Source: Natronorubrum sediminis
GTDB lineage: Archaea; Halobacteriota; Halobacteria; Halobacteriales; Natrialbaceae
DNA length: 64,000 nucleotides
Direction of reading: 5' to 3'
NCBI RefSeq assembly: GCF_900108095.1
Contig: NZ_FNWL01000001.1
Location: 1,116,001-1,180,000, forward strand
A program made the position numbers and the translations under genes. The notes under the pieces are model-generated. The model saw nothing but the letters and a program-made list of their open reading frames with translations. It was not told where the DNA came from and did not search any database. Below, piece after piece: positions 1 through 64,000 of the stretch; the stretch's first letter is position 1, and every line of letters begins with the position of its first letter.

Positions 1-232
1 GACACCCGGTGGAATCGCTTGGTTCGACGGGGGGATAAACGAGTTCGGAGAGGTGCGTTTAGGTGGAGTCCAGTTTTGACGGTGGCGGTGAAGTTCAGTT
101 CGGCGAGCGTGGACTGCGGCGCTCAAGTGAGCGTGAGTACTCGGCAGTTTGTCACAGACGGTCTGCTCTACGTCATTCTTCGTGCAATCGTGACCGCTCT
201 GCGTCGTACGGTAAATCACAACAATAAACGTA

Positions 233-1447
233 TCAGTCGTCCAGATACTGCAACCCAGCGCCGGCGAGTACGACCACCAGCGTCCCGGCCGCGAGCAGCA
301 TCAATCCGGGGACGAACGAGCCGGTCGCGTCGTGGAGGACGCCGATGAGCATCGGGCCGAAGAAGCCGCCAATCTCGCCGACGGCGAAGATGAATCCTAC
401 CGCGGTCCCCGTGAGCCGCGCGCCGATTCCCTCGAGATCCGGCGGGATCGCCCGGACGAGCGGCGAGACGCCGCCGACGCCGAGGCCGGTGACGATGATC
501 CCGAGGACAACTAACGCGCCGGTGTCGCCGGCGATCACGCCCAGCATGCCGACGAACGCGACGGAGCCACAGGCCATCAGCGCCGGACGGCGAAGCTCGA
601 ATCGGTCGGCGAGTTCGGGCACCGCAAGGACGCCCACGACGTAGGCAGCGATCAGCAAACTCGTCGCCTGTCCGGCCAGTCCTGGCGAGAGCCCGCGGGA
701 CTCGAGCAGCGTGGGGAGCCACCCCTGCAGGCCGTGATTGAGCAGGAGGTACATCGTGCCGATGACGACCACGAGCTGGAGTTCGCGGTGAGAGAGTACC
801 AGTCGTAGGTCCGCAACGACCGACTCGAGAGAGAACGAATCGTTGGTCGCCATCTGTGCGTCGACTCGAGCCCGGTGACTGACGAGCAACCACGCGAGGC
901 CGTAGCCGACGGCGACAACGCCGCTCCAGAAGAACAGCGGTCGCCAACCGCCGAGCCACGGCCCCAGAATCGGGCGACCGACGGCGAAGACGAGCGCCGA
1001 ACCCGCGGAGGCACCGACGAGGTAAATCGCGGATGGGCGACCGGTCTCGTCTGGTGGGAACAGGACGCCCACCAGTTTCGGCAGTCCGAACGTGATCGCG
1101 GTCGCGCCGACACCGATCAGGAGCGTCGTCGCGAGCAGCGACGGAAAGTCGGGCGCGACGCTGCGGGTAATCTGTCCGATTCCGTAGATCAAAATCCCGG
1201 CTGCGAGGCTCCGTCCGGGGCCGATTCGGTCGACGGCGATCCCCGAGAACAGCGCGATCGGGATGTACATGAGCGGGATCGCCCCCGTCAGGACGCCGGC
1301 TTGCGTGCTCGAGAGCCCAACCTCGTCGATGATGACGGGCAGGTACGCGGGCAGCGAGAACCAGATGAACATCAAGCAGGTGTAGCTCACCGCCCCGAAA
1401 GCGACGAGGCCGTAGGCGCGCCGTTGGTTCTCCATCCCGTCGGTCAT
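233..1447 (-). CDS. MFS transporter
   Basis: A 404-residue, almost entirely hydrophobic protein with about 12 predicted membrane helices, matching the major facilitator superfamily. Between helices 2 and 3 it has the loop D-R-I-G-P-G-R (about residues 73-79), a form of the MFS motif A. The general shape resembles the CynX/NimT-type small-molecule carriers, but the substrate cannot be read from sequence. It stands alone: the next gene on this strand ends elsewhere and no regulator is adjacent. The start at 1447 (MTDGMENQ) is preferred over a longer frame-shadow because it leads directly into the first helix; a second ATG four codons on is possible. Confidence 0.85.
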   Translation of the reverse strand: MTDGMENQRRAYGLVAFGAVSYTCLMFIWFSLPAYLPVIIDEVGLSSTQAGVLTGAIPLMYIPIALFSGIAVDRIGPGRSLAAGILIYGIGQITRSVAPDFPSLLATTLLIGVGATAITFGLPKLVGVLFPPDETGRPSAIYLVGASAGSALVFAVGRPILGPWLGGWRPLFFWSGVVAVGYGLAWLLVSHRARVDAQMATNDSFSLESVVADLRLVLSHRELQLVVVIGTMYLLLNHGLQGWLPTLLESRGLSPGLAGQATSLLIAAYVVGVLAVPELADRFELRRPALMACGSVAFVGMLGVIAGDTGALVVLGIIVTGLGVGGVSPLVRAIPPDLEGIGARLTGTAVGFIFAVGEIGGFFGPMLIGVLHDATGSFVPGLMLLAAGTLVVVLAGAGLQYLDD

Positions 1448-1489
1448 GAACGTCTCTGCTCGAGAGGTGTCGACGCGAGCTATTTCGAT

Positions 1490-1660
1490 ATGTCGGTCTC
1501 GCTGTCGAGGCTCGCGGTGTCACAGTTGCAGATCGGGGTTTTCAGACAAGTGGCTCGAGGAGTGCTTACTGTTCCACTCACGGTCCTCGTCGGTTTTGGG
1601 ACGCTGCTCGTGCTCGCTCGGTTCGGTCACGTCGGCGGCTACCTCTGGCCAATTCAATGA
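1490..1660 (+). CDS. possible small single-helix membrane protein
   Basis: A 56-codon ATG frame between the MFS gene and the beta-CASP nuclease. The product would be mildly basic with one good hydrophobic stretch (about residues 27-45) and no acidic bias. It is not recognised. The only support is the helix and its intergenic position; most proteins here are acidic, so this may be chance. Confidence 0.2.
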   Translation: MSVSLSRLAVSQLQIGVFRQVARGVLTVPLTVLVGFGTLLVLARFGHVGGYLWPIQ

Positions 1661-1683
1661 GCACTCGATTCGCTGGCGGGAGG

Positions 1684-2913
1684 TTACACCGTCACAGTTT
1701 CGCCCAGTTCGGGCGCACTCGAGTCGAAGCCGTCCTCGCGCAATTCCGCCGCGAACGCGTCGCATCGGTCGCCGTGATTGACGAGGACCTCGCTGTCGGG
1801 GTAGGACGCGAGGAACTCGAGGAGGCCCGCTCGATCCGCGTGGGCCGAGAAGTCGTACTGTTCGACCTGCGCGCTGATGGGCATGATTCGGCCGTCGAGT
1901 TCGGCGCTACCGGTCTCGAGGAGGTCGCGGCCGGGCGTTCCCTCGACTTGATAGCCTGTCATGGTAATTTTGTTCGTCGGATTCGCTCGAATTGCGGGGA
2001 TGTAGGTCATGGCGGGGCCGCCCGATAGCATTCCGCTGGTGGTGATGATCGCGGCCTTCTGGTCGACGATTCGTTTTCGCTGTCCGTCTCGGCCGGTCAC
2101 GAATCGGGCGTGGGAGACGGCGCGTCGGAAGTCGTCCGAATCCCGGACGTAGTTGGGGTAGCGTCTGAGCATCTCGGTTACGTCCGTTCCCATGCCGTCG
2201 ACGTAACAGGGGATGTCGTGGGCCGAACAGACGAGCATCAGTTCTTGCGTGCGACCGATCGCGAAGGCGGGGACGACGACCGTGCCGCCCTCCCAAAGCG
2301 TGGTTTCGACGCTCTCGACGAATCGATCCTCGACGGTGTCTCGAGGGTCGTGGTCGACGTCCGAGTAGGTGCTCTCACAGATGACGACGTCGGCAGCGGG
2401 CCGGTCGGTCGTGGGCGAGACCAGTTGCTGGGCGTCGGTGTGGAAGTCACCCGTGTAGAGCAGGCGGGTGTCGCCGTCGTCGACGAGCACGTGCGCACTG
2501 CCGGGGATGTGCCCCGCGTTGTAGAACGTCACCTCGTGGCCAGCGACTTCGAACGGTTCTCGGTAGCCGTGCGTTCGAGACACCTGCGTGACCCGCTGGA
2601 CGTCCGTCTCGGTGAACGGACACTGGAGCGTCCCGCCGTGGAGTTTGAGCGTGTCTCGAGCGAGCGTCAGGGCGAACTCGCGAGTCGGCGGCGTCCAGTG
2701 GATCGGGGGCCGGGCGTCGCCGCTGAGAAGCGAGGGAATCGCGCCGACGTGGTCGAGATGGCCGTGGCTCACGACGACGCCCTCGGGGTCGACGTCGAGG
2801 GGGAACTGCGGCGGATTCTCCGTTTTCATCCCGTAATCGAGCAACAGTCGGTCGTTGACGAGAATTGCGCTGCGGCCGACTTCTCCGACGCCGCCCAGAA
2901 ACCGGATGTCCAT
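1684..2913 (-). CDS. beta-CASP metallo-beta-lactamase RNase/exonuclease
   Basis: 409 residues with the metallo-beta-lactamase zinc motif HGHLDHVG (about residues 50-57), a second ligand in the segment NAGHIPGSAH and the D of YTGDFH. Downstream are the beta-CASP features: CESTY, PAFAIGRTQE and the C-terminal SAHAD and VNHG blocks. This is the family of archaeal CPSF-like and RNase J-like enzymes that cut or trim RNA, and the compact length without KH domains fits the aCPSF2-type group. It presumably acts in cytoplasmic RNA processing or decay. The start is the first Met, directly before the first beta strand. Confidence 0.88.
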   Translation of the reverse strand: MDIRFLGGVGEVGRSAILVNDRLLLDYGMKTENPPQFPLDVDPEGVVVSHGHLDHVGAIPSLLSGDARPPIHWTPPTREFALTLARDTLKLHGGTLQCPFTETDVQRVTQVSRTHGYREPFEVAGHEVTFYNAGHIPGSAHVLVDDGDTRLLYTGDFHTDAQQLVSPTTDRPAADVVICESTYSDVDHDPRDTVEDRFVESVETTLWEGGTVVVPAFAIGRTQELMLVCSAHDIPCYVDGMGTDVTEMLRRYPNYVRDSDDFRRAVSHARFVTGRDGQRKRIVDQKAAIITTSGMLSGGPAMTYIPAIRANPTNKITMTGYQVEGTPGRDLLETGSAELDGRIMPISAQVEQYDFSAHADRAGLLEFLASYPDSEVLVNHGDRCDAFAAELREDGFDSSAPELGETVTV

Positions 2914-2982
2914 CGCCGACAGCTAGCGCGGCGCGGTGTTTGAGACCGTCGATTATCGTAGCCACTGCAAGTCAGTGTACAC

Positions 2983-3009
2983 CTGATCGCCGAACCGTCT
3001 GGCGATCAG
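2983..3009 (-). terminator. intergenic hairpin after the 3035-3391 gene
   Basis: A perfect 9-bp stem (CTGATCGCC / GGCGATCAG) around a 9-base loop, extendable on both sides with one bulge. It lies just past the stop of the minus-strand gene at 3035 and before the beta-CASP gene. There is no clear T tract, so termination is a guess; it could be a processing or regulatory structure. Confidence 0.4.
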
Positions 3010-3034
3010 TGTGTAACCCGTTTCAGTTGTTACT

Positions 3035-3391
3035 CTACGTCTCCTCCTCGAGCAGACGATCTAACTCTCGCTCGAGTTCGGCCTCGTCGAGGTCGCCGTC
3101 GACGTACTGCGAGCGAACGCGATCGGAAGGGTCGGCCGTTTCGGTGGCGGGTCTCGAGTGAGAGGTGGGTGACGCCTCGAACGTTGATTCGTCGTCATCC
3201 CAGAGGTACGAGTAGAGCGCGGCGGCACCGACGATGAGGCCAGCGAGGATTGCGAGCGTGACGAGCACCGAGACAACCGTCGCGACGAGCGAGAGGACGA
3301 GGCCCACGACCGTCGCGATGACACTGAGGACGATGAAAGCGAGCAAGAGGACCCCGGCCCCCTTGAGCGCCAGCACTCCGAGACGGGTCAT
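3035..3391 (-). CDS. small membrane protein with SHOCT-like C-terminus
   Basis: 118 residues. Two closely spaced hydrophobic helices fill residues 7-60, followed by a polar linker and a C-terminal motif DGDLDEAELERELDRLL that resembles the SHOCT short helical domain found at the ends of many haloarchaeal membrane proteins. The start at 3391 (MTRLGVLALK) is chosen because the upstream frame is basic and non-haloarchaeal in composition. Its partner and role are unknown; SHOCT modules are thought to mediate oligomerisation. Confidence 0.65.
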   Translation of the reverse strand: MTRLGVLALKGAGVLLLAFIVLSVIATVVGLVLSLVATVVSVLVTLAILAGLIVGAAALYSYLWDDDESTFEASPTSHSRPATETADPSDRVRSQYVDGDLDEAELERELDRLLEEET

Positions 3392-3483
3392 ACGTGTCGT
3401 ACGTTGTACAACTACAAAAACGTACACCGCGAGTGACGCGGGCAGGGGAGTTACACGGTGTTCGCACGACCTAATACGTCCGC

Positions 3484-3819
3484 TCAGGAGCCGTTCGAAG
3501 CCGATCCGTCCGGCTCGACGGCCGTCCGTTTCGCGAGACCGAGGAGGTAGATATCGAGTAGGCAACAGACCAACACGGCGAGCGGAACGGCGACATCAGC
3601 GAAGGAGACGGCTTCGAACTGGAGCGCGCTGACGACGAACGGTTCGCTCAGGTCGAACGCACCCGAGAGCGTTCGCGCGGAGAGAAACGCGAGTGCGAGA
3701 ACGTAGATACCGAACCAGATCACCCCTCGTTTCCACTGGCCGAGATACCAGTGACCGAGGCCTGCGACGAACGCCGAGAGCGGATACGCCGGCCAGATCG
3801 GTCTCGAGAGTTCACTCAT
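3484..3819 (-). CDS. small multi-helix membrane protein
   Basis: 111 residues with about three predicted membrane helices. The N-terminus PLSAFVAGLGHWYLGQWKRG matches the pattern of short haloarchaeal TM2-like proteins in which a G-x-G-H/Q-x-Y-x-G-x-x-x-x-G turn follows the first helix. It is read in the same direction as, and 15 bases after, the prenyltransferase-like gene, so it may be the last gene of the TetR-MATE unit. No function is assigned. Confidence 0.65.
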   Translation of the reverse strand: MSELSRPIWPAYPLSAFVAGLGHWYLGQWKRGVIWFGIYVLALAFLSARTLSGAFDLSEPFVVSALQFEAVSFADVAVPLAVLVCCLLDIYLLGLAKRTAVEPDGSASNGS

Positions 3820-3834
3820 GGGAAGGGGCTCCGC

Positions 3835-4734
3835 TCAGTCGCGGTGAAACGGAAGGTGGGTCGCGCGCTCGAGGCGGGTGAACGCCGGAGATGTAGCGTC
3901 GATTCCGCCGCTGTCGACGAGCGTTCCGAGCGCCTCACGCGCAGCCTCGAGTGCGTCTTCGACGGCCGGGGAGCCGTTCGTCTCCGCCCCGTCGTAGACG
4001 TTTCCTCGCTGGGTCGTCCCGAACAGCACGCGAGCGGCGCGAGTCTGGGGGTCAACGTCGGCCGCGGTTGCCGCGGAGTGGCGGGCGAGCGCGCTCATCA
4101 TCGCGTGACTATAGCGACGCAGCGCCGTCCGTGTTTCGGTCGGCGTACCGACGGCCGTCGCGCCGATGACTCCCGCAGTCTCAGCGAGCGACGCCCTCGC
4201 CTCGAGAGCGTCGACGGTGTCACCGTCTTCGTTCGGAGCGCCCGCTGAGTCGGTCGCACCCAAAAACCGATGTGAGAGGTCACTCGAGCCGCCGATCGAG
4301 ACTCGGTAGAGTTCGAGACGACGCTGATCGGAGACCGGTGTCTCGGCGACTGCGGCGTAAGAGCCGGCGTGCAGGTAGTCACTGGCGAGGAGCATCGCGT
4401 CTCGATCGCTCGTGTTCGATGTGTCGGCGGTCGTCTTACCGTCGCCGTATAGGACCGCGAGTCGGAGTGTGACATAGCCCTCGAGTAGGGTGACGGCGGT
4501 GACGACCGGTTCGAGGACGTCCTCGAGGTCGTCGTTAGTGGGGCGGACGTACTCGTCGGCGGCGTCGGAACCGATCTCGCCGGCGATCGTACAGAGTGCT
4601 GCCGGGAACGATTCCGCACGCGCGGGTATCGATTTGGTGACGAGTGGCTGGACCGACGGTGCGAGTTCGGACCAACGACTGTGCGTGTTCGGGTGGGCGA
4701 TTCGTCGGTGCTGATCGATTGAATGTTCACTCAC
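3835..4734 (-). CDS. prenyltransferase-fold protein lacking aspartate motifs
   Basis: About 299 acidic residues. Segments such as LLASDYLHAGSYAAVAE, GGSSDLSHRFLG and ETRTALRRYSHAMMSAL line up by eye with conserved helices of trans-isoprenyl diphosphate synthases (AxLaGDyLla, GeilG, eaLrxyGxxlGlAfQ). Both DDxxD metal-binding motifs that chain elongation needs are missing: the first region reads LAVLYGDGKT and the second ends ALARHSA. It therefore probably cannot make polyprenyl diphosphates. I associate it from memory with DUF7114. The GTG at 4734, one base past the MATE stop, is chosen; an upstream GTG at 4743 would overlap MATE by 8 bases. It probably shares a transcript with TetR-MATE. Confidence 0.7.
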   Translation of the reverse strand: MSEHSIDQHRRIAHPNTHSRWSELAPSVQPLVTKSIPARAESFPAALCTIAGEIGSDAADEYVRPTNDDLEDVLEPVVTAVTLLEGYVTLRLAVLYGDGKTTADTSNTSDRDAMLLASDYLHAGSYAAVAETPVSDQRRLELYRVSIGGSSDLSHRFLGATDSAGAPNEDGDTVDALEARASLAETAGVIGATAVGTPTETRTALRRYSHAMMSALARHSAATAADVDPQTRAARVLFGTTQRGNVYDGAETNGSPAVEDALEAAREALGTLVDSGGIDATSPAFTRLERATHLPFHRD

Positions 4735-4735
4735 G

Positions 4736-6214
4736 TCAATCACCTGGTGTTGGGGTGGGCGACTCGTCGGTCACGACGTCGTCGGTCCACGTGCCTCTGC
4801 GGAACCACACGGCGGTGGTGATCGTCGACACCACGTAGGAGATGGCGACGGCGTACCAGACGCCGACGACGCCCATACCGAGGGTGACGACGGCGACCGC
4901 GGCGATCGGGATACGCCAGAGCCACAGTTCCTGGACGGACAAAACCATCGCCGCACGCGTCGAACCGCTGCCGCGAATCCCGCCTAACAGGATCTGGAAG
5001 ACGCCGAGGAAGAGGTACGACGGCCCGGCGATGAGGATGTACGCCGCGGCGTACTCGATCACCTGATCGGCGTCCGCCGTTCCCGCCTCGATGAAGACCG
5101 CTGCAATCGGTTCGGCGAAGGTGTACGCGACGGCGACGACGACCGTAAAGGCCGAGACGATCACGATGGAGCTGAGTTTCACGGCCCGTTTGGCCCGCTC
5201 GGTCTGATTGGCTCCCAGATTCTGGCCGACGACCGTCTCCGTTCCGCGGGCGAGCCCCAGCGCGGGCATGTAGAGCAGCGAGGAGAGTCGTGTGACGATC
5301 CCGTAGGCCGCGACCGCTTCCGTCCCCGCGAGCGCGATGATCGCCGTCAGGACCGTGATTCCGAAGGCGCGAAAGCCCTGTTCGGTCGCGATGGGTGCGC
5401 CGATGTCGACGATCTCTCGGACCGTCTCGCGATCGAGCCACAGATCGGACAGCGAGGGCTCGAGGCCGACGCGCCCGGAAAACAACAGTGCGAGGCCGAT
5501 GGCCGCCGCGATTCCTCGAGAGAAGATTGTCGCGATGGCTGCGCCGTCGACGCCCCACCCGTCGAAGCCGGTTGCGGCGTACAGCGTCGACTCGAGGCCG
5601 CCGGCACCGACCCAGGTGAACAGCGGGTTCCCGTCGAATCCGAGGATCAAGAAGGGGTCGATGATCACGTTGAGCGCGACGCTGATGGCCATCAAGTACA
5701 GTGGCGTTCGGGTGTCGCCCCAGCCTCGAGAGAGGGCGTCGAAGATGAAGAACCAGAACATGAACACGATGCCGACGAACATGATCCGGGTGTAACTGAC
5801 CGCGTAGGAGTAGTCGGCAGCACCGGGTTCGGCACCGACCATTCGCATGAGCCACGGCGTGAAGAGGTAGCCGACGGCGGCGAAGGCGAGTGCGACGACC
5901 GTCACGAACGACAGCGTCTGGCCGGCGAGATGACTCGCCATGCCGATATTTCCAGCTCCTTTGTTCTGGGCGATGAGGACCGTGCCGGCGACGGTGAGTC
6001 CGCCGCCGACGCTGATCATCAAGAAGACGACCGCCCACGAGTACGAGAGTGCCGCGATGGCGTCGCTGCCTAACCGGCCGACCCAGTACGTGTCCGCGAG
6101 GTTGTAGCCGACGTTGAGCACCTGCGACGCCACGATCGGTGCGGAGAGCACCATGAGCGGCTTGAACAGCTCCCCGTCGGTCACGTTGACCGATCTGTCC
6201 GACGGCGTGCTCAT
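4736..6214 (-). CDS. MATE family multidrug/Na+ antiporter
   Basis: 492 residues with about 12 membrane helices in two homologous halves, typical of MATE transporters (APIVASQVLNVGYNLADTYWVG in helix 1, the matching TEQGFRAFGI region opening the second half). Such pumps expel organic cations or drugs using a sodium or proton gradient. The start codon overlaps the stop of the TetR gene upstream by 4 bases (ATGA), so the two are co-transcribed and TetR most likely controls it. The C-terminal 25 residues are polar and cytoplasmic. Confidence 0.93.
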   Translation of the reverse strand: MSTPSDRSVNVTDGELFKPLMVLSAPIVASQVLNVGYNLADTYWVGRLGSDAIAALSYSWAVVFLMISVGGGLTVAGTVLIAQNKGAGNIGMASHLAGQTLSFVTVVALAFAAVGYLFTPWLMRMVGAEPGAADYSYAVSYTRIMFVGIVFMFWFFIFDALSRGWGDTRTPLYLMAISVALNVIIDPFLILGFDGNPLFTWVGAGGLESTLYAATGFDGWGVDGAAIATIFSRGIAAAIGLALLFSGRVGLEPSLSDLWLDRETVREIVDIGAPIATEQGFRAFGITVLTAIIALAGTEAVAAYGIVTRLSSLLYMPALGLARGTETVVGQNLGANQTERAKRAVKLSSIVIVSAFTVVVAVAYTFAEPIAAVFIEAGTADADQVIEYAAAYILIAGPSYLFLGVFQILLGGIRGSGSTRAAMVLSVQELWLWRIPIAAVAVVTLGMGVVGVWYAVAISYVVSTITTAVWFRRGTWTDDVVTDESPTPTPGD

Positions 6215-6876
6215 TCGGGACGATCACCGGCATCGTCCTCGCTAAATCGGTCGTCGCGCGGGAACTCGAGATTCGATTCGGCCGGCAGTTCGACGCCGGG
6301 GGCGAGGACGTCGGCGAGAATTCGCTCGGCAGTCTCCTCGCGAACCGTGTCGAGGTACTCGTCGCGACCGAGGGTGAACTGGCGGATCCGCGCGCCGTCG
6401 AACGTCGCGAGTAAGAGCGCGGCGACGGTTTCGGGATCGTGATCCTGGAAGTCCCCCGATTCGATCCCCTCCCGCAGGATAGACTCGATCGCCTCGCGGA
6501 GTCGGTCGTCGCTCTCTCGAAGTTTCTCGCGGTAAAGTTCGTTGTACGGTGCCTGTGCTCTGAGTTCGAGAAACGCCGTGTGAAACGCCACCTGGTCGTC
6601 GTCCGGATCGGACAGGAACCAGTCGACGAACGCCGCGAGTTGCTCGACCGGCGACCGGTCGTCGATCTGCTCGAGTCGTCCATCGAAGCCCTCGAGCAGG
6701 TACTCGATGAACGCCGCGACGAGAGCCTCTCGCGAATCGTAGTGGTAGAAGAGCGCTGACTTGCTGCGATCGGTCCGATCGGCGATCGCCTGCGCGGTGA
6801 GGTCACTGTAGCCCATCTCGCAGAGGGCTTCGTACGTCGCGGCCATGATCGTCTCTCGCGTATCGGCGTCCGTCAC
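6211..6876 (-). CDS. TetR/AcrR family repressor
   Basis: 221 residues. The N-terminal 50 residues form a TetR helix-turn-helix (LTAQAIADRTDRSKSALFYHYDSREAL), followed by an all-helical ligand-binding and dimerisation domain. It starts with GTG at 6876 and is first in a minus-strand operon with the MATE pump (4-base overlap). A perfect 6-bp inverted repeat spans its start codon, and a weak TATA-like CTTTTTC lies about 27 bases before it, so leaderless transcription with autorepression is the natural reading. Its inducer is unknown. Confidence 0.92.
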   Translation of the reverse strand: MTDADTRETIMAATYEALCEMGYSDLTAQAIADRTDRSKSALFYHYDSREALVAAFIEYLLEGFDGRLEQIDDRSPVEQLAAFVDWFLSDPDDDQVAFHTAFLELRAQAPYNELYREKLRESDDRLREAIESILREGIESGDFQDHDPETVAALLLATFDGARIRQFTLGRDEYLDTVREETAERILADVLAPGVELPAESNLEFPRDDRFSEDDAGDRPE

Positions 6877-6891
6877 TGACTAACCAGTCAG
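6876..6891 (-). promoter_or_regulatory. probable TetR operator overlapping its own start
   Basis: CTGACTAACCAGTCAG: two perfect 6-bp arms (CTGACT/AGTCAG) around four bases, directly on the expected transcription start of the leaderless tetR-MATE operon. The size and position match TetR-type operators that block RNA polymerase. Binding is inferred. Confidence 0.55.
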
Positions 6892-6956
6892 TCAGGGGCG
6901 GAAAAAGGCGTTTCGGTTCTGAGGGGCACCTGACGAGCACTCGCACGCGAGCGACC

Positions 6957-7241
6957 TCACTCGGTCGTGCGATACTGCTGGATACCGAATCGACCGTAGC
7001 CGCCGTAGGCGGCCTCGAGCGATCCGATCCACCAGTTCCAACGTTCCGTCGGGCCGCCGTCTGGGGCATCCGCGAGCTCCTCGAGCACCACGTCGTTCGT
7101 CAGCGTCGTCCCCGCGTCGGCCTGATACTGGCCGGAATCGGCGAGATCAACGGCTTGTCGGACGACGACGCGGGACGCTCCCTCGCCGTCGCCGAACTCC
7201 TCGCGCAAGCGACGCTCGAGTCGCAGTGGATCGATGAACAC
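6957..7241 (-). CDS. hypothetical haloarchaeal protein
   Basis: 94 residues from a GTG at 7241. The product is acidic and well structured in composition (FIDPLRLERRLREEFGDG at the start, then ERWNWWIGSLEAAYGGYGRF near the end), unlike the arginine- and serine-rich translation upstream of that codon, which marks the start. The Trp/Gly/Tyr-rich tail is distinctive. No domain is recognised. It sits between tetR and a non-coding repeat block and is transcribed alone. Confidence 0.6.
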   Translation of the reverse strand: MFIDPLRLERRLREEFGDGEGASRVVVRQAVDLADSGQYQADAGTTLTNDVVLEELADAPDGGPTERWNWWIGSLEAAYGGYGRFGIQQYRTTE

Positions 7242-7389
7242 GGCCGAGTGTAGGTGGGCAATGTACTTGACTGTTCGAGCGGCGGGTGATCGGAACCCGA
7301 AACGGAGTCCACACCCGAACGGCCGTGAGGACGGCTCGAGCAATGCGAGAGTCGTCCGATCCGGGGAAGGGCAGGCTGCTACACGAACA

Positions 7390-7602
7390 TTCGCCGCGAG
7401 TGAGCCCGCAGGGCGAACGAGCGGGCCGACGACCGATGTGAACGAGCGACCGAAGGGTGTGAGAGAACGGAGGGAGGAGTGCTTTTCATCGAAGCTAAGC
7501 GGGAGCTTCGCTCCCGCGAGGTCCGAGAGAGCGTTGCTCTCTCGAGATTTTGCCGAGGGCGCGCTTGCCGCGCCCGCAGAGCAAAAGTTCGGTCGTGATC
7601 GA
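7390..7602. repeat. non-coding block of consecutive hairpins
   Basis: The 395 bases between 7242 and 7636 contain no convincing gene. The right part carries three strong hairpins in a row: 7499-7517 (8-bp stem, 3-base loop), 7524-7544 (9-bp stem, 3-base loop) and 7557-7575 (7-bp stem) nested inside a TTTTGC/GCAAAA stem at 7548-7586. The left part reads as purine-rich GAACGAGCGACCGAAGGG-like text. From memory, similar text recurs between genes in many haloarchaeal genomes, so this is probably a copy of a dispersed repeat; copy number cannot be judged from one window. Confidence 0.55.
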
Positions 7603-7636
7603 TGTTCTTTTGAGCGACGGCCGTCATCCGTCGTGT

Positions 7637-8041
7637 ATGGCAAGTTTCACTGTCGTCGTTGGCGACCCAGAGTCCGGGTCGTCCTACCAGCTCGAGGCGG
7701 AAGAACAGGACGCAAACCGGTTCATCGGCAAGTCGATCGGCGAGGAAGTCGACGGCAACGCCGTCGGACTCGAGGGCTACACGCTCGAGATCACCGGCGG
7801 CTCCGACGACGCGGGTCGCCCGCTCAGCCCGGACGTCTCCGGCTCGAGCCTGCAGGAAGTCCTGATGGAAGAGCGCCAGACGGGCTACAAACCATCGCGT
7901 GACGGCGAGCGCCGCCGAATCACGGTTCGGGGCAGCGAAGTCTCCGACGCCGTCGCACAGATCAACGCCTCGGTCGTCGAGGCTGGCAGTTCCGGAATCG
8001 ACGAATTGCTCGGCGAGGGCGGCGAAGACGGCGACGAATAA
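7637..8041 (+). CDS. rps6e: 30S ribosomal protein S6e
   Basis: 134 residues. The N-terminus [17 protein letters not shown], the [12 protein letters not shown] turn (about residues 54-64) and the [17 protein letters not shown] segment (about 83-99) are the signature blocks of archaeal and eukaryotic S6e in the small subunit. The archaeal form lacks the long phosphorylated tail of eukaryotic S6, as here, and ends in an acidic patch. The ATG at 7637 is chosen because S6e proteins begin exactly at this strand; the longer upstream frame is basic and repeat-derived. It is read alone. Confidence 0.93.
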
Positions 8042-8067
8042 CGCAGCCGCACCGATTCTATTTCGTT

Positions 8068-8505
8068 ATGACTGATCGAATTTCGAGCGACCATCCGTCA
8101 GTGCAGACGGTCCGGTCGACGTGTACGGAGACGGCTACTGGAGTTCGTCTCGAGGTACCGGCCGACGAACGCGACGCCTTTCCCACCGACGAGGTCGTCC
8201 GCATCGTCCTCGATGGCGACGAACGCTTCGGGCGGGTCGAACGGGCGTTGACCGGTGACGACCTCTCGATTCCGGGCGTCTACGACACGCCGGACGCGGC
8301 TCGAGACCCGAGTGGCGAGACGGATCGGTTGCTCGAGTGGATCGACGACGCGAACGTCTCGATGGGCGGTTCGGTCCTCGTCGACGTGATCGAACCCGAG
8401 TTCCTCTACGGACTTCGCTCGCCGGGCGAGACGACCTACTACGACGCCTACGAGCCGCCAAGCGACAGCCTCAGCGACATCGCATCGAATCTCGAGGAGC
8501 AGTAA
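8068..8505 (+). CDS. conserved haloarchaeal protein (DUF7112-like)
   Basis: 145 acidic residues, 26 bases after S6e on the same strand and possibly co-transcribed. It has a beta-rich look (TGVRLEVPADERDAFPTDEVVRIVLDGDERFGRVER) and a C-terminal YGLRSPGETTYYDAYEPP segment. No catalytic motif or membrane helix is visible. I associate it with DUF7112 from memory; function unknown. Confidence 0.7.
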   Translation: MTDRISSDHPSVQTVRSTCTETATGVRLEVPADERDAFPTDEVVRIVLDGDERFGRVERALTGDDLSIPGVYDTPDAARDPSGETDRLLEWIDDANVSMGGSVLVDVIEPEFLYGLRSPGETTYYDAYEPPSDSLSDIASNLEEQ

Positions 8506-8644
8506 TTCTGACTCGAGGCGGTGGCGTTGCGTCTCGAATCGAGAGCGGCGGCGCTACTTGATAGCGACAGCCCTGCTCGTCAGCGACGGGCACGGAGCGG
8601 ACGATGACGGGCCCTTTTTCCACCTCGAGCGACGATTGTGCCCC

Positions 8645-9073
8645 ATGACCAGCGCACGCGAGGAGTTTCTGGCCGGCGAGCGACTCGAGGACGTCGTCCT
8701 GTTTCTGGCCGACTCCTACGTCTCTGACGAGCGACTCGAGGACTTCGGCGAATCGGTCGACGACGGCGTCCTAATTATCGTCGACGGCGAACGCGGACGG
8801 AACGCGTTTCAGGCAGCCACCGGCACGGGTGCGATGGAGTTCGCCCAGTCGGCGATGGACCTCGAGGGGATCATCGACGACGACCTCGCCAGTGGGAGCT
8901 GTCCGGAAGCACCCGCCGACGAGGACCACGCGGTGCAGTTCGTCTTCGCCTTCGCGGAGGCCCAAAACGAGGACGTGGGCGGGATTTACGCCGACGGCGA
9001 CGTCGTTCACGCCTACGCGAAGTGTACCTGCGGCACGGCGTACTCCGATCGGTGGACCGTAGACTCCGCGTGA
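8645..9073 (+). CDS. conserved haloarchaeal protein (DUF5807-like)
   Basis: 142 very acidic residues starting MTSAREEFLAGERLEDVVLFL. It ends with a CTCGTAYSDRW segment; the only two cysteines close together suggest a half metal site or disulphide, while another Cys (SGSCPEAP) lies in the middle. It resembles the haloarchaeal DUF5807 family as I remember it. The ATG at 8645 follows the G/C-rich spacer; the longer frame upstream is not acidic. No function is known. Confidence 0.7.
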   Translation: MTSAREEFLAGERLEDVVLFLADSYVSDERLEDFGESVDDGVLIIVDGERGRNAFQAATGTGAMEFAQSAMDLEGIIDDDLASGSCPEAPADEDHAVQFVFAFAEAQNEDVGGIYADGDVVHAYAKCTCGTAYSDRWTVDSA

Positions 9074-9163
9074 CGGACAGTCCGCGTGAGCGTGACAGCG
9101 ATTGACATTTCGATCCAACCGTAAGGACCACCCTTTTGCGAGCGTCTCGCGTATCCTCGAGTC

Positions 9164-9859
9164 ATGAGTTCGTTCGAAACGCCACACGAGACCGAACGAG
9201 GATTCGGCCTCTCGAGTCGCGAGGTGCAGGTGATCGGTGGTGCGAGCATTCTGATGGCGGTCAACATCGTGTTGATGTACGTCATCACGGAGACGCCGCT
9301 GGCGCAGGTCAACGACTACCTGTTCGCGGCACCGATTCTGGGCGTGATCGTCTACGGGGTGGCGATCATGGGCGGCGAACTGATCGCCGAACGCGGGGTG
9401 AAAGGCGGCGACATGGGAATTGCGTTCGTCGGCATGGTGGTCTTGCAATTCGTCTTCGGAATCTTTGGCGCGGGCGTGCTTCGGTTCGCACCGCCGGAGA
9501 CCCACCTGACGATTCTGGGGATCACGGCTGTCGTCACGGCGCTGATGACGGCCGTCATCTCGGGGTACGTCTACGCTCGTTCGAAGACGTTCGAAAACTG
9601 GGGGACGTACTCGATGGTTGGATTCATCGGCGGCGTGGTCGCGATTTTGATCGGAACGTTCGTCCCCGTCGTCCTGCCGGTCGGCTTCGTGTTGATCTTC
9701 CTCGGGTTCCTGTTCAGACTCGGCTACGAAATCTGGCAGGTTCGCGACCATCGCAACGCGTCAGTTGCGTTGCAGACAATCGGCGTCTACATCGCTGTCG
9801 CTGGTGTGTTCGTCCACGTGCTACAGCTCGTGATGCGATACGTGGTCTCGCAGGACTGA
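9164..9859 (+). CDS. polytopic membrane protein, possibly Bax-inhibitor-1-like
   Basis: 231 residues with six or seven membrane helices and short loops. The C-terminal pattern FRLGYEIWQVRDHR followed by SVALQTIGVYIAVAGVFVHVLQLVMRYV recalls the end of Bax inhibitor-1/YccA proteins (a polar loop, then a last helix ending in a basic run), which act as pH-sensitive ion leaks. The resemblance is by eye only. It is directly followed by the MaoC gene on the same strand, whose own TATA box suggests separate transcription. Confidence 0.6.
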   Translation: MSSFETPHETERGFGLSSREVQVIGGASILMAVNIVLMYVITETPLAQVNDYLFAAPILGVIVYGVAIMGGELIAERGVKGGDMGIAFVGMVVLQFVFGIFGAGVLRFAPPETHLTILGITAVVTALMTAVISGYVYARSKTFENWGTYSMVGFIGGVVAILIGTFVPVVLPVGFVLIFLGFLFRLGYEIWQVRDHRNASVALQTIGVYIAVAGVFVHVLQLVMRYVVSQD

Positions 9860-9877
9860 GTGCCGGTCGTCGACGCC

Positions 9878-9904
9878 ACCGGTTTCGAACCGGTCGATTT
9901 AATC
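9878..9904 (+). promoter_or_regulatory. dyad and TATA box before the MaoC gene
   Basis: A 7-bp inverted repeat ACCGGTT-TCG-AACCGGT (9878-9894) is followed directly by GATTTAAT (9896-9903), about 28 bases before the GTG at 9929. The spacing fits a leaderless haloarchaeal promoter with a possible regulator site just upstream. Equally, the dyad may be the terminator of the membrane-protein gene that stops at 9859. Confidence 0.4.
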
Positions 9905-9928
9905 CCTTCTTCCGAAAACCCGTTCTTC

Positions 9929-10393
9929 GTGACTCACTACTACGAGGATCTGGCGGTCGGGGACGTCTTCGAAACCAGCGGCTACACGATTCAAAAAGAC
10001 GAGATCGTCGACTTCGCCGAACAGTTCGATCCACAACCGTTCCACGTCGACGAGGAGGCGGCGAAGGATTCGATGTTCGGTGAGTTGGTAGCGAGCGGTC
10101 TGCACACGCTCTGTCTGTCGGTTCGGCTGTTCGTCACGGAAATCGTGCAAGGTGAAGCGGACGTCGCGAACATGGGCGGCCTCGGCATGGACAATCTCGA
10201 GTGGCACGAACCGGTTCGACCGGACGACACGCTCACCCTTCGCGTCGAAGTGCTCGAGAAAACGCCCTCCGAGAGCCGCGAGGATCGCGGCTACGTCGAG
10301 TTCCGCCGGAGCGTCACCGTCGACGAGACGGAAGTCATGTCGATCACGTCCGTGAACATCGTCCAGCGCGAGGACGCCGCGAACGCAGAATAG
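9929..10393 (+). CDS. MaoC-family hot-dog hydratase/dehydratase
   Basis: About 154 residues with a hot-dog fold typical of MaoC/(R)-specific enoyl-CoA hydratases: YYEDLAVGDVFETSGYTI, then F-x-x-x-F-D-P-Q-P-F-H-V-D (the D...H hydratase signature) and ASGLHT. These enzymes hydrate enoyl-CoA or related thioesters in the cytoplasm. The GTG at 9929 is preferred to the GTG at 9860 because MaoC proteins start right at this tyrosine-rich strand and a TATA box sits 28 bases before it; the extra 23 codons would encode DNA that forms a dyad. Confidence 0.82.
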   Translation: MTHYYEDLAVGDVFETSGYTIQKDEIVDFAEQFDPQPFHVDEEAAKDSMFGELVASGLHTLCLSVRLFVTEIVQGEADVANMGGLGMDNLEWHEPVRPDDTLTLRVEVLEKTPSESREDRGYVEFRRSVTVDETEVMSITSVNIVQREDAANAE

Positions 10394-10422
10394 GCAACGG
10401 GAAATCGGCCGCGTTTTGTCGG

Positions 10423-11694
10423 TTAGTCGTCGCTCTCGAGGTCGTCAGCGCCTGCTGTGTCGTCGCTCTCGTGCTCGTCCACGACGGCCTCGAAGGCCTC
10501 GAGGATGACGCGCTTCGTCACGGCTCCGCGGGTAACCCAGTGGTTCGCGTAGTCGAGCATGTCGTCGTAGATGTCGGGCTTGCAGCCCGCGGCTTTGGGG
10601 TGGCCGCCACCGTTGACCTTGCCCGCGACCTCGTGGCACAACTGGAATTCCTCGGTGCCACGGATCGATGCCGATCCGGCGGGTTTGACGATGACCGAAG
10701 CGTCGGCACCCTGCTCGCGCATCGACTCGGCGACCTCGTTTTGCGAACAGCGGCCGTAGGTGATGCCGACCGTGTAGCCGCCGATATCGCGGAACTCGGC
10801 GCGACCGGTCGCCTGTTCGATGAGTTGGTTCTTCTCGATGCGACGCTCCTCGAGGAACGCTTGTGCCCACTCGGGGAGGTCGACGCCGTACTCGCGAACG
10901 ACCTCGACGTACTCCGCGGGGTCGCTCCAGTAGGCGTAGTCCGCGAGGTCGTCACTTCGTGGATCCTCGCGCAGCCAGAGGTCGTGATCTCGCGTGACGG
11001 TCGCCAGTTCCTCGTACATCGGGGAGAATTCGTACTTGAGCGAGCGATAGACCACATCCGCGCTGCACTCTTCGTCCGAGTCGCCGACTACAAGGTCGAC
11101 ACCGGCGTCACGAACCGATTCGGCGACATCGTCGCCCCACTGGTGGTGGTCGTACCAGCGGACGCCGGAGGCCGTCTCGAGCGCCGCCTCGAGTTCGTCC
11201 TCGACGTACTCGTAGCGGTCGGGGGCGAGGTCACAGACGAAAAGATCGATGCCGTCGTCGCCGAACTCAGCGACTCGAGCGAGGGCGTCCTCCACGTTGT
11301 GTGGGCTAGCCGGGATCAACGCGACGCTGTGGGGCGTCGGTTCGGGCTCCTCGAGTGCGGGCTCGTCCCCACCGGCGGCGAGTGCGGGTTCGTCGACGTC
11401 ATCGACCGCGTCTGCCACGGGTTCGGTGGAATTAGCGGCCTCCTCCTCGGCATCGTCGTCCGGTTCCGGAACCACCTGCACGTCGTCGTAAGCCTCGCGA
11501 ATCAGTGCGACGCAGGCCAGGCCGTCGGCGTCGGGGTCGGCGACGACGGCTACGTCGGCACCCTCGAGTGCGGCCGCCGTCTGTTCGTCTTCGAGATCCT
11601 CCTCGAGTTCGTCGGGGAGGAAGAAGCCGGTGCCCGGCAGCACCGATTTCCGGGCGAGTGGGAGATCACCGCTCTCGATAAGTTCCTCGTACAT
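10423..11694 (-). CDS. DHH/DHHA1 family phosphoesterase
   Basis: 423 residues. The DHH core is visible: VVADPDADGLAC (metal site 1, about residues 46-57), DLFVCDLAP, and RWYDHHQWG (the DHH motif). The C-terminal DHHA1-type region contains VNGGGHPKAAGC. A 60-residue acidic insert rich in E, D and A separates motifs 1 and 2, a typical halophilic expansion. DHH proteins hydrolyse oligonucleotides, single-stranded DNA or cyclic dinucleotides; substrate unknown. The start at 11694 (MYEELIESG) excludes an arginine-rich upstream frame. Confidence 0.88.
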   Translation of the reverse strand: MYEELIESGDLPLARKSVLPGTGFFLPDELEEDLEDEQTAAALEGADVAVVADPDADGLACVALIREAYDDVQVVPEPDDDAEEEAANSTEPVADAVDDVDEPALAAGGDEPALEEPEPTPHSVALIPASPHNVEDALARVAEFGDDGIDLFVCDLAPDRYEYVEDELEAALETASGVRWYDHHQWGDDVAESVRDAGVDLVVGDSDEECSADVVYRSLKYEFSPMYEELATVTRDHDLWLREDPRSDDLADYAYWSDPAEYVEVVREYGVDLPEWAQAFLEERRIEKNQLIEQATGRAEFRDIGGYTVGITYGRCSQNEVAESMREQGADASVIVKPAGSASIRGTEEFQLCHEVAGKVNGGGHPKAAGCKPDIYDDMLDYANHWVTRGAVTKRVILEAFEAVVDEHESDDTAGADDLESDD

Positions 11695-11858
11695 ATCTCC
11701 GTGTGCGCGCCGCCCGGGGAAGTGACTTCCCCTCTGGGGTGGCCCGCTGTAGGGACTCGAAAAGGAGTGAACCGGTGTCGGGCCGTCGCCACGCGGGGGC
11801 AGAAAACGGGCCGTCTCTCGAGCGCGCTGGACCAAAAAGGAGTCGCCCTAGGGCGCGT

Positions 11859-12323
11859 TCAGACCTCGATCGTCGACTCGCCGTCGTTTTGGATCGTCTC
11901 GAGTTGGCGCACGGAGAGCACCGGGACGGGTGCGGTTCGGACGACGCGTTCGGCAACGCTGCCGAGTAAGAGTCGGTTCTCGCCGTGACGGCCGCGGGTT
12001 CCGGTCGCGATCAGGTCGGCGTCGACCTCGCGGGCGTACGCGCAGATTTCGGCCGCGGGCCGTCCGTCTCTGACGGCCGTCGTGATCGTCGTCTCCCCGT
12101 CGGTTCGGTCCTCGACGGTCGCGAGCGCGGAATCCGCCGTCGTCTCGAGGGCGCTTTGCAGTTCGTCTCGAAGTTGGTCTGGCGAGGCGTCGACTTCGTC
12201 CGCGTCGACGACCGACAGCGCGTGGACGTCGGCGTCGAAACGACCGGCGAGGTCGAGACTCACGTCGACGGCTCGTTTGACGCTTTCAGACCCATCAGTG
12301 GCGATGACGACCGTCTCGAACAT
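11859..12323 (-). CDS. universal stress protein (UspA family)
   Basis: 154 residues: FETVVIATDGSESVKRAVDVSL at the start and the ATP-binding signature G-T-R-G-R-H-G-(x)-N-R-L-L-L-G-S-V-A near residues 115-131 (G-2x-G-9x-G-S/T). This is the nucleotide-binding type of UspA, a dimeric cytoplasmic stress-response protein. It is divergent from the next Usp gene; the two share a 150-base intergenic region, so coordinated control is possible. Confidence 0.92.
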   Translation of the reverse strand: MFETVVIATDGSESVKRAVDVSLDLAGRFDADVHALSVVDADEVDASPDQLRDELQSALETTADSALATVEDRTDGETTITTAVRDGRPAAEICAYAREVDADLIATGTRGRHGENRLLLGSVAERVVRTAPVPVLSVRQLETIQNDGESTIEV

Positions 12324-12473
12324 AGCCGACACTTGGAGACGGGCGGGCATAAATACCGGCGGGCGAGGTCAGCCTCTGGGTCCTTCGAGCAGGGCCACCA
12401 TCGGCGTGGTTTTGGGTGTCTCCCTCGAGTATGCGGGGGAGGGTTTTTGCCGACGGGCCACACATCGACGCGT

Positions 12474-12935
12474 ATGGACGACAGCGAGCCGTTTACCGTC
12501 GACACCGTCCTCGCACCGGTCGACGGCAGCGACGAATCCGAAACTGCGATCGAGTACGCCGTCGCCGTCGCCGACAGGTACGACGCGTCGGTCCACGCGC
12601 TGTTCGTACTCGGGCGCGGCGTGGTACACGGGCTGGCGAGCGGAGGCGTCGACGAATCGTCGGTTGCAACGGGTACACAGGACTTTTTCGACGACATCGC
12701 AATCGTTGCCGACGAGGCGGACGTTCCCCTCGTCACCTCCGTCGACGATGGCTTCTCACAGACGCGCAAAACGAAACACCCCGGAAACGTCGTCCTCGAC
12801 ACCGCCGACGAAATCGACGCAGACTTCATCGTGCTCCCCAGAGAGCCGGTCTCGAATACCGAATCGGCGGAAGTACTCGAGAAAGTAGCGGAGTACGTCC
12901 TCGCGTACGCGAGCCAGCCCGTGCTCTCGGTCTAA
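12474..12935 (+). CDS. universal stress protein-like, degenerate nucleotide site
   Basis: 153 residues with the Usp opening VDTVLAPVDGSDESETAIEYAV and the usual alternating strands and helices, ending in ASQPVLSV. The G-2x-G-9x-G-S/T loop of ATP-binding Usps is absent; the equivalent stretch reads LPREPVSNTESAEVLEKVAEYVL. It is therefore likely a non-ATP-binding Usp. A T-rich TATA-like box (GTTTTTGC, about 12442) stands about 29 bases before the ATG. Confidence 0.85.
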   Translation: MDDSEPFTVDTVLAPVDGSDESETAIEYAVAVADRYDASVHALFVLGRGVVHGLASGGVDESSVATGTQDFFDDIAIVADEADVPLVTSVDDGFSQTRKTKHPGNVVLDTADEIDADFIVLPREPVSNTESAEVLEKVAEYVLAYASQPVLSV

Positions 12936-12999
12936 CCTCGCTTTCGGCCTCCGAATTCTCGCCTCGTTCTTCCGTCGAGTGAGTGTGGCGAACGCAGCT

Positions 13000-13557
13000 T
13001 TAGAGTCGAATCGCCATCTCCTGTTCGAAACTCTCCGTCCCGGTCGACTCGAAGCCGACGCGTTCGTAGAGGGCGATCGCCGGATTGTTCCAGCGCTCGA
13101 CGGTCAGCCAGACGCGTTCGATGTCGATTTCGCTCGCGTGCCCGAGCAGGTGCTCGAGCAACATCGTCCCGATTCCGGCTCGCTGGTAGTCCTGAAGGAC
13201 GAAGATCGCGAGTTCCCACTCGATGTCGGCGTTGTCCTCGATGGAGGAGGGATCGTTCGTGTCGGGAACGAGCGTCGCGTGGCCGACTACGTCGTCATCG
13301 TGGCGAGCGATCACGTTGACGCTCTCCTCGGCGATAGTCTCGAGCCAGTTGCGGATCCGATCCTCGCCGGTCGGGGGGATCCCCTGCGCTCGGTCGGTCG
13401 GGTCGAACTGGACGTACATGTCGACGGCGTCCTCGAGCCACTCGGTGACGTCGTCGGGGGCGCGAAATACGATCTGTCGATCTGCTCCGTCCTCGTTCGT
13501 CGTCGGCGGCGCGGGGAACGGCCCGGCCGGCTCGTCGGGGTACTGTCGCGCAGCCAT
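13000..13557 (-). CDS. GNAT family N-acetyltransferase
   Basis: 185 residues. The acetyl-CoA loop appears as VLQDYQRAGIGTMLLEHLL (Q/R-x-x-G-x-G/A, about residues 121-139), followed by VWLTVERWNNPAIALYERVGF, the classic GNAT motif B. The N-terminal 40 residues are polar and proline-rich. It starts 2 bases after the stop of the Usp gene at 13560, so they form a tight operon. The acceptor could be a small molecule or a protein N-terminus. Confidence 0.9.
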   Translation of the reverse strand: MAARQYPDEPAGPFPAPPTTNEDGADRQIVFRAPDDVTEWLEDAVDMYVQFDPTDRAQGIPPTGEDRIRNWLETIAEESVNVIARHDDDVVGHATLVPDTNDPSSIEDNADIEWELAIFVLQDYQRAGIGTMLLEHLLGHASEIDIERVWLTVERWNNPAIALYERVGFESTGTESFEQEMAIRL

Positions 13558-13559
13558 CG

Positions 13560-13928
13560 TTATCGCACCAGTTTGACGGTCGTCGGGGCGTTCAACAGGA
13601 CGAACTCCGTGATCGGACCGAGTTGGATTTTCCCCATCGGGCTCAAGGTCCCGCCGCCGATGACGAGCTGGTCGAACTCGCCTTGCTCGGCGTAGTCGAC
13701 CATCGAACTGCCGGGATCGCCCTCGAGTTGGACGATATTGGCGTCGACGTTCGCCTCCGTGAGGAGTTTCTCGGCCTGTTTGGCCATGTCTTCTTGCGAG
13801 CGTTTCGCCTCGGGTTTTTCGGCGATGGCGACGGTGAGATCGTCGCCGACCTCGCTGGTTCGGTTGATCGTCCGCCGGAGCGTTTTGATCGATTCGTCGC
13901 TTCCGACGAGTCCCACTAAGACGTTCAT
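13560..13928 (-). CDS. short universal stress protein
   Basis: 122 residues, shorter than the usual 140-160. It begins MNVLVGLVGSDESIKTLRRTI and has a GGGTLSPMGKIQLGPITEFVLLNAPTTVKLV end that fits the Usp G-x-x-x-x-G...G-x-x-x-x-V-L-L pattern in shortened form. It is the first gene of an operon with the GNAT enzyme (2-base gap) and is divergent from the AAA+ ATPase gene, with 144 bases between them. Confidence 0.85.
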   Translation of the reverse strand: MNVLVGLVGSDESIKTLRRTINRTSEVGDDLTVAIAEKPEAKRSQEDMAKQAEKLLTEANVDANIVQLEGDPGSSMVDYAEQGEFDQLVIGGGTLSPMGKIQLGPITEFVLLNAPTTVKLVR

Positions 13929-14072
13929 ATGCATGCCTGTGCACCGGTGGACGAAAACCGTTGTGCCGCAGACCGCGCTGGGGAGACCCACATCCCGGCC
14001 GAACGCGTCACGAGTCCGCACACGTTGCGGAGGACGACGACGTTAAGACCGTGTGGTGAATACGGTGACGGA

Positions 14073-15524
14073 ATGAGTGATGCGGCGCTCGATGTCGTGG
14101 AGTTCCTGCTCACGACGAGCGTGTATTCGGACGACAGGACCCTGGACGAGAACGATCTCCCGCCGTCGGTTCGGCGCGTCTTCTGGGCGGGGAGCGTCGA
14201 CAACGACGACGGTGACGGCGAGGCCGGACGGAAACACGCCGGCATCAGTCGTCCGCTCTCGGCGACCAACGCGACCGCTCGAGAGGCGACGGGGATCGAT
14301 CAGCCCTGGGATGCCGTCTCGGAGCTGATGTTTACCGAGCGCGACGAGTTCTCGGGGACGATCACCCTCGCCCAAGAAGACATGGCCGAACAGTGGTTCG
14401 CCGAGCGCGTCGACGACGAGCGACTGCGCGAGAACCCCACGCTCACGAAGCACTTCACGACTCACGAGGAATACGGCGACGAATTCGACGTGACTCACGA
14501 GGAAGCGCGCGAGGAAAACCGACCAATTCAGGCCGATCGCGTCTGGATCGACGGACTACTCGAGGAGTACTTCGACGAAGACGAAGACGAGGAGATGCTC
14601 GACCTCGTCGACGTTCGCGCGCCCGAAGAAGTCGACATGTCCCTTGACGACCTCGTGCTCACCGAAGATCAAAAGAACGAACTCAACAAGATCGCGAAGG
14701 CCATCGAGCACCGTGACTACCTCTCGCGGATCGGTCTTCGAGAGATCGGGAAGCTACTGTTCGTCGGCCCGCCGGGGACGGGGAAGACGTCGACGGCACA
14801 GGCACTGGCCCAGGACATGGACCTGCCGTTCGTCGAGGTCAAACTCTCGATGATTACGAGCCAGTATCTCGGCGAGACGGCCAAAAACGTCGATAAGACG
14901 TTCGAAGTCGCCAAACGGCTCTCGCCGTGTATCCTCTTCATCGACGAGTTCGACTTCGTTGCCAAGACTCGCAGCAGCGACGAACACGCCGCGCTCAAAC
15001 GCGCGGTGAACACCCTGCTCAAGAGCATCGACAACATCTCGCTGATCGAAGACGACGTGCTCTTGATCGGCGCGACCAACCACCCCGATCAACTCGACGA
15101 CGCCGCCTGGCGGCGCTTCGACGAGATCATCAACTTCCCGAAACCCGACCACAGCATGCGAGCGGACATCCTCTCGCTCATCACCCGGACGATGGACATC
15201 AGCGAGTTCGACCCGTACCTCATCGCCGAGGCCACCGAAGGCCTCACCGGCAGCGACCTCCGGATGGTGCTTCGAGAGGCTGTCCTCGAGGCCCTGACCG
15301 AGGACCGGACCACCCTCACGCAAGAGGACCTCCTCGACGCCGTCGAGGAGTTCGAGGAGCGAGACACCTTGAAGAACATGGATATGATGGACGGCGACCA
15401 CGACGCGCTCGTCGCCGGCGGCGACCTCGGAAAGGCGAGTGACGGCGGTGAGCCGAGTGGCTCGAGTGGTTCTGGACACGATCACGACCACGACCACGGT
15501 CACGACCACGATCATAGCCACTGA
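14073..15524 (+). CDS. AAA+ ATPase with histidine-rich C-terminal tail
   Basis: 483 residues. A unique acidic N-terminal region (about 1-190) precedes one AAA+ module: Walker A GPPGTGKT (232-239), Walker B LFIDEFD (288-294), sensor 1 GATNHPD (333-339), arginine finger WRRFDE (346-351) and the lid motif TGSDLRMVLREA. The last 16 residues alternate His with Asp/Gly (HDHDHDHGHDHDHSH) after a Gly/Ser linker. The AAA+ core resembles SpoVK/Cdc48-like remodelers of the type common in haloarchaea; the target is unknown. The ATG at 14073 starts the acidic sequence. The tail may bind metal ions. Confidence 0.85.
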   Translation: MSDAALDVVEFLLTTSVYSDDRTLDENDLPPSVRRVFWAGSVDNDDGDGEAGRKHAGISRPLSATNATAREATGIDQPWDAVSELMFTERDEFSGTITLAQEDMAEQWFAERVDDERLRENPTLTKHFTTHEEYGDEFDVTHEEAREENRPIQADRVWIDGLLEEYFDEDEDEEMLDLVDVRAPEEVDMSLDDLVLTEDQKNELNKIAKAIEHRDYLSRIGLREIGKLLFVGPPGTGKTSTAQALAQDMDLPFVEVKLSMITSQYLGETAKNVDKTFEVAKRLSPCILFIDEFDFVAKTRSSDEHAALKRAVNTLLKSIDNISLIEDDVLLIGATNHPDQLDDAAWRRFDEIINFPKPDHSMRADILSLITRTMDISEFDPYLIAEATEGLTGSDLRMVLREAVLEALTEDRTTLTQEDLLDAVEEFEERDTLKNMDMMDGDHDALVAGGDLGKASDGGEPSGSSGSGHDHDHDHGHDHDHSH

Positions 15525-15719
15525 ACCGGTCAGTGACGACGGCCGGCGTAGCGAGGGTCTCCATCCACGGCGAAGTTCGAGAGCCAGAGAGAGGAGCACC
15601 GAATGGACGAGTAGAGGAGTAATGGTATCGTGTAGATCGGTGCCTGTTCGTCGGACGGACGCTTTCAGTCGGCGTAACTGTCACAATGTTTTTTATTACC
15701 GCTGTTTGACCGGCTGGGT

Positions 15720-17948
15720 ATGGGAACCGAACCCACAGATCTGCTCGACGACGCTGCTGGGACCGATTCGTCCCGAAGACGCGTGCTCCGAACGGTCGGT
15801 ATGGCGACTGCTGCCGGCCTCGTCGGAACGGGGGCCGGTACGGGTGGAAGTGTCGGGGCGGAACAGCAATCGTGTCCCGGCGGCGACCACCTCGAGTCGC
15901 CGCGTCCCGGCCCCGACGTATTGGACGACGATCCAGTCTTGCCGCCGCAGTTCGAATCGACCGACGAATGGGACGCCGATCCACTGCTCGTCTCCGGGCG
16001 AACGGCCTACGACGGCGGCGAGTTTCTCTCGCAGGGCTGGGCGTTCGACGACCGCGGCCCGGAAGACGAACGTGAGTATCCGGACGAGGATCGGTACGCT
16101 AACAACGCGGCCGACATCCTCGAGATTCGCACGCGGCCGACTGACGACGGCGTCGCCTACCGAATCGCGCTGAACACGATGATCGAACCCGACGCGGCCA
16201 TCGTCGCGATCGGGATCGATACCGGCGGCGACGGCGACACCGACTGGGGGCACAATCTCGGCGACCTCGGCGCGCCGGTCGATCACGTCCTCGCCGTCTG
16301 GGGCACCGGCGCAACCCTCGATGGCGAAGCACTCCCCGACGACGCCTTCTCGGTCGACGTCGATCGAAACCATCTCGAGGTCGAAGTCGATCTCGAGCCA
16401 GGCCGAGAGACGTGGCGTCACTACGCCGTCGCGGGACTGCACGACAGGGACGGTGACTTCCGTCAGGACGACGGATTCCTCGACATCGGTGACGACGATC
16501 CGCCGGTCTACAACGTCGGGTTCCGAACCGTCGAGGACGAACCGCTCGAGGCCGAGGAAGACGACCGTCTCGGGCTGGATATCGACTTACTCGAGGGAAT
16601 CGCGTCCCTTCTCGGCGGGGAGGACGGCTGGCGATCGGCGAACCAGGCCGAAGCGCTCTCCGAACGCGACATCTCCGATCTCGGGGCAGACGTCGATTTC
16701 GGACGGCTGGAAGACGGCGACGTCGACCGCGAGATTCCACAGACGGGCTACCACAACCGGCTCTACGGCTCGCGATACGACCTCGGTGAGGGGATCACCC
16801 TCGACGACGAGATGTATCGAACCCGTGTCCAGCCCTACTCCGTGTACGTACCCGAGAGCTACGAGCCGGGCGAACCGGCGCCGATGCACTTGCTGTTACA
16901 CTCGCTCGGCCAGAACTACAATCAGTACGCGGCGTCGCCGAACAAACTCGCCCAGTTAGGAGCGGAACGCGACGCCATCGTCTTGATGCCCCACGGTCGG
17001 GGCCCGTCGGGCTGGTGGGCGAACGAAGCCGAACTCGATGCCTTCGAGGCGTGGGCCGACCTGACCGCACGATACGACATCGACGTCGATCGAGTGACGA
17101 TCGGCGGCTACTCGATGGGTGGTTTCGGCACCTATCGGCTAGGATCACTGTATCCGGACCTCTTCGCCCGCGGGTTCGCCGTCGTCGGTCCAGCTGACGA
17201 GGATATCCTCGGCGGTCCGACAGACGACCTGATCGGCGACCAGAATGCGATGCGCGTGACGGACAACCTCCGGCACGTTCCGCTGCTCATGTGGGCCGGG
17301 GTGCTCGACGAACTCGTTCCGTACGCTGGTGTTCGGAACTACCGTCGACAACTCGCAGATCACGGCTATCGCCACCGACTCGACTCGTTCCCCGCCGACG
17401 ATCACTTCACCCCGTTCGTCCGCGACGAGTGGGGTCCGGGGCAGGCGTACCTCGGCGATGCGGTGGTCGAACGTCAGCCCGCCCGCGTGACCTACCGAGT
17501 CGCCCCCGAGTTCGGCAACGACGAGTACGACCTCGAGCACGACGGCGTTTACTGGGTCCACGAGATCGAGGTCGCAGACGACGAAGACGACGGGGTGATC
17601 GACGCCATTTCGCTCGTCGACGGCTACGACGAACCCGAAATCGAGGAGTTCGAGGAGGAATCGACCGACCCCGAACTCAACACCCGAGAGGGCATCCACT
17701 GGCGGGATCCACTCGAGCGCCACGAACCCGAGAACGCGATCGAACTCGAGGCCGAAGACGTCACCGCAGCCACCCTATACGTCGACGATGTCGGCGTCGA
17801 TACAACCGAACCGCTCGAAATCCGGGTCGAGACGAGCCACAAGCTGACGCTTACGCTCGAGAGCGGCGCAGGGAACGAAACGCTCGAGTTCGAGACGGGA
17901 GAGTCGAGCCAGTCGGTCGAGTTGTGTGACCGAGGGCCGAATTCATAG
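15720..17948 (+). CDS. Tat-exported alpha/beta-hydrolase with sugar-binding-like module
   Basis: 742 residues. A Tat signal (S-R-R-R-V-L-R, then a hydrophobic Ala/Gly stretch to about residue 47) directs folded export. Residues about 75-260 look like a glucodextranase/DOMON-type beta module (ILEIRTRPTDDG, VAIGIDTGGDGDTDWG). A prolyl-oligopeptidase or esterase-like hydrolase follows, with nucleophile GYSMGGFG (about 463-470), an acid in LDELVPY (about 530) and DDHFTPF (His about 562). The C-terminal 140 residues are beta-rich. The likely substrate is an extracellular ester or polymer. A TTTTTTATTAC box 26 bases upstream supports a leaderless start at 15720. Confidence 0.8.
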   Translation: MGTEPTDLLDDAAGTDSSRRRVLRTVGMATAAGLVGTGAGTGGSVGAEQQSCPGGDHLESPRPGPDVLDDDPVLPPQFESTDEWDADPLLVSGRTAYDGGEFLSQGWAFDDRGPEDEREYPDEDRYANNAADILEIRTRPTDDGVAYRIALNTMIEPDAAIVAIGIDTGGDGDTDWGHNLGDLGAPVDHVLAVWGTGATLDGEALPDDAFSVDVDRNHLEVEVDLEPGRETWRHYAVAGLHDRDGDFRQDDGFLDIGDDDPPVYNVGFRTVEDEPLEAEEDDRLGLDIDLLEGIASLLGGEDGWRSANQAEALSERDISDLGADVDFGRLEDGDVDREIPQTGYHNRLYGSRYDLGEGITLDDEMYRTRVQPYSVYVPESYEPGEPAPMHLLLHSLGQNYNQYAASPNKLAQLGAERDAIVLMPHGRGPSGWWANEAELDAFEAWADLTARYDIDVDRVTIGGYSMGGFGTYRLGSLYPDLFARGFAVVGPADEDILGGPTDDLIGDQNAMRVTDNLRHVPLLMWAGVLDELVPYAGVRNYRRQLADHGYRHRLDSFPADDHFTPFVRDEWGPGQAYLGDAVVERQPARVTYRVAPEFGNDEYDLEHDGVYWVHEIEVADDEDDGVIDAISLVDGYDEPEIEEFEEESTDPELNTREGIHWRDPLERHEPENAIELEAEDVTAATLYVDDVGVDTTEPLEIRVETSHKLTLTLESGAGNETLEFETGESSQSVELCDRGPNS

Positions 17949-18032
17949 CGGAGTCACTAACGCCATCCGAACCGAAGACTGGATTTCAGAGAGTTCGAGG
18001 GAATGAGCGCGGCGAGACTCGAATGAGGTGTA

Positions 18033-19343
18033 TTACTGGTAGGCTTCGAACTCCTGGCCGAAGATCACGAAGTAGGCGACGCCGATCATGCCGATGATCG
18101 AGGCGAGCACGAACGACGTTTCCGGAGCGACGAACTGCCAGAGAAAGCCGCCGAGCGCGCCACTCGGGATGACGATTGCGCCGCGGACGAAGTAGTACGA
18201 GCCGGTGACGCGGCCGCCCGCGCCTCGTTCGGCCGGGCCGACGATGAGCGCCTTGTGGGCGGGCAGTCCGGCGAATCGGAGCCCGGAGAAAGCGAAGAGC
18301 GCGATCAGAACCCAGGCGTTCTCCGGCGCGAAGATGAGCACGATCGGGAAGATGGCGTAGACGAAGAAGCCGAGGCCGACGACGGGCTTGAGACCGGTGT
18401 ACTCGGCGATTTTGGCGGCGGGTGCCATCGTCAACAGCGCGACGAACATCTCGACGCTCAGGAGAACGCCGAAGAACGCGGCGGGCGAGAGGTCGACGGT
18501 CCCGAACACGGGAAGCGAGAGCGTTAGCCCGATCTCCATCACCTGCGTGATCACCAGGATGAAGAAGGCGTACACCATTCCGTTCGCGAAGCGAACGAGC
18601 GCGTCAGCGACCAACAGCGGACGGAGGGCGTCGGGGAGCGCCCGCAGATCGTCGACGATCTGTCCGAATCCTTCGAACGCCGACCCGACGGTGTCCGCCT
18701 CGGCCTCATAGAGGAAGTGCTGGGCGATGGTCCCGAGGATAGCGAAGACGATGGCGATGACGAGCACCCAGAGAAAGCCGGGCATGAGTTCGTCGACCAC
18801 GAGCACGGCGACGATCAGCGGGGCGATCAGGAACGCCGTCCGCCGAAAGGTCTCCGTGCTCGCGAACCCGCGCGCCAATCGACTCGGTTCAGTTGCCTGC
18901 TTGACGATGGCGTAGTGGCCGCCGATCCCGAACGATTTCCAACACTGTGCGAGCAACAGGCCGACGAACACCCAGACCCACGGCTCGAGGACGAACGCGC
19001 CAAGGTCGATCGCTGGAACGTACGCGGAGACGAGCCAGATGACGAAGCCGAACGTCGAGAGAAAGCCGAAGACGGTCAGGGCGTACCTCGAGCCGACGCG
19101 GTCGGAGACGACGCCACCGTAGTAGGGGTAGACCGCGCCGATGACGTTTCCGAGCGTCGCGAACAGGCCGACGACGAATCCGCCCGCCCCCAAATAGACG
19201 AGGTAATCGGGGAGAAACCGGTTCGTCATCTGAAACCCGAGGCTGAACGCGAACATCGCGAGCGAGAGCACCAGTACATCCCGTTTCATGGAGAAAAACT
19301 GGCGAAACGGATCGAGAACGCCGGCGGATTCGCGCGTCGTCAT
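18033..19343 (-). CDS. MFS transporter
   Basis: 436 residues with 12 predicted membrane helices. After helix 2 it has YYGGVVSDRVGSRYALT, the MFS motif A (G-x-x-x-D-R-x-G-x-R). It begins with 18 cytoplasmic residues and ends in a short polar tail. The substrate is unknown. The stop faces the esterase gene convergently, 84 bases apart. A TATTTAC box lies about 27 bases before the ATG at 19343, so it has its own promoter. Confidence 0.88.
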   Translation of the reverse strand: MTTRESAGVLDPFRQFFSMKRDVLVLSLAMFAFSLGFQMTNRFLPDYLVYLGAGGFVVGLFATLGNVIGAVYPYYGGVVSDRVGSRYALTVFGFLSTFGFVIWLVSAYVPAIDLGAFVLEPWVWVFVGLLLAQCWKSFGIGGHYAIVKQATEPSRLARGFASTETFRRTAFLIAPLIVAVLVVDELMPGFLWVLVIAIVFAILGTIAQHFLYEAEADTVGSAFEGFGQIVDDLRALPDALRPLLVADALVRFANGMVYAFFILVITQVMEIGLTLSLPVFGTVDLSPAAFFGVLLSVEMFVALLTMAPAAKIAEYTGLKPVVGLGFFVYAIFPIVLIFAPENAWVLIALFAFSGLRFAGLPAHKALIVGPAERGAGGRVTGSYYFVRGAIVIPSGALGGFLWQFVAPETSFVLASIIGMIGVAYFVIFGQEFEAYQ

Positions 19344-19476
19344 GTTGTAGTAGAAACGATCCCGAGTAAATAGATTTTGCTATACCGTGGATGGGTCGCC
19401 GTTTTCGGGCGTGCTCGCGGGTGAGAGACGGAGTATCGCCAAGTGCGGGCTAGTTCTTCCTCGAGAAAGGAAGCGA

Positions 19477-20886
19477 TTAGAGGATGAAGAACGCGCCTAC
19501 CCCGATCACACCGCCGCCAGCGATGAGGGACGCCGCGTGGACGCCGCGAACGAACAGCCAGTAGGTGACGATCGCCAGTGCGACGGCGAAGAGGTCGAAG
19601 ACGACGTCGGCGACGGGGACCGGGATGCTCGGTTGGTCGACGAGGAACGATTCTTCGGCGAGGATAACCGTCGCACCCAAAATCGCGCCGATGACGGCGG
19701 CGTTGACGGCGATCAGCGCAGTCTGGACGATTTCGTTCTCGCGGATCTTCGCGAAGTACGGGAAGAATCCGATGATGAAGGCGAACGACGGACCGAAGGC
19801 ACCGATCGTAGCCACGAGCGCGCCGATCACGGCGATGGCGACGATACCGCCCGACACGTCGAGCATGAGTTTGTAGCCGACGAACGCCGTGGTCATCACG
19901 ACCGGTCCCGGTGAGAGTTGGCCGATGGCGATCCCGTCGACGAACTCGCGCCCGGTCATCCAGCCGAACTCGCTGACGACGTAGGTCTCGATGAAGGGAA
20001 TCAACACGAGTCCGCCGCCGTAGATGAACGAACCGGTGTAGACCATGAACGCGAACAGCTGTACCCACGGGTTCGCCCAGAGCACGAGCAGGAGTCCCCA
20101 GATTGGGGAGGTTTCGACGGCGCTGCGAACGGCCGGACCGAGGAACTCGAGGAATCGGTCACGAACCAGAAAACCGACTCCGGCGAGGCCACCGACGACG
20201 GCCCACGGCGTCACTCGACGCGCGTTTTGTCTGACCCAGTCGGATCGGTACACGAGGACGCCGACGAGACCGGAGAGAACGAACAGGAGTACCGGATTCG
20301 GGCCGAGTACGGCCTGAACGAGCGTCGTCGCGACGAGCAAGACGACGAGCAGGTAGTCGACGTTCCAGGTGTCCGACCCGACCTCGAGTTCGGCGTCCGT
20401 CCGGCCTTCGTCGAAGGCGCTTCTGGTCATCGAGTAACAGGCCCCCACGATGAGGCCGATCACGACGGGGTTGATGCCGTAGAAGACCGCCTCGACGGCT
20501 GGGACCTGTTGGTAGGCGAAGTAGAGCCACGAGAAGAAGACGACGAGGACGAACGTCGGCAGCATGAAGAAGAAACCGGCGACGAGCGCGCCTTTCGTCC
20601 CGGCGTAGATCCACCCCATGAAGATTCCCAACTGGGTCGACGCCGGGCCCGGCAGCATGTTACAGATGGCGAGTCCCTCCATGAAGACCGACTGGTCGGT
20701 CCACTCCTTGCTGTCCTCGCCGACCAGATCGGCTTCCATCATGGCGATGTGGACCATCGGACCGCCGAAACCGACGATTCCGATGAACAGGTAGTACCGG
20801 GCGATCTCGACCAGTTTGGAAGGTGTCGCCTCGCCAGCGTATCCGGCCGTCGTCGCGTCTGATGTCGTCTCAGCCATCGAATTCAC
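19477..20886 (-). CDS. chrA: chromate efflux transporter ChrA
   Basis: 469 residues made of two homologous chromate-transport domains. The first half has FIGIVGFGGPMVHIAMM and MLPGPASTQLGIFMGW; the second repeats the pattern as GSFIYGGGLVLIPFIE and GQLSPGPVVMTTAFVGY. This is the long-chain ChrA form of the CHR superfamily, exporting chromate (and possibly other oxyanions) across the membrane. The first ATG is used; one four codons in is also possible. It is divergent from a small unknown protein gene, with two AT-rich boxes in the 190-base gap. Confidence 0.9.
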   Translation of the reverse strand: MNSMAETTSDATTAGYAGEATPSKLVEIARYYLFIGIVGFGGPMVHIAMMEADLVGEDSKEWTDQSVFMEGLAICNMLPGPASTQLGIFMGWIYAGTKGALVAGFFFMLPTFVLVVFFSWLYFAYQQVPAVEAVFYGINPVVIGLIVGACYSMTRSAFDEGRTDAELEVGSDTWNVDYLLVVLLVATTLVQAVLGPNPVLLFVLSGLVGVLVYRSDWVRQNARRVTPWAVVGGLAGVGFLVRDRFLEFLGPAVRSAVETSPIWGLLLVLWANPWVQLFAFMVYTGSFIYGGGLVLIPFIETYVVSEFGWMTGREFVDGIAIGQLSPGPVVMTTAFVGYKLMLDVSGGIVAIAVIGALVATIGAFGPSFAFIIGFFPYFAKIRENEIVQTALIAVNAAVIGAILGATVILAEESFLVDQPSIPVPVADVVFDLFAVALAIVTYWLFVRGVHAASLIAGGGVIGVGAFFIL

Positions 20887-21075
20887 GTCCGTTGCTGCCG
20901 GGATGCTCCCGACGGGGTACTCTCAGCGCGGGGGAAATACTCATCCGCCCTGGGATGTCATACCCTTCCATGAAGCGTCATCAGACCGGTAGAGTAAATA
21001 TATTTCTCTCATCAGTATATTTTGAGAGATGTACGGTGATCGCTCGGCTTCGAGCGAATGTGCAGTGAGGCCACG

Positions 21076-21666
21076 ATGAACGAACGAAAGAACGCGATGT
21101 TGACGACCGAGGATCGGCGGTGGCTCACCGGAGAGAAAGCGTACACCGGTGAACACGCGAAGCAGCAGCGATACCAGCGTCGCCGGGACATTCGAAAGCG
21201 GGTGTACAATACGATACTCGACTTCTCGATCCTCTTCGAGCACCTCGAGGAGGCAGAGCGACAGAAGCTGTTCGAACAGTTAGCGGAGACGGACGGCGAC
21301 GAACGAAACGACGAGCGCCGCGACGACGAGTTCACGAACGGACTGCGGGATGCGCTCGCCTTCGTGTTATACAACACGGGGCTGACGGAGTCGATGCTCG
21401 AGGAAGACGCGGCGCACGCCGAATCGCTGGCAGAACGGTTGCTGCGGGATGCCGTCTACGAGAGTGGCAAACGAGACGAGATCCTCGTCGAGGACGTCGC
21501 GCTCGAGGTCGACGCGACACCGGGGCCGATTGCGGCGGTTGTGAAGGACCTGAAAGCGGGCAATGACGTTTCCCCGGCAGGGTTGCGACTCCTCATGGAG
21601 AGTGACAGGGTCGACACTGCCGAGGTGCAAGCGTGTATCACGGAGTTGGTGTTCGATGACGAGTGA
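21076..21666 (+). CDS. conserved haloarchaeal protein, all-alpha, unknown
   Basis: 196 residues, highly charged and predicted mostly helical. It opens with TTEDRRWLTGEKAYTGEHAK and a basic QQRYQRRRDIRKRVYN patch, suggesting nucleic-acid contact at the N-terminus, then becomes acidic. I have seen similar N-termini in haloarchaeal proteins without a known role. The ATG at 21076 is chosen over one 18 bases upstream because the conserved-looking text begins there. Upstream, AT-rich boxes (TAAATATATT at 20996 and GTATATTTTG at 21015) probably serve this gene and chrA. Confidence 0.65.
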   Translation: MNERKNAMLTTEDRRWLTGEKAYTGEHAKQQRYQRRRDIRKRVYNTILDFSILFEHLEEAERQKLFEQLAETDGDERNDERRDDEFTNGLRDALAFVLYNTGLTESMLEEDAAHAESLAERLLRDAVYESGKRDEILVEDVALEVDATPGPIAAVVKDLKAGNDVSPAGLRLLMESDRVDTAEVQACITELVFDDE

Positions 21667-21735
21667 GAAAATTCGACGCCGAACGGACGAACGAGCGCAC
21701 GGACTGAGTGCAAATCAGCCACCGGAGGATCCACG

Positions 21736-22227
21736 ATGAGTATTACGACGGAGTCGGACATGTTCGAGCGGGAATTGCAGAAGCTCTACCACGCGGAGAT
21801 CGAAATTCTCGACCTCAACGGCGATTTAGCCGAGGCCGCGGCGAGTAGGGAGGTCGAAGCGCTGTTCGCCGGCCACCGCGAGGACACGGTGACGCAGGTC
21901 ACTCGAATCGAGGAGATCTTCGAACTCCTCGACGAGGACCCGACGGAGCGGGGCAGTCCAATTATGGAGGGGCTGCTCGCGGAAAAGGACGAATTCGTTC
22001 ACGAAGTGGAACCCGACGATCTTCGTGACCTCGACGCCATCGGGATCGGAACGATCAACGAACGTATCGAGATTACCCTCCTCGATCGGTTGCTCCTCTT
22101 AGCGGAGAATCTCGAGGCACCCCAGCAAGTCGTCGACCGGCTCGAGAAGAATCGAAGCGAAGCCGAGGCCGCTCTCGAGAAGATGCAAGCGTTTCTCGAG
22201 GAGAGACGAGCGTCTCGAGCGGAGTAG
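21736..22227 (+). CDS. DUF892 (YciE/YciF) ferritin-like protein
   Basis: 163 residues forming a four-helix bundle pattern: FERELQKLYHAEIEILDLN, then FAGHREDTVTQVTRIEEIFELL, GTINERIEITLLDRLLLLAE and a last acidic helix. The E-x-x-H and E-x-x-H-type pairs in helices 1 and 2 (LYHAE, AGHRED) match the DUF892 iron-binding bundle. These proteins are linked to stress response. It is 69 bases after the unknown 21076 gene on the same strand, and convergent with superoxide dismutase. Confidence 0.82.
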   Translation: MSITTESDMFERELQKLYHAEIEILDLNGDLAEAAASREVEALFAGHREDTVTQVTRIEEIFELLDEDPTERGSPIMEGLLAEKDEFVHEVEPDDLRDLDAIGIGTINERIEITLLDRLLLLAENLEAPQQVVDRLEKNRSEAEAALEKMQAFLEERRASRAE

Positions 22228-22296
22228 TCGGCGCGTTCGGTTCCGACGGGAAGGTGCGACGAAACAGGTGGGTCGAAGGACACCGGCACCCCGACG

Positions 22297-23121
22297 TTAC
22301 ACTGAGTTGGGCAGACTCGAGGACGGACTCCGCTCGTCCTGTTGACCTTGATCGTCCTCGTCGGATTGGCCGCGTTGGGCACAGGCCGCCTCGTAGCGTT
22401 CGGCGACGTCGTCCCAGTCGACGACGTTCCACCACTCGTCGATGTACGCATCGCGTTCGTTCTGATACTGGAGGTAGTAGGCGTGCTCCCAAACGTCGAG
22501 GGTCAACAACGGCGTCGAATCCTGATGGGCGAGGAGGTGTTGGCTCTCGACTTGACCGATTATCAACTCGTCAGCGAGGGGTTCGTAGAACAACATCGCC
22601 CAGCCGACGGATTCGACGTCCGCCGCGGTCTGAGTGAACTCGTTTCGAAACGCCTCGAACGACCCGAACGACCGGTCGATCGCATCCGCGAGGGTACCCG
22701 TCGGCTCGCCGCCGCCGTCGGGTGCCATATTCTCCCAGAAGATCGCGTGATTGACGTGTCCCGAGAGGTTGAACGCCAGATCGCGTTTGACGGCTTTGAT
22801 CCCCTCAAAATCGTCGGCCTCGCGCATCTCCTCGAGTTCCTCGAGCGCGTCGTTCGCGCCGTCGACGTAGGCCTGGTGGTGCCCCGAGTGGTGAAGTTCC
22901 ATGATCTCTCGGTCGATGTGCGGTTCGAGCGCGTCGTACTCGTAGGGAAGGTCCGGTAGGTCGTAGCTCATAGGGAGTGGATCGTCGTTCGCGTCGGGTT
23001 CGTCGTTTGCAGCCGTCGGAAGGGCGGTACTCGCGAGCGCGGCGACGCCCGCCGTGAGGCCGACTGACTCGAGAAACGCCCGGCGGTCGGTCGGAAACGC
23101 TGCGTCGTCATCGTTCGGCAT
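22297..23121 (-). CDS. sod: Fe/Mn superoxide dismutase with Tat signal
   Basis: 274 residues. After residue 50 it is a standard iron/manganese dismutase: metal ligand His in ELHHSGHHQAYV (about 76-86), His in GHVNHAIFWENM, and the D-V-W-E-H-A-Y-Y signature carrying Asp and His ligands. The first 40 residues carry D-R-R-A-F-L-E-S-V followed by an Ala-rich hydrophobic stretch, a Tat signal; usual haloarchaeal dismutases lack it. The enzyme would act outside the membrane against exogenous superoxide. A Ser/Gln/Asp-rich tail of about 25 residues extends the C-terminus. An internal Met51 could give a cytosolic form. Confidence 0.88.
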   Translation of the reverse strand: MPNDDDAAFPTDRRAFLESVGLTAGVAALASTALPTAANDEPDANDDPLPMSYDLPDLPYEYDALEPHIDREIMELHHSGHHQAYVDGANDALEELEEMREADDFEGIKAVKRDLAFNLSGHVNHAIFWENMAPDGGGEPTGTLADAIDRSFGSFEAFRNEFTQTAADVESVGWAMLFYEPLADELIIGQVESQHLLAHQDSTPLLTLDVWEHAYYLQYQNERDAYIDEWWNVVDWDDVAERYEAACAQRGQSDEDDQGQQDERSPSSSLPNSV

Positions 23122-23180
23122 TCACGACTGTCCTACCAGCGGACCTTTGTTCAACGCGGCGCGCTCACACGCAAGCCATT

Positions 23181-23300
23181 GTTGACATCCTCCCCGCCCT
23201 AAAGGGCGAGGATTCCCGAGCGTTGGGATATTACGGTTCGCAATCCGCCTGTTCGCCCGGTGCGAAACGCCCCGAGGTTTGATTGAACAAGTAGGCTACT
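23181..23300 (-). ncRNA. candidate TnpB guide RNA (omega/reRNA) region
   Basis: In TnpB systems the guide RNA overlaps the 3' end of tnpB and runs through the right end, its guide being the flanking DNA. Here the 3' part of tnpB, the hairpin CGCCCT-AA-AGGGCG and the outer GGATGTCAA would be the scaffold; the guide would begin near 23180 and continue toward lower coordinates (minus strand, CAATGGCTTGCGTG...). Extent is inferred from known systems. Confidence 0.35.
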
Positions 23301-24499
23301 GGCCGTGCCAAACGACCGTTACTCATATCCCCCATAGGAGGATTCTGAGTTATCTTTCTCCGGATATTCACCGCACCATTCACGTCCGCGTTCATCGTCA
23401 CACCACACGGCTCACACACGTACAACCCACGCTCCACACGATTCGCATCACGCTTCCGTCCACAACACGAACACGTCTTCGACGTATCTTGCTCCGACTT
23501 CCGGTCAACGAGTATACCGTGTTCTTCTGCCTTGTATTCGAGCAACGTGGTGAATCGGTCGAACTCCCATCCGTGGAGTTTCTTGTTCCCACGCTTCCCC
23601 CAATTTCGAGACTCGCCGTTTTCGTCCTCTCGAATCCTGCTCAAGTCACCGATAGCGATGCGACCGACCTCGTGGTCGATACACTGCTCAACGACGTGTT
23701 TGGCAAGTGCGTGGAGGAAGTGATTTTTCCGCCGAGACAATTTCTGACGAGCGCGAAGCGCACGTTTGGAGGGGCCGTTCTCTCCTTCGGTATCGTACTC
23801 GTCGCGGGTGAAGTAGTGCTTGTCTTGCTTCAGTACGTTCCCCGGATACAACTCAGCGTCACCATCATCGTAAGCGATGGCGAGGTAGTTCTTGATTCCG
23901 AGGTCGATGCCAGCGGTGTTGTCGCCGGGGGCGTCCTCGGTGAGGATTTCGACCTTGCAGACGAGGTGGAGTTCCCAACGGTCGCCGTTCCACACGGCTC
24001 TGACTTGTTGGATATTCTTCACGACCACATCGGGTCGCGTCTCGTATTTTACGAGGATGAAATCTGAGCGGTGGTTCTTCAGGTTGAATCCCTTGCTCAG
24101 ACGGAGTTTGTTGTGTTTGGAATCGTGTTTGATACCGTTTTGTTTCCACGTTACAGTGGAGCGTGGGTGTTTGTCGCCATGTTTGCGGTATCCGGGTGGA
24201 TTCGCGTCTGTGTCGCCTTTTTCACGCTTTTTGAACCAACCGTTGAACGACTCAGCAAGCTCTTCTAGAACTCGCTGACTTGACTGAGAATGTAGGTCAC
24301 TGTATCGTTCGTGGTCTTTTAATTCGCGCTTGAGGTCGGCTTCAGAGGGAATCTCTCCGGTTTCATCCCATTCTTGTTGGGTGTGGTAGCGGGCGACGTT
24401 CCACAGTTTGGATGCTGAGTGTCCGCAGTCATCGAGGTCGTCACTCACTTGGGAGTGGTTGACGATTTTCGCTCGATATGTGCGGGTTGTCTCCAGCAT
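23231..24499 (-). CDS. tnpB: TnpB RNA-guided nuclease
   Basis: 422 residues from the ATG at 24499 (MLETTRTYRAKI); an upstream in-frame Met at 24571 lies in non-coding-looking AT-rich DNA. Visible are the helical N-terminal region, RuvC-I with Asp199 in GIDLGIKN, the zinc finger (C343, C346, C362, C365) and RuvC-III with Asp372 in NADVNGAVNI. The RuvC-II position, usually Glu in a hydrophobic-E-D-L motif, is Gly284 (IAIGDLSRI). It is either a rearranged active site or weak/inactive. Less acidic and with more AT-rich codons than neighbours, as expected for a mobile gene. Confidence 0.9.
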   Translation of the reverse strand: MLETTRTYRAKIVNHSQVSDDLDDCGHSASKLWNVARYHTQQEWDETGEIPSEADLKRELKDHERYSDLHSQSSQRVLEELAESFNGWFKKREKGDTDANPPGYRKHGDKHPRSTVTWKQNGIKHDSKHNKLRLSKGFNLKNHRSDFILVKYETRPDVVVKNIQQVRAVWNGDRWELHLVCKVEILTEDAPGDNTAGIDLGIKNYLAIAYDDGDAELYPGNVLKQDKHYFTRDEYDTEGENGPSKRALRARQKLSRRKNHFLHALAKHVVEQCIDHEVGRIAIGDLSRIREDENGESRNWGKRGNKKLHGWEFDRFTTLLEYKAEEHGILVDRKSEQDTSKTCSCCGRKRDANRVERGLYVCEPCGVTMNADVNGAVNIRRKITQNPPMGDMSNGRLARPVAYLFNQTSGRFAPGEQADCEP

Positions 24500-24507
24500 C
24501 TGACTGT

Positions 24508-24527
24508 GTTCATAAGTACTTATGAAC
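24508..24527. promoter_or_regulatory. 20-bp perfect palindrome before tnpB
   Basis: GTTCATAAGTACTTATGAAC reads the same on both strands and ends 8 bases before the tnpB start codon; a TATA-like TTAAATATAG lies about 15 bases further upstream. It could be an operator on tnpB expression or a left-end structure. No neighbour obviously encodes its binder. Confidence 0.5.
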
Positions 24528-24800
24528 GGTTCTGTGTTAAATATAGTGGTTGAGTGTGGAATATCCGGCAATGCAGTTATCGGTGGTCGGTGTCATTCAG
24601 TGACGGCGCGTATCCCCGCCGTAAACGGCGAAGTTTTGCGCCTGTTCAGTAGATAAGATGTACAGACAGATAGGTGTGGAATAATCACAGACGGAGACGG
24701 GAACGGCGTACGACGCTCGCTCGAGTCGATCGGTGACGAGCGTCTCGCAGGAACCTACCTCGAGCGAAACGACCAACTTGTCTCCCGGTGTCGTCGACCC

Positions 24801-25586
24801 ATGAAGGATTTTCACGCCCACACGAACTACTCCGACGGGGAATTTCTCGAGCGGATGGTTCGGGCCGCCGAGTCCGCCGGCCTCGAGGGTATCGGGTTTA
24901 CGGACCACTGTACCGTCTCGGAGCGGGCGCGACCAGCGACCGAGCGCGGCGTCTACGGCTTCAATCTCGATCTGACCTACGAGCGGCGACGGCGAGCAAT
25001 CGAGACGCTTCGCGAGCGAGCGGGCGTCTCCATCGAGATTTACGACGGCGTCGAGATGGATTACGATCCGCGAGACGAGGGGGCGATTCGAGACTTTCTC
25101 GAGACGGCGGACTTCGAGTACGCACTTGGAAGCGTCCACGCCGTCGACGGCAAGAACGTGCAGGTCCCGTCTCATTTTCGGGGCGAATCCGACGCACACC
25201 TGAATTCGATCGTCGACACCTACTTCGATACCCTCGTCTCGCTGATCGAGTCGGAACTGTTCGACGTCGCGGCACACGTCGACCTGCTCGAGCGAACGCC
25301 GCCACTGCGCGGACGGGCGACGATGGATCACTACGATCGGGTGGCACGGGCGCTCGCGGACTCCCGGACGGTGCCCGAGATCAACGCCGGACGCGCGCTC
25401 GCCGAGATGGACGTCGTCCATCCCGACGCGGCGTTTCTCGAGATCCTCCAGGAGTACGACGTGGCCGTCACCGTCGGCTCCGACTCCCATCGTCCCCACG
25501 AACTCGGCGACCGCGCCGACTTCCTCGAGGCGTTCCTCGAACGTCACAACCTCGAGGTCGTTGCCCCGCCGGGGCTTCGGGAGTGA
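24801..25586 (+). CDS. PHP-domain phosphoesterase (HisK-like)
   Basis: 261 residues with the four PHP metal motifs: DFHAHTNYSDGEF (I, H-x-H at 5 and 7), GFTDHCTV (II), the Glu of DGVEMDYDP plus GSVHAVDG (III), and GSDSHRPHELGDR near the C-terminus (IV). The layout matches histidinol-phosphatase-type and related PHP phosphoesterases binding three metals. It might be histidinol phosphatase or a nucleotidase; no histidine genes adjoin. The 100 bases before it hold the presumed left part of the insertion element. Confidence 0.85.
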   Translation: MKDFHAHTNYSDGEFLERMVRAAESAGLEGIGFTDHCTVSERARPATERGVYGFNLDLTYERRRRAIETLRERAGVSIEIYDGVEMDYDPRDEGAIRDFLETADFEYALGSVHAVDGKNVQVPSHFRGESDAHLNSIVDTYFDTLVSLIESELFDVAAHVDLLERTPPLRGRATMDHYDRVARALADSRTVPEINAGRALAEMDVVHPDAAFLEILQEYDVAVTVGSDSHRPHELGDRADFLEAFLERHNLEVVAPPGLRE

Positions 25587-25630
25587 CCCGTCTCGATGGC
25601 GACCGAACGCTGTCACCCCGTAGCGGGCGG

Positions 25631-25787
25631 CGTTCAGAGAAGACAGATCAGCGGCGCGTGTCCGCCGGCCGATCAACCGGCCGCCTGGCGGACTGAACGG
25701 GTGAAGGTGTCTCGGGGAACCCGGAAGAAGCAAGCACTGCAGGGCCCGAAGCGCCCGAAGCGCACAGCGAGTCCCGGGACCCGAGAC
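25631..25787. ncRNA. candidate structured RNA or terminator complex
   Basis: The 306-base gap 25587-25892 holds no protein-like frame (all are arginine-rich) but folds strongly by eye. Element 1: CGTTCAG (25631-25637) pairs with CTGAACG (25693-25699), enclosing GTCCGCC/GGCGGAC (25660-25666/25687-25693, sharing one edge base) and GGCCG/CGGCC with a 6-base loop. Element 2: GTCTCGGG (25709-25716) pairs with CCCGAGAC (25780-25787), enclosing CCCGG/CCGGG; its centre has a tandem CCCGAAGCG repeat. The transcribed strand is unknown. Confidence 0.4.
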
Positions 25788-25892
25788 TACCGAGGGCTTT
25801 CGGAGTCGTATCGATTCTCGCACGTCCGTAGCTGAATACTACTCCTCGCTGTGGGGAATACCCTTTATGCGACGGGTGCGAAGCACTCCCTT

Positions 25893-26222
25893 ATGAGCGA
25901 TGGATCGCCACAGGGAACCGCCGCGGACGCGTTCGCTACCAGCGCACAGGCGGAACACGGCGACGCGATCCGCGACCTGATCGTGTTCGGCGACGCAGTG
26001 GGCCCCGAGACCCACGGCATGCACACTGAACTCGAGGCCTTGGTCGTCCTCGAAGACCACGACGAGGCGACCGAACGAGCGCTCGAGGCCCTCGCCGAGA
26101 CGGTCGGTCTCGAACACGGCGTCGTCACGAGCGTCTACGTGCTCCCGGCCCAGCGACTAGCAGAACAGGAAGATCACCCGCTCGTACAGACGGCGTTCGA
26201 GGAAGGGCGATCGTATGTGTAG
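25893..26222 (+). CDS. nucleotidyltransferase-like protein, degenerate active site
   Basis: 109 residues. The layout LIVFGDAVGPETHGMHTELEALVVLEDHD copies the minimal nucleotidyltransferase block (hhxFGSxARGxxxxxSDhDhhVhh), but the metal-binding D-x-D is replaced by E-L-E-A and the GS turn by GD. It is probably inactive or has another role. The ATG at 25893 lies about 27 bases after a CCTTTATG box, fitting a leaderless start; the in-frame ATG 42 bases upstream lies before that box. Confidence 0.6.
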   Translation: MSDGSPQGTAADAFATSAQAEHGDAIRDLIVFGDAVGPETHGMHTELEALVVLEDHDEATERALEALAETVGLEHGVVTSVYVLPAQRLAEQEDHPLVQTAFEEGRSYV

Positions 26223-26303
26223 GGACGGCCAGCCCGCTGGGACGAGATCGCTAACGAACTCGGAGAGAACGGCTGCCGACGCCAAAACCGCCGGAGGGAA
26301 GGC

Positions 26304-27182
26304 GTGACGATGCGCGTGAGCCTCCTCGGGACCGGAGATACGACCGGCACGCCGACGGTCGGCTGTGACTGTGACACCTGCGAGCGAGCACGCGAGGAGG
26401 GCCTCGAGCGAACCAGATTTTCGGTACACGTCGAGAACGAACGCACCGACGAGTCGCTATTGATCGACTTCAGTCCGGACTTTCGCTACCAGTTTCTTCG
26501 CGACGGCGTCGCCCTCCCCGACGCGGCGATCATCACGCACGTTCACTTCGATCACCTCGACGGACTGGGGAACGTCTTTCGCGTCGTCGACTCGTTGTCC
26601 GTCTACGCCGCGGACGAAACCGATCCGCGGACCGGTGAAAGCGTCGCCGAGACGATCCGGACGGATTACCACTACCTCGACCGAATCGACGTCCACTCGA
26701 CGACGCCACTCGAGGCAGTCCGGCTCTGTGGGTTCGACGTGACGCTCGTCCCGGTCGAGCACCCGCCACTCGTCTGTTATGGCGTCGCGATCGAGGACCC
26801 CGAAACGGGTGCGAAGCTCTCGATCACCGGGGATACGAGCTACAACGTCCCGCAGGAATCTCGAGACGTCCTCGCAGACCCGGACCTGTTGCTCGCCGAT
26901 GCGATCGTTCCCGCCTCACTCTGTGAGCACCACCCCGCCGGCGGTCGCCACGAGAACGCGGACGGCGTCCCGCGAACGTTCGGGACGAAGCACATGACGC
27001 GGGAGGGTGCCCTCGAGTTGGCAGCCGAATTGAACGCCGATCGAACGCGACTCGTGCACCTGGCACACTACTATCCGGCCGCGGAAGCGTTCGAAGCGCC
27101 ACTCGCAGTCGACGGCGAGCAGTATCGACTCACGCCAGCGGGAGTATCGCAGTCGGAGACAGATCGACCGGGGAAAATATGA
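26304..27182 (+). CDS. MBL-fold hydrolase (PhnP-like)
   Basis: About 290 residues. The opening V-S-L-L-G-T-G-D-T-T-G-T-P and the C-D-C-D-T-C cluster (about 17-22), then THVHFDHLDG (zinc motif, about 74-83), ITGDTSYN and a late HLAHYY are all typical of PhnP-type phosphoribosyl cyclic phosphodiesterases and related hydrolases. A Shine-Dalgarno GGAGGG ends 5 bases before the GTG at 26304; an ATG 6 bases later is the alternative. Substrate unproven; no phn genes nearby. Confidence 0.82.
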   Translation: MTMRVSLLGTGDTTGTPTVGCDCDTCERAREEGLERTRFSVHVENERTDESLLIDFSPDFRYQFLRDGVALPDAAIITHVHFDHLDGLGNVFRVVDSLSVYAADETDPRTGESVAETIRTDYHYLDRIDVHSTTPLEAVRLCGFDVTLVPVEHPPLVCYGVAIEDPETGAKLSITGDTSYNVPQESRDVLADPDLLLADAIVPASLCEHHPAGGRHENADGVPRTFGTKHMTREGALELAAELNADRTRLVHLAHYYPAAEAFEAPLAVDGEQYRLTPAGVSQSETDRPGKI

Positions 27183-27308
27183 CAGCTGGTCGAGATACCG
27201 TCGACGGCCCATAGACACGGACTATCCTCGTCGCAGTGAACACCCAGACAACTATCAGTCTCGTTGGAGATAGGTTGATTCATAACCGTCAATTACGTGT
27301 GGACGGAC

Positions 27309-28781
27309 ATGGGAGCACGCGTTTCCTCGATAAGCAGCGGAGTTGACGGATTAGACACGATACTCCGCGGCGGGCTCGTCACCGGTCGACTGTATCTCAT
27401 CCAGGGACAACCGGGGACTGGAAAGACGCTCCTCGGTATGCACTTTCTCGAGAAGGGCCTCGAGAACGACGAGACGGTGTTGTTCATCCACGGTGAGGAG
27501 TCCCACGAGGAAATCCTGGCGAACGGCGAAGCGCTCGGGATCGATATCGCCGACGCCGAGTTTCTCGATTTAGGGCCGGACTCGGACTTCTTCGTCGAGG
27601 ACTACTCGTACGACCTGGTCAATCCGAGTGACATCGAACGCGACCGGTACACCCAGGACATTCACGAGGCGATCCGAGAAATTGATCCCGATCGAGTGGT
27701 CGTCGATCCGATTACGCAACTGCGCTACGTCGAGGCGAACGACCACCAGTTTCGAAAGCGCATCCTCGCGTTCATGCGGTTTCTCAAACAGCGGGAGGTC
27801 ACCGTCATCGCCACCGCGACGTCGTCACCAAAACAGGAGTACGATACAGAGGTCCGCTCGTTGAGTGACGGGATCGTCAGGGTTACTCGAGGGAACGGTG
27901 GCCGGCGCATCCAGGCCGAGAAACACCGGGCACTCGGCCAGATGGAAGGCGACCACGGGATGGAAATTCGAGGCGATGGTATCGAAATCTTCCCGAAACT
28001 GGTTCCAGAACAATACGATCATCCTTTCGATCCGGACCAACTACGGTTTGGTATCGACGAACTCGACGAACTCATCGGCGGCGGATTCGACGAGCAAACC
28101 GTGACGTTCATCAGCGGCCCCTCCGGGACGGGAAAGACGTCGATGGCAACGCAGTTGCTGTGTCAGGCAGCCGAAAACGACCTCCGGTCGGCGGTGTATC
28201 TCTTCGAGGAGAACCACCAGACATACGAATACCGCTCGGAATCGATCGATATGCCCATCACGTCGCTTCGAGATGACGGGATGGTCGATGTCACCGAAGT
28301 CGAGCCACTCGCGATCTCGGCCGAAGAGTTCGCACACATGGTCAAACAGCAAGTCAGTCAGCAGGAGACGGACATCGTCCTGATCGACGGGATCGACGGC
28401 TACACCATCACGATCCAAGGCGACAAGAACGAGCTCTTGCGGGAACTCCTCACACTGACGCGCTATCTCAAGAGTCGCGGTGTAACCGTCGTCATTACGA
28501 ACGAAATTTCCGAAATTACGGGCATCTCCCGGGCGACGAGCGGGAACATCAGCTACGTCGCAGACAACCTCATGTTCCTCAGTTACGTCGAAATGGACGG
28601 GAGCCTCCAGAAAGTCGTCGGCGTCCTGAAAAAGCGAACCGGCGGTTTCGAACGGAGCCTGCGCGAGTTCTCGATCACCTCCAACGGAATCCGCGTCGGC
28701 GAACCGCTGACCGGCCTCTACGGAATCCTCCAAGGGTCACCACGAGCCAGCGAACCGTCAGACCAGTTCCAACGCGAATGA
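27309..28781 (+). CDS. double KaiC-domain RecA-like ATPase
   Basis: About 490 residues with two KaiC/RecA repeats. Domain 1 has Walker A GQPGTGKT (33-40), the paired catalytic glutamates in HGEESHEE and Walker B VVVDPITQL; domain 2 has GPSGTGKT (about 270-277), LFEENHQTY and VLIDGIDGY. Both keep paired Glu residues, so both may hydrolyse ATP. Such haloarchaeal KaiC relatives are signalling ATPases, often next to histidine kinases as here. An ATG at 27309 is preferred to the GTG at 27297. The kinase gene follows after 39 bases. Confidence 0.88.
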   Translation: MGARVSSISSGVDGLDTILRGGLVTGRLYLIQGQPGTGKTLLGMHFLEKGLENDETVLFIHGEESHEEILANGEALGIDIADAEFLDLGPDSDFFVEDYSYDLVNPSDIERDRYTQDIHEAIREIDPDRVVVDPITQLRYVEANDHQFRKRILAFMRFLKQREVTVIATATSSPKQEYDTEVRSLSDGIVRVTRGNGGRRIQAEKHRALGQMEGDHGMEIRGDGIEIFPKLVPEQYDHPFDPDQLRFGIDELDELIGGGFDEQTVTFISGPSGTGKTSMATQLLCQAAENDLRSAVYLFEENHQTYEYRSESIDMPITSLRDDGMVDVTEVEPLAISAEEFAHMVKQQVSQQETDIVLIDGIDGYTITIQGDKNELLRELLTLTRYLKSRGVTVVITNEISEITGISRATSGNISYVADNLMFLSYVEMDGSLQKVVGVLKKRTGGFERSLREFSITSNGIRVGEPLTGLYGILQGSPRASEPSDQFQRE

Positions 28782-28820
28782 ATCGACTACAACATACCCC
28801 TATTGTGCCGCCCAACACGT

Positions 28821-29921
28821 ATGAACTCGAGTGATCGTCAGCAAACGATTCAGTTGCTCGTCGGTGAGGACGGGAACCGCGCTGCAGTCCGTGAACTCCT
28901 CTCCGAGCACTACGACGTCATCACCGACCAGTCGGTCACGGAGGCCGATTGCTATCTCGTCGACGATTACACGTTTCCCGAACACCACTCAGACCTCCTC
29001 GAGCGAGTCGAAGACGCCTACCCAGTGTTCTGTCCGGTTGTCGCTATCCGACGGGAAGACAGCTCACTTCGGCTCACGTTGCCCGATCCGGGCGACCGTG
29101 AACCACCGCTGTTGGTCAACGAGACCGTCGACGCACCGATCGATCCACCCGTCCTCTTTCGGCGACTGGATACCCTGCTCACGCGACGACAGCAGTCGCT
29201 CGAGCTTCGTCACTACATCACGCGGCTCAAGGAGTCGAACAAGTCACTCGAGCAATTTGCATACGCAGCCTCACACGACCTCCAGGAGCCGCTCCGGATG
29301 ATCTCGAGTTATCTCCAACTCATCGAGCAGCGATACGGAAACGAACTCGACGAAGAGGTCGACGAGTTTCTCGACTTCGCTATCGACGGGGCAAACCGCA
29401 TGCGAGGGATGATCGACGGCTTGCTCGAGTACTCACGGATCGACACCGAAGGCGGCCAGTTGACGGAGACGGAGCTGAACGACGTACTCGAGGACGTCCA
29501 GGCCGACTTGCAGATGAAGATCGACGAACACGACGCAGCGATCACGAGCGATTCGCTCCCGCGCATCGAGGGAGATCCGGATCAGTTGCGACAGCTGTTC
29601 CAGAACTTGTTGTCGAATGCGATCGAGTACAGCGGCGACGAACAACCGGAGGTCGCCGTCGAAGCCGAACGATCGGGGACTGAGTGGCAGATCTCGGTGA
29701 CCGACGACGGAATCGGCATCGATCCCGACGATCAAGAGCGAATCTTCGAGGTCTTCCAGCGCCTGCACAGCCACGACGAGTACGCCGGAACTGGCATCGG
29801 ACTCGCACTCTGTAAGCGCATCGTCAAACGCCACGGCGGCCGAATCTGGGTCGACTCCGAACCCGGCGAAGGGTCGACGTTTACGTTCACGCTGCCGGCA
29901 GTCGACGCACCGCGAGGCTGA
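28821..29921 (+). CDS. soluble sensor histidine kinase
   Basis: 366 residues, no membrane helix. Residues 1-130 form a receiver-like or sensor region (IQLLVGEDGNRAAVRELL, ADCYLVDDYTFPEH) with a degenerate phospho-acceptor pocket. A HisKA domain follows with phospho-His in AYAASHDLQEPLRMI, then an HATPase domain: N box NLLSNAIEYS, G1 DDGIGID, F box IFEVFQRL and G2 GTGIGLALCK. It lies 39 bases after the double KaiC gene and probably works with it as an intracellular signalling pair. No response regulator adjoins. Confidence 0.9.
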   Translation: MNSSDRQQTIQLLVGEDGNRAAVRELLSEHYDVITDQSVTEADCYLVDDYTFPEHHSDLLERVEDAYPVFCPVVAIRREDSSLRLTLPDPGDREPPLLVNETVDAPIDPPVLFRRLDTLLTRRQQSLELRHYITRLKESNKSLEQFAYAASHDLQEPLRMISSYLQLIEQRYGNELDEEVDEFLDFAIDGANRMRGMIDGLLEYSRIDTEGGQLTETELNDVLEDVQADLQMKIDEHDAAITSDSLPRIEGDPDQLRQLFQNLLSNAIEYSGDEQPEVAVEAERSGTEWQISVTDDGIGIDPDDQERIFEVFQRLHSHDEYAGTGIGLALCKRIVKRHGGRIWVDSEPGEGSTFTFTLPAVDAPRG

Positions 29922-29926
29922 CTCTC

Positions 29927-29975
29927 GAGTCACGGGTCACGAGTCACGGGTCACGAGTTGCGAGTTGCGAGTTGC
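29927..29975. repeat. seven-copy heptamer tandem repeat
   Basis: Seven 7-base units directly after the kinase stop: GAGTCAC, GGGTCAC, GAGTCAC, GGGTCAC, then GAGTTGC three times. The array lies in the 139-base convergent space before the DUF5787-like gene. It does not encode protein. It is probably a slippage-prone simple repeat. Confidence 0.85.
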
Positions 29976-30060
29976 GAGAAGTCGGAAAACGACGGGTGAC
30001 GAGCCCACTCGAGACATCCGCGCATCCGTTAGACGCATCATGTCCGCTACCGACGGACGG

Positions 30061-31089
30061 TCAGCCGAACTGGTCCAATCCCGACTGCTGGCGGCGTTTG
30101 CCGTCCGGATTCGCCTCCCACGGCGTCCGACGCTCGCGCTCGGCCTCGAGGTCGACTGTCGGGAGCGAGTCCGTCTCCGGGTCGTACCCTGGACACGACG
30201 GGCTACACTCCGTGTTCGCGTCGACGAGACGGCCGTTCCACGCACATCGAGGCATCGTGAGGTCGCCCCCAGCAGTCGGCTCGCAGGCCCCGCACTCGGG
30301 AATATCGAAGGTTCGCCAGCCCTTGCCGTAGGCGCGTTCGGCGACGCGACGACGCTGGCGAGCCTTCGCTGCTGGCTCGACGACGGCGATATCGGTGCGA
30401 CCGGGAAAGGACTCGAGCGGTTCGATTCCCGGCTCTGAGACGGGAAGCTGGTCGGGTTCTCGGAGCACTTCGACCTCGAGAGTCGACCCGTCGGCGGTCG
30501 TCTCATCAGCGGCCACCTCGTCGGCGTGCGCCGACTCCTCACGGTGGACGCGCCAGACGCCGACTTCCTCCGGAATTCGATTCAGGTGGGCGCGCGTCAC
30601 GTAACTCTCCGTCGCGAGGATGACCTCGTCGACCAACCCGAGACTCACGTCCGTTCGCAGTTGAGCCTCGAGGTCGCCCGGTCGGCCGAGATCCGGTTTG
30701 TTCTCGATGCCGACGAGACGGTTGTACCAGTCGGGATATCGGGCGACCTGCCTGACGTACTCGCGTCCGTTTCGACGTTCGCGTTCGAAGAACCCGATCT
30801 CGCAGGCCCGTTCGACGGCGCGTTCGGCTCGTTCGGGATGGCAGTCGAACGCGTCTTTCCAGTAGCGAGCGCGGCCCGTCCCGACGTCGGCCTCGATCGC
30901 TGCGTCCGGAATCGTCGCACTCGAGAGGGCGACGCGATCCTCGAATTCGGGCCCCGGCTCGACGCAAACAACGTCGAGGATTCGGCCGCCGGGATTCGCG
31001 ACGCTCGTGCCGAGTTGCCGGGCGAGGATTCCCTCACGACGGGTCTCGAGGTGGGCGCACAACTCGAGTTCGAACGCGAATTCGCTCAC
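30061..31089 (-). CDS. conserved haloarchaeal protein (DUF5787-like)
   Basis: 342 residues beginning MSEFAFELELCAHLETRREG. It contains a basic-acidic nuclease-like stretch (RLVGIENKPDLGRPGDLEAQLRTDVSLGLVDEVILATES) where E-x-K and a following acidic residue recall restriction-fold enzymes, and a Cys-rich part: IPECGACEP, TMPRCAWNG and ECSPSCPGYD, probably a zinc or iron-sulphur site. I recognise it as the haloarchaeal DUF5787 family. It is divergent from the aIF2-gamma operon. Role unknown; the E-x-K pattern is my inference. Confidence 0.7.
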   Translation of the reverse strand: MSEFAFELELCAHLETRREGILARQLGTSVANPGGRILDVVCVEPGPEFEDRVALSSATIPDAAIEADVGTGRARYWKDAFDCHPERAERAVERACEIGFFERERRNGREYVRQVARYPDWYNRLVGIENKPDLGRPGDLEAQLRTDVSLGLVDEVILATESYVTRAHLNRIPEEVGVWRVHREESAHADEVAADETTADGSTLEVEVLREPDQLPVSEPGIEPLESFPGRTDIAVVEPAAKARQRRRVAERAYGKGWRTFDIPECGACEPTAGGDLTMPRCAWNGRLVDANTECSPSCPGYDPETDSLPTVDLEAERERRTPWEANPDGKRRQQSGLDQFG

Positions 31090-31263
31090 GTGTGCGTGCT
31101 ATGGAGCCGATCGTGAAAAAGCGCGTGACTGGCGACACACGCCGACCTATCAACCCCATTGAGAGAGATAAAACGTGTCCGTTCTGGCCTGCCGATTCGC
31201 CCCCAGAACAGTAGGTTTATCAATCGCACGGCGGAAGCCTTACCTAAGATTACTCACCGTCTT

Positions 31264-32496
31264 ATGGCAGGAACTCAACAACCGGAGGTGAACATCGGGC
31301 TCGTCGGTCACGTCGACCACGGCAAGACGACGCTGGTGCAAGCGCTCAGCGGATCGTGGACGGACCAGCACTCAGAGGAGATGAAACGCGGTATCTCCAT
31401 TCGTCTTGGCTACGCCGACGCGACGTTCCGTCACTGCGATGGACTCGAGGAACCCGAATGTTACACCGTCGAGGAGGAGTGTCCGGACGGCTCGCCGAGT
31501 GAGCCGCTTCGGACCGTGTCGTTCGTCGACGCCCCAGGTCACGAAACCCTGATGGCGACGATGCTCTCTGGTGCCTCACTGATGGACGGCGCCGTGTTGG
31601 TCGTCAGCGCCAGCGAATCCGTCCCACAGCCCCAGACCGAAGAGCACCTGATGGCACTCGATATCATCGGGATCGACAACATCGTCATCGCCCAGAACAA
31701 GGTCGACCTCGTCGACCCCGAGACGGCGCGAGACAACTACGAACAGATTCAGGAGTTCGTCGAGGGGACCGTCGCCGAAGACGCCCCCGTCGTCCCTGTC
31801 TCAGCGGGACAGGAGGTCAACCTCGATCTGCTCATTCAAGCGATCGAAGAGGAGATTCCCACCCCAGACCGAGACCCCGACGACGATCCACGAATGCACG
31901 TCGCCCGGAGTTTCGACATCAACAAGCCGGGGACGACCCACGAGAACCTCAGCGGCGGCGTCCTCGGTGGCAGCCTGATACACGGCGAACTCGAGGAAGG
32001 CGACGCCCTCGAGATCAAACCCGGACGCGAGGTCGAGGAGGGCGGCCAATCCGAATACGTGTCGATCGAGACAACGATTCGCTCGCTGCAAGCAGGTGGC
32101 GAGTCGGTGGATTCGGCCACGCCGGGTGGCTTGCTCGGTGTCGGAACCGGCCTCGATCCGTCGTTCACGAAAGGCGACGCGCTGGCCGGCCAGTTGGCCG
32201 GTCCACCCGGATCGCTGCCACCGACCTGGCAGGGCTTTACGATGGAAGTCGACCTACTAGACCGTGTGGTCGGTGCCGAAAGCGGCGAAACGGTCGACGA
32301 GATTTCGACCGGAGAGCCCCTGATGATGACCGTCGGCACGGCGACGACCGTCGGCGCGGTCACGAGCGCCCGCGAGGGCGAGTGCGAGGTCAACCTCAAA
32401 CGACCCGTCGCCGCCGAACCGGGAGCGAAGATTGCGATCAACCGCCGGATCGGTGCGCGCTGGCGACTGATCGGACTCGGAACGCTCGTCGAATAA
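31264..32496 (+). CDS. eif2g: translation initiation factor aIF2 gamma subunit
   Basis: 410 residues. G1 GHVDHGKT (about 14-21), switch I with a Cys-containing zinc loop (Y-x-x-C...C), G3 DAPGH (about 88-92), G4 NKVD and G5 SAGQ, then the beta-barrel domains II and III. This GTPase carries Met-tRNAi to the small ribosomal subunit. It heads the conserved archaeal cluster aIF2-gamma, PIN, Rpo7, Spt4, dephospho-CoA kinase. The ATG at 31264 is set by the family start [15 protein letters not shown]; the upstream frame is not conserved-looking. Confidence 0.96.
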
Positions 32497-32518
32497 CGAA
32501 CGCAACGGAACACGACGA

Positions 32519-32911
32519 ATGAGTACGCCGACGCAAGTGGCACTCGATACGAGTGCGCTCATGATGCCGGTCGAACTGGACGTGCGGCTGTTCGACGAAC
32601 TCGATCGGCTGGTCGACGCATACGAGCCGACGACACCACAGGCCGTCGTCGAAGAACTCCGTCGACTCGCCGAGAAGGGCGGAACCGAAGGGACAGCGGC
32701 GAACGTCGGCCACGACCTGGCGACCGAACGCTGTCTCATCGTCGACACGGAAGAATCGTACGCCGACGACGCGCTGGTCGAACTCGCCCGCGAGGGCGTC
32801 GTCGAGTACGTCGTCACGAACGATCGCCCGCTGTGCGACCGGGTGCTCGAGGAGTGTGTACCGGTAATTGCATTACGCGGGAGAAACAAGCTAGCGATCA
32901 CTCAACCATAG
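32519..32911 (+). CDS. PIN-domain protein (Fcf1/Utp24-like)
   Basis: 130 residues. PIN catalytic acids are in place: D10 of ALDTSALM, a central Glu in VVEELRRL, D in YADDALVELA and the TNDRPLCDRV stretch. In archaea this gene is regularly placed between aIF2-gamma and Rpo7 and is related to eukaryotic Fcf1/Utp24, the nuclease that processes pre-18S rRNA; here the role is by synteny and homology. Its stop (TAG, 32909-32911) directly precedes the rpoE1 start codon. Confidence 0.87.
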   Translation: MSTPTQVALDTSALMMPVELDVRLFDELDRLVDAYEPTTPQAVVEELRRLAEKGGTEGTAANVGHDLATERCLIVDTEESYADDALVELAREGVVEYVVTNDRPLCDRVLEECVPVIALRGRNKLAITQP

Positions 32912-33484
32912 ATGTACAAACGGGCCAGACTGAAAGACACGGTCGAAGTACCGCCGGAGGCACTCGGTGACGTCTCGCCGAACCTCGTGAAGCGACTGCT
33001 CCAAGACAAACTCGAGGGGCGCATGGACGAAGAGGTGGGCAGCATCGTCTCGGTGACGAACGTCCACGATATCGGCGAGGGGACGGTCCTCCCGAACGAG
33101 CCGGGCGTCTACTACGAAGCCGATTTCGACGCCGTCACGTTCGACCCACAGATGCAAGAGGTCGTCGACGGTACCGTCGTCGAAGTCGTCGAGTTCGGTG
33201 CATTCGTCGGGATCGGCCCCGTCGACGGCTTGCTCCACGTCTCACAGATCAGCGACGAATACCTCGCCTACGACGGCGAGAACCAACAACTCGCCTCGAA
33301 CGAGTCGAACCAGACGCTTGGCGTCGAGGACGCCATTCGCGCACGCATCGTCACCAAGAGCATCGACGAGCGCAACCCGCGTGACTCGAAGATCGGCCTC
33401 ACCGCTAAACAGCCCGGCCTCGGCAAGCACGGCTGGCTCGAGGAAGAACACGAAAAGCGCGAAGCGACGGCTGAGGGTGAGTGA
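32912..33484 (+). CDS. rpo7: RNA polymerase subunit Rpo7 (E')
   Basis: 190 residues. The N-terminal half (MYKRARLKDTVEVPPEALG) is the tip domain binding the polymerase clamp; the S1/OB domain starts near 82 (VVDGTVVEVVEFGAFVGIGPVDGLLHVSQISDEY). It forms the stalk of archaeal RNA polymerase with Rpo4. Its ATG directly follows the PIN gene stop and its stop overlaps the alternative GTG of spt4. The C-terminus is longer than usual by an acidic/basic EEEHEKREATAEGE tail. Confidence 0.95.
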   Translation: MYKRARLKDTVEVPPEALGDVSPNLVKRLLQDKLEGRMDEEVGSIVSVTNVHDIGEGTVLPNEPGVYYEADFDAVTFDPQMQEVVDGTVVEVVEFGAFVGIGPVDGLLHVSQISDEYLAYDGENQQLASNESNQTLGVEDAIRARIVTKSIDERNPRDSKIGLTAKQPGLGKHGWLEEEHEKREATAEGE

Positions 33485-33486
33485 CG

Positions 33487-33684
33487 ATGGCATCGGATCG
33501 TCTCGTCTGTCGCGAGTGTCACCGGGTCAACGATCCTGATAACGAGACTTGCGACGCCTGCAACTCCTCGTCGCTGACCGAAGACTGGGCGGGCTACGTC
33601 GTCATCGCCCACCCCGAAGACAGCGAGATCGCAAGCGAGATGCAGGTCACCGAACCGGGCGCGTACGCGCTCAAGGTCCGGTAA
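33487..33684 (+). CDS. spt4: transcription elongation factor Spt4 (RpoE2)
   Basis: 65 residues with a single zinc ribbon: LVCRECHRV and ETCDACNSS (C-x2-C ... C-x2-C), then WAGYVVIAHPEDSEIA, the Spt5-binding surface. It works with Spt5 on elongating RNA polymerase. ATG at 33487 lies two bases after the Rpo7 stop; the GTG at 33481 overlaps it. Confidence 0.94.
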   Translation: MASDRLVCRECHRVNDPDNETCDACNSSSLTEDWAGYVVIAHPEDSEIASEMQVTEPGAYALKVR

Positions 33685-33690
33685 CGAATC

Positions 33691-34269
33691 GTGTCTCGCG
33701 ACGAACACACGTCGGAGTCGGCCGCCGCTGACGCCGACGACCAGCGACTGGTTCTTCCAGACGAACTCCGACACGAACTCAAAGGCCCGATGGGCCCCAT
33801 CGAGACCGACGCCGACGTCCTCCTCGAGGAGGTATCGGGACCGCTCATCACCGTCGGCGACGTCGTTACCTATCACATTCTCCAGGCCGGCCGTCACCCG
33901 GACGTCGCACTCGTCGACGAGCAGACGAAACGCCAGACCGTCGACGAAGAGATTCGCGAGGTCGTCACGGACGCGACGCACCTCGAGGCCATCAACCCAC
34001 CCGCCGAGATTACCGCGGACGTCGTCGACGCCTTACTCGAGGGACTCGAGCGCGAGGAACCGACGACGATTCTGGTCGACGGCGAGGAGGATCTGGTTGT
34101 CTTGCCTGCGATTCTTGCGGCACCCGACGGCGCGAGCGTCGTCTACGGCCAACCCGACGAGGGAATGGTCCACGTCACCGTCACCGAGGACGTTCGCGAG
34201 GACGTTCGCGCGTTGCTCGAGCGCTTCAAAGGCGACGCGACGTGGCTGTGGGCTGCGCTCGACGCGTAA
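33691..34269 (+). CDS. GTP-dependent dephospho-CoA kinase (DUF359)
   Basis: 192 residues. The DUF359 pattern is clear: LRHELKGPMGP, then ITVGDVVTYHIL (about 53-64), the DxxTKR-like VDEQTKRQ (about 77-84), INPPAEI and the E-E-D-L motif in VDGEEDLVVLPA, then YGQPDEGMV. In archaea this enzyme makes CoA from dephospho-CoA using GTP. It starts with GTG 6 bases after spt4, the usual archaeal neighbour. The S24e and S27ae genes that often follow in other archaea are absent; a minus-strand gene comes next. Confidence 0.9.
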   Translation: MSRDEHTSESAAADADDQRLVLPDELRHELKGPMGPIETDADVLLEEVSGPLITVGDVVTYHILQAGRHPDVALVDEQTKRQTVDEEIREVVTDATHLEAINPPAEITADVVDALLEGLEREEPTTILVDGEEDLVVLPAILAAPDGASVVYGQPDEGMVHVTVTEDVREDVRALLERFKGDATWLWAALDA

Positions 34270-34290
34270 GGAACGATTTCTCAGGCGGCG

Positions 34291-35286
34291 TTATTCAACG
34301 ACGGTGTGCTCGAGGACACCGATCCCCTCTATTTCGAGTTCGACGGTTGAGCCGTCCTCGAGCCACTGGCCGAGTTCTAATCCGCAGCCTTCACCGACCG
34401 TCCCGCTGCCGATGACGTCGCCGGGGGAGAGCGTCTCCGATTGGGAGATGTGTGCGATGATAGCCGCGAAGGAGTGGTACATCTCGTCGACGGTGCCCTC
34501 GGACCAGACCTCGCCATCGATACGGGCGGTCATCGGCGCCTCGAGCACGTCGATGTCGTCCGCGGGGACGACGTAGGGCCCGAGGCCGTTCGCGAAGTCC
34601 TTCCCCTTCGCCGGCCCCAGGCGAGCGGCCATCTCTTTGCCCTGCATGTCTCGAGCGCTGAAGTCGTTGAAAACGGTGTAGCCGGCGATATAGTCCTCGG
34701 CCTCGTCGGCCGGGATATCTCGCCCTCGCTTACCGATGACGGCTGCGATCTCGAGTTCGTAGTCCATGATCGACGAGTATTCGGGCCACTGAACGGTCGT
34801 ATTCGGGGAGACGACGCTGTCGGCGTTGCCCTTGTAGTAGACCGGGATGTCGTACCAGACGTCGTCGATGTCGCCGTCCATGCTGTTCTGGACGTGTTCC
34901 TCGATGGCCATACAGTCTCGAAGTGAGTTCGGACGCGGCAGCGGGGAGAGCAGGTCGTACTCATCCGGTTCGTAGCGGATCTTCGCCCCGCCGGGACCGC
35001 GCTCGGCGTCGGTTTCGGACGCGTACTCGAGGGCGTCTCTGGCGTCCGCGAGAGCGTGGTCCCCGCGCTCGAGGAAGGCGATCATCTCCGGGGGGACACG
35101 GGCGTGTGCGAGGTCGATGGGTGCAGGTTCACCCTCGGCCTCGAGGCGGGCAGCGGTGGCGGCGGTGAGGTCGACGAGAGTTGCCTCCCCAGCGACGGCT
35201 GCGGGGCGTTCGCTGGCCTCGAGGACAGCACCGATTCGTTCGACGGGGCCGACGGGTGTCTCGACCTCGAAGGTCGCGAGCTTCAC
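34291..35286 (-). CDS. fumarylacetoacetate hydrolase family protein
   Basis: 331 residues. The C-terminal FAH fold shows the metal ligands in DYELEIAAVIGKRG (E-x-E), FNDFSARDMQ, and LGPAKGKDFANGLGPYVV, close to the fumarylacetoacetase pattern, then GDVIGSGTVGEGCG. It likely cleaves a C-C bond in an aromatic-ring breakdown product. Its start overlaps the stop of the cyclase gene by 4 bases, so the two act together, presumably in the same degradation path. Confidence 0.87.
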   Translation of the reverse strand: MKLATFEVETPVGPVERIGAVLEASERPAAVAGEATLVDLTAATAARLEAEGEPAPIDLAHARVPPEMIAFLERGDHALADARDALEYASETDAERGPGGAKIRYEPDEYDLLSPLPRPNSLRDCMAIEEHVQNSMDGDIDDVWYDIPVYYKGNADSVVSPNTTVQWPEYSSIMDYELEIAAVIGKRGRDIPADEAEDYIAGYTVFNDFSARDMQGKEMAARLGPAKGKDFANGLGPYVVPADDIDVLEAPMTARIDGEVWSEGTVDEMYHSFAAIIAHISQSETLSPGDVIGSGTVGEGCGLELGQWLEDGSTVELEIEGIGVLEHTVVE

Positions 35287-36185
35287 GGCTGCTCACCGCC
35301 AGTCTCGGAAGCCGTCTCATCGTCGCCGGTGTCGGCGCTCGAGTCATCCTCACCAGTGTCCGTATGGGTGGTATCGTGGGCCTCCGACTCGAGGAGAGCA
35401 ACGGGGCGAACCCAGCCACCGCTTCCGTCTTCGATCGAAATCGGGAACGCGACGAGCGGGATATCGGTCTGCCGAGGCAGTCGATCGAGGTTCGCCATCT
35501 TCTCGATCTGGCAGTACTCCACGTCGCGGCCAGCGAAGTGCGCCGGCCACAGTTCGGCGTCGTCGCCGGATTCGGCGTAGCGCTCGCCCATCGCAGTGAA
35601 CGGTTTGTCGAAGCCGTAGGCGTCGGTGCCGATCACCTTCACGCCCTGCTCGACGAGAAATTTCGTCCCCTCGCCGCTCATGCCGGGAAAGCGCGTGAGG
35701 TACTCGGGGGTGCCCCACAACTCGTCGGCTCCCGTCTGAATCAGAACGATCTCGCCGGGGGAGAGGTCGTGGTTCAGATCCGCGAGGGCGTCCTCGAGGT
35801 CGGCCACCGAAATCTCCTCGCCCGGGTTTTTCGAGCGGAAATCGAGCACGACCGCGTTTCCACGACACCACTCGAGGGGGACTTCGTCGATGGTTTTCGC
35901 CGGTTCCCCATCGACCTCGGGGCCGTAGTGCCAGGGGGCGTCCATGTGGGTTCCCGCGTGGGGGATCGCCTCGACGTCCTCCCAGGCGAGGCCCATCCCC
36001 TCGGGAAAGTCACTCGCATCGACGTCGTGGCCGAGGGTTCGAAGGTTCGCCGCGAGGCGTTCGGCGCCCGCCTCGTGATCGAAGGCCTCGATCGACGGCG
36101 GCGTCGGTTCGCTCGGCGAGCCGTCCTCGAGGCCGATACTCAGGTCGATCAGCGTCGCGTCGCCGGCTGTCAACGGACTGGTCAT
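35283..36185 (-). CDS. cyclase-family metal hydrolase (kynurenine-formamidase type)
   Basis: 300 residues from the ATG at 36185, about 27 bases after an AT-rich CAAATATCC box (leaderless promoter). The family motif H-x-G-T-H-x-D-x-x-x-H is intact as HAGTHMDAPWHYGP (about residues 74-87). The enzymes open amide or cyclic substrates using zinc or manganese. The last 40 residues are an acidic Ser/Thr/Asp-rich tail. Together with the FAH gene directly downstream it suggests an aromatic-acid catabolic pair; the exact substrate is unknown. Confidence 0.85.
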   Translation of the reverse strand: MTSPLTAGDATLIDLSIGLEDGSPSEPTPPSIEAFDHEAGAERLAANLRTLGHDVDASDFPEGMGLAWEDVEAIPHAGTHMDAPWHYGPEVDGEPAKTIDEVPLEWCRGNAVVLDFRSKNPGEEISVADLEDALADLNHDLSPGEIVLIQTGADELWGTPEYLTRFPGMSGEGTKFLVEQGVKVIGTDAYGFDKPFTAMGERYAESGDDAELWPAHFAGRDVEYCQIEKMANLDRLPRQTDIPLVAFPISIEDGSGGWVRPVALLESEAHDTTHTDTGEDDSSADTGDDETASETGGEQP

Positions 36186-36368
36186 ACTACCTCCGATTCG
36201 GGGCGGATATTTGAAGGTACGTGACAGAATCGACCGATCGTCGCTCGACGATCCGTGAGAATGCGTCGTCCGTCCAACCGACACAAAAAGCGGCGAGCGC
36301 TCACAGTGGGGACTCGCCCAGTGAACGTCGGGCGGAGCGTTTTCCGATGCGAGGTCGAAACTCGAGTC

Positions 36369-37034
36369 ATGGCGACCATTGCCCGATTTTCGATCCCAGC
36401 GGATGACTTCCCGTTGGGTCGTATCTTCGACGATCTACCGAATACGACGGTCGAAATCGAGCGCGTCGTCCCGACCGAACAGGACCTGCTCCCCTATTTC
36501 TGGATTACAGACGGAGAACAGACGGACGTTCAGGGGTTCTTGACGGCCGAACCCGCGTTCGAGTCGGTAACGCGAGTCGACGCGCTCGACGGGCGCGAAC
36601 TCTTCAGAGCCCACTGGAACACCGACGTAGAGGGCGTCCTCACTGCGATCCTCGAGAGCAAACTCACGGTGTTGTCTGCACTCGGTACGCACGAGCGGTG
36701 GACGTTCGAGTTCCGGGCCGACGATCCCGATCAAATTTCGGCATTTCATCGGACGTGTGCTGACTACGATATCGCCGTCCAACTCGAGCGACTACAGTCA
36801 CTCGCGGAGAACCAACCGACCCACTCGCACGGACTCACTGCGAATCAACACGAGGCGTTGCTTCTCGCCTTCAACGAGGGCTACTACGATCAGCCGCGAA
36901 CGACGAATCTCGAGACGCTCGCCGATCAACTCGATATTTCACGATCTTCGTTCAGCGACCGTCTGCGTCGCGGGTATTACAATCTCCTCGAAAATACGAT
37001 CGCACATACATACACGGCCAATAACGCGGAATAA
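36369..37034 (+). CDS. bacterioopsin-activator/HTH-10 family regulator
   Basis: 221 residues. The last 60 carry the HTH-10 domain: LTANQHEALLLAFNEGYYDQPR, ETLADQLDISRSSFSDRLRRG; the N-terminal 150 form the small sensing region typical of Bat-like proteins. These are haloarchaeal transcription regulators, many tied to light, oxygen or redox. The ATG at 36369 is chosen because the upstream frame is basic. A HalOD1 gene follows after 75 bases with a hairpin between. Targets are unknown. Confidence 0.85.
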   Translation: MATIARFSIPADDFPLGRIFDDLPNTTVEIERVVPTEQDLLPYFWITDGEQTDVQGFLTAEPAFESVTRVDALDGRELFRAHWNTDVEGVLTAILESKLTVLSALGTHERWTFEFRADDPDQISAFHRTCADYDIAVQLERLQSLAENQPTHSHGLTANQHEALLLAFNEGYYDQPRTTNLETLADQLDISRSSFSDRLRRGYYNLLENTIAHTYTANNAE

Positions 37035-37053
37035 TTCGATCTGTTGTAAACCC

Positions 37054-37071
37054 CCCTGCATAATTGCAGGG
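37054..37071. promoter_or_regulatory. hairpin between the HTH-10 and HalOD1 genes
   Basis: CCCTGCA-TAAT-TGCAGGG: a perfect 7-bp stem with a 4-base AT loop, 20 bases past the HTH-10 stop and 38 before the next ATG. It may terminate the first gene or serve as an operator for the second. Confidence 0.4.
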
Positions 37072-37109
37072 AAGGTCCATCCCCATCCGCTTCTTAGACC
37101 TCTACGTTA

Positions 37110-37448
37110 ATGAGCAGCGAAGCCAGTCGTGGTGGTGATGATGATTCGACGACAGCGTTCGAATACGACGTGAATTCTAACGAAACGATGATCGAAGCGG
37201 TCCTCACGGCTGTCAGTGCCGTGACGAACGTTCCGCTGTTACCCTCGGAGACCGACGACTCGAGTACCGGCCGTCGCGAATCACTACCCCCACTGTACAA
37301 CGCGATTGACCCCGAGGCACTGGGCAGTCTAACGCCCGATACAGCCGACAACACAGCTGAGTGGCGACTCACGTTTTCCTACGCCGGCTGTGAGGTGACG
37401 GTTACCGACTCCGAAACGATTCACGTAAGCGAGCATCCAATCGGCTGA
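37110..37448 (+). CDS. HalOD1 output-domain protein
   Basis: 112 residues made of one haloarchaeal output domain 1: an N-terminal acidic leader, then SNETMIEAVLTAVSAVTNV, PPLYNAIDPEALGSL and a C-terminal beta pair WRLTFSYAGCEVTVTDSETIHV. HalOD1 proteins are frequent near HTH-10 regulators and are thought to be signalling outputs, with no known enzymatic activity. The ATG at 37110 starts directly on the domain. Confidence 0.8.
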   Translation: MSSEASRGGDDDSTTAFEYDVNSNETMIEAVLTAVSAVTNVPLLPSETDDSSTGRRESLPPLYNAIDPEALGSLTPDTADNTAEWRLTFSYAGCEVTVTDSETIHVSEHPIG

Positions 37449-37583
37449 ATCGCGGGTGTTCCCAGCGGGTCGTCTGATAGGCCGTCCACTGCGTCGAGAC
37501 GCGACTTCGAGGAGGGTTTGGGTGTGGACGCCGGCGAGAGAATCTCGAGAAGCTATTTACCTGCCGGCGAAAATCACCAGAAC

Positions 37584-38675
37584 ATGTACGACTTCGTCGT
37601 CGTCGGCGTCGGTCCGCCGGGGGCGCGCTTCGCTCGCCGGGCCGCCGAAGACGGCTACGACGTGCTCGCCCTCGAGAAAGGACAGATTGGCGAGCCACTG
37701 GCTTGCTCGGGGCACGTGAGCACGGATATCTGGGACTTTACCGGCGAAGGCGCACGCGAATCACTGTTTCAAAACGAGATCTACGGCGCACGATTCCACG
37801 TCGACGGTCCGGAAAGTGACGCCTACCCCTTCTACAAACAAGAGGTCGCCTCGAACGTCATCGACCGCGTCGGACTCGACCGACACCTCGCCGACCTCGC
37901 TCGCGAGGCGGGCGCAGACGTTCGCGAGGGGCACACGGTCACCGACGTCACGGAACACCGCGACCGCGTCACGGTCGTCGCCAACGGCCCCGATGACACC
38001 CTCGAGTTCGAGGCGAAGATGCTCGCCGGCTGTGACGGCCCGCGCTCTCGAGTCCGCGAGACGCTCGGTCTCCCCGAACCGGAGGAACTCCTCCACGGCG
38101 TGCTCGCGTTCTCCGAGGAGGAAGACCACCAGGACTTCGTCGACGTCCACCTCACCGCGCCGACGTTCTTCGCGTGGCGGATACCCCGCGGCGACGCCGG
38201 CGTCGAGTACGGCCTCGCGGCTCCGCCGGGTGTCGAGGTGACCAAACACTTCGAGGAGCTCATCGACGGCTACGAGATCGACGTCTCCCATCGCTGCTCG
38301 GGGGCTATCCCCATCGGCCCGCCGGATCGCGTCACGAGCCGTCGCGCATTCCTCCTCGGCGATGCGGCCGCCCAGACCAAGCCCTTCACCGGCGGCGGCA
38401 TCCTCTACGGCATGACCAGCGCCGACCACGCCGCCCGCGAGATCGATCCCGATCGGCCGACCACCCTCGCGGCCTACGAACACGCCTGGCGCGAGGACTT
38501 GGCGCGCGAGCAGACGCTCGGCCACCTCCTCCGTCGAGCGTACTCGCTGCCGGCACCGCTCCAACACGTCGGCCTCGGCGCGCTCTCCGGTGAGATCGGC
38601 GTCCACATGGATCGGCCCACCTCGCTCGTCTCGCCGGCCCACCTGCGGACGGTGCTCTCTCGGCTGCTCTCCTGA
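37584..38675 (+). CDS. geranylgeranyl-reductase family flavoprotein
   Basis: 363 residues. FAD binding is shown by VVGVGPPGARFARRAAEDGYDV (a GxGxxG variant, about 6-24), GCDGPRSRVRE, and FLLGDAAAQTKPFTGGGI near 265-280. The C-S-G-H motif follows the N-terminal domain. The family includes digeranylgeranylglycerophospholipid reductase, which saturates archaeal lipid chains, and other prenyl reductases; which of these cannot be said. It is a monocistronic gene with a short leader. Confidence 0.85.
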   Translation: MYDFVVVGVGPPGARFARRAAEDGYDVLALEKGQIGEPLACSGHVSTDIWDFTGEGARESLFQNEIYGARFHVDGPESDAYPFYKQEVASNVIDRVGLDRHLADLAREAGADVREGHTVTDVTEHRDRVTVVANGPDDTLEFEAKMLAGCDGPRSRVRETLGLPEPEELLHGVLAFSEEEDHQDFVDVHLTAPTFFAWRIPRGDAGVEYGLAAPPGVEVTKHFEELIDGYEIDVSHRCSGAIPIGPPDRVTSRRAFLLGDAAAQTKPFTGGGILYGMTSADHAAREIDPDRPTTLAAYEHAWREDLAREQTLGHLLRRAYSLPAPLQHVGLGALSGEIGVHMDRPTSLVSPAHLRTVLSRLLS

Positions 38676-38757
38676 GGAAGTCGGTCAGTTATTCTCGAGA
38701 ATGCCCCGTTGCAACCAGTCGACAGACCGAAGGCCACTCTCACGAAACGACCGGTAG

Positions 38758-40188
38758 ATGAGTGGACGCCAGACCGCAGTCGTCGAGTTCCTCGCGCGGA
38801 CGCTCGAGCGCTTCGGCGTCATGGAGGCAAAGCGGTTTCATCCGACCGCGGAACTCGCGTGGCCCCGGATCGTCACCGGGTTCGCGATCATGTCCAAGCA
38901 GACGGCCGACCTCGCGATGGTCGGCATCGCTGTCGGGACGGCCGGAACCGCCGGACTGGCGTTCGCACTCGCGTTCTGGGAAGTTATCACGATGATCGGG
39001 TTGGGACTGGCTGGTGGCACAGTCAGTCTGGTCTCCCAAAACTACGGGGGCGAGGAGACCGACCGCGCATCGCTCGTCGTCACGCAGAGCATCTTGCTCG
39101 CCGTCGCCGTCGCGATACCGGTCGCACTCGTCTTCTTGTTCTTTGCCGGGCCGCTGATCGGGTTCTTCGGAGCCGACGCAGCCGAAACACAACACGGCGC
39201 GACCTACCTCACGCTCGTCGCACCGGCCGTCCTGTTCGAACTGCTGAACTTGATCGCCAGTCGAACTTACACGGGCGTCGGCGACACGTTCACCGAGATG
39301 GTCGCCCGCGCGGGCGGAGCCGTGCTCAACATCGTGTTGAGCGCCGTCCTCATCTTCGGCTTCGACCTCGGCGTCGCCGGGGCAGCCATCGGGACGAGCG
39401 TCTCCACCGGCTTCGTCACCGTCGTCCTCGCGTGGGGCATGCTCGGCTACTCCTACGGCGCGCTCGGAATGGAGCCCAGCCCCGTCCCCGTCACCCGTTC
39501 GGGGCCGTGGCTCGAGCCGACGCTGCTTCGCCAGATCGTCGAGATTTCGACGCCCGAAATCGGCCGGCGACTTGCGCAGGGACTCGTTGTCTTCCCGCTG
39601 TTGTGGATCGCCGCCACGTTCGGCCCCGTCGTCGTCACCGCACTCGAGGTCGGCCGTCGCGTTCGGAGTCTCATCAATAGCGTCAACTGGGGGCTCTCGC
39701 TGGCCTCGAGTTCGCTGGTCGGCCAGAAACTCGGCTCGAACGACGAGGAGGAGGCGGGCGCATACGGCGCGGGGATCATCCGCCTCTCCGCGGTGTGTTA
39801 CACCGGCTTGGCCGTTCTGATGATCGTCTTCGCGGAACCCATCGCGAGCGTGTTCGTCGGCAGTGCCGAAGAGGTCGCGCTGGCAGCGACCTTCGTCGCC
39901 GTCGGCGGCCTCAGCGCAATCGGTGAAGGGATCGACGGTGCCGCTGCTGGGGCTCTCCTCGGCGCTGGGGACACCCGCTGGCCGTTCGTCGCCTCGCTGA
40001 TCGGCCGATACGTCTTCGCACTACCCGCCGCGGCGATCGGGCTCGTTACCCCACTCGGCATCGGCGGACTCTACCTCGCCTTGTTGCTCGAAACGAGCGT
40101 TCCCGGCGGCATCAACTACTGGCTGTTCCGCAGCGGTCGCTGGAAAGCCGTCAGTCGCCAGTACCGGCCGTCGGCCGAAACCGATTGA
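38758..40188 (+). CDS. MATE family efflux transporter
   Basis: 476 residues with 12 membrane helices in two halves; the N-terminal cytoplasmic segment is about 40 residues. Helix 1-2 reads MSKQTADLAMVGIAVG and helix 2-3 has GGTVSLVSQNYGGEETD, as in haloarchaeal MATE proteins. It differs from the one at 4736: its substrate may be different and no TetR adjoins. It starts 82 bases after the flavoprotein gene on the same strand. Confidence 0.88.
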   Translation: MSGRQTAVVEFLARTLERFGVMEAKRFHPTAELAWPRIVTGFAIMSKQTADLAMVGIAVGTAGTAGLAFALAFWEVITMIGLGLAGGTVSLVSQNYGGEETDRASLVVTQSILLAVAVAIPVALVFLFFAGPLIGFFGADAAETQHGATYLTLVAPAVLFELLNLIASRTYTGVGDTFTEMVARAGGAVLNIVLSAVLIFGFDLGVAGAAIGTSVSTGFVTVVLAWGMLGYSYGALGMEPSPVPVTRSGPWLEPTLLRQIVEISTPEIGRRLAQGLVVFPLLWIAATFGPVVVTALEVGRRVRSLINSVNWGLSLASSSLVGQKLGSNDEEEAGAYGAGIIRLSAVCYTGLAVLMIVFAEPIASVFVGSAEEVALAATFVAVGGLSAIGEGIDGAAAGALLGAGDTRWPFVASLIGRYVFALPAAAIGLVTPLGIGGLYLALLLETSVPGGINYWLFRSGRWKAVSRQYRPSAETD

Positions 40189-40240
40189 AACGAGGCTGAA
40201 CGCCGATGTCGAACGCAACGAGAGCTGAACGAGGACGGCG

Positions 40241-41674
40241 TTACTCGGTGTCAGTACCTGACTCGTCTCCGCCGATCGGCCCGAACAGCCCGTCCGGATC
40301 GTACCTGTTCGTGAGGGCGACGACTCGTTCGTAGTTGTCGCCAAAGCGTAGTTTCTCGGGATCTTCGTTCAAACCCGGGAAGTTCCCGTAGCGACCGCCG
40401 GCGACCGGCAGCGTCCGGACCGCAGCGAACACGTCTCGAGCCCAGGTTACGTTCGCGTCGTCGTCGACCGGGTCCTCCCAGTTCGCCTCCACGGTGAGCA
40501 TGTAGGGTTTATCGCGGTGCCAGAACGCGCTCGCGTCCTGTGGAACCTCCTCGACCGCGTCGCCGAGGTGCCAGAGGTCGATCGTCGAGAGCGCAGACGG
40601 CGCGGCGTCGGTGTACCGTTCGACGATATCGATTACCTCGTCAGTGAGGTCTGTCAGGAAGATCGACTTCCAGTAGTAGCGCAGGCCGTCGGGATAGTCT
40701 TCGTCGAGCATCGACTGCAGGTCGGCGTAGGCCATTGTCCCGCTCAAATCGGCGATTGGCGTCGCCCGCTCTCGAAGCGAGCGGAAACGTTCCTCGGCAC
40801 CCTCGAGATTGCCGCGGTACGACCCGAATAGGGCGACGGCGGGTTCACCCCACGTCTCTTCGGGAAACGCCTCGAGTTCGGGGACGCGTGCGGCGAACGC
40901 GAGCACGCTCGTATCGCGCGGTGCGTCGACGCTCCACTCGTGGAACTCCTCGAGTATCGCAGCCGTGTCGTCGCCGTGGAACCAGCAGAACAGCGAGTAC
41001 ACCTCGGGACCGACCTCGTGGAGGTCGAACTCGAACGACGTGGCGATCCCGAACCGTCCGCCGCCGCCGCGGAGTCCCCAGAACAGGTCCTCGTTCTGCT
41101 CGGCGCTCGCGGTTACGATCTCGCCGTCGGCAGTGACGACGTCGACGCTGCGGAGGTTGTCGGCCGCGAGCCCGTATTCGCGGCTCAGATGGCCGTAGCC
41201 GCCGTTGAGCGTCAATCCGGCGACGCCCGTCTCAGAGACGGCACCGAGCGCCGTCGCGAGGCCGAACAGTTGCGTTTCACGATCGACGTCGCCGAGCGTC
41301 GCGCCACCCTCGACGCGCGCCGTCTTCGCGTCACGGTCGACGTGGACGCTTCGCATCGCCGAGAGGTCGACGACGAGTCCGGCGTCACAGACGGCCGTCC
41401 CCGCGACATTGTGTCCACCACCGCGAACCGCGAGGGGCAGGTCGTGCGCTCGAGCGAAGGTCACCGACGAGACGACGTCTGCGACCCCGCTACAGCGGGC
41501 GATAATCGCCGGGTATCGATCGATCATACCGTTCCACACTCCTCTGGCGCGTTCGTACTCGGGGTCCGCCGGAAGGATCGCCGCGCCGCTGAGTTCGGTT
41601 TCGAACGATCGAACGGCCCCACTGGGGAGCGCAGCGAGCGCGTTCTCGCCGGGAGATTTCTTTGTCGAGGCCAT
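40241..41674 (-). CDS. BBE-like FAD-binding oxidoreductase
   Basis: 477 residues of the PCMH/BBE class: PLAVRGGGHNVAGTAVCDAG carries the His that can hold FAD covalently, GGYGHLSREYGLAADNLRSV follows, and the BBE C-terminus ends NRYDPDGLFGPIGG. The enzyme oxidises small alcohols, sugars or secondary metabolites with oxygen as acceptor. Promoter: GTTTATCG about 27 bases before 41674. It stands alone; substrate unknown. Confidence 0.88.
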   Translation of the reverse strand: MASTKKSPGENALAALPSGAVRSFETELSGAAILPADPEYERARGVWNGMIDRYPAIIARCSGVADVVSSVTFARAHDLPLAVRGGGHNVAGTAVCDAGLVVDLSAMRSVHVDRDAKTARVEGGATLGDVDRETQLFGLATALGAVSETGVAGLTLNGGYGHLSREYGLAADNLRSVDVVTADGEIVTASAEQNEDLFWGLRGGGGRFGIATSFEFDLHEVGPEVYSLFCWFHGDDTAAILEEFHEWSVDAPRDTSVLAFAARVPELEAFPEETWGEPAVALFGSYRGNLEGAEERFRSLRERATPIADLSGTMAYADLQSMLDEDYPDGLRYYWKSIFLTDLTDEVIDIVERYTDAAPSALSTIDLWHLGDAVEEVPQDASAFWHRDKPYMLTVEANWEDPVDDDANVTWARDVFAAVRTLPVAGGRYGNFPGLNEDPEKLRFGDNYERVVALTNRYDPDGLFGPIGGDESGTDTE

Positions 41675-41832
41675 GGTGGAGCGTACGCATCCAGCGACGA
41701 TAAACGAGTTTCCAGGCCAACAGGAGTCTCAGGCGGGGAGATACGACCGCTTACCGACGAATTCGAACGCGGGCGACTCGAGCCGTGATGGGCGTCATCA
41801 GAACTCGAGAGTGAGCCAGCGAACGGACCGAA

Positions 41833-42252
41833 TTACTCGTCCGGTCCGACGATACCACACGCGATCGCATCGGGTTCGGTCGGTTCCGTGCCCTCGATCG
41901 CGGCCGGATCCAACAGGAGCACGGTGTCGTCGGGCATCGCGGCTTCGACCTGCACGGTTCGACCCAACACCCCTTCCAACTCGTCGACATCACCGATCTC
42001 GAACTCGCGCTCGAGCAACAACTCGGCGTTGGCTCGCGAGAGCACGTAGACGAGGTTCGACGCCGTCGTCGCGTCGTTTTCGGCCGTCTCGCGCAGTTCG
42101 GCGAGCGAGTCGGGAGAGACGTCCTCGAGCGAGCGGATCGTGACGCGTTCGGTATCGGAGCCGGGTGCCTCGTCGGATTGCGTCCGAAGAGTCGCACATA
42201 GCGCCGTGAAGTCCGTCGACGGGTCGATCGGTGCGTCGGAACTGGCGTTCAT
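41833..42252 (-). CDS. conserved haloarchaeal protein, unknown
   Basis: 139 acidic residues, apparently alpha/beta (VTIRSLEDVSPDSLAELRE, VLLLDPAAIEG). No metal motif, helix bundle or signal is seen. It lies 84 bases downstream of the small membrane-protein gene on the same strand, so the two may be co-transcribed. Confidence 0.6.
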   Translation of the reverse strand: MNASSDAPIDPSTDFTALCATLRTQSDEAPGSDTERVTIRSLEDVSPDSLAELRETAENDATTASNLVYVLSRANAELLLEREFEIGDVDELEGVLGRTVQVEAAMPDDTVLLLDPAAIEGTEPTEPDAIACGIVGPDE

Positions 42253-42336
42253 AGCGGGCCTTTGGGGTCACCGTGCATGAGCGTCGGGCCGGCCAGTTCT
42301 GGCACGGCGCGTGCTCGAGGCGGCGTCGGTCCGTAA

Positions 42337-42549
42337 TCACTCCGTCGGCGAGTCGGCTCTCGGCAGTGAACCACGTTGGGAAGCGTAGTAGAAGATGACG
42401 AGAAAGCCGGCCATCGGGACGATGATGCCCAGTTCGTACATCTCCGGGTTCTCGAGGTCGAGTCGTTTCGCGTCGAAGTGGACCACGATGGCGGCCGGGA
42501 ACTGGAGGAAGAGCGCACTGGCGAGGAGAATCATAACCAGATCGGACAT
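42337..42549 (-). CDS. small two-helix membrane protein
   Basis: 70 residues: helix 1 (LVMILLASALFLQFPAAIVV), a short cytoplasmic loop with HFDAKRLDLENPEMYELG, helix 2 (VPMAGFLVIFYYASQ), then a polar tail. A TATTTATC box about 27 bases before the ATG supports a leaderless start. Found in haloarchaea; unknown role. Confidence 0.65.
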   Translation of the reverse strand: MSDLVMILLASALFLQFPAAIVVHFDAKRLDLENPEMYELGIIVPMAGFLVIFYYASQRGSLPRADSPTE

Positions 42550-42655
42550 ACGAGCGAGGACGGAGTTGACGGATAAATATCTTGTTCAGCGACGGACGAC
42601 GCGTCCACGGGCGCGCCGCGAGCGAGAGTCGCGGACGTACCCTGAGAACTGGGTG

Positions 42656-43768
42656 CTATTGATACGCCGGCAACCGACCGGAGCGATCCGATCCGTCGAC
42701 GAACGGCAGTTCGGTTACCGTCGCCGGTACCTCCTCGCCGTCGACGCGAACCGTGAGTTCCGTGCTCTCGAGGTCGTACTCGACGAACGCGAGCGCGACG
42801 ACCTCCTCGAGCAGCGGGCTCTCGCCGCCGCGGGTGACCTCACCGACCGACGCGTCGCCGTCGAAGACTGCCGCGCCCGATTCCGGAACCGCGGCCGCCT
42901 CCGGATCGCCGTCCGAGCCCTCGAGCGTCAGGCCGATCAGCCGTCGACTCGGCTGTCCCCTATTCTCGACGCGGGAGACGACCTCCTGGCCGACGTAACA
43001 CCCCTTCTCGAAGTCGAGGGCGACTCGCAAACCGAGGACGTTCGGAATGGTGCCCTCGAGTTCGGTCTCGAAGAGGGGCGTTCCGGCCTCGAGTGCGAGA
43101 CTCTCGAAGGCCCGGTAACCAAAGGGGGCGGCGTTGAGGCCGTGATTGAGGAGGGTATCGTAGACGGCGTCGGCGTCGTCGGCCGCACAGATGACCTCGT
43201 AGCTCTCCTCGCCGGTGGGCGCGTCGGTGCGGATGACACTGACGCCCTCGTCGGACATCGTCCCCCGGACGAACGAGTAGTGCTGGTCCGGCGAGCCAGC
43301 ACCGTTGAGGACGCTCGCGACCTTCTCCGTGGCTTTCGGGCCGTGAATGCCGAAGACAGCGAAGTCGTCCGTCCCGACGCTGATCTCGACGTCCTGAATA
43401 AAGACCTTCTCCGACCACTCCTCGGCCAAGGGCTCCGCCTTCGACGGCGGCGTAAAGAGCAACAGTCGCTCACCGGCGTTGTAGACGGAGAGTTCGATCT
43501 CGATTCGACCCTGCGGATCGAGAACCAGGGCGTAACAGCCCTGGCCGTCCTCGTCGGGCACGCGATTCGAGACGACGTTGTCGACGTACTCGAGGCGGTC
43601 CTCGCCCTCGACGACGACGATTCCGTAGGCCATCTCGAGCAAGCCAACCCCGTTTCGGACCGCCCGGTGTGTTCGGTCGGGACGACCGAAGTGCTCGACG
43701 ACCGTTCTCCCGTCGCGCTCGCCGAAGGTAGCCCCGTGATCGGTATGAATGGACTCGATAACGCTCAT
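42656..43768 (-). CDS. GcvT/YgfZ-like folate-binding protein
   Basis: 370 residues of the aminomethyltransferase fold. The YgfZ signature K-G-C-Y-x-G-Q-E is present (about 265-272), and the C-terminal beta barrel follows. In bacteria YgfZ helps repair or load iron-sulphur proteins; GcvT cleaves methylene groups from glycine. The signature points to YgfZ, but the GcvT-like N-terminal region (HTDHGATFGERDGRTVVEHFG) keeps both possible. The ATG at 43768 lies 39 bases after the DUF6432-like gene, likely one operon. Confidence 0.8.
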   Translation of the reverse strand: MSVIESIHTDHGATFGERDGRTVVEHFGRPDRTHRAVRNGVGLLEMAYGIVVVEGEDRLEYVDNVVSNRVPDEDGQGCYALVLDPQGRIEIELSVYNAGERLLLFTPPSKAEPLAEEWSEKVFIQDVEISVGTDDFAVFGIHGPKATEKVASVLNGAGSPDQHYSFVRGTMSDEGVSVIRTDAPTGEESYEVICAADDADAVYDTLLNHGLNAAPFGYRAFESLALEAGTPLFETELEGTIPNVLGLRVALDFEKGCYVGQEVVSRVENRGQPSRRLIGLTLEGSDGDPEAAAVPESGAAVFDGDASVGEVTRGGESPLLEEVVALAFVEYDLESTELTVRVDGEEVPATVTELPFVDGSDRSGRLPAYQ

Positions 43769-43807
43769 GACTCGTTCGAGGGGCCAGATCCCCACAGGCG
43801 TTTCGAT

Positions 43808-44107
43808 TCAAAAGGGCAATCGCTCGCGGAGCCATTCGCCGATAGTTTGGGTTTCCTCCTCGTCGGTCGGCACGTCCGGGACGACGCGGTCGGCGGGCTT
43901 GATCACCGTCTGACTCGTGTTCGATTCGACGCTGATCAGTCCGTCGTCGTTCAACGTCGCGAGTGCCGACTCGAGTTCGTCGATATCGACTTCGACGTCG
44001 GCACGGAGTTCGAAGACCGTCATGCCGTCGTCAACACGATCGACGAGGGCATCGAGAATCGCGACCTCCGTCTCCTCTCGATCCCGATACTCCCGCTTTG
44101 CTCTCAT
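43808..44107 (-). CDS. small winged-helix-like protein (DUF6432-like)
   Basis: 99 residues: an N-terminal basic start (MRAKREYRDREETEVAILDALVDR), then a helix-turn-helix-like DGMTVFELRADVEVDIDELESALATLNDDGLISVE, ending with an acidic stretch and TIGEWLRERLPF. The shape is that of a compact wHTH DNA-binding protein. The start at 44107 excludes a long unrelated frame upstream. It precedes the GcvT/YgfZ gene and is divergent from the zinc-ribbon gene, sharing a 141-base promoter region. Confidence 0.7.
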   Translation of the reverse strand: MRAKREYRDREETEVAILDALVDRVDDGMTVFELRADVEVDIDELESALATLNDDGLISVESNTSQTVIKPADRVVPDVPTDEEETQTIGEWLRERLPF

Positions 44108-44248
44108 CCAGACGTTCCTTCGACGACCAGGGATTTGATGGTTGTCGTTTCGGCGGGCGAATACATGCAAAACCAGTTGCGCGGTCGTCACGAATTGAAT
44201 TTCTGGAGGCAGTACGTTTTTTATGGCGTGACTGGGTACGATGGGATA

Positions 44249-45244
44249 ATGGTCCTGCGATGTTCGCTGCTCGGGCACGACTACGGGGAGATCGACGTCG
44301 AACGCGAGCGCGAAGAACGTGGCAGTGAGGTCGTCGTTACCGTCCAGGAGTTCGAAGAGTGTGCACGCTGTGGCGACCGCCACGTTATCAGCGAGAACAC
44401 CGAAGTGACGAGCCTCTCTGCCCAGACGGCCGCCGACGCACTGCCCGACGAATACGACCTCGAGTCCGAAACGCCACCGACGGAGAGTCCGTCCGAACCA
44501 CCGGCCGAGACGGCCGTCGACGCTGGCGACGCCCGCGGTGACATCGGCGGTGACGTCGACGATGACGCCGCCGAATTCATCGACGCAGACGCCGGCAGCG
44601 AACCGGCAGCGCCGACAGCCGCCGGGAACGATCCGGCAGCGTCGGCGGAAACGCCGGAGTCGACGGACGAACTGGACGTCCCGACCGACGAAAACGGTGA
44701 GCCGATAACGGACGACGGCGAAATCCTCGAAGACGAGGAGCCGTTGCCGGACCGAGACCGAGAACACGGCGAGTGGCCCGACTCCGACGACGTCGGTCCA
44801 CCCGTCGGTGCCGAAAACGAGCCAAACGAGTGGCCCGACGACGGCCCTGTAGACGGCGCTGGCGACGAGAGAGACGGGGACGACACCGCCGACGTCGACG
44901 TCGACGCCACCGACGACGGAATCCTCCTCGGTGAGGACGCTGGCGACGAAAGCGAGTCCCTCGCCGCCGCGAGCGCCAGATCGACCACCGCTTCGACACC
45001 GACTGCGTCGGATTCGAATCAGACGTCTCAGAGCGACGAACCCGAAGCGACTGGTTCTGGCATCGAACGGGCAGGAAGCGCGCCGACTCCCGGCGAGAGC
45101 CCAACAGCGGAACGTGACGACGTCCCGACCGAATTCTACTGTCCGAGTTGTGCGTATGTCGCGGCCAGCGACCGTGCGTCGCTTCGTGCGGGCGACATCT
45201 GCCCAGAGTGCAAGAAGGGGTACCTCGGCGAGCGAGAACGCTAA
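44249..45244 (+). CDS. zinc-ribbon protein with long disordered acidic linker
   Basis: 331 residues. An N-terminal C-x-x-x...C-x-x-C region (VLRCSLLGHDYG, EECARCGDRH) and a C-terminal zinc ribbon (YCPSCAYVAASDRAS, ICPECKKGY) are joined by about 220 residues of Asp/Glu/Pro/Ser-rich low-complexity sequence (about 70-290). This is the layout of haloarchaeal DUF7093-like proteins. The ATG at 44249 follows a GTTTTTTATGG box by 28 bases (leaderless); a far longer open frame upstream is an antisense artefact. Role unknown. Confidence 0.7.
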   Translation: MVLRCSLLGHDYGEIDVEREREERGSEVVVTVQEFEECARCGDRHVISENTEVTSLSAQTAADALPDEYDLESETPPTESPSEPPAETAVDAGDARGDIGGDVDDDAAEFIDADAGSEPAAPTAAGNDPAASAETPESTDELDVPTDENGEPITDDGEILEDEEPLPDRDREHGEWPDSDDVGPPVGAENEPNEWPDDGPVDGAGDERDGDDTADVDVDATDDGILLGEDAGDESESLAAASARSTTASTPTASDSNQTSQSDEPEATGSGIERAGSAPTPGESPTAERDDVPTEFYCPSCAYVAASDRASLRAGDICPECKKGYLGERER

Positions 45245-45383
45245 CCCCAGTTTTCGGCAACGCTCGAGGGGAGTCTACGCAAGTCGACGAGGAGTCCCCG
45301 CTAAAGTCGTGTCGGCGGCTCTCGTGTGAGCGCAGAGACCGGCTATGAAAAGAGGTAAACACTCCGCCGTGTATTTCCAATCC

Positions 45384-45773
45384 ATGAAGGAGTACAAGAT
45401 GCGTCGCGGTGAGTATCTCGAGGAGCGAATCCCCGATATGGAGGCGTCGGTCAAGGACTACTTCGGTCCGATCACCGACACCGAGGAGTACAAGGGGAGC
45501 GACCTGTTCGTGATCGGCGAACCCGATAACCCCGTCTTCGAGAAGGTCGTCGCCGGGACGGTCGAGTACTCCGGCAAGAAGGACAAACTCGCCGTCGAGT
45601 TCTACGAACGCGACCCGACCGAACTCGGTCCAGACGAACTCGAGGCCGCTGCGGACGCCGTGGATGCGAAAAACGACTTTCTCCTCGAAGCGACCGGCCG
45701 TGACGCCAAATCGCGTCGCGACTCGTTGAAACGATCCGTCGAAGACGATCCTGATCACGACGTCGACGCCTGA
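45384..45773 (+). CDS. conserved archaeal protein (DUF5611-like)
   Basis: 129 residues, MKEYKMRRGEYLEERIPDMEASVKDYFG, then VEYSGKKDKLAVEFYERDPTELGPDELEAAADAVDAKNDFLLEATGRDAKSRRDSLKRS. The predicted fold is small alpha/beta; I recognise it as DUF5611, which is widespread in haloarchaea and whose function is unproven. The ATG at 45384 is chosen because the 13 upstream residues are not part of the conserved start. Confidence 0.72.
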   Translation: MKEYKMRRGEYLEERIPDMEASVKDYFGPITDTEEYKGSDLFVIGEPDNPVFEKVVAGTVEYSGKKDKLAVEFYERDPTELGPDELEAAADAVDAKNDFLLEATGRDAKSRRDSLKRSVEDDPDHDVDA

Positions 45774-45902
45774 TCGGCCTATTCTATGAGTACACGTTTG
45801 CTGGAGCGTCCTCGAGAACCGTCTCCGACGGTCGCCGACTGGACCGACTGACGATAGCCCCGCGTCGCTCAGGTGTCGAGACAGTCACTCACACACAACC
45901 GT

Positions 45903-46358
45903 TCACTCCCTCGAGTCCCGACGCTCGTGGACGGAGACGAGGCCACCGCTGTCACGAAAGACGATATCGGCGACGTCGCCGACTTCGACCTCGTTAAAAT
46001 CCTCCTGAACCAGCGTCGTCCGGTGACAGTCGTCGTTCGTCCCCGGCTCACAGGCGCGAATTCGACAGCTGATGGTGTCGAACTCCATCTCGAGGTCCTC
46101 GAGGAGAGACGCCGAGAGGACGAGTGGGTCCGATTCGTCGATCTCCTCTGCGAGTGCGTCGTGAACATCGCCATCGTAGTACGGCCCGTCTTCAGAGTCG
46201 TAGCGGCGGACGGCCGCGTCGATGGGCTCGTCCCCGTCTGTAGGCTCGAGGTGAACGGACTTCCGGACGATTTCGACGCGGTCGGCGAGCCCGAGTCGAG
46301 CCGCACAGCCGGCGAGGGCGACCGTTGGAACGACAGCGAGGAGCGCGCGTCGGTTCAC
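45903..46358 (-). CDS. predicted lipoprotein
   Basis: 151 residues from a GTG at 46358. N-terminus N-R-R-A-L-L-A-V-V-P-T-V followed by the lipobox A-L-A-G-C (Cys18) shows Sec/Tat-type export with lipid attachment; the R-R pair suggests Tat. The mature part is acidic (EDGPYYDGDVHDALAEE, CRIRACEPGTNDDCHRTT with two internal cysteines) and beta-rich. Unknown function. It is divergent from the small helix protein at 46445. Confidence 0.7.
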   Translation of the reverse strand: MNRRALLAVVPTVALAGCAARLGLADRVEIVRKSVHLEPTDGDEPIDAAVRRYDSEDGPYYDGDVHDALAEEIDESDPLVLSASLLEDLEMEFDTISCRIRACEPGTNDDCHRTTLVQEDFNEVEVGDVADIVFRDSGGLVSVHERRDSRE

Positions 46359-46444
46359 ACTCAACCGTTCGTGAAGCGGCCACAAAATCGTTCCCCGAGG
46401 CGAGTCCGAAACGGCTAATATCGAACCGCGACAGCACTCGAGCA

Positions 46445-46615
46445 ATGGACCTCACTGCATTCGCGGTCGCGACGCTGAGTGCACACGTCGGATTCGCGAT
46501 TCTCGTCACCGCCCACGCCGTGGTGACGGAACAAGACGCGGGGAAGTGGCCCTACATCACGCTCGCGCTCGGTCTCGCGGGCGTCGCCGGATACTTCTTC
46601 TACGACGAGTGGTGA
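46445..46615 (+). CDS. tiny two-helix membrane protein
   Basis: 56 residues: two hydrophobic helices (TAFAVATLSAHVGFAILVT and YITLALGLAGVAGYFF) separated by AHAVVTEQDAGKWP, ending YDEW. It follows a TAATATC box by about 25 bases, a leaderless start. Its composition is normal for the host. Function unknown. Confidence 0.65.
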   Translation: MDLTAFAVATLSAHVGFAILVTAHAVVTEQDAGKWPYITLALGLAGVAGYFFYDEW

Positions 46616-46825
46616 GCGGGTCGCGGTTGCGGGCTGTAAAGCAAGTGGAGTCCTCGAGTGTATCCGTTAGATGCATGCCCTTGTGGCCGCATCGCTCCAT
46701 CAGAATTCATCAATCCCCACTTTCCGGGTTGTATCGTTTACTGCACAGAGTGAAAGTACGGCGATGTTCGTGGTCAACTAGAAAACGTAGCCACAATTCT
46801 ACCATTGGGACTCGGAACATCCGGT

Positions 46826-47083
46826 ATGAATGCAAAGAGGAGGGAAAAAGATCTAACACTCCGATTTAACGGAGGGAAATCTGAGGAGAATCTGGTCTCC
46901 CTGATCCTCGCCCTTCAGATTTCCTTGGGAGGTATGCTCGCGGTTATCTTTGTGGAGTGGCTGTTCCTGGTCGGTGTTTCTCACACCTCTCCACATGGGG
47001 AAGGTGTGTTCTACCTTGAGACGATTTCTCTCCTGACAACGATAGCGTTGGCAGTGTCCCTCCTCAATATGCTGTTCGAGTAG
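46826..47083 (+). CDS. small membrane protein in AT-rich patch (paralogue A)
   Basis: 85 residues with a basic start (MNAKRREKD), LRFNGGKSEENL, and two membrane helices. Codons such as AGG, AAA, CTA, TTT and AAT are used much more than in the neighbours, and the region is visibly AT-richer, as for laterally acquired DNA. Its LRFxxGxxExxL...ILAxQ pattern is shared with the following gene at 47149. Unknown function. Confidence 0.55.
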   Translation: MNAKRREKDLTLRFNGGKSEENLVSLILALQISLGGMLAVIFVEWLFLVGVSHTSPHGEGVFYLETISLLTTIALAVSLLNMLFE

Positions 47084-47148
47084 GTCAACCTTTTCTTATT
47101 CATCGGAGTGTCGACAACACTTAAGACAGTCATAAATAGTTGATAGTC

Positions 47149-47376
47149 ATGTCCATCGACCAGACAGATCCAAAGCTACGGTTCGAGGCGGGACGATTCG
47201 AGAGTTCGATTCTTACAGCAATATTGATGGCGCAATTGTTCCTAGTGACAGGGGCAGCGGTAGGTTTCTTCGCAGCCCTATTCCTGTCCCTTGACCTATG
47301 GTATATACTCGTCATTGTTCCATCTATTGTCATCTTATCGATAGCTGCTTACCTTCTCAGCTTCCTGTACGAGTAG
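47149..47376 (+). CDS. small membrane protein in AT-rich patch (paralogue B)
   Basis: 75 residues: KLRFEAGRFESSILTAILMAQLFL, then two helices ending AAYLLSFLYE. It aligns by eye with the preceding gene (LRF, G, E, L-ILA-Q, and an LL-x-x-L-F/Y-E terminus) so the two are tandem duplicates. ATA, CTA, TTG and CTT codons are unlike the host's. A possible AT-rich box (CTTAAGAC) is about 27 bases upstream. Confidence 0.55.
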   Translation: MSIDQTDPKLRFEAGRFESSILTAILMAQLFLVTGAAVGFFAALFLSLDLWYILVIVPSIVILSIAAYLLSFLYE

Positions 47377-47379
47377 TTG

Positions 47380-47544
47380 CTACTCACTCTCCTCGGATCC
47401 GGAGATGGTGAAGCCACTCCGCTTAGTTTGGTCGAATTCTTCCAGATCGATTTCGCTGACGGATTTCGAAGCACCACTGATTCGCTTTCTTGTCGTGATA
47501 CCTGTGTGACCTATACTAATCGCTAGGAGGGATAGACCCCCCCA
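47380..47544 (-). pseudogene. headless ORF remnant, possible membrane-protein C-terminus
   Basis: From a TAA at 47545-47547 to a TAG at 47380, 54 codons on the minus strand stay open with no ATG, GTG or TTG start: LSLLAISIGHTGITTRKRIS then VSEIDLEEFDQTKRSGFTIS. It reads as one hydrophobic helix followed by an acidic tail. A run of seven G on that strand (47536-47542 region) at its 5' end could mark a frameshift. It is in the AT-rich patch. Confidence 0.3.
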
Positions 47545-47582
47545 TTACCTGAAGAGTTCAACGAAGCCGTAATCGGAGGAAA

Positions 47583-47607
47583 GAAAACTCGAGTGACTCG
47601 TCACTCG
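47583..47607 (-). terminator. hairpin plus T tract after pitA
   Basis: An 8-bp stem (CGAGTGAC/GTCACTCG, 47590-47597 and 47600-47607) with a 2-base loop is followed on the minus strand by AGTTTTCTTT. It lies 11 bases after the pitA stop, as for an intrinsic terminator-like signal; archaeal termination chiefly needs the T tract. Confidence 0.5.
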
Positions 47608-47617
47608 CGCGTCTCAC

Positions 47618-49171
47618 TCAGGCGAGGAAGACGTGTCGCGGTCGGTCGACGAGAACGTCGCGGCCGAACTCGACAGCGTCGGCGAACGCGTCGCTGCGGA
47701 AGAACTGCATGGCGTCTTCGCGGGAGTCCCAGCGGCTGGCGATGAACATGTCGTTTTCGTCCTCGCGGTTGACGAGCAGGTCGGTCTTTCGGTGGCCGTC
47801 CATCTCGGCGAGCAACCCTGCGGCGTCCTCGAACGTGCCGGTGAAGTCCGAGCGGTGGTCGGGCTTGACGGTGTAGAACATGCCCATCGTGCCCCAGGAG
47901 TCCGCCTCGTCGTCTCCAGCTTGTCGAACGACCTCGGGGAGGTCGGCGAGGAATCCGGCGGCCGTGTTTGCGGCTCGCTCAGTCTCCCAGAGGCTAACGA
48001 CGGCATTTTCCCCACTCTCGCCACCAACCTCGCTTGGCTGATAGACCGCCGTCTTCACGTGCGTATCGTAGTGATCGAAGTTCGTCCGAAGGCCGTCGAC
48101 CTCCTCGAAGAGTTCCTCCACGTCGGCCGCGGAGTAGAGCACGACGGCGTGGACGTCCTCGCCGTGGGGCTGGCCCGCGTAGATGTCCATATCCTCGAGT
48201 TCGCTGCGGATTCCCGACTCGTCATCGCCGTGTGCGTCGGAATCGCCGTGGTGACTCGAGTCCGATTCTCCGTGGTGGCCGCTGTGTGAGTGACCGCTCG
48301 AGTCGCCGCCGTGGTGGCCGGCGTCCGAATCGCCGTGGTGACCGCCGTGACCCTCGGCGTGCGGATGCGCGTCGCCAGCGCCGTCCTGGGGAATGCGTTC
48401 GCCCTCGAGGAAGGGACGGAGGTTCTCCGGTGGGAAGCGCCGCCCCGAGAGGAACCGCCCGAACTCGGCGAAGCGGGAACTCGAGGGATCGAAGCGCATC
48501 TCGTAGAGCAGTTCTTTCACGTCGGTCGGGTCGTCGGCGAAGAGGGTGACGCCCCACTCGAAGTCGTCCAGACCGAGGCTGCCGGAGATGATCTGCGTGA
48601 CGCGGCCGGCGTACTCGCGGCCGATGTCGCCGTGACTCGAGAGGTGCTCGGCGCGCTCGTCGAAGGGGAGGTCGTACCAGTTGTCCTCGGGGCCGCGGCG
48701 CTTGTTCATCGGGTAGAAGTTGACGAACTCACTGTCGGGAATCTCGGGTTTGAGCCGCGATTCGATGTAGCGAGCGATGCCAGTGTCTTCGACCTCCGCG
48801 TCGTCGTCGAAGTAGTCCTGAGACATGTATCCCGAGACCTCCGTCACCGAGACGTAGGAGTCGGTTCGCTCGGTGAACTCGGCGAGTGCCGTCTGCTCGA
48901 AGCGGCGCTCGAGCGCGTCGACGTCCTCGAGCGTCGGCCGGAGGTGGAGCACGAGGAGGTCCGCCTTGTGGCCGAGGATAGCGAACGTCGCCGAGTCACC
49001 CTCCTCGGCGTCCGCGACGGATTCGGCGGCGGAGAGGTACTCGATACCCTCCTCGATGGCTCGCGTGCGACGACGCTCGGGGGCGTCGCGCCAGGCATCC
49101 CAGTCGATCGACCGGAAATCGTGCAGGACGTACCAGCCCTCGTCGGTCTGTGGCGGCTGTCGTCGTTCCAT
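47618..49171 (-). CDS. pitA: PitA: HemQ/chlorite-dismutase-like domain fused to ABM domain
   Basis: 517 residues. Residues about 1-260 are a chlorite-dismutase/HemQ-type haem domain (GWYVLHDFRSIDWDAWR, YMSQDYF, VNFYPMNKRRG, RDPxxSSRFAEFG-like). A histidine/glycine/serine linker about 65 residues long follows, then a C-terminal antibiotic-biosynthesis-monooxygenase (ABM) domain (FYTVKPDHRSDFTGTFED). This fusion is the haloarchaeal PitA known from Haloferax; related HemQ proteins oxidatively decarboxylate coproporphyrin to haem. Divergent from the PadR gene. Confidence 0.88.
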   Translation of the reverse strand: MERRQPPQTDEGWYVLHDFRSIDWDAWRDAPERRRTRAIEEGIEYLSAAESVADAEEGDSATFAILGHKADLLVLHLRPTLEDVDALERRFEQTALAEFTERTDSYVSVTEVSGYMSQDYFDDDAEVEDTGIARYIESRLKPEIPDSEFVNFYPMNKRRGPEDNWYDLPFDERAEHLSSHGDIGREYAGRVTQIISGSLGLDDFEWGVTLFADDPTDVKELLYEMRFDPSSSRFAEFGRFLSGRRFPPENLRPFLEGERIPQDGAGDAHPHAEGHGGHHGDSDAGHHGGDSSGHSHSGHHGESDSSHHGDSDAHGDDESGIRSELEDMDIYAGQPHGEDVHAVVLYSAADVEELFEEVDGLRTNFDHYDTHVKTAVYQPSEVGGESGENAVVSLWETERAANTAAGFLADLPEVVRQAGDDEADSWGTMGMFYTVKPDHRSDFTGTFEDAAGLLAEMDGHRKTDLLVNREDENDMFIASRWDSREDAMQFFRSDAFADAVEFGRDVLVDRPRHVFLA

Positions 49172-49303
49172 GTGCCGGAGTTAGGACGGCGTGGCTAAGA
49201 AGGACCGGGTTTCGAACCGAGACAAATTCGCGCGGGCTAGCGATCGAATCGACCCAAACAGGGCCGAAACGCTTTACGTACGTCCCTTCAACTCTCGAGC
49301 ACT

Positions 49304-49870
49304 ATGCGGAAAAGCGGGCCGCCGAAGGGACTCATCGCCTACCTCGTCCTCGAGTTGCTCGAGGAAAAACCCCGGTACGGCTACGAGATTCTGACGGAGA
49401 TTCGCGAGCAGAGTGGCGGCCACTGGGAACCGTCGTACGGATCGGTGTACCCGATTCTCTACAAGTTCGAGGAGAAGGGGTGGACCGATCGACTCGAGCG
49501 CGAGGACGAACCCGACCGGAAGTACTTCGAACTCACCGAGGCGGGATATACCGAACTCGAGGAACGACGCGAGCGCTCGACGGAGAAAGCCCGCGATTTC
49601 GCGGACGTGATCCTCGGGTACTTCCACGTCTATGCGGCGTTTTCGACCGACGAACGATTCGAGATTCCCGATACGGACGGCGAGTGGCGCTTCGACGAGA
49701 CGTGCAGCGCCTGGATCGTCGAACAGGTCGTCCGCCACCACGAGCACTACTTCGACACCGACTTCGAACGGATCGAGGCGACCCCCGAAGCGTTCTACGA
49801 GCGACACGGCATCGACAACGGGGACGACGAGGGCGATAGGGACGGTGGGGACGGTAGGGATGAGGAGTGA
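49304..49870 (+). CDS. PadR-family transcriptional regulator
   Basis: 188 residues. The winged helix is at the N-terminus (KGLIAYLVLELLEEKPRYGYEILTEIRE, SYGSVYPILYKFEEKGW), followed by a helical part and a long acidic Gly/Asp tail. PadR proteins repress detoxification, efflux or stress genes. It is divergent from pitA with a 130-base shared region and a TATA-like CTTTACGT about 31 bases before its ATG, so control of pitA or itself is likely. Confidence 0.87.
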   Translation: MRKSGPPKGLIAYLVLELLEEKPRYGYEILTEIREQSGGHWEPSYGSVYPILYKFEEKGWTDRLEREDEPDRKYFELTEAGYTELEERRERSTEKARDFADVILGYFHVYAAFSTDERFEIPDTDGEWRFDETCSAWIVEQVVRHHEHYFDTDFERIEATPEAFYERHGIDNGDDEGDRDGGDGRDEE

Positions 49871-49899
49871 GATTTCGGACTCGAGAGCGAACACTCGAA

Positions 49900-50214
49900 T
49901 TACGCGGGCGTTTCGAACCGTCGTGCGCCGCGGATCATCCGAACCGTGAGCAACCCGACGCCGACGAGGTGAACGAGCCAGATTGCTCGGTACCCCGTCG
50001 GTTGCGTGTACTCGGCGATAGCAACGAGAGCCGTCAGTCCGGCGACGTACAGCGTATTCGTCCCGATAAACGTCGCCAGACCTGCCTCGTCCGAGACGGT
50101 CTCCGGGTCGTAGCCGCCGATCAGCGAGACCATTCCGAAGTTTCTGATCAGCACTCCGAGCACGGCGAGGACGAGAGCGACGAGAAGAACGGACCCTGTG
50201 GCGACGGTGCTCAT
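49900..50214 (-). CDS. small three-helix membrane protein
   Basis: 104 residues with three helices; the segment LIGGYDPETVSDEAGLATFIGTN between helices 1 and 2 recalls DUF3784-type proteins (L-I-A-G-Y-N-x-x...). No catalytic residues. It ends facing PadR, 29 bases apart. Confidence 0.6.
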   Translation of the reverse strand: MSTVATGSVLLVALVLAVLGVLIRNFGMVSLIGGYDPETVSDEAGLATFIGTNTLYVAGLTALVAIAEYTQPTGYRAIWLVHLVGVGLLTVRMIRGARRFETPA

Positions 50215-50346
50215 GTGGATTCATTGACCACATCAAAAATATACGTTCCCTATTCCGAGCCAGGAAACGAGGAGACTACCAAGATCGAAATGATGGCGCT
50301 CGAGAGTCAGCGTCCCGAAAAGAATCGCCTCTGAGAGGCACCCCGT

Positions 50347-52176
50347 TCAGATGATGAACGGCAAGAACAACACGGTGAGGAAGCACACGAGCATCGTGAG
50401 TCCGACACTCGTGGTCACCGTCCTGACGTGGCCGCGATTCGTCTCGAAGGGCAGCCTCGAGACGACCGCCTCGGTGCTGGTCCGGAGGATGTGCCCCCCG
50501 TCGAGGGGGAACGCTGGGATGCAGTTGAAAAACCCGAGTTGGACGTTGATCCAGCCGGTCCAGAACAGGATGTTCGCGAGGATGAAGACCGTGCTATCGC
50601 CGAGGGCCGCGAGCGAGCCCTGCACCTCGTAGAAGTTCTCGACGCCACCCGTGAACCCGGCGAAGTTGAACGGTAACAGCCCGATGACGCCGATGACCGG
50701 CAGGAAGACCGAGAGGGCGATCTTGCCGAAGAACGAGTCGGTCGCGCCGCCGTAGCTGCCGTTCTCGCCACCGCCGAGAATCGCGAGGTACTCGTCGGCC
50801 GGGTAGAACTGGACGCCGATATCGCTGACGTCGAAGCCGGACGTGCCGGGGTTCGCGACGATGCCGAGGAAGCCGATATCGTCGCGCGGATGATCGTCGA
50901 GCGTGACGTCGACCGTCTCGGCCTCGTCGTCAGCGTACACCGTAACCGACACCTCGTCGCCGGCCTCGGTGTCCTCGAGCACGGACTCGAGTTCGCTGTA
51001 GTCGGTGACGCGTTCGCCATCGAACGCGGTGATGATGACCGTCTCGTCGGTGTCACCGAGTTCCTCCCCGAGTGGACCGTCGTCGGTCGTGTCGACGGCA
51101 GCACCGATCGGAACCTCCCGCTCGCTCGTCTCGCCCTCGGCGTCTTCGACCGTCAGCGTGACGACCTCGTCGTCGCCGATGGCGTCCACGAACTCCTGTT
51201 CGGTCGCGACCGGTTCGCCCTCGACTTCGACGATGGTTTCCCCGACGTCGATATCTGCGGGGCCGTCCTCGAGTGCTTCCGTGACGAAGACGGATCGATC
51301 GACGGAGACCGTCCGATCGTCGTCGAGTTCGAGTTCGACCGTTTCGCTGTCGCTCTCCTCGAAGTACTCGATCAGGTCGTCGTTGTCGTCGATCGCTTCG
51401 CCGTCGACGGCGGTGATTCGTTCGTTCGGTTCGATATCGGCACCCGCTGCGGGCGAATCGGGTGCGACGCCACCGACGGCAGCACCCGGAGCGACGGCGA
51501 TCGAACCGACGACCGGCCCGAAGAGGAGCGCGAAGACGAGCAACGTGATCGCGAAGTTGTTCGTCACGCCCGCGGCGAACATCCGGGTCTGGGCCCCTCT
51601 CGAGGCGTCTCTACTGCTCTCCTGATCGGGTTCGACGAACGCACCGAAGGGAATAATTGCGAGCATGGCGACGCCCATCGATTTGATGCCCATATCCTCG
51701 ACGCGACAGAGCAGGCCGTGGCCGCCTTCGTGGACCACGAGGCCGACGAGCAAGCCGACGACGATTCCCGGCGTCGCAGAAAGCGGGAGGAAGTCGTTGA
51801 CGCCCGGGAACGGAACGACGTTTCGGGGCTGTTGGACGCCCTCGGCGGGCTCTGGCGACATGATCGCCGAAATGGCTGCGAACAAGAGCACGACGAACAT
51901 CGTCACCATAACGACGACGGCGATGCCGACGCCGAGGTTCGCCCACGCCCGCCAGAATCGCTTCGGCCCCGAGAGCCAATCTAAGAACTTCCGGCCGCGT
52001 TTGGTTCGAAACGTGAGAATTGGTCCCTGCGTCCCGACGTACTCCGGGAGCAACTCCGCCCGATCGAGGGCGATAACCCCGGCCCAGTAGACGAGAAGGC
52101 CGATGACGACCCAGGTGAGCGTCTCCGACCCGTAGAGTTCAGGAACCGAGACAACCGCAGGGAAACCGTACTCCAT
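50347..52176 (-). CDS. site-2 protease (M50) with PDZ insert
   Basis: 609 residues with six or more helices. The zinc motif is HEGGH (149-153, an HExxH) in helix GLLVGLVVHEGGHGLLC; a second motif LDGGH lies near 565 in FPLDGGHILR. Between them is a long extracellular region (about 230-470) with one or two PDZ domains (IEPNERITAVDGEAI, and DIDVGETIVEVEGEPV). It is an intramembrane metalloprotease of the RseP/S2P kind that cleaves membrane-bound regulators. Substrate unknown. The start is the first ATG before the opening helix. Confidence 0.88.
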   Translation of the reverse strand: MEYGFPAVVSVPELYGSETLTWVVIGLLVYWAGVIALDRAELLPEYVGTQGPILTFRTKRGRKFLDWLSGPKRFWRAWANLGVGIAVVVMVTMFVVLLFAAISAIMSPEPAEGVQQPRNVVPFPGVNDFLPLSATPGIVVGLLVGLVVHEGGHGLLCRVEDMGIKSMGVAMLAIIPFGAFVEPDQESSRDASRGAQTRMFAAGVTNNFAITLLVFALLFGPVVGSIAVAPGAAVGGVAPDSPAAGADIEPNERITAVDGEAIDDNDDLIEYFEESDSETVELELDDDRTVSVDRSVFVTEALEDGPADIDVGETIVEVEGEPVATEQEFVDAIGDDEVVTLTVEDAEGETSEREVPIGAAVDTTDDGPLGEELGDTDETVIITAFDGERVTDYSELESVLEDTEAGDEVSVTVYADDEAETVDVTLDDHPRDDIGFLGIVANPGTSGFDVSDIGVQFYPADEYLAILGGGENGSYGGATDSFFGKIALSVFLPVIGVIGLLPFNFAGFTGGVENFYEVQGSLAALGDSTVFILANILFWTGWINVQLGFFNCIPAFPLDGGHILRTSTEAVVSRLPFETNRGHVRTVTTSVGLTMLVCFLTVLFLPFII

Positions 52177-52260
52177 TAGTCCTCATTCCGGGAGGGGGTC
52201 TCAAATGGCTTTTGTCTGTCCGCGACTCGAGTCGCCGAGGCTGGCGTGAGGTGACACCGA

Positions 52261-53964
52261 TCAGCGTTCTCGACGGAGTCGGCCGACGACGAACGCCTGA
52301 TCGACTTTCGCGAGGAACGAACCGAGTTTCGGCCCCTGATCCTCGTCGAAAAACAGTCGGTAGCCCGCGCCGAAAAACTCGCCGACGTCGACGTCGTGGC
52401 GGCGGGCAATCTCGAAGATCTCGCCCTGAATCTCGTCTGGGTCGTGACCCTCTTCGATGAAGTCGGCGAGTTCCGCGAGCGCGTCTTCCGTGGCTTCATC
52501 GAAGTCGTGATCGGGAATCTCGCCTCGCTTCAGTTCGTAATCGAACTCGTTTTCGGTCCGACGTGCCCAGTTTCGCGCCCGTTCGACGCGCTCGAGCGCC
52601 GCCTCGACGGCCCACTCCGGCGCGTCCTCGGGAATGTGGCCCTCCCGACGAGCGATCTCCTCGCGTAGGTCGGGATCCTCGGTCATTCCGAGAACGGCGG
52701 CGAACGTGTAGGGGAGGCGGATCCGTTCCTCGCTCGGGCCTTCCGCATTCTCGCTGGCGGACTCCGGACCGCCGGAATCCGTCGCCCCATCCATGACGAG
52801 CGGATAGACGCGCTTTGCGAACGCCGTCTCGTCTTCGTCCGCGTCGATCTCGTCGAAGTAAATCGCCTCGAGTCGGTCGAACTCGTCGACCAACTGATCG
52901 AGCCGTTCGATGCTGAAGTCTCGCGCCTTCGCCGGATCTTTCGCGAAGAAGTATCGGAGGACTTCTGGCTCGAGTAACTCGAGGACGTCCGAGACCAGAA
53001 TTACGTTCCCCGCTGACGAGGAGAACGGTTCGCCGTCGAGCGTAAACCACTCGTAGACCATCGGAACGGGTGGCTCGATCTCGAGGACGTTGCGCGCAAC
53101 GTCCTGTCCGCTCGGCCACGACCCTTCGGCGTGGTCCTTGCCGAAGGGCTCGAAGTCGACACCGAGGACCTGCCACTGGGCGGGCCACTCGAAGCGCCAC
53201 GGCATCTTGCCCTCCCGAAGCGTCGCCGTGCCCTCGTGGCCACAGCCGTCGATCGTCTGGTCGCCCGCGTCCATGTCGGTACACTCGTACTCGACCGTCG
53301 GCGTCTCACCCTCCGTATCGACGCTCGTCACCGTCTCCGTCACCTTCCCACACTCCTCGCAGATCGGGTTGAACGGGACGTAGTCGTCGTCGACCTTGTC
53401 CTGATACTCGGTGAGAACCTCGCGTGCGCGCTCGCGATTGTCGAGGACGAATCGGGTCACGTCCTCGAGTTCGCCGGACTCGTAGAGGTCGGTGTTCGAG
53501 AGCAACTCGATCGGCACGTCGACGGCGTCGGCGCTGTCGGCGATGATCGTCGAGAAGTGTTCGCCGTAGGAGTCACAGCAGCCGAAGGGGTCCGGAATGT
53601 CCGTGTACGGCGCGCCGAGATTTCGACCGAGCGCGCCCGCGTCGACCTCGCCGAGGTCGACTAAGTTGCCCTCGAGGTCACAGAGCGTGCGAGGGAGCCC
53701 TCGGAGGGGGTCGCGGTCGTCCGCCGTGAAGACCTGGCGAACCTCGTGGCCGCGCTCGCGGAGGACTTCAGCGACGAAGTACCCGCGCAGGAGTTCGTTG
53801 ACGTTTCCGAGGTGGGGGACGCCAGAGGGAGAGATGCCGCCCTTGATGACGATCGGTTCGTCCGGATCACGCTCGAGCACTCGGTCTGCGACCGTATCCG
53901 CCCAGAAGACGTGGTCGGTGTCCGTCTCTCGTTGGAGGGTGTAGGGATGCTCGTCGTCGCTCAT
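52261..53964 (-). CDS. lysS: class I lysyl-tRNA synthetase
   Basis: 567 residues. HIGH-like motif GVPHLGNV (about 49-56) and KMSKS-like FSSSAGN (about 314-320), with a C-x-x-C zinc knuckle near the middle (NPICEECGK) and a second C...CGH site. Class I LysRS is found in most archaea, unlike the bacterial and eukaryotic class II enzyme. Its start codon overlaps the pyrH stop by 4 bases (ATGA); it is the second gene of a two-gene operon. Confidence 0.95.
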   Translation of the reverse strand: MSDDEHPYTLQRETDTDHVFWADTVADRVLERDPDEPIVIKGGISPSGVPHLGNVNELLRGYFVAEVLRERGHEVRQVFTADDRDPLRGLPRTLCDLEGNLVDLGEVDAGALGRNLGAPYTDIPDPFGCCDSYGEHFSTIIADSADAVDVPIELLSNTDLYESGELEDVTRFVLDNRERAREVLTEYQDKVDDDYVPFNPICEECGKVTETVTSVDTEGETPTVEYECTDMDAGDQTIDGCGHEGTATLREGKMPWRFEWPAQWQVLGVDFEPFGKDHAEGSWPSGQDVARNVLEIEPPVPMVYEWFTLDGEPFSSSAGNVILVSDVLELLEPEVLRYFFAKDPAKARDFSIERLDQLVDEFDRLEAIYFDEIDADEDETAFAKRVYPLVMDGATDSGGPESASENAEGPSEERIRLPYTFAAVLGMTEDPDLREEIARREGHIPEDAPEWAVEAALERVERARNWARRTENEFDYELKRGEIPDHDFDEATEDALAELADFIEEGHDPDEIQGEIFEIARRHDVDVGEFFGAGYRLFFDEDQGPKLGSFLAKVDQAFVVGRLRRER

Positions 53965-54686
53965 TGGTCGTCTTGGGCCCAGTAGGTCGGTTCTTCGCCG
54001 ACGCCATCAGGAATGACGTCGGTGCCGTCGTGCTCGCCGTGGCGGACGGCACGAGAGATTCGCTCCGGATCGGTGCCGTCTAACACGATGGTTCGCATGC
54101 CCGAGCGCTGGATGATCTTCGCCGCGAGCAAGTCGACGGGTGCCGACGCGCCGGCGTTCATCTCGAGGCCGGCGATGGCGTCGACGAGTTCGGTGGCGGA
54201 GAGTTCGTCGTACTTCGTCGCGTCGTCGGTTTCGTTGGGGTCGGCGCTGTAGACGCCGGGAACGCTCGTCGCGTAGACGAGCAAATCGGCGTCGACATAC
54301 TCCGCGAAGGCTGCGCCGACGGCGTCGGTCGTCTGTGCCGGCGCGACACCACCCATGATCGCGAGGCCGCCGCGCTGGAGCGCTTCACCGGCTTCTTCGT
54401 AGTCCTTCGCTGGTGCTGTGATAGAATCGCCACTCAGTGCGGCGATGAGTAGGCGTGCGTTGAGTCGGGTGACGTCGATACCCAACTGATCGAGTTCGAT
54501 TTCGTTTGCCCCCAGGTTGCGCGCGGCGCTGATGTACTCGCGGGCGACGCCGCCGCCCCCGACGACGGCACCGACGCGACAGCCGTCCGCGACGAGTTCT
54601 TCGACGACGGCGGCGTGTTCGGCGACCCGATCCGCTCCGGGTTCGGGCACGAGCACGCTCCCGCCGATAGAGACGACCACTTTCAT
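53961..54686 (-). CDS. pyrH: UMP kinase (uridylate kinase)
   Basis: 241 residues. VVSIGGSVLVPEPGA (nucleotide loop), VGGGGVAREYISAARNLG, the Asp/Asn pair in QLGIDVTRLNARLL, VYATSVPGVYSADPN and IIQRSGMRTIVLDG are archaeal-type PyrH features. It makes UDP from UMP. The ATG at 54686 is chosen since the upstream frame is basic; an AT-rich CTTAAGAT box is about 27 bases before it, with a CCGGT dyad between. Downstream: lysS, 4-base overlap. Confidence 0.93.
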   Translation of the reverse strand: MKVVVSIGGSVLVPEPGADRVAEHAAVVEELVADGCRVGAVVGGGGVAREYISAARNLGANEIELDQLGIDVTRLNARLLIAALSGDSITAPAKDYEEAGEALQRGGLAIMGGVAPAQTTDAVGAAFAEYVDADLLVYATSVPGVYSADPNETDDATKYDELSATELVDAIAGLEMNAGASAPVDLLAAKIIQRSGMRTIVLDGTDPERISRAVRHGEHDGTDVIPDGVGEEPTYWAQDDQ

Positions 54687-54691
54687 ACTAT

Positions 54692-54870
54692 CCCGGTGTA
54701 ACCGGGTTGCTATCTTAAGGGTTGCCAACTGGCCACCAGCGCGGGCCTCGTACGCACGGGAACGACTCGCGAACGCCGCGGAAACGCCAACGCAGTGATA
54801 GCATTCGATGTGACGACAAAACACGGACTCACGAGCGAAACGGTCGGTGCGATTGTCCCGGTTACACCGG
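54692..54870. promoter_or_regulatory. paired CCGGT dyads in the pyrH-moaE intergenic region
   Basis: The 310 bases between pyrH and the MobB-MoaE gene have no gene. CCCGGT-GTA-ACCGGG (54692-54706) lies between the TATA-like box and start of pyrH; CCCGGT-TAC-ACCGG (54857-54870) lies further on toward the other gene. The first is the reverse complement of the second, apart from one end base. They may be binding sites for a regulator; only the sequence symmetry is shown. Confidence 0.4.
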
Positions 54871-54996
54871 ACGGCCGCGGTCTCGAGAGTGGTCGAACCC
54901 GCTCCGCATCGGTCGACCCGTCACCGGGTACGCCCAGCACGAGCGCACAGAACCGCCGTCGACAGCTACAAAGTCCAACACCACCATGGTCCAGGT

Positions 54997-55839
54997 ATGT
55001 ACGTACTCGGCATCTGCGATCACGGAACGGACGGCGACGCACTCGAACGCGTCGTCGACCGAATCGTCGATCGTCTCGAGCAGGCGGGACGCGTCGGCGT
55101 CGTCAGATACGACGCGACGATTGCAGACGGCATCCAAGCGACCGATTCTCGGACCGTCGGCGGCGACGTTAGCTACGGGCTGGGCGCAGACGGCGACTGG
55201 ACCGCCTCTGGCACCGGATTAACTGTCAGCGATGCGATCGACCGACTCGCGACCGACTGCGAGTACGGCGTCGTCGTCGGCGTCCCCACGCTCCGCTACC
55301 CGACGCTCGTCGTCGGGTCGGCCGACGAAGGCGACATCGGAACCGATTCCGGCTCCGTCATCGACGTAATCGAACACCCCGCAGACCTCGAGGTCGACGC
55401 CGTGAAAGCCGACCTCGAGCGAGCGGATCCCTACGAGACGCTCGAATCGCTCGTTTCCCGTGTCAAACGCTCGCCGAAGGCAGAGCGCTCGGGCGCGATC
55501 GCCACCTTCACCGGCCGCGTCCGCGCGAAAGACAGTGACGACGACGCGCGGACGACACACCTCGAGTTCGAGAAGTACGATGGCGTCGCTGAAGCGCGCA
55601 TGGACGCCCTCGAGCGCGATCTCGAGGCTCGTGAGGGCGTGCTCGAGGTCGAACTCTACCACCGAACGGGCGTCGTCGAGGATGGCGAAGACATCGTATT
55701 CGTCGTCGTGCTCGCTGGTCACCGTGAGGAGGCGTTCGAAACCGTCGAAGACGGTATCAACCGGTTGAAAGACGAAGTTCCGCTGTTCAAAAAGGAAGTG
55801 ACGGTCGACGACGAGTTCTGGGTGCACGATCAGACCTGA
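54997..55839 (+). CDS. moaE: MobB-MoaE fusion, molybdopterin synthase large subunit
   Basis: 280 residues. The N-terminal 125 resemble a MobB-like NTP-binding region without a proper P-loop (VLGICDHGTDGDALERVVDR, VRYDATIADG, VVVGVPTLRYPTLV). The C-terminal half is MoaE: GAIATFTGRVRAK, LEFEKYDGVAEARM, HRTGVVEDGEDIVFVVVLA and PLFKKEV with the catalytic lysines. MoaE transfers sulphur to make molybdopterin; the fusion is common in haloarchaea. The ATG at 54997 opens the first beta strand. Confidence 0.88.
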   Translation: MYVLGICDHGTDGDALERVVDRIVDRLEQAGRVGVVRYDATIADGIQATDSRTVGGDVSYGLGADGDWTASGTGLTVSDAIDRLATDCEYGVVVGVPTLRYPTLVVGSADEGDIGTDSGSVIDVIEHPADLEVDAVKADLERADPYETLESLVSRVKRSPKAERSGAIATFTGRVRAKDSDDDARTTHLEFEKYDGVAEARMDALERDLEAREGVLEVELYHRTGVVEDGEDIVFVVVLAGHREEAFETVEDGINRLKDEVPLFKKEVTVDDEFWVHDQT

Positions 55840-56088
55840 TGCAACAGTGGGGGTGATCGTGGTTCAGGAACCGATATCGCTCGAGGGAGACGGTATGATA
55901 AGAATCAGTGCGTTTATTGAGGATATAATAGGTTAGAACGTGTTTTAAAACGTCTAATGGAACCTCAGCCTCCCTTAATGATGTACATAAAGGTGAGTAA
56001 AACGTCGATTACCCCCCAAATCGTTGAAGACAATCGAAACGCCGCTAAGCAACCTCCCTTTATAACCTATCCCCGTCACAAGGCGTTG

Positions 56089-56334
56089 ATGTCGATGAGC
56101 ACAACATCCCAACCCTCCACGGAAAGCAAAGAACACCGCCTGAAACACTACTTGCGCGAACGAGCTGCAGACGGTGAGATGTACTTCAAAGGCAAGTTCA
56201 TTGCAGACGACGTCGGGATGTCGCCGAAAGAGATCGGTGCAGTGATGGTCAAACTCTCCGGTTCGGTCAACGACCTCGAGATTGAGAAGTGGTCGTACAC
56301 GAGCGCGACGACGTGGCGAGTCGCACCCGCCTAA
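56089..56334 (+). CDS. small winged-helix protein (DUF7123-like)
   Basis: 81 residues. ESKEHRLKHYLRERAADG, KGKFIADDVGMSPKEIGAVMVKL, and DLEIEKWSYTSATTWRVAP form a compact winged helix. It matches my memory of the haloarchaeal DUF7123 family. A TTTATAA box sits exactly 27 bases before the ATG at 56089 (leaderless), so the longer in-frame upstream codons are not translated. The 250-base AT-rich upstream region 55840-56088 holds no other gene. Confidence 0.78.
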   Translation: MSMSTTSQPSTESKEHRLKHYLRERAADGEMYFKGKFIADDVGMSPKEIGAVMVKLSGSVNDLEIEKWSYTSATTWRVAPA

Positions 56335-56420
56335 CGTCGTGACGTGGCGTTTCGAAGCCCTCAGTCCCCCTGACGTCGAAACTCCGACCCCCCACCCTCC
56401 AAGCGAACACGCACAACACG

Positions 56421-56480
56421 CCACACGAGCGAACCACAAACCACACGAGCGAACCACAAACCACACGAGCGAACCACAAA
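56421..56480. repeat. three perfect 20-base tandem repeats
   Basis: CCACACGAGCGAACCACAAA occurs three times end to end, with no mismatch, in the 283-base gap after the DUF7123-like gene. A similar partial unit precedes it. No spacers, so not CRISPR. No protein frame. Confidence 0.9.
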
Positions 56481-56617
56481 CGATCACTCCCTCAGCGGGT
56501 CCGAATCCCCTGTCACACCTCCTGTCGGACTCGTTTCCTGTCGTATAGTTTCCGGAGTCGAGTCTCCGGCCCGCCGACGACAGTCGTTTTATACGCACGG
56601 CCCTGATACCCTCAGTG

Positions 56618-57781
56618 ATGGACGACGTCGAATCGTCCGGGTTCGAACCGACGCGGGAAACCGGGTCGACACTCGAGGCCGGACCGCCGCTCGAGCGCAT
56701 CGAGTCGGTATTTTCGATCTACGAAATTCGAACTGAAGGCGACCAACTGGTGTATTATGGGAACCCGCTGATGCAACCCGAGCAGGTGATGCGCGAACTG
56801 TGGCCTGTGTTTCGGGAGGCGGGATACGACCCGCAGTTGACCACTCGTTACGGCGAGTTCGTGCTCGTCGCCGAACCGATCGACCTCGGTATCGACGGCA
56901 TCCCGTGGACGAACATCGTTCTCCTCGTCGCGACGGTGTTCTCGACGCTGTTCGTCGGCGCGGCGTGGTGGTATCCGTCGCTCGATCCGATCTCGAACCC
57001 GGTCGATCTCGTTTACGCGTGGCCGTTCGCGCTCGCGGTCCTCGGCGTCCTCGGCGTTCACGAACTCGGTCACTACGTGCTGAGTCGCTATCACGAAGTC
57101 GACGCTTCGCTGCCGTACTTCCTCCCCGTTCCGACGATCATCGGGACGATGGGGGCAGTCATCAAACTCAAAGGCCTGATGCCAAACCGAAAGGCCCTCT
57201 TCGATATCGGCGTCGCTGGCCCCCTCGCCGGCCTGGCTGCGACGATCGTCGTGGCCGTCATCGGACTCCACCTCCCGCCGGTTACCGTCCCCGAATCGGT
57301 CGTCGAAGAAGCTGACGGCAGCGGCTTCAGGCTCGGAATCCCGCCCTTGCTCGAGTTCCTGGCGATGGCAGTCGATCAGCCGATGTACACCGACGATCCG
57401 ACGCGCAATATCAACCCGGTCGTCATCGGAGCGTGGGTCGGCATGTTCGTCACCTTCCTCAATCTAATCCCGGTCGGGCAACTCGACGGCGGACACATCC
57501 TCCGGTCGATGAGCGACGGACTCTTCGACACGATCAGTTCGCTCGTGCCGACGCTGCTCGTCGCACTCGCAGGATACCTGTACTTCGTCGGTGGATACGG
57601 CTTTCAGACGGTGTTCATCTGGATTCTCTGGGCGATCCTCACGACGCTCTTCGCGTCTGCCGGAGCCGCAGAACCCGTCACCGACGACGAACTCGGCATG
57701 GGCCGACAGCTGATCGGAATAGCCACGTTCGGCCTCGGCTTGCTCTGCTTTATGCCAGTGCCACTCGAGGTCGTCCAGTAA
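56618..57781 (+). CDS. site-2 protease (M50) family membrane metalloprotease
   Basis: 387 residues. About 90 soluble residues open the protein, then membrane helices with HELGH (148-152) and LDGGH near 290 (VGQLDGGHILRS). It resembles the archaeal short S2P without PDZ inserts. A TTTTATAC box ends about 28 bases before the ATG at 56618. The substrate is unknown; regulated proteolysis of a membrane-anchored factor is likely. Confidence 0.88.
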   Translation: MDDVESSGFEPTRETGSTLEAGPPLERIESVFSIYEIRTEGDQLVYYGNPLMQPEQVMRELWPVFREAGYDPQLTTRYGEFVLVAEPIDLGIDGIPWTNIVLLVATVFSTLFVGAAWWYPSLDPISNPVDLVYAWPFALAVLGVLGVHELGHYVLSRYHEVDASLPYFLPVPTIIGTMGAVIKLKGLMPNRKALFDIGVAGPLAGLAATIVVAVIGLHLPPVTVPESVVEEADGSGFRLGIPPLLEFLAMAVDQPMYTDDPTRNINPVVIGAWVGMFVTFLNLIPVGQLDGGHILRSMSDGLFDTISSLVPTLLVALAGYLYFVGGYGFQTVFIWILWAILTTLFASAGAAEPVTDDELGMGRQLIGIATFGLGLLCFMPVPLEVVQ

Positions 57782-57830
57782 CAGCAGAATCCGTCGGTTC
57801 TTCCCCGCTGGATCTACCGCCTCTTATCCA

Positions 57831-58763
57831 CTAGTCGCCGTGTGTGTACCCACAATCCTCGAGCGCGTCACCATCTAACGTAATTCCGTGTGCTGGTTCC
57901 GTCACCGAGCCAACGACTGAGAGGTCGACGTCGCTCGACGAACGGGCGTCGACGAGCGCGTCCTCGGGAATCGTCGCGACGAGTTCGAAATCCTCTCCGA
58001 ACGTAATCGCGAGGTCGAGGGCTTCCTCGTCGGTCGCTGTTACCTCGAGAAGCGTCTCGTCGACGGGAAGCTGGCTCGAGTCGACGGCGAAGCCACACTC
58101 GCCCGCCGCCGAGAGTTGGTGAAGCGAGCGAGCGAGGCCGTCACTCGAGTCCATCATCGCGCTCGCGTGAGGAGCGAGCGCTCGGCCCGCCCCGACTCGT
58201 GGTTCGAACCGAAAGAGGTCGTTTGCTCGCTCGAGTGTCCCTGAGGCGTCCGTCTTCGAGGTGTCCGTTCCCTCGCTGTTCGTCTCCGTGGCGTGATCGA
58301 ACAACTCGAGAGCGGCCGCGCTACGGCCAAGTGTGCCCGTTACACAGACGAGATCACCGGGCCGTGCGCCGTCTCGAGTAACCGGTGCGTCAGTGTGGCC
58401 AATTGCCGTCGTCGAGACGGTGAACTCCTCGTGACCGTCGAGGTCGCCGCCGACGTACTCGCTGTCGACGAGTTCACAAACGTCGCTCGCACCCCGAACG
58501 AAAGCGAGCAGTTCCTCGCGGTCGAATTCGGGAGCTGCGTAGGCCGCAACGGCGGCAGTCGCCTCGGCACCCATCGCCGCAACGTCGGAGAGCGAGGCAC
58601 CCACGGCTCGCCAGCCCGCCGTGTAGCGGGTCGTTCCGGCCGGAAAGTCCGTCCGCTCGTGGAGCATGTCCGTCGTAATGACGAGGTCATCGACGACGGC
58701 GGCGTCGTCTCCGACGGACTCGAGTTCTCCCTCGAGTAGCGCCAGAGCGCCACGTTCGTCCAT
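57831..58763 (-). CDS. thiL: thiamine-monophosphate kinase
   Basis: 310 residues. GDDAAVVDDLVITTDML (metal/substrate aspartates near the N-terminus, about 18-33), GDLVCVTGTLGRSAAAL, MMDSSDGLARSLHQLSA and FGEDFELV are ThiL motifs. It phosphorylates thiamine phosphate to the active diphosphate. The central loop has a Ser/Thr/Asp-rich insert (TETNSEGTDTSKTDASG). The ATG at 58763 is set by the family start DERGALALLEGEL. Convergent with the S2P gene, 49 bases apart. Confidence 0.92.
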   Translation of the reverse strand: MDERGALALLEGELESVGDDAAVVDDLVITTDMLHERTDFPAGTTRYTAGWRAVGASLSDVAAMGAEATAAVAAYAAPEFDREELLAFVRGASDVCELVDSEYVGGDLDGHEEFTVSTTAIGHTDAPVTRDGARPGDLVCVTGTLGRSAAALELFDHATETNSEGTDTSKTDASGTLERANDLFRFEPRVGAGRALAPHASAMMDSSDGLARSLHQLSAAGECGFAVDSSQLPVDETLLEVTATDEEALDLAITFGEDFELVATIPEDALVDARSSSDVDLSVVGSVTEPAHGITLDGDALEDCGYTHGD

Positions 58764-59015
58764 ACCGTGCGTTTCGCGCCCAGCACGAAAAGGGACGCGG
58801 ACCGAGTCGAGGGGCCACATCCCGAACAGATCGAAGACAAAATCGAGAGGATCAGCGAGCGGACGAAGAAGCTGCGAGGCTGCTGGCTCGGTTCGAGGTC
58901 GCTCGAAAAGCCGAGAACGGGCCGCCCGTTCAACGGTTACGGTTTACCGAAACTGTGTCCAGGAGACCACAGGACGGTATGCGGTCGGTCTGGAAACAAC
59001 GGACAGTCGTCCGTC

Positions 59016-59285
59016 TCAGACAGACTGCGTATCGAGATTCCACCCGGGGTCGATGCCCGTCTGCTCGATCTGGTTCGATCGACACGCTGGGCAGTAATCG
59101 GGCGTCTCCGTGTGATTTCGGGGGACGTAGACCGCGCCGCCACACTCCACGCACGCATCGGAAACGATGGTCGCGCAGTCGACGCAAACGTTGAAATCGT
59201 CGACTGTGAGTTCGCGCAGGGGTTCGAGTTGTTTGTCCAAGAGATACTCGTCGATGACCGCCTGACAGTTGTGGCACGGTTTCAT
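59016..59285 (-). CDS. small protein with multiple zinc knuckles
   Basis: 89 residues with four C-x-x-C pairs: CHNC, CVDC, CVEC and CPAC, enough for two zinc ions. The pairs are separated by short acidic parts. Such small zinc proteins are common in haloarchaea and mostly uncharacterised; nucleic-acid or protein binding is a guess. The ATG at 59285 begins MKPCHNCQ. The 252 bases on its downstream side have no gene. Confidence 0.7.
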   Translation of the reverse strand: MKPCHNCQAVIDEYLLDKQLEPLRELTVDDFNVCVDCATIVSDACVECGGAVYVPRNHTETPDYCPACRSNQIEQTGIDPGWNLDTQSV

Positions 59286-59497
59286 AGCGATGCAAATTGG
59301 TGCATGTGACAGTGGCACATAGACCTATCGCCTCCGGGGATTTTCTCGACGGACGACGGTGCACTCCGGCCGACGAGCACTGTCGGAGTAGCACGTCAAA
59401 TACGCGGAGTGGCGAAACGCGTACGTCACGTCGTCACGCACCGCCACACGCCAGGACAACGATGGTCTTAAATGCCGCGGACGGAAACTCAACGCCA

Positions 59498-59953
59498 ATG
59501 GCTACGATGTACGACGTTCCGGCGGACGACCTCATCGAGGCGCTCGCCGACGATCTCGAGGAACGGCTGGAGGAACCCGACTGGGGCAAGTTCGTCAAAA
59601 GCGGAGTCGACCGTGACCTGCCACCAGAACAAGAAGACTTCTGGGCAGTTCGTGCAGCAAGTCTCCTGCGCAAGGTCGCCGACCGCGGCCCTGTCGGTGT
59701 CGAACGACTGTCGACGGAGTACGGCGGCGCGAAAGGTGGCTCGAACCGCTACCAGGTCGCCCCCGACAAACGCGCCGACGGCTCGAAGAACCTGATTCGG
59801 ACCATCCTTCAGCAACTCGAGGACGAAGACCTCGTCGAGACTGCAGAGGGAGAGGGGCGACGAATCACCCCCGAGGGACAGAGCCTACTCGACGACACCG
59901 CTGGCTCCGTCCTCGAAGACCTCGACCGACCGGAACTCGAGCGCTACGCCTAA
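59498..59953 (+). CDS. rps19e: 30S ribosomal protein S19e
   Basis: 151 residues. YDVPADDLIEALADDLEERL, FWAVRAASLLRKVADRGPVGVERLSTEYGG, GSNRYQVAPDK and IRTILQQLEDEDLVE are the S19e fingerprint (winged helix in the small subunit). A CTTAAATG box is 29 bases before the ATG, a leaderless start. A PDCD5 gene follows, as in many archaea. Confidence 0.95.
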   Translation: MATMYDVPADDLIEALADDLEERLEEPDWGKFVKSGVDRDLPPEQEDFWAVRAASLLRKVADRGPVGVERLSTEYGGAKGGSNRYQVAPDKRADGSKNLIRTILQQLEDEDLVETAEGEGRRITPEGQSLLDDTAGSVLEDLDRPELERYA

Positions 59954-60058
59954 CACGGCGGAGATCAGTTTTCGCGTTGGTTCAGACGTGAGCGCCTGCA
60001 GTAGCCGCGCTCGTCCGTAATCATTTTCCACTGTGGCACACAACAACTACACATCACT

Positions 60059-60409
60059 ATGAGTGGCTCACCCGACGAAGAGAAACTCGAGGAGCTCCGA
60101 CAAAAGAAAATGGAGCAGCTACAAGAACAGGCCGACTCCCAGGGCGGCGAGGCCTCCCAGGAGGCAGCCCAACAACAGGCCGAAGCCCAGAAAAAGGCCG
60201 TCTTGCGCCAGCACCTGACCGACGACGCGCGAAAGCGGCTTAACACGGTCAAGATGAGCAAGCCCGACTTCGGCGAGCAGGTCGAACGACAGGTCGTCAC
60301 GCTAGCTCGAAGCGGGCGCATTCAGGGGAAAATCGACGATCAGAAGATGAAACAACTCCTGCAGGAACTGAAGCCCGACTCGAAAAGCTTCGACATCAAG
60401 CGTCGCTGA
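60059..60409 (+). CDS. PDCD5-like DNA-binding protein
   Basis: 116 residues, highly charged: a long N-terminal coiled-coil ([18 protein letters not shown]) followed by a three-helix bundle ([36 protein letters not shown]). This is the archaeal PDCD5/TFAR19 family next to S19e, thought to bind nucleic acid or ribosome parts. Its stop overlaps the next ATG by one base (TGATG), so both are translated in tandem. Confidence 0.92.
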
Positions 60410-61005
60410 TGGACCTCGGCGTCCTCTACAGCGGTGGCAAGGATTCGACGCTCGCAGCGCTTCTCTTAGAGGAGTTCTACGACGTAACACTCGTGACGGC
60501 ACACTTCGACGTGAGCGACGACTGGGAACACGCCCGCGAGACGGCCGAACGGATGGGGTTCGCGTTCGAACGACTCGAGTTAGATCCCGACGTTGCTCAC
60601 GAGGCCGTCGAGACGATGTGCGACGACGGCTTTCCTCGCAACGGCATCCAGCAGGTTCACCTGCACGCCCTCGAGCAACTTGCTCAGGCGGAGTACGACG
60701 CAATTGCCGACGGGACGCGGCGTGACGACCGAGTGCCGACCGTCTCGAGAGCGCAGGCACAGAGTCTCGAGGATCGCTTCGACGTGGACTACATTGCACC
60801 GCTCTCTGGCTTCGGCCGGACGGCAGTCGACCGACTGGTCGACGCGACGCTCGAGGTGACCGTTGGACCGAGCGAAGAGATCGACCGAGCGGACTACGAA
60901 GCCGAACTGCGAGCGATCATCGCCACAGAAGACGTTCCGGGGACCGTCGAAGACGTGTTTCCGCCTCACGAGCAGACGTACGTGACGGATGTCGTTCGGA
61001 ACTGA
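60409..61005 (+). CDS. PP-loop ATPase (DUF7411-like)
   Basis: 198 residues. SGGKDSTLAALLLEEF (8-23) is the PP-loop of ATP-pyrophosphatases; the rest shows a Rossmann-like alpha/beta fold with the acidic helix DDWEHARETAERM and IAPLSGFGRTAVDRLVD. This family includes Dph6-like and tRNA-modifying enzymes; the substrate is not clear. It is linked to PDCD5 by a 1-base overlap. Its last codons are inside a 21-base repeat array. Confidence 0.82.
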   Translation: MDLGVLYSGGKDSTLAALLLEEFYDVTLVTAHFDVSDDWEHARETAERMGFAFERLELDPDVAHEAVETMCDDGFPRNGIQQVHLHALEQLAQAEYDAIADGTRRDDRVPTVSRAQAQSLEDRFDVDYIAPLSGFGRTAVDRLVDATLEVTVGPSEEIDRADYEAELRAIIATEDVPGTVEDVFPPHEQTYVTDVVRN

Positions 61006-61098
61006 TTGAGTGGCGTTCGGGACTGATTGAGTGGCGTTCGGGATTGATCGAGTGGCGTTCGGAACTGATTGAGTGGCGTTCGAGCCGGTTCGAGTGAC
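60994..61098. repeat. five-unit 21-base tandem repeat at a gene end
   Basis: Units of GTTCGGAACTGATTGAGTGGC: copies 1 and 4 are identical, copies 2 and 3 differ in a few bases, and copy 5 (61078-61098) is degenerate. The first unit holds the final codons and TGA stop of the PP-loop ATPase gene, so each unit carries a copy of that stop. It suggests repeated duplication of the gene end. Confidence 0.88.
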
Positions 61099-61158
61099 TC
61101 GTTCGCGGGCCATCCCCAAACAACAGGATAGAAGTTCGCCCTCGGCGAACCGCTACTC

Positions 61159-62457
61159 ATGTACGACCGGATCAAGGGCTTTCGTGATTTCTACCCCGGC
61201 GAGATGGCCGCCAGACGAGAGGCCATCGACACCCTCGAGGACACCGCTCGCGGCTACGGCTTCCGCGAGATCGGCACTCCCACTCTCGAGCGCGCCGAAC
61301 TCTGGACCGACAAGAGCGGCGACGACATCGTCGACGAACTCTACTCCTTCGAGGATCAGGGTGGCCGCCACGTCACGCTGACGCCCGAACTGACGCCGAC
61401 CGTCGCGCGGATGGTCGTCGCCAAACAACAGGAGCTCTCGAAGCCGATCAAGTGGGTCTCGACACGCCCGTTCTGGCGCTACGAGCAGGTTCAACAGGGT
61501 CGCCAACGCGAGTTCTACCAGACCAACGTCGACATCTTCGGCTCCTCAGAGCCCGACGCCGACGCCGAAATTCTCGCCTGGGCCGCCGACGCGCTGAGGA
61601 ACCTCGGGCTCACCGGCGAACACTTCGAGTTCCGCATCTCCCACCGCGACATTCTGGGTGGCGTCCTCGAGAGCTACGACGCCGACATCGACACCGAAGC
61701 CGCAATTCGCGCGGTCGACAAATCGGACAAGCTCTCTACCGCCGAGTATCACGACCTGCTGATCGGTGCCGGACTCTCGGCCGACCAGGCAGTCGAATTC
61801 GACGACCTCATCGCCGACGGCGACCTCGAGCGAGTCGAATCCTTCGCGGCGAACGAGCGAGTAACGGACGCGGTCGAGAACCTCCAGAACGTCCTCGAGG
61901 CGGCCGAGGACTTCGGCGCACGCGAGTACTGTACGATCTCGCTCGAGACGGCACGCGGACTCGATTACTACACCGGCGTCGTCTTCGAGTGCTTCGACTC
62001 GACGGGAGAGGTCTCCCGGTCTATCTTCGGTGGCGGACGCTACGACGACCTGATCGAGAGCTTCGGCGGGCAGCCAACGCCAGCGGTCGGTGTCGCCCCC
62101 GGCCACGCGACGCTCTCGTTGCTCTGTCAGCGAGCGGGCGTCTGGCCCGAAGAGGCGGTGACGACCGACTACTACGTGTTGCAAGTCGGCGACACGCGCC
62201 CCGAGGCGGCACGAATCGCCCGCGACCTGCGCGAACGCGGTCACGTCGTCGAGACGGACGTCGCCGGTCGCTCCTTCGGTTCGCAACTGAACTACGCCGA
62301 CTCGATCAACGCGGAGACGGTCGTCATCGCCGGCGAACAGGACCTGGCGAACGACGAAGTGACGATCAAGGACATGGACACGGGCGACCAGACGCAGGTG
62401 CCAGTGGACGACTTCCCCGGCGACCTCGAGCGACCGACGTTCGACGACCTCACGTAA
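61159..62457 (+). CDS. hisS: histidyl-tRNA synthetase
   Basis: 432 residues. Class II motifs: motif 1 (GFREIGTPTLERAELW), motif 2 (FWRYEQVQQGRQREFYQTNVDIFG), the HisRS-specific RGLDYYTG and FGGGRYDDL (motif 3 region), and the C-terminal anticodon domain. It charges tRNA-His. The ATG at 61159 begins MYDRIKGFRDFYP, as usual for HisRS. Confidence 0.95.
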   Translation: MYDRIKGFRDFYPGEMAARREAIDTLEDTARGYGFREIGTPTLERAELWTDKSGDDIVDELYSFEDQGGRHVTLTPELTPTVARMVVAKQQELSKPIKWVSTRPFWRYEQVQQGRQREFYQTNVDIFGSSEPDADAEILAWAADALRNLGLTGEHFEFRISHRDILGGVLESYDADIDTEAAIRAVDKSDKLSTAEYHDLLIGAGLSADQAVEFDDLIADGDLERVESFAANERVTDAVENLQNVLEAAEDFGAREYCTISLETARGLDYYTGVVFECFDSTGEVSRSIFGGGRYDDLIESFGGQPTPAVGVAPGHATLSLLCQRAGVWPEEAVTTDYYVLQVGDTRPEAARIARDLRERGHVVETDVAGRSFGSQLNYADSINAETVVIAGEQDLANDEVTIKDMDTGDQTQVPVDDFPGDLERPTFDDLT

Positions 62458-62528
62458 GCACCGCCGGTACGGGTACTTGGTGTAGTTCAGGGCCCACCAT
62501 TAACTTCGGTGTCGGTGTACGCCGCCCG

Positions 62529-64000
62529 ATGGCCGATTTCGACACGCCGAACGTCCTCTTCGTGCTCACCGATCAGGAGCGATACGACTGCAGCGCCCCC
62601 AACGGACCACCGGTCGAGACGACGGCGATGGATCGGCTCTCGAGCGACGGAATGCGATTTTCACGGGCGTTCACGCCGATCAGCATCTGCACGAGCGCTC
62701 GAGCGTCGCTCATGACGGGCCAGTGGCCACACACGCACGGAATGCTCAATAACAGCCACGAGGCGGACGCGATCCAGCCGAATCTCTCCCCGGAGACGCC
62801 GACGTTTTCGGAACTGCTGGCCGACGCCGGCTATCGGCTCAGCTATACGGGAAAGTGGCACGTCGGACGAGACCAGACGCCGGGAGACTTCGGATTCACG
62901 TACCTCGGCGGCAGCGATACGCACCACGACGATATCGACGAGGCGTTCCGCAGGTATCGCAGCGACCGCGGCGTTCCGGTCGACGAAGTCGACTTCGAGG
63001 AGGAGATTTACACCGGTAGCGATCCACGGGATTCGACCGACGGGACGTTCGTCGCCGCGAAAACGCCCGTCAGCGTCGAAGACACTCGCGCGTACTTTCT
63101 CGCGGAACGAACGATCGAAGCGCTCGAGGGCCACGCCGAAGACGATCCCAGCAGCGACAGCGACGACCCGTTTTTCCACCGAGCGGATTTCTACGGCCCC
63201 CATCACCCCTACGTCGTCCCCGAACCCTACGCCTCGATGTACGACCCGAGTGAGATCGAGCCCCCAGAGAGCTACGCCGAAACGTACGAGGGGAAACCCC
63301 AGGTGCAGGAAAACTACCTCCACTACCGCGGTGTTGAGGGCTTCGAATGGGACATTTGGGCCGAAGCGATCGCGAAGTACTGGGGGTTCACCACCTTGAT
63401 CGACGACCAACTCGATCGGATCCTCGATACTCTCGAGCGACTCGGCCTCGCCGAGGAAACGGCCGTGATTCACGCCTCAGATCACGGTGACTTCGTGGGC
63501 GCGCACCGCCAATTCAACAAGGGGCCGTTGATGTACGACGATACCTACCGAATTCCCCTGCAGGTTCGCTGGCCCGGCGTCGTCGAGCCGGGATCGGTCT
63601 GTGACGCGCCCGTCCACCTCCACGACCTCGCGCCGACGTTCCTCGAGATGGGCGGTGTCGACGTCCCCAATTCGTTCGACGCGCAAAGTCTGGCACCATT
63701 GCTCGAGGCGGGCGGCGACCCCGATGACGTTCCCAACGCGTGGCCCGAATCGGTCTTCGCGGAGTACCACGGCGACGAGTTCGGGCTCTACACCCAGCGA
63801 ACGGTCCGAACGGATCGCTACAAGTACGTCTACAACGGTCCGGACGTCGACGAGTTGTACGATCTCGAGGCCGATGCGGCCGAACTCAACAACCTGATCG
63901 ATCATCCCGGATACGCCGACGACCGACGGGAGATGCGCCAACGACTGATCGAGTGGATGCGGGAAACGGACGACCCGAATCAGGGATGGGTGCCAGACGT
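62529..64000 (+). CDS. sulfatase family hydrolase (runs off the window)
   Basis: 490 codons remain open to the window end. PNVLFVLTDQERYD starts the family, with metal Asp residues; the position for formylglycine reads C-T-S-A-R (54-58), while the usual form is C-x-P/A-x-R. TGKWHVG, ASDHGDF and NKGPLMYDDTYRIPL provide the remaining metal and active-site residues. The enzyme cleaves sulphate or phosphonate esters if its Cys is converted to formylglycine. No signal peptide is seen, suggesting cytoplasmic action. Confidence 0.87.
   Translation, partial: MADFDTPNVLFVLTDQERYDCSAPNGPPVETTAMDRLSSDGMRFSRAFTPISICTSARASLMTGQWPHTHGMLNNSHEADAIQPNLSPETPTFSELLADAGYRLSYTGKWHVGRDQTPGDFGFTYLGGSDTHHDDIDEAFRRYRSDRGVPVDEVDFEEEIYTGSDPRDSTDGTFVAAKTPVSVEDTRAYFLAERTIEALEGHAEDDPSSDSDDPFFHRADFYGPHHPYVVPEPYASMYDPSEIEPPESYAETYEGKPQVQENYLHYRGVEGFEWDIWAEAIAKYWGFTTLIDDQLDRILDTLERLGLAEETAVIHASDHGDFVGAHRQFNKGPLMYDDTYRIPLQVRWPGVVEPGSVCDAPVHLHDLAPTFLEMGGVDVPNSFDAQSLAPLLEAGGDPDDVPNAWPESVFAEYHGDEFGLYTQRTVRTDRYKYVYNGPDVDELYDLEADAAELNNLIDHPGYADDRREMRQRLIEWMRETDDPNQGWVPD

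Follow-up and report, generated by a model that had tools for sequence, protein, structure and literature searches.

Two adjacent small genes in an AT-rich patch of a haloarchaeal chromosome, here called A and B, encode two-helix membrane proteins that are homologous on sequence criteria, and that belong to an undescribed, mainly Natrialbaceae protein family. The general kind is an ordinary one, that of mobile accessory membrane genes, and the most surprising feature is a promoter that looks private to the family. Our best explanation, which we consider probable, is that these are mobile, promoter-bearing accessory hairpin membrane proteins, most likely protecting the host.

An AT-rich insert with two homologous genes

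The window, i.e., the whole 64-kb stretch of DNA that was analyzed, is part of a 3.78-Mb haloarchaeal genome (G000). About 1 kb of it contains two open reading frames, A and B, between a gene for a 57-aa protein and a convergent chlorite dismutase/ABM gene. The features, in window coordinates, are:

46444-46615, plus strand: left flank, gene for a 57-aa small membrane protein; the DNA aligns in 9/9 congeners
46664-47509, no strand: AT-rich insert to which nothing corresponds in the closest congener (G001), where the alignment breaks off at 46663 and restarts at 47510
46791-46803, plus strand: weak counterpart of the promoter element upstream of A, CCACAATTCTACC, in the correct register, with a low score (0.9, rank 105 of 127,910 positions)
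46826-47083, plus strand: gene A, 85 aa, two-helix membrane protein of the long-loop type, LRFNGGKSEE ... LLNMLFE
47090-47101, plus strand: T-rich tract just past the stop of A, read directly from the sequence
47112-47131, plus strand: family-specific promoter element of B, CGACAACACTTAAGACAGTC, at -37 to -18 from the ATG
47149-47376, plus strand: gene B, 75 aa, two-helix membrane protein of the short-loop type, LRFEAGRFES ... LLSFLYE
47380-47544, minus strand: start-less open frame at the right edge of the patch, LSLLAISIGHTG...EIDLEEFDQTKRSGFTISGSEESE stop, with an acidic tail
47618-49171, minus strand: right flank, chlorite dismutase-like (HemQ-type) and ABM protein, convergent with the left flank and present in 10/10 genomes of the genus

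The patch at 46664-47509 has a GC content of 48.2% vs 62.7% for the window, the third lowest value among 1264 segments of equal size, with the only lower ones overlapping the patch itself. Third-position GC is similarly displaced, at 0.60 in A and 0.55 in B vs 0.85 in the downstream haem gene and 0.84 in the gene of a site-2 protease. A previous sequence-only reading had described an AT-rich patch with codon use unlike its neighbors, two ORFs of 85 and 75 residues and no tRNA, and our measurements agree on each count; the 64-kb window holds no tRNA gene at all. The open frame at 47380-47544 may represent the C-terminal scrap of another gene, possibly one for a membrane protein, and searches with it returned partial matches too weak for naming. 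Elsewhere, the other AT-rich dip of the window harbors a stand-alone TnpB-like protein (OrfB_IS605 and Cas12f1-like TNB domains; 23231-24571, minus strand). A 949-aa open frame at 42395-45244 (plus strand) runs antisense through real minus-strand genes, and is a high-GC artefact in its first part.

The flanks are adjacent and A and B are absent at the site in 9/9 congeners, in line with the previous proposal that the patch is foreign to its location. Five congeners (G004, G006, G007, G008 and G009) display a short gap of about 85-180 bp. G001, in which the flank gene product is 99% identical, carries about 300 bp of unrelated DNA vs 846 bp in the host, with no sequence shared between this replacement and the A/B pair, while G002 has a sodium:dicarboxylate (SDF) symporter gene at the same position. 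As other congeners carry unrelated inserts here, the convergent intergenic site is an insertion hot spot for unrelated small inserts. The simplest reading is that the host lineage gained the insert once it had separated from the nearest sequenced species, the alternative being that A and B were lost in G001. An AT-rich 182-aa ORF lacking a Pfam match is found at the site in G003 and G005 (L094:3034-3582, minus strand, and L095:3453-4001, plus strand).

How the insert arrived is not marked by the usual signatures. Neither terminal inverted repeats nor a target-site duplication flank it, and transposon or MITE cargo was consequently rejected. There is no integrase at the site and no copy of the tRNA-Gln att core (see below) anywhere in the window, so that with tRNA gene, att duplication and integrase all missing, the window copy does not classify as a tRNA-targeted integrative element. 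An Rfam search gave no match.

The resemblance of A and B, also proposed from the sequence alone, is confirmed to exceed chance. BLASTP aligns them with an E-value of 1e-5 (38% across 42 residues), and the Smith-Waterman score of 63 exceeds those of all 5000 segment-preserving shuffles of B, the highest of which is 61. Moreover, a profile of 21 relatives from which both were excluded recovers A at 2.4e-20 and B at 4.6e-19, with the next best of 626 window ORFs at 0.25, and alignments and held-out profile alike place the pattern L-R-F-x-(A/G)-G-x-x-E ... L-x-x-L-(Y/F)-E in both. AlphaFold2 models (mean pLDDT 74.5 and 75.5) and hydropathy congruently predict two helices in each protein, as had been suggested. 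Fold searches with the model of A against the PDB and viral structures yielded nothing at E <= 0.001, an uninformative outcome, for two-helix hairpins weakly match everything.

The family, its history and its promoter

The family consists of two-helix membrane proteins of 72-100 aa that share an N-terminal LRFxAGxxE box, a glutamine in helix 1 and a C-terminal LxxLYE, with the exception of a subgroup of one genus without the N-terminal box. Profile searches recovered members in 29/125 genomes of the host's family, including a third one in the host genome (C1:495453-495701), whereas a first scan of genome contigs with B alone as query gave no match. Beyond the host's family members are rare (G183, G188 and a Haloferacaceae MAG). 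Sequence searches of Pfam, NCBIfam, PHROGs, PADLOC and the PDB returned nothing convincing, bearing out the earlier impression that the proteins resemble nothing known. The Pfam family T4SS_pilin (PF18895) was hit below threshold (E 0.0013) by 2/32 members and not by A, and membership was rejected as no match exceeds the family cut-off. Weak matches to 614-666 aa proteins of other families cover the hydrophobic part only and were discarded as noise.

Most members are single genes, and many are surrounded by ordinary chromosomal genes, away from any integrase. In seven pairs of close orthologues from other parts of the family, dN/dS ratios are 0.11-0.35 (Nei-Gojobori), and the genes are thus maintained under purifying selection. 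One member, in G028, is degraded to two fragments.

The family tree pairs B with the lone gene of another species, G004 (98/98 support), and leaves A without a close partner. A recent tandem duplication, implied when the pair was described as tandem-duplicated, is thereby rejected; given the grouping of B with the G004 gene and the isolation of A, the two rather appear to descend from an old duplication or to be separately acquired members. The order of a long-loop gene followed by a short-loop gene recurs in the window and in two plasmid pairs. The second genes of pairs do not form a single supported clade, and the tree therefore offers no support for one ancestral pair.

Upstream of most members, yet not all, lies the element CGACAAC-N-CTTAA at about -37 to -24 from the ATG, with weaker conservation downstream of it as far as about -18. 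With a matrix built without A and B, the region upstream of B is the best of 127,910 window positions, scoring 25.2 vs 11.2 for the next. We also constructed a held-out promoter model leaving out all sequences of the host genome and of its sister G001. At E <= 0.1 in 125 genomes, this model matched 13 of its own training members, the B promoter as the only site in G000, and a single non-family site, in G081, which is why the element looks private to the family. Judging from its spacing, the B element probably contains the BRE/TATA of a leaderless promoter. The T-rich tract at 47090-47101 may act as an archaeal terminator between A and B. Since B has its own promoter, a single operon of A and B is unlikely, and the tract fits with this arrangement.

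Mobile contexts of the relatives

Several members are found next to tRNA genes. Between the third host copy and the 3' end of tRNA-Gln(TTG) lie about 295 bp, which include an exact, att-like 24-bp duplicate of this tRNA end. Members on the side of tRNA-Gln are also present in G005, G028 (the broken copy) and the MAG from another family (Haloferacaceae), while in G001 a low-GC island of about 8 kb, with GmrSD and two DNA methylases, separates tRNA-Gln from the family member. This G001 island (L144:9945-18498) is a defence island, in which the restriction enzyme is of the GmrSD type and both DNA methylases are N6/N4 enzymes, and the same site in the host genome holds the family gene only. Members reside within 0.7 kb of tRNA-Thr in G009 and of tRNA-Tyr in G137, and the G070 member belongs to a tRNA-Thr island that also encodes a tyrosine integrase and a primase-like protein, and has a degraded second copy beside it. 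At locus L066 a copy of the tRNA-Tyr end is found beyond the gene, although with 6 mismatches in 25 it is only suggestive. A tRNA-like sequence with matching acceptor and T-arm halves, not called by ARAGORN, lies beside the G142 member (L113:1310-1403). Aggregated, four loci have a tRNA within 1 kb vs about 0.8 expected (Poisson P about 0.008), an estimate of our own based on about 27 independent loci and an assumed 50 or so tRNA genes per 4-Mb genome.

Three Natronosalvus plasmids carry tandem pairs. The 58-kb circular replicon NZ_CP100358.1 (L077, L119) is deposited as a Natronosalvus rutilus plasmid. It has genes for terminase, portal-MuF, major head and minor tail proteins and is therefore an extrachromosomal tailed provirus, in which the pair is flanked by the portal(-MuF) gene block on one side and an ATPase gene on the other. 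The remaining two plasmids have the pair in a common block of about 785 bp, in otherwise different local surroundings, and the pair hence moves as a cassette between plasmid contexts; the proteins of these pairs are 89% identical for gene 1 and 58% for gene 2. IMG/VR and INPHARED contain no virus with a family member, where the single-protein IMG/VR scans reach close relatives only, and the direct viral link accordingly comes from the one replicon. The former proposal of a plasmid or virus remnant hence came close, with the relatives on plasmids and in a tailed provirus matching it, and with tRNA islands to be added to the list of carriers.

Function and likeness to known systems

We favor the view that the family spreads on mobile DNA, by means of tRNA-targeted islands, plasmids and at least one tailed provirus, and that singles or pairs then remain behind in host chromosomes. 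The window insert would have entered the convergent hot spot once the nearest sequenced species had branched off, or else been lost there, and most members, B included, would be expressed from their own leaderless promoter of the family-specific kind. Each protein is predicted to span the cell membrane as a helical hairpin whose two tails lie in the cytoplasm, from where the conserved LRFxAGxxE tail may dock on a membrane or envelope partner. Binding of this partner could block entry or assembly of rival viruses or plasmids, i.e., superinfection exclusion, and we propose that hosts keep the genes because of such protection against competing elements. While mobile accessory proteins of a protective kind are a probable reading, the specific chain from hairpin topology through partner binding to exclusion is one that we infer tentatively. 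Exclusion of competitors is the commonest benefit of those small membrane proteins of proviruses, plasmids and islands that hosts retain. The haloarchaeal temperate viruses SNJ1 and PhiH confer superinfection resistance (PMC4284463). The present family is encoded by three Natronosalvus plasmid replicons, one of them the tailed provirus; the window copy is chromosomal, and no halovirus record matches.

The main rival to the protective reading, a real contender if an unlikely one, is that of domesticated small regulators, which arrived on mobile DNA and now regulate a host transporter, protease or lipid stress without any relation to viruses. Such a role is congruent with the purifying selection on members that occupy fixed chromosomal sites in sister species, with the location of most members alone between housekeeping genes and with the conserved promoter of their own. 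However, an extremely patchy presence in 29/125 genomes is unusual for a core regulator, and the sites differ by species, with integrases, plasmids and a provirus alongside. More speculative, and rather improbable in our judgment, is a haloarchaeal membrane system of paired or single hairpins with a private promoter type, carried by temperate viruses and plasmids for rival exclusion or exit, where specificity shifts via partner swapping or rapid divergence.

It is highly unlikely that the family as a whole represents holin-like proteins for viral lysis or egress, with pairs serving as holin and antiholin and chromosomal copies being leftovers. The two-helix hairpins are of holin size, a tandem pair is situated beside the head-gene block of the tailed provirus, and known holins are lacking in haloarchaeal tailed viruses (PMC4284463), leaving a holin role possible for the viral pair. 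The chromosomal singles fit badly, as genes under selection and with promoters of their own are ill-suited to encode a lethal pore. Furthermore, the family is absent from other sequenced haloviruses, PHROG holins gave no match, and no endolysin-like neighbor was noted: a search for a lysis cassette (endolysin/spanin) found the 57-aa and HemQ-type genes adjoining the window pair and portal-MuF and ATPase genes adjoining the provirus pair.

A two-gene toxin-antitoxin or bacteriocin-immunity system, which we deem very improbable, would explain two small adjacent genes as well as the faster divergence of one partner that the 89% vs 58% identities of the Natronosalvus genes 1 and 2 might reflect. 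Yet both genes are homologous and each has its own promoter (weak for A), PADLOC gave no match, and most genomes have one gene only; an obligate pair of two different proteins does not agree with the prevalence of singles and the homology of the pair members. The sequence-only suggestion of a bacteriocin/immunity or holin pair, taken as obligate, is not supported, because most members are single genes under purifying selection and with separate promoters, and as a whole that interpretation is partly supported, being right on foreign origin and wrong on recent duplication, with the function unproven. Neither of the conditions named beforehand as refuting it applies: the two proteins are significantly similar, and relatives do not have them at this site. 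Finally, it is hardly credible that the ORFs are spurious or in decay, lying in AT-rich DNA that encodes nothing. Foreign codon use, the two G028 fragments and the possible gene scrap at the right end of the patch are outweighed here, for the held-out profile reaches an E-value of 1e-20, the frames are intact and their motifs complete, orthologue pairs are under purifying selection and the promoter is conserved.

The present work defines a conserved, selected and previously undescribed haloarchaeal protein family, enriched at mobile-element sites and with a recognizable promoter, the members of which are testable candidates for the poorly known processes of virus exclusion or cell exit in haloarchaea. 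In addition, the gap beside the HemQ-type gene emerges as a repeated landing site of unrelated small inserts in one genus.

Compared to known systems, the family has the two helices and roughly 80-aa length of T4SS_pilin PF18895, in contrast to which no conjugation genes adjoin the inspected members and no signal peptide is evident. With holins and pinholins it shares the small size, the two-helix hairpin and occasional tandem pairs, and it differs by its position outside lysis cassettes and by singles kept in chromosomes. The members beside tRNA-Gln, -Thr and -Tyr, with att-like duplications and some integrases near, resemble the tRNA-targeted integrative elements and fragments of haloarchaea (archaeal tyrosine-recombinase elements, PMC8371274), whereas tRNA, att and integrase are all missing around the window copy, which is flanked by two protein genes. 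Another likeness is to the superinfection-exclusion and lysogenic-conversion proteins of temperate phages ('morons'): although the family is without sequence relation to any described one and most copies are outside recognizable proviruses, here too small membrane proteins with their own promoter and an optional presence are carried, in at least one case, on a provirus, and are kept by their hosts.
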